Origin: Candidatus Eiseniibacteriota bacterium | Lineage (GTDB): Bacteria > JAFGKV01 | Length of the DNA stretch: 10,856 nt | Assembly (NCBI GenBank): GCA_025453925.1 | Contig: JALOPK010000148.1 | Span: 1-10,856 of the forward strand | Reading direction: 5' to 3' | Part shown: piece after piece, positions 1 to 10,856 of the stretch | Numbering within the stretch: the stretch's first letter is position 1 | Layout: the number at the start of each line of letters is the position of its first letter | Notes under the pieces: model-generated | Database searches by the model: none | Told to the model about the DNA's origin: nothing | What the model saw: the letters and a program-made list of their open reading frames with translations, nothing else | Translations under genes and position numbers: made by a program

Positions 1-922
1 ACCAGTTCGTTCGAGGGGACGGGTGTGCGGGGTGTCGCGACGGCGACGACCGGGGTGACCTACGGGATGTTCGGGGGTGTGTATTCCACCACCGACGACG
101 CGCGAGGTGCGTATGGGAGATCGTACGGCACGACGGGCCTCACCTATGGCGTCTACGGGCGGAGCGATTCCAACGAGGGCATCGGGGTCTACGGTATAGC
201 GGGGACGACCAACGGCATCTCTTATGGCGTCTATGGTGTCGGCAACGTCACCAACGGCTGCGGCGTGTATGGCGAGGGCAATACCGGGGGCAAGTTCGTC
301 AGCACTGCGACGGCCAATGTAGGAGTTCGGGGGTACGGCGATGGCGCAGGCGGCTACTTTGAGGATCCCGGCAGCACCGGCTACGCGTACATCGGCAGCA
401 GCACGTACAAGGTGGCCGGGAACGGGACGGTCAACTTCGTGCAGAACCACCCCTCTGAGACCAATCGCGTCATCGTGTATGCATGCCCCGAGGGGGATGA
501 GGTGGCGACCTATACCCGCGGGACGGCACGGCTCTCCTCCGCGAGGCGCGGGTCTCTCTGGGGGAGACCTTCGTCTGGGTCACAAACCCGGAACTGGGAC
601 TCACGGCCCATGTGACCCCGCGGGGACGGTGCGAGGGGCTGTAGTGGAATCCCTGTCAACCACGGAGATGGTCGTGCGGGAGCTTCGGGACGGACAGTCC
701 GATGTCGTCTTCGATTACCTCGTCTACGGCCTCCGGCAGGGATTCGAAGAAGTGAGCATCGTCCAGGAGAAGCGACAAGATTCGCTAGTGCCTTCCATGG
801 AAGAACACCTGACGCTCTATTCAGTGCATCCGGAACTTCGGCGCTACAATGTGTGGGAGCGGTTCACGGCCATGCAGCGTATGGTCGACGGTGGCGTTCC
901 GCGGGATGCCGCCGGTCGCTGA
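1..922 (+). pseudogene. Secreted/surface-type GVYG-repeat protein, 5'-partial, broken by two apparent frameshifts
   Basis: The reading frame is open from base 1 (the GTG at 25 is probably internal), so the true start lies upstream. The first ~115 residues are low-complexity and Gly/Tyr-rich, with repeated GVYG/YGVYG units spaced roughly 12-18 residues apart, like a fibrous or beta-structured stalk. Next comes a GGYFED segment, then a globular-looking part containing NRVIVYACPEGDEVATYTRG. Frame 1 runs to a stop at 613-615. Sensible protein continues in frame 3 from about 540 (EARVSLGETFVWVTNPELG) to a TAG at 642-644, then in frame 2 from about 644 (VESLSTTEMVVRELRDG) to TGA at 920-922. Adding one base near 541 and one near 643 gives a single unbroken product whose C-terminal half resembles a domain I recall from hypothetical secreted proteins of uncultivated bacteria. 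It is either a decaying gene or two assembly/sequencing deletions. No function can be assigned; a structural surface role is inferred from the repeats. Gene callers may report it as 1-615 and a separate downstream piece ending at 922. Confidence 0.75.
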
Positions 923-949
923 GCCCGGTTGCGGAACGCCTGCATAGGA

Positions 950-983
950 CCGGGCACTATTCTAACATTAGAATAGTGCCCGG
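950..983. terminator. Bidirectional terminator-like palindrome between convergent genes
   Basis: A perfect 15-bp inverted repeat (950-964 and 969-983) encloses a 4-base ACAT loop. It lies 28 bp past the plus-strand stop at 922 and 33 bp past the minus-strand stop at 1016. The outer end is GC-rich (CCGGGC), the inner end AT-rich. Neither strand has a clear U-tract after the stem, so it is not a textbook intrinsic terminator. Its place between converging genes makes a shared terminator the best reading. Confidence 0.65.
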
Positions 984-1015
984 CATGCTTTCGAGGGACC
1001 CGCCGGGGTAGTTGC

Positions 1016-2941
1016 CTACTCCATTCTGACCAGTCGCAGTGACCTGCCCTCCGAGTCGCGGATCACGTAGGCGCCCGGAGAAGTCAGGCGGGCGGCGGCG
1101 TCCTTGCCGTCCCACGTGATCGTTCCGTCGACGGGTCGCAGGGTTTGGATCAGACGGCCTGCCATGTCGTACACGCCGATCCGGGCGGGCGCGTCGCCCG
1201 GCAGGTTCCATCGGATATGCGTGTACGACGTGAATGGATTGGGGAATGCCGTGACACGCAGTTCAAAGGCGGGAATCGTCGGTCCATCACCTGCCATGCC
1301 CACCATGCGCATCAGGGTTGCGCGTACTTCGGGTTCCAACTCGTTGACGTCGGCGAGATCCTGGGCCATGTCCGCCAGGTAGGGCCCTGCATCGCTGGGA
1401 TCACCGCCGTTGTTTATGAGCGCCCAGAGCAGTGCAATGTACGTGTCGAATATGGCCCCGGCCCGGTCTGCCAGCACGCGCGACATGGCAGCCATGCCGT
1501 CTGCGTCAACGGTGCCCACCGTCGCGAAGTACTCCGCCGACGCCTCCCATCCCAGTTGCGTCCAGAACATGCCGTCGCCGAAGGCGGATGCCAGGAATGT
1601 GATGGTCTGCTCGAGGTCGCCGCCGGTATAGTCGTGGACCTCGTTGAACCAGGCGGTAAACGTCTGCACCGCCATGTCACCCTGCACGGAATCGAAGGCT
1701 GCCATACCGAACACCGGGAACCAGTCCTCCGGCCACCCTTGCGACAACCCTGGATCGTACGACGCGCCTTCGAGACGATCGATGCTCTGGTAGAATGCGG
1801 CCGTCCTGATTTCGTCCTCCGGCGGCAGGGGGCCGCGCGGTGAGTAGGAGATGAGCACATACACTCCGCCCGAGGTGTTCTCGACCGCCTGCTGGAACGT
1901 GGCCAGGTCAACCACCACATCCGCGCCACGCTTCTCGGGTTCGGGGAGGCCGGGTTCGATGAACTCCAGGCCGACGCCGGGGTCATTGATGATCACCGCG
2001 GAGTCGGTGTACCCGGTGACCACGACGGCATGACCACCATGCAGCCCATACTCCCGCAGGACATCGTAGTCGGGCTGGGGAAGGTAGTAGGGGTCCACAC
2101 TGGTCACAGGGGGCTGCCCGGCATCAGCCCGGGAGCGGAGTTCGGCAAGGTAGGCGGACCACGTGCCCAGGAACGCGAAATCGGTGTTCAGATTGCGAAT
2201 CGTGCCCGCGAACCGGTAGTCGCTCTCGGTCTGGCAGATGTAGAGGCCCCCCGGGAGGTAGAATCGGTCGTCGATGGCGAGGGCCGAATGGGGCACTGAT
2301 GTGAACTCCACCGTTTCGTACAGCGTGTGATCGCACCCCAGGAAGTTGAACTGCATCGTGAGGCTGGCGTAGTTGCAGTAGCCGTTCACCACCTGCCATA
2401 CCCAGGGGACATCGTCCCGAAGAGACACGCCGGTGGTGGCGCGGTTGTCGCTTTCATCGCTCTCCGTGACCTCATCGCAGGGATCGGCGACGGCACACAC
2501 GACGCCTGTGCCGGTGAATCCATTCCAATGAGTCGAGTCTCGGGTCACCGCACCGGAGGCGAGCGATGCGATCACGAGGTCATCACCAATCTGTACACCC
2601 CCGCTGTCCGGGTCGCCGAGGTAGAAGCGGATCAGGATATTGGACAAGTCGTTTGTTCCGCTGTTGGCGATCTCCACGACGATGTGGTAGCCCCGTTCCA
2701 CCGCATAATCGCTGGCCAACTCCACCGATGTCACCGCGGCGTTGGATCCGTGGAGAATCACCGGGCAATGAGCCGGCGGTGGGTTCTTCGGACTGCCACC
2801 AGGTGCCGGTGTGTCCCATGGCAGGATCACGTGGCGGATCGGCACCGTCACCGCAGGCCTCTGCCGCGGGAGTCCCGGAGGGGAGCCTGCCAGTGCCGGA
2901 ATGGCCAGCAGCGCGACAAGTCCAAGAGTCAGTCGATTCAT
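1016..2941 (-). CDS. Secreted C39/BtrH-type papain-fold protein with CARDB and FlgD-like C-terminal domain
   Basis: The product is 641 aa. The start is ATG 2941, set by AGGAGG at 2948-2953 with a 6-base spacer; an in-frame TTG 18 bases upstream would place that site inside the gene. Residues 1-20 are a signal peptide (LGLVALLAIPALAG), so the protein is exported. Residues ~68-174 look like a CARDB domain (VEIANSGTNDLSNILIRFY, then EVTESDESDNRA). Residues ~180-365 fit a papain-fold cysteine peptidase of the C39_2 or BtrH N-terminal type: Q183 six residues before C189 in NGYCNYAS, then H304 in HGGHAVVVTGY and N319-D320 in INDPG, matching a Q/C/H/N-D active-site pattern. Residues ~375-550 are mainly helical and unrecognised. 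Residues ~561-641 are a FlgD-like Ig or sorting domain (FPNPF, YDMAGRLIQTL, TWDGKD). BtrH-type domains may instead act as acyltransferases, so peptidase activity is not certain. It converges on the GVYG-repeat gene and diverges from the permease gene. Confidence 0.8.
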   Translation of the reverse strand: MNRLTLGLVALLAIPALAGSPPGLPRQRPAVTVPIRHVILPWDTPAPGGSPKNPPPAHCPVILHGSNAAVTSVELASDYAVERGYHIVVEIANSGTNDLSNILIRFYLGDPDSGGVQIGDDLVIASLASGAVTRDSTHWNGFTGTGVVCAVADPCDEVTESDESDNRATTGVSLRDDVPWVWQVVNGYCNYASLTMQFNFLGCDHTLYETVEFTSVPHSALAIDDRFYLPGGLYICQTESDYRFAGTIRNLNTDFAFLGTWSAYLAELRSRADAGQPPVTSVDPYYLPQPDYDVLREYGLHGGHAVVVTGYTDSAVIINDPGVGLEFIEPGLPEPEKRGADVVVDLATFQQAVENTSGGVYVLISYSPRGPLPPEDEIRTAAFYQSIDRLEGASYDPGLSQGWPEDWFPVFGMAAFDSVQGDMAVQTFTAWFNEVHDYTGGDLEQTITFLASAFGDGMFWTQLGWEASAEYFATVGTVDADGMAAMSRVLADRAGAIFDTYIALLWALINNGGDPSDAGPYLADMAQDLADVNELEPEVRATLMRMVGMAGDGPTIPAFELRVTAFPNPFTSYTHIRWNLPGDAPARIGVYDMAGRLIQTLRPVDGTITWDGKDAAARLTSPGAYVIRDSEGRSLRLVRME

Positions 2942-3306
2942 GAGAAACCTCCTTCGCAAGCGAGAGAGAAGATGCCCAACAGCAGGCTGACGTTCGCAAC
3001 TAGCAAGAACAAGTCAGATCACTGGGGTCATGTCTCTTATACCTTTGGAGTCCCCGTAACCTGCCCGCCCGTCCTCTCCGGAGGACAAGGGTGTGCGTTG
3101 ACTGCGGGAAGCCCGAAGTCCCAGCATCTAGTGGTGCTGGACCAGGCCCGCGTCCAACGCGGCGGGACCAAGCTCGGAAGATGAAACAAGGCGAACAACA
3201 GCAGATGACAGCCGAGAGCAGGCAGTTCCTTTCGGTTGCGGGCAGGGGCACCGTGGGCGTACCATGGACGCGTTCGGGTGTGTTGAGTTGTCTAAGGAGC
3301 CGGTGC
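2942..3306. other. 365-bp divergent intergenic region with several small inverted repeats
   Basis: The region lies between the minus-strand secreted protein and the plus-strand permease, so promoters for both should be here. No protein with coding character is seen; the open frame running into the permease from 3091 is Arg/Pro/Ser-rich and lacks a start signal. Inverted repeats are GTCCTC/GAGGAC at 3071-3086, CCAGCA/TGCTGG at 3121-3140 and CCGCG/CGCGG at 3148-3162. A GGGG...CCCC-bounded stretch lies at 3024-3055. A TTGACT at 3098-3103 resembles a -35 box but has no good -10 at the right distance. On the minus strand a TATAAG (3036-3041) resembles a -10 but lacks a matching -35. No promoter is called. 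Confidence 0.5.
2948..2953 (-). promoter_or_regulatory. Shine-Dalgarno AGGAGG fixing the start of the secreted papain-fold gene
   Basis: On the minus strand AGGAGG sits 6 bases before ATG 2941. It excludes the longer in-frame TTG start at 2959, whose coding sequence would include this site. Confidence 0.8.
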
Positions 3307-4077
3307 ATGGTGGATCCGCTTTCGCTCAGTGATTCCGTTCTGATTCTGCTCGCGGCGGTGGCCGGTGGCGCGGTGAACGCCATCGCGGGTGGCGGCACGC
3401 TGATCACGTTTCCGATGCTCACTGCGATCGGCATTCCTGCCGTCGCCGCCAATGTAACTAACACCGTTGCCCTCTCTCCCGGTTACCTTGGCGGTACTTT
3501 GGCGCAGCGTGGCGACCTCCGGGGCCAGCGACGAAGGCTGTGGCGGATGCTTCCCGCGGGCGCCGTCGGAGGAGTCCTCGGGGGTCTGCTGCTGTTGGCG
3601 AGTGGAGAGCGGCTGTTCCGTGGGATGGTGCCGTATCTCATCCTGCTGGCCTGCGGCCTGCTCGCGTGTCAAGGGCGGATCCGTGGGTGGGTGGCACAGC
3701 GATCAGGGGGTGCTCAGAACCGCGATAGGGAATGGTTCGCGTCGCTCCCGGTGTTCGGCGCGGCCATCTACGGGGGCTACTTCGGCGCGGGCCTCAGCGT
3801 CATCGTCTTGGCCGTGCTTGGGCTTGTCCTCGATGACAATCTCACCAGGCTCAACGCGTTGAAGCAGGGCATCGCCTTTGCGGTCAACGTCGCCGCCGCG
3901 GTGTTCTTCGTCTTCTCAGGGCAGGTGGTCTGGCCTGCTGCGGCTGTCATGGCGATCGGAGCGTTGGGAGGCGGCGTCATCGGTGGCCGCCTGGCCGGCC
4001 GTGTTCGACCCGACCTGCTCCGCCGTATGGTCATCGGCGTCGGTATGGTGGTGGCGGTGATGTATCTGGTTCGGTAG
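3307..4077 (+). CDS. TauE/SafE-family (DUF81) membrane permease
   Basis: The product is 256 aa, the usual size for this family. The start is ATG 3307, supported by AAGGAG at 3294-3299 (7-base spacer); the frame upstream does not look coding. The protein is an integral membrane protein with about eight hydrophobic segments in two related halves, as expected of TauE/SafE. The first half opens with [19 protein letters not shown] (residues 20-38) and [15 protein letters not shown] (49-63). The second half starts with [18 protein letters not shown] (157-174) followed by [21 protein letters not shown] basic loop (residues 69-80, [12 protein letters not shown]) is likely cytoplasmic. Family members export or take up sulfite, sulfoacetate, sulfolactate or other organic anions; the substrate cannot be read from sequence. 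It stands alone: the gene upstream is divergent and the next gene starts 269 bp downstream. A link to sulfonated-lipid chemistry with the downstream operon is possible but speculative. Confidence 0.88.
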
Positions 4078-4179
4078 GCCGCGGCCCGAGACTACAATGA
4101 GGTCTGGACCGAGATCAGGCTGGCGATACCGGCAACCCGGCCGACCTCTCTTCCGGCTCGCATCATCCTCGCGCCGGCC

Positions 4180-4208
4180 TTGATCATGCCCCATCGCGGT
4201 CGTATCCT
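4180..4208 (+). promoter_or_regulatory. Possible sigma70-type promoter for the propeller protein gene
   Basis: TTGATC (4180-4185) and TATCCT (4203-4208) are separated by 17 bases, each matching 4 of 6 consensus positions. It lies about 140 bp upstream of ATG 4347 in a 269-bp intergenic region that otherwise shows no gene. In GC-rich DNA such matches occur by chance, so the call is weak. Confidence 0.25.
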
Positions 4209-4346
4209 GCTCTGGGTCGTTCTCCTTGGGATGGCACGCGGGCTGTCGCCGGCTCTCGAGACTCTGGTGCGGCCATCTCGCCCGAGGGTTCGCACGTGCG
4301 GGGGGACGCGGACCCTCGTCACTCGGCAGTTTGAAGGGAGGGTCGC

Positions 4347-6068
4347 ATGGGTCGCACGTTCGTCGGAGTGGTCATCTGCATCGTGTCGCTCGCAGCAAGC
4401 ATCATGGCGCAAGGGCATGGGGATAGGTTCGCCATCAGCATCGAGTCCCACGACCAGGGGTGGACCCAGACCTGCTACAACTCGAATGCCGATGAGTATC
4501 TGGTGGTCTGGGAAGACTACCGGGGCGATGCATGCGATGTGTACGGCCAGTTCGTGGGCGGAGATGGTACCCTCAAGGGCTCCAACTTCGCCATTGCCGC
4601 GGCAGCAGGGCATCAGGCCTGGCCCCGGCTGGACTTCGACCCGGTCAACGACCGCGTCCTGGTCGTGTTCGAGCATCACGACCAAAGCACCGCCGACGTC
4701 CGGGGCGTCTTCGTCAACGCCAATGGGACGTTCTACGACGCGCCGACTTCTCTGGAAGATCACACCTTCGGGATCTGCACCAACCCCGCGCGCATCTACA
4801 CCTGTTCGGTGGCATTCAACCCCGAGGCGGGCCGGTATCTCGCCGTGTGGGGGGACTTCCGGAATGACCCTACGAGCGCCAGTTTCACCGGGGCGGATGT
4901 CTATGGCCAGCTCATCGATGCCGACGGAACCCTGCTGCCTCCTCCCTCGCCCGCCGATCCTTCGACGAACTTCGCCATCGCAACCAGCCCCGACATCTAC
5001 GAGAGCGTGGCGGATGTGACCTTCTCCATGGGCACGTGCGAGTGGTTCGTCGTGTATGGGACGAGCACGGGTCTGGTCTGCGGCCAGCGGGTTGACCTCG
5101 GCGGGGACCTGATCGACCAGAATGGCGGCGAGACGGCAACACCGGCGCCCATCGTTGTCTCAAAGCCATTCCAGAACGGTCCCGATTGCTTCCAGGCTCG
5201 CGTCAAAGCCAACTGCGAAGGTCTCCTCGACCAGTCGGGGTGGTACGAGTGCGAGGTCGTGTGGAAGGGGAAGGCCCCGGCGCTGGCCGACAACGATGTG
5301 TGGGGGCAGCGCATCGGTTTCTTCAACGATGCGGGGATCTGGGTGGCGAAGTACGTGGGCATAGACGGCGCGGTCACTGACACCATCTGCAACCATCCTA
5401 TCAGCATCCAGAACGATTGGGTCGGTTCTCCAGACATCGACTACAGTGTCCAGGACAATGAGTTCCTCGTGGCGTGGGGCGACCCGCGGACGAATGGCTG
5501 GTCCGGCCAGGACCTATACTACCAGAGGCTGTGGATTGACACGTCCCAGGGACCGCGGATGGTAATGCTTGCCGACGATCGCCTGAACACGGTGACGGAG
5601 ACCGAGAACATCCCGGTGTTTACCACGCCGGCCTATGAAGGGAGCCTGCTGGGTATCGCCCACAGCGTGACGCGGAACGAGTTCCTCGTGGGGTTCACTT
5701 ACGTGGGCGAGGACGCCGACAACAACGACATCATGGGCGTCATCGCCCATGGCTCGCCACCGGTGAACGCGGATGACGCACCCCTCGTGGATGACCTGCT
5801 GCTCGGGCCATGCACCCCCAATCCATTCGGATCGACAACGACCATCCGGTTCAACCTCCCCCGACCGGGCGCGGCAACGGTGACCATCCGAGACCTCATG
5901 GGCCGCACGGTCGCCACGCTGGCCGCGGGAGTGCGCGAGGCTGGACCCCATGCTGTTCTCTGGGAGGGCACCGATGAAAGGGGTGTGCCGCTCGGTTCCG
6001 GCGTCTACTTGTGCGGCGTGCGATTCGACGGCCGTCTCTCTACCCAGATGGTGTCGCTCATCCGGTAG
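4347..6068 (+). CDS. Secreted seven-repeat (putative beta-propeller) protein with FlgD-like C-terminal domain
   Basis: The product is 573 aa. The start is ATG 4347 with GGGAGG at 4337-4342. Residues 1-21 form a signal peptide with likely cleavage after SIMA. The body holds seven copies of a degenerate unit whose core is a hydrophobic strand ending in W/F/Y-G/E-D and then a DVYGQ-like strand: residues ~51-68 (YLVVWEDYR..DVYGQF), 104-122, 164-189 (YLAVWGDFR..DVYGQL), 233-249, 302-322 (CEVVWKG..DVWGQRI), 373-394 (FLVAWGDPR..LYYQRL) and 446-466. Their spacing of 53-73 residues and their number fit a seven-bladed propeller. Residues ~487-573 are a FlgD-like Ig/sorting domain (CTPNPFGSTTTIRFNLP, RDLMGRTVATL, GVPLGSGVYL). 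About twelve cysteines in the mature protein suggest disulfides outside the cytoplasm. No catalytic motif is seen; binding or adhesion is only a guess. A hairpin follows 24 bp after the stop. Confidence 0.78.
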   Translation: MGRTFVGVVICIVSLAASIMAQGHGDRFAISIESHDQGWTQTCYNSNADEYLVVWEDYRGDACDVYGQFVGGDGTLKGSNFAIAAAAGHQAWPRLDFDPVNDRVLVVFEHHDQSTADVRGVFVNANGTFYDAPTSLEDHTFGICTNPARIYTCSVAFNPEAGRYLAVWGDFRNDPTSASFTGADVYGQLIDADGTLLPPPSPADPSTNFAIATSPDIYESVADVTFSMGTCEWFVVYGTSTGLVCGQRVDLGGDLIDQNGGETATPAPIVVSKPFQNGPDCFQARVKANCEGLLDQSGWYECEVVWKGKAPALADNDVWGQRIGFFNDAGIWVAKYVGIDGAVTDTICNHPISIQNDWVGSPDIDYSVQDNEFLVAWGDPRTNGWSGQDLYYQRLWIDTSQGPRMVMLADDRLNTVTETENIPVFTTPAYEGSLLGIAHSVTRNEFLVGFTYVGEDADNNDIMGVIAHGSPPVNADDAPLVDDLLLGPCTPNPFGSTTTIRFNLPRPGAATVTIRDLMGRTVATLAAGVREAGPHAVLWEGTDERGVPLGSGVYLCGVRFDGRLSTQMVSLIR

Positions 6069-6092
6069 GACTCACCCGTTCCAGTTTTCGTA

Positions 6093-6124
6093 CGGAAGCC
6101 TTCCCGCCTGCGGGGAGGCTTCCG
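6093..6124 (+). terminator. Terminator-like hairpin after the propeller gene
   Basis: Stem arms 6093-6105 and 6112-6124 form 13 pairs, one of them a G-U wobble, around a 6-base loop. The hairpin starts 24 bases after the stop at 6068. No clear U-tract follows, so it may mark the 3' end or act with other factors. Confidence 0.6.
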
Positions 6125-6433
6125 ACTTCTGATAGCTGATGCCCTCGATGCAGGGCAAACCGGCATGATCCATCGAACCCGACTGAACGCGCCCTCGCCG
6201 CTACCGGGTCGGAGCCACCTGCCTCAGCGCCGACGTGTCTACTCGATCATACACCCTGTACACAACCACGCACTTCCACTGAGGCGACGGCTTACTCCAA
6301 CGCTCGGCAGAACTGGGTCAATCTTCAATCAGCGCATGGGTTTTCCTCGCGGTGATACCGACGCCGAGGTGCGGCACACGGCTTGCGGTGAAGGCTGACG
6401 CACGTTCGATGTCCCCTTCTCGTGAGGTGCCGC
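6125..6433. other. 309-bp intergenic region upstream of the lipid-type operon
   Basis: No convincing gene is seen. A 77-codon open frame at 6165-6398 is rich in Arg, Pro and His, has no Shine-Dalgarno and resembles no family. The promoter of the four-gene operon should lie here, but no -35/-10 pair with good spacing stands out. A TGTACA palindrome is present near 6257. Confidence 0.4.
6424..6429 (+). promoter_or_regulatory. Shine-Dalgarno GAGGTG fixing the UbiA start
   Basis: GAGGTG sits 4 bases before ATG 6434. A GTG at 6422 in the same frame overlaps this site and has no site of its own, so ATG 6434 is preferred. Confidence 0.7.
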
Positions 6434-7399
6434 ATGCCCGTGAGCTTCTCTCTGACCGCCTCACGGTTCTGGAGCGCCTACTGGATCACCATGCGCCCGT
6501 ACCTGCTCTTCGTGTCGGGCGTGGCCGGCATGGTGGGCATTGCGGCATCAGGCGCAGGCCTCATCCGGTCCGTGGCGGCATTCGCGGCATTCCTCCTCTC
6601 CTATGGCTTCGGCCAGGCATTGACCGATTGCTTCCAGACGGACACTGACTCTCTCTCCTCCCCCTACCGCCCGCTGGTGCGCGGCATCGTCAGCCGCGCT
6701 GACGTGCTTCGCGTCAGCCTCGCCGGACTCGCGCTCTGCTCGGTGCTGCTGATCGCATTGAATCCGTGGGCCATTATCCCTGCCTGCATGGCGGTGAGCG
6801 GCCTGGCGACCTACACGCATTTCAAGCGGCGTTGGTGGGCGGGACCGTGGTACAATGCGTGGATCGTGGCACTTCTGCCGCTCATGGGGCGTCTGGCTGG
6901 AGGAGGCGCTGAATCCGCTGGCCTCGTCGTCGGCACCCCTCCCCTCATCCCATTCATCCTCAGTGTCTTCTTCGGCTATACCAACTTCGTGCTCATGGGC
7001 TACTTCAAGGACATATCCGCGGACCGCGCCAGCGGATATGACACCTTTGTCGTGCGGTTTGGCTGGATCAGGGCCGCCGTCGGCACCGATGTGCTTTCCA
7101 TAGCCACTGTGGCGGCTTCTGCGTGGGGGTTCGTCCGCCACGGTACGGGGGAAACGGTGCCGGCGGCCCTGGTCCTCATCGCCGGGTGGGTGGTCCTGCT
7201 GGCGGCGCAGATCGGCATCCACCGGGTTCGTACCGAGCAGGCGTCCCATGGACCCATCGCAAACGTGGTGAGAGGCTTCGTGTTGGTGCACATCGCGGCG
7301 GCAATTCTCTTCAGGCCGGCATGGCTTCTTGCCGCCGCGCTGTTCTATGCCGCCTTCGAGCTGGCGCTGGCGACTCGGCCCGAGCGGAGCCAGGTGTGA
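6434..7399 (+). CDS. UbiA-family membrane prenyltransferase
   Basis: The product is 321 aa, near the family norm of about 290-320. UbiA enzymes are polytopic membrane proteins that transfer a polyprenyl (or, in the DPPR-synthase branch, phosphoribosyl) group using Mg-bound diphosphate. The N-terminal WITMRPYLLFVSGVAG (residues 17-32) is the usual entry to the first helix. The first Asp motif, normally NDxxDxxxD, reads TDCFQTDTD (64-72), followed by the typical SPYRPLVRG. The second motif is clear: GYFKDISADRASGYDTF (189-205), with K192, D193 and D197. About eight to nine hydrophobic segments are visible. The first-motif Asn and middle Asp are replaced by Thr and Gln, with an extra Asp at 70, suggesting a branch away from UbiA/MenA/COX10. 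It is the first gene of a four-gene unit; the lipid kinase starts 1 bp after its stop. The acceptor is unknown; context suggests a lipid or amino-lipid intermediate. Confidence 0.85.
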   Translation: MPVSFSLTASRFWSAYWITMRPYLLFVSGVAGMVGIAASGAGLIRSVAAFAAFLLSYGFGQALTDCFQTDTDSLSSPYRPLVRGIVSRADVLRVSLAGLALCSVLLIALNPWAIIPACMAVSGLATYTHFKRRWWAGPWYNAWIVALLPLMGRLAGGGAESAGLVVGTPPLIPFILSVFFGYTNFVLMGYFKDISADRASGYDTFVVRFGWIRAAVGTDVLSIATVAASAWGFVRHGTGETVPAALVLIAGWVVLLAAQIGIHRVRTEQASHGPIANVVRGFVLVHIAAAILFRPAWLLAAALFYAAFELALATRPERSQV

Positions 7400-7400
7400 G

Positions 7401-8318
7401 ATGTTGGCCTTGATAAACCCTCGCTGCGACTACGGACGGGGTCTCCGCGCGTGGCGGAGGATTGAGCCTGCCCTCCTCAGCCGCCATCGCGGCCTCGTCG
7501 CGGAGGAGATCCCCCCGGTGCGCCTGCTCCCGCTCCGTCTTGCCCAGGCGGTTGATTCCGGCGAACGCCGGTTCATCGCTGCTGGAGGTGATGGAACGGT
7601 GAATGTGGTCGCGAATGCGCTGATGGGAATCGGCCATGACGTGGCCCTGGGCGCCGTGGCGTTGGGTTCCAGCAACGACTACCACAAGCCTCTGCGCGAT
7701 GCCTTCAGATTGGGAGGAGTCCCCGCGAAGCTCCACTGGGAGGCGGCCGAGCTTCGGGACGTGATACGGGTTCAGCACCGGGACACCCGGGGGGCCGTCG
7801 TCCAGAAGGCCTGCATGATCAACGCAGGGATCGGTATCACGGCCCACGCCAACGCCGTCTACAACGGTCGCCTCCCTGCCATCGCCAGGCTCCAACGGGT
7901 TTCGGTGGAAGCCGCGATCCTCGCATCAGTGGTGCACGCACTCAGGACGTTCACGCCCCTTCCGTGCGACGTCGCCATCGATGGCAGTCCGCCCACTCGG
8001 CTCGCGCTCACGAACCTGGCGGTGCTCAAGAGCCCCCATGTGGGCGGCGCCCTCTGTTACGACACACCGGTGAGACCTTCTGACGGCACCATGAAGATCA
8101 ACATCTGCATGAACATGACCAGAATGGAGACCGTTCGCACGCTCATCAACCTGTACCGGCACCGGTTTTCGGGCTCACCAAAGACCTTTTGCCGCGCGGC
8201 CGCGACGGTGAAGGTAACGGGTGCGACGCGCTTCGCGCTGGAGCTGGATGGGGAAGTGGTCAGCGCCACTGAGGCATGTTTTCAGCTCGTACCCGGTGCC
8301 CTGAGGTGCTGCCCATGA
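7401..8318 (+). CDS. Diacylglycerol/sphingosine-kinase family lipid kinase (DAGK_cat, YegS-like)
   Basis: The product is 305 aa, the size of bacterial YegS/DgkB-type lipid kinases. The start is ATG 7401, 1 bp after the UbiA stop, with AGGTG at 7392-7396. The frame upstream overlaps UbiA and is not used. Residues 1-10 (MLALINPRCD) form the typical first strand of the nucleotide domain. The GGDGT ATP-binding motif is at 62-66 (AAGGDGTVNVVANAL). A second loop reads ALGSSNDYHKPL (87-98), where most relatives have LGTxNDFA. INAGIGITAHAN matches the family's third conserved stretch. DGE at 283-285 (ELDGEVV) fits the catalytic Asp/Glu region of the second domain. The family phosphorylates diacylglycerol, sphingoid bases, ceramide or phosphatidylglycerol with ATP at the membrane surface. 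An SPT-type enzyme in the same operon makes a long-chain-base-like substrate attractive, but this is inference. The gene overlaps the next by 4 bp. Confidence 0.83.
   Translation: MLALINPRCDYGRGLRAWRRIEPALLSRHRGLVAEEIPPVRLLPLRLAQAVDSGERRFIAAGGDGTVNVVANALMGIGHDVALGAVALGSSNDYHKPLRDAFRLGGVPAKLHWEAAELRDVIRVQHRDTRGAVVQKACMINAGIGITAHANAVYNGRLPAIARLQRVSVEAAILASVVHALRTFTPLPCDVAIDGSPPTRLALTNLAVLKSPHVGGALCYDTPVRPSDGTMKINICMNMTRMETVRTLINLYRHRFSGSPKTFCRAAATVKVTGATRFALELDGEVVSATEACFQLVPGALRCCP
8303..8308 (+). promoter_or_regulatory. Shine-Dalgarno GAGGTG inside the kinase gene, fixing the next start
   Basis: GAGGTG lies 6 bases before ATG 8315 and within the last codons of the lipid kinase gene. It supports the ATGA overlap start over an in-frame ATG at 8276 that lacks such a site. 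Confidence 0.7.
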
Positions 8319-9361
8319 TCGTCGTCAACAAAATCCGCGAACTGAACGCCATTGACAACTGGGTGCGGCATTTTACGCGGGCCCCGCACCAGTGGAATGT
8401 CGTCCACCAGTCTGACGCTGAGCTGGTCGCGCTGCCGGGCACCGATCGGCTGCTGGCCATCACCATCGACACCGTGGCCGAGGAGATCGTCACTGGCCTC
8501 TACCGGGAGCCATTCACCATGGGATGGGTCGCGGTGATGGCGAGTCTCAGCGATCTGGCCGCCGTTGCCGCCGATCCCCTGGGTCTCGTTGTCTCGGTCG
8601 TGCTGGAACCCGGCCGCGACGACTCATTTAGGACCGCTCTGGCGCAGGGTATGGCCGCCGCCTGTGATGCGGGCGGCACGTTCCTCCTGGGTGGTGATAC
8701 CAATACCGCGATCTCGCCTTCGCTCACCACGTGCGCCATTGGTATCGTGTCCCGGCGTCCCGTGCTCAACCGCGTGGGGTGCCGGCCGGGCGATACGGTG
8801 TTCCTCAGCGGCCCCGCAGGCGCCGGGAGCGCCCTGGCCCTGTCCCGGTTCCTCCACAGCGAAGGGTTTCCGGAGGGCAGTTACCGGCCTGTCGCCAGGC
8901 TGAATGTCCGGCAGACCATTCGCCGATTCGCCACGGCCTGCATGGACACCAGCGATGGGCTCCTGCCTACGCTGGACCAGCTCATGCGGCTCAATGGCAT
9001 GGGATTCCGGATCACCCAAGATGTCGCGCACATACTCGATCGCCGGGCGCTGCGCCTCGCAGTCGAGGCGGATCTCCCGCCTTGGTTCATGCTGGCCGGT
9101 CCCCACGGGGAGTTCGAACTGGTCCTCACCGTACCCCAGGGGCTCACGGAGCACTTCATGGCAGAAGCCCGCTCCGCTGGTTGGGAGCCGGTGATGACAG
9201 GCACGGTGACTGAGGAGATCGGCGTCAAGATGGCCATCGATGGCCGCCAATGCGCCGTGGACACGGCGGGAGTGCGGAACCTGTTCGACGAAGTCAGCGG
9301 CGACATCAGCCGCTATGCGCGCGGGCTGGCTGCCATGCTGGTCCCAGAACCGGAGGTGTGA
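8315..9361 (+). CDS. ThiL/AIR synthase-fold (PurM-like) protein, putative ATP-dependent kinase
   Basis: The product is 348 aa, the size of thiamine-monophosphate kinase. The start is ATG 8315, overlapping the kinase stop as ATGA with GAGGTG before it. The order of motifs follows ThiL/PurM: SDAELV (33-38) where ThiL has a DDAA-type acidic motif, TIDTVAEEI (50-58) for ThiL TTDxLVE, GWVAVMASLSDLAAVAADP (70-88) for GWKALAxNLSDLAAMGA, GGDTN (126-130), a MDTSDGLLPTL stretch (210-220) for IDISDGLxxDL, and HGEFELVLTVP (264-274) for GEDYELLFT. The fold and nucleotide-binding scaffold are therefore kept, while some metal-binding acidic positions differ (first Asp of the DD pair is Ser; GEDYE reads HGEFE). 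True ThiL makes thiamine diphosphate, but no thiamine gene is nearby. Placement between a lipid kinase and an oxoamine synthase suggests recruitment to another phosphorylation or ATP-dependent amide/amidine-type step. The substrate is unknown. Confidence 0.8.
   Translation: MIVVNKIRELNAIDNWVRHFTRAPHQWNVVHQSDAELVALPGTDRLLAITIDTVAEEIVTGLYREPFTMGWVAVMASLSDLAAVAADPLGLVVSVVLEPGRDDSFRTALAQGMAAACDAGGTFLLGGDTNTAISPSLTTCAIGIVSRRPVLNRVGCRPGDTVFLSGPAGAGSALALSRFLHSEGFPEGSYRPVARLNVRQTIRRFATACMDTSDGLLPTLDQLMRLNGMGFRITQDVAHILDRRALRLAVEADLPPWFMLAGPHGEFELVLTVPQGLTEHFMAEARSAGWEPVMTGTVTEEIGVKMAIDGRQCAVDTAGVRNLFDEVSGDISRYARGLAAMLVPEPEV
9352..9358 (+). promoter_or_regulatory. Shine-Dalgarno GGAGGTG fixing the oxoamine synthase start
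   Basis: GGAGGTG sits 4 bases before ATG 9363 and overlaps the last codons of the ThiL-like gene. It indicates tight translational coupling across the 1-bp gap. Confidence 0.75.
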
Positions 9362-9362
9362 A

Positions 9363-10664
9363 ATGTTCGGCTCAGGCACGTACCAGGGCGGTGAGAACTT
9401 CAGCTTGCGGGACGTGCTCCAGCAGGGCAGAGCGCTCAATCTCCGGGAGCGTACCGCGCTCTTTGGTTCCGTGCTGGATTCGCTCGCGCTGGGCGGCCGA
9501 AACCTCTACCGCCGGGAGGTGCAGACAGCGGCGGACAGGGAAGTGCTCGTCGCCGACCCGGCCTCCGGCCAGATCACGCCGCTGCTCATGTTCGGCTCCA
9601 ACAACTACCTTGGATTGGCCAATCACCCCTATGTGAAGACCCAGGTGCGGCGCGCAGTGGCGACCTATGGAGTCGGAGTCGGAGGGCCGCCCCTGCTCAA
9701 TGGCTATACCTCGCTCCACCGGAAGCTCGAGGAACGTCTTGCCGTCCTCAAACACGCCGAGGACGCCATGCTGTTCTCAACGGGCTACGGGGCCAACGTG
9801 GGCCTCGTCACCGGGTTGGCGGGTCCCAAAGACTTCGTGCTGTACGATGAATACAGCCATGCTTCCTTCTGCGATGGCATCAAGATGGCTGGCGCTCGCG
9901 CACTCCGATTCCGGCACAACGACGTCGCCCGACTGGAGCGGATGCTGGAGCGATTTGCGCCCAGCGCGGAGCGGGACACCTTCGTGGGGGTCGAGGGAGT
10001 GTACTCTATGGATGGGGACGCCGCTCCCCTTGACAAGATCGTCCCCGTGTGCCACCGCCACGGGGCGCTGGTGGTGCTCGATGACGCCCACGGCACGGGG
10101 GTGATGGGGCCCACCGGCAGCGGTACGGCCGAGCACTTCGGCGTCGAGGGTTCCGTCGACGTCACCATGGGCACGTTCAGCAAAGCCTTCGGCGTCGTGG
10201 GAGGCTTCGTCTGCGCCTCGAAGCCGATCATCGATTACCTGCGGTTCTTCGCCCGGTCGTACATGTTCTCCGCGTCGCTTCCACCGATCGTAGTTGCGGC
10301 CGTGCTTGCGGGACTCGACGTCACGGAGCAAGAGCCCGGCCTCCTGAGGGCGCTCCGAAGCAACGTCGCCTATGCGACGCGCGGGCTGCGCGGACTGGGG
10401 TTCGAGGTGGATCCCGCCGCGGCTATCATCGTGCTGAGAGTGCCCGAGGATATGGATATCCGGCGCGCCGCGGGGCGTTTCCACGATGCCGGTATCTTCG
10501 TGAACTCCATCGAATACCCCGCCGTGCCCCTTCATGAGCAGCGCTTCCGCATCAGCATCATGGCGACGCACACCACGGCTGACATCGACCGCCTGCTGGC
10601 CGTCGTGAAGGACATCTGGGCGGATCGGTCGCTTCGCGTGGCGGACGAGAACCTCGCCGCATAG
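9363..10664 (+). CDS. PLP-dependent alpha-oxoamine synthase (SPT/KBL/AONS family)
   Basis: The product is 433 aa, longer than AONS/KBL (~385-400) because of a ~45-residue N-terminal extension, and closer to SPT-like enzymes. The family joins an amino acid to an acyl thioester with loss of CO2 (or CoA only), giving an alpha-amino ketone. Visible motifs: MFGSNNYLGLANHP (76-89), LLNGYTSLHRKLEERL (111-126), FSTGYGANVG (138-147), YSHASFCDG with the cofactor-stacking H166, VEGVYSMDGDAAPL (210-223), LDDAHGTGVMG with D240 and H243, TFSKAFGVVGGF with the Schiff-base K274, and YMFSASLPP (300-308). FRHND (183-187) and the FGSNNYLGL wording resemble the SPT/sulfonolipid-synthase side more than BioF; this is by eye. 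Odd point: the conserved GSR or GTR after the N-terminal glycines reads GPP (108-110). It ends a four-gene operon with UbiA, lipid kinase and ThiL-like genes; no bio or tdh gene is nearby. A long-chain-base-type product is the favoured inference. Confidence 0.9.
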   Translation: MFGSGTYQGGENFSLRDVLQQGRALNLRERTALFGSVLDSLALGGRNLYRREVQTAADREVLVADPASGQITPLLMFGSNNYLGLANHPYVKTQVRRAVATYGVGVGGPPLLNGYTSLHRKLEERLAVLKHAEDAMLFSTGYGANVGLVTGLAGPKDFVLYDEYSHASFCDGIKMAGARALRFRHNDVARLERMLERFAPSAERDTFVGVEGVYSMDGDAAPLDKIVPVCHRHGALVVLDDAHGTGVMGPTGSGTAEHFGVEGSVDVTMGTFSKAFGVVGGFVCASKPIIDYLRFFARSYMFSASLPPIVVAAVLAGLDVTEQEPGLLRALRSNVAYATRGLRGLGFEVDPAAAIIVLRVPEDMDIRRAAGRFHDAGIFVNSIEYPAVPLHEQRFRISIMATHTTADIDRLLAVVKDIWADRSLRVADENLAA

Positions 10665-10819
10665 GGGCGGGCAGCGTCCATTCGGGTCAGGGTGTCAGAG
10701 CAAGGGCGATTCCCGTCCTCCGCTCCCTCCTGACACCTCGGAAGGAGCCGTGCGACAAGTCGGCGGCTGGGGCTTGTCCCGCCGATGAACCCGTCCTACC
10801 TTCTGCCCAAGGAGGGAGG
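10665..10819 (+). other. 155-bp leader with competing hairpins before the next gene
   Basis: GGTGTCAG (10691-10698) pairs perfectly with CTGACACC (10730-10737) across a 31-base loop and could mark the operon's 3' end. Downstream, GACAAG/CTTGTC (10754-10759 with 10773-10778) and TCGGCGG/CCGCCGA (10760-10766 with 10779-10785) interleave, so as simple hairpins they exclude each other. A 12-codon open frame (ATG 10785 to TGA 10821-10823) then overlaps the next start as ATGA, but has no Shine-Dalgarno. No promoter is evident. Confidence 0.4.
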
Positions 10820-10856
10820 ATGACGATGGACACACTGCTGCTCTACGTGGGCGCGT
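10820..10856 (+). CDS. Start of an unidentified protein, 3'-partial, hydrophobic N-terminus
   Basis: Only about 12 codons are present: MTMDTLLLYVGA. A strong purine-rich site (AAGGAGGGAGG, 10809-10819) precedes two in-frame ATGs. ATG 10820 has AAGGAGG with a 4-base spacer; ATG 10826 has GGGAGG with a 6-base spacer. The second gives MDTLLLYVGA and is about equally likely. The hydrophobic beginning suggests a membrane segment or signal peptide. The family cannot be told. It follows the four-gene operon on the same strand after 155 bp and may or may not be cotranscribed. Confidence 0.55.
   Translation, partial: MTMDTLLLYVGA

Follow-up and report, generated by a model that had tools for sequence, protein, structure and literature searches.

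A recurrent block of UbiA-type, DAGK-type, ThiL-like and alpha-oxoamine synthase genes as a candidate lipid-biosynthesis cassette

The window analyzed here, a stretch of 10,856 bp, is the whole of contig C152 in a genome (G000) that is 82% complete. Its last complete feature is a block of four co-directional genes.

6434..7399, + strand: UbiA-superfamily membrane prenyltransferase-like protein, 321 aa (Pfam PF01040, member alignment, PDB profile and Foldseek)
7401..8318, + strand: DAGK/YegS-type lipid kinase, 305 aa (Pfam DAGK_cat and YegS_C, alignment)
8315..9361, + strand: ThiL-like (AIRS/PurM-fold) protein, 348 aa, a proposed lipid-phosphate kinase (TIGR01379 score, tree, structure model)
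9363..10664, + strand: alpha-oxoamine synthase (AOS), 433 aa (Pfam, NCBIfam, PDB, trees)

The junctions are a 1-bp gap (UbiA/DAGK), a 4-bp ATGA overlap (DAGK/ThiL-like) and a second 1-bp gap (ThiL-like/AOS), as described in the first-pass annotation of this DNA, and our analysis confirmed the open frames and the Pfam families. About 190 bp of the contig are left after the AOS gene; an open reading frame starts at 10820, and a further downstream member of the block may have been lost at the contig end. Promoter and terminator scans returned nothing. We also considered whether the contig had been mis-binned; judged by composition, there was no sign of this, since the GC content of the block (0.65) is in line with that of the window's left-hand part (0.636) and of other contigs in the genome (0.59 to 0.69).

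Examination of gene neighborhoods in other genomes revealed that the four families co-occur as a conserved block, and not in this genome only, the case that the first-pass annotation had named as refuting its reading. The order UbiA-DAGK-ThiL-AOS (type A) was found in 8 loci (the window, L026, L027 and L062 to L066), and the order AOS-UbiA-DAGK-ThiL (type B) in 11 (L031, L032 and L045 to L053). Among the type A contigs, two that were found by way of a ThiL-like relative are named, one from an Ignavibacteriae MAG (L026) and the other from bacterium BMS3Abin03 (L027). The ThiL-like gene adjoins the DAGK gene in 21 of the 21 loci read, and the UbiA and AOS genes adjoin this pair in every locus with a long enough contig, except that of genome G190 (L033), where the DAGK and ThiL-like genes stand alone. 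A 626-aa frame in G190 suggested a DAGK-ThiL fusion, which we rejected because the frame crosses an N gap, beyond which the C-terminal part of the DAGK gene is closed by a separate stop codon that overlaps the ThiL-like start; the two genes are merely adjacent. The ThiL-like protein was present at E<=1e-50 in 4 of 386 genomes of a domain-wide sample; it was also found in 6 of 395 sampled genomes from the phylum of the Ignavibacteriae genome (that genome counted), and in 12 of 20 genomes of one small phylum, all of whose sampled members belong to family f70. Its absence from G001 and G002, which are relatives of the window at genus and family level, together with a GC range of 0.31 to 0.71 across the loci, indicates a patchy distribution. 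Plasmid records held no ThiL-like relatives at 1e-20. These counts describe a sample of genomes in which many carriers are fragmented MAGs, and the trees considered below are small. Although the four families are individually common (UbiA, for example, occurs in 14 of 14 control genomes), the arrangement is far beyond chance and recurs in distantly related genomes. This recurrence already refutes a chance or housekeeping cluster of four unrelated genes, and with separate paralogues for each family and a single clade of ThiL-like proteins, such a cluster is scarcely credible.

Several additional genes accompany the block. In longer clusters an acyl-CoA ligase gene and a short-chain dehydrogenase (SDR) gene lie directly downstream of it, and in the type B clusters of family f70 the ThiL-like gene is followed by the ligase, the SDR, a B12-binding radical-SAM protein and a small unassigned protein. 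The radical-SAM gene also follows the four genes in L026 and L027, while L062 has an SDR directly upstream of UbiA that differs from the SDR of the longer clusters. The radical-SAM gene is an optional member of the block. The recurring reductase had been anticipated in the first-pass annotation, as had an acyl carrier protein and an acyltransferase, neither of which was seen to recur beside the four genes; the radical-SAM protein and the ligase had not been foreseen. No ceramide synthase was recognized beside the block among the neighbors scanned, which were a part of all neighbors.

The DAGK-type protein of the window matched DAGK_cat (46.5 bits, cut-off 23.6 bits) and YegS_C (56.5 bits), and scored 72.2 bits against the 118.65 needed for the YegS/BmrU subfamily (TIGR00147). 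In the DAGK alignment GGDGTxN is invariant, and ExDGE is kept save in the gapped G190 row. Matches to PF00781 in the window genome fall on C152 and on C88, which carries a second DAGK; sister genomes have one DAGK each. The ThiL-like protein matched AIRS (66.9 bits) and AIRS_C (25.2 bits), and its 152 bits lie below the cut-off of the ThiL equivalog TIGR01379 (184.15 bits), which a canonical ThiL elsewhere in the genome (C434) exceeds at 286.9 bits. The same separation holds in four carrier genomes (G000, G008, G389 and G398), where a canonical ThiL is encoded apart from the block and the block proteins score below the cut-off. Phylogenetic analysis placed all block ThiL-like proteins in one clade, separated from canonical ThiL and other AIRS proteins by a long branch of 1.38 changes per column (SH-aLRT 99). 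Residues D34, D52, D80, D128, D211 and D214, matching the metal-binding aspartates of ThiL, are invariant in 12 of 12 aligned members, and most block proteins have G(P/Q)HGEFEL where ThiL has GGDDYEL. ThiL structures were the first fold matches to the structure model (pLDDT 91). By its metal/ATP aspartates and its fold, then, the protein is of ThiL type. A thiamine role was nevertheless rejected as the main role, since several carriers have a canonical ThiL elsewhere and an Rfam scan of six loci found no TPP riboswitch, nor any other Rfam match.

PurM, HypE and SelD, which share the AIRS superfamily, also match the ThiL-like protein, and aminoketones are classic ring precursors. It is conceivable that the protein, in the manner of PurM or HypE, spends ATP on an intermediate derived from the aminoketone, in a ring-forming or dehydrating step leading to a heterocyclic or electron-carrier-like lipid. 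We consider this very improbable, because ThiL is the top match by HMM, profile and fold, and the constant lipid-kinase neighbor suggests a phosphate substrate. The most plausible reading is that the kinase and the ThiL-like protein work in tandem to make a lipid diphosphate, instead of carrying out two separate phosphorylations: the DAGK would convert a lipid alcohol to a lipid phosphate, and the ThiL-like protein would add a second phosphate to yield the diphosphate, as ThiL does on thiamine phosphate. Of our whole proposal this tandem step is the part that we infer most firmly, because the two genes lay together at each locus read, G190 included, and ThiL itself converts a phosphate into a diphosphate. 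To our knowledge, a role as lipid-phosphate kinase has been described for no other member of the PurM/ThiL fold. The ThiL mechanism is an in-line attack on ATP by the phosphate group of thiamine phosphate, whose pyrimidine end is exposed to solvent (PMC6416309); such an exposed substrate end would allow space for a different group.

The window AOS matched Aminotran_1_2 (183.4 bits), and its closest solved structure is the Sphingobacterium serine palmitoyltransferase (SPT). The PLP lysine K274, together with H166, D241, H243 and R396, is invariant in three type A AOS proteins. The protein falls short of two family cut-offs, scoring 362.9 bits against 426.45 for BioF (TIGR00858) and 343.7 against 640 for SPT (NF047600), a cut-off that two type B AOS proteins (444.8 and 456 bits) also fail to reach. 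A second AOS of the window genome, on C501 beside a GNAT gene, has its best match to SPT (540.9 bits, likewise under 640), and the clade of the window AOS is distinct from it. The best tree splits types A and B, and the AOS may have been recruited twice independently, but a tree with both types in one clade was not rejected (p-AU 0.135).

These results bear on whether the block is an ordinary sphingolipid operon, in which the AOS would form 3-ketosphinganine, the DAGK would be a sphingoid or ceramide kinase, and the UbiA and ThiL-like proteins would be passengers. The sphingolipid genes of Caulobacter comprise spt, cerR, acpR, aasR, cerS and a ceramide kinase (PMC11324152), and the SPT-like AOS, AMP ligase and SDR found here parallel its aasR, cerR, acpR and spt. 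However, it is the supposed passengers that are constant, along with the DAGK, while other genes vary; the block AOS is far under the SPT cut-off, and the window genome already has another SPT-like AOS, so that we regard this explanation as improbable.

The UbiA-like protein is a clear superfamily member (PF01040, 76.8 bits, cut-off 34.2). In place of the canonical motif I, NDxxDxxxD, the block proteins carry TDCxQxDTDSxSxPYRPL, in which T64-D65-x-x-Q68-x-x-x-D72 is invariant in 11 members; in motif II, K192-D193 and D197 are kept. Foldseek matches, of UbiA fold, included 6m31, 4tq4 and 4od5. The closest solved structures were the archaeal DGGGP synthase 6m31, best by both PDB profile and Foldseek, and then chlorophyll synthase, both of which are O-alkylating. 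The genome has four other UbiA-type matches. The UbiA-like protein of the window groups with type B in the UbiA tree (support 93), although the window AOS is of type A, a mismatch that hints at exchange of the AOS, with the single-clade AOS tree as a limit on this reading. The four proteins are not the housekeeping BioF, ThiL, MenA/UbiA and DgkB, which would have been the second case against the reading of the first-pass annotation; the genome has separate copies in each family.

From the families, their synteny, their separate paralogy and their conserved catalytic residues, we infer a sequence of reactions. The AOS would condense an acyl-CoA, supplied in longer clusters by the acyl-CoA ligase, with an amino acid to form a sphingoid-like aminoketone; where an SDR is present, it may reduce this product. 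UbiA enzymes need a diphosphate donor, and this donor is normally allylic. The diphosphate from the tandem kinases, carried perhaps on the AOS product itself, on an isoprenoid or on another alcohol, could serve as the leaving group with which UbiA forms an ether- or amine-linked lipid with the AOS product, and the radical-SAM protein, where present, may modify the result. That the block is a dedicated lipid-biosynthesis cassette, in which the DAGK and ThiL-like proteins make a lipid diphosphate that UbiA spends on the AOS-product lipid, is our best explanation, and we place it only just short of an even chance. It bears out in part the first-pass annotation, in which an aminoketone lipid would be phosphorylated and joined by UbiA to a prenyl or other group. 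Several points weigh against our explanation. With its altered motif I (NDxxD to TDxxQ), the UbiA-like protein may be unable to bind prenyl diphosphates of the ordinary kind. A plain sphingoid diphosphate would be non-allylic, unlike the usual UbiA donors. Cells presumably already make prenyl diphosphates, and the need for a salvage pair is not obvious. In addition, the radical-SAM, ligase and SDR genes do not adjoin the block in several genomes, including that of the window, where the contig ends, and the radical-SAM gene is absent from the whole window genome at E<=1e-60.

DAGK-fold enzymes include the sphingosine kinases, and the pathway could be ordered differently, with the DAGK phosphorylating the primary hydroxyl of the AOS/SDR product, UbiA transferring an ordinary prenyl chain from prenyl diphosphate to the resulting lipid phosphate, and the ThiL-like protein building a pyrophosphate head group. 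The closest structure, DGGGP synthase, takes a lipid phosphate as acceptor; a ceramide kinase takes part in Caulobacter sphingolipid synthesis (PMC11324152); and in L027 polyprenyl-diphosphate-synthase-like and IPP-isomerase-like genes lie divergently beside the block. Such isoprenoid-type genes were noticed at this one locus only, however, the change in motif I may make ordinary prenyl donors unsuitable here too, and gene order pairs the ThiL-like gene with the DAGK and not with a late step. We therefore think a prenylated phospho-sphingoid an unlikely product, although one to be taken seriously. Returning to the diphosphate made by the tandem kinases, we tentatively suggest, with rather less than even confidence, that the cassette makes a new class of membrane lipid, an AOS-derived amino-lipid bearing an alkyl or prenyl group that UbiA transfers from that diphosphate, with the ThiL-like protein acting as a lipid-phosphate kinase.

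If true, this would extend the known lipids of little-cultured phyla by one class and give the ThiL fold a new enzymatic function there, as a lipid-phosphate kinase. It would also provide a bacterial gene pair for the route from alcohol to diphosphate by successive kinases, for which few genes have been identified in organisms that are not photosynthetic (PMC9782597). With only four genes in a compact block, the question can be put to the test in a laboratory strain. In the open-access literature, which leaves subscription papers mostly outside, we found no paper that joins UbiA with an alpha-oxoamine synthase or names three of the four families, and the phrase prenylated sphingolipid was not found.

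The block resembles several known systems in part. Its ThiL-like protein shares the fold and metal-binding aspartates of ThiL, but forms its own clade below the equivalog cut-off, with GGDDYEL replaced and no TPP riboswitch found nearby. Archaeal DGGGP synthase, which O-alkylates a lipid phosphate, is the nearest structural relative of the UbiA-like protein; however, identity in the fold alignment is 17%, motif I reads TDxxQ in place of NDxxD, and the score against the synthase equivalog (PRK12882) is 51.6 bits, compared to a cut-off of 296. In polyprenol salvage, an alcohol kinase (VTE5/FOLK) followed by a phosphate kinase (VTE6) feeds diphosphate-using enzymes, an accepted two-kinase logic (PMC9782597). 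The proposed progression from alcohol to phosphate, diphosphate and transferase in the block would follow this logic, but with kinases of the DAGK and ThiL-like families and with an AOS as part of the unit. Bacterial sphingolipid operons share with the block an SPT-type AOS and a lipid kinase and, in the longer clusters, an AMP-dependent acyl ligase and an SDR. They differ from it in that the block has UbiA and ThiL-like proteins as constant partners, plus the B12 radical-SAM protein, and an AOS that scores under the SPT cut-off, the window type forming its own clade. We regard the block as a variant of the lipid cassettes built on an AOS, and it is a realistic possibility that its product represents a new class of lipid.

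Three genes lie in the left part of the window, and no connection between them and the four-gene block was seen:

1019-2959, minus strand, CARDB/C39-like protein
3295-4074, plus strand, TauE/SafE permease
4347-6065, plus strand, protein with a C-terminal FlgD-Ig domain

Upstream of the type-A block at locus L027 (order UbiA-DAGK-ThiL-AOS), and divergent from it, are putative polyprenyl-diphosphate-synthase-like and type-2 IPP-isomerase-like genes (L027:3630-5665), named by eye from sequence. The long type-B clusters (order AOS-UbiA-DAGK-ThiL) end with a protein of about 150 aa (L045:3903-4358, with equivalents in L046 to L050), which had no matches in Pfam or NCBIfam. A DAGK and ThiL-like pair was also found without adjoining UbiA or AOS genes, at L033:7408-9904 (G190:C174), where its direct neighbor encodes a thymidylate-kinase-like protein. 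This pair also adjoins an ORF that encodes both a PEP-utiliser mobile domain and a HAD domain, with ACP, AMP ligase and GT2 glycosyltransferase genes located close by.

The genome of the window carries a second alpha-oxoamine synthase (AOS) gene (L102:6843-9421, G000:C501), for which the top score was serine palmitoyltransferase (SPT), and which is adjoined by a GNAT gene. These two genes may represent an ordinary sphingolipid pair, separate from the block. Type-A AOS proteins contain GGPPLLNGYT (residues 107-116 of the AOS in the window, positions 9681-9710), whereas SPT and the type-B AOS proteins have an SRxLxGT motif at this site; this difference may reflect the use of a different amino-acid substrate by the type-A enzymes.
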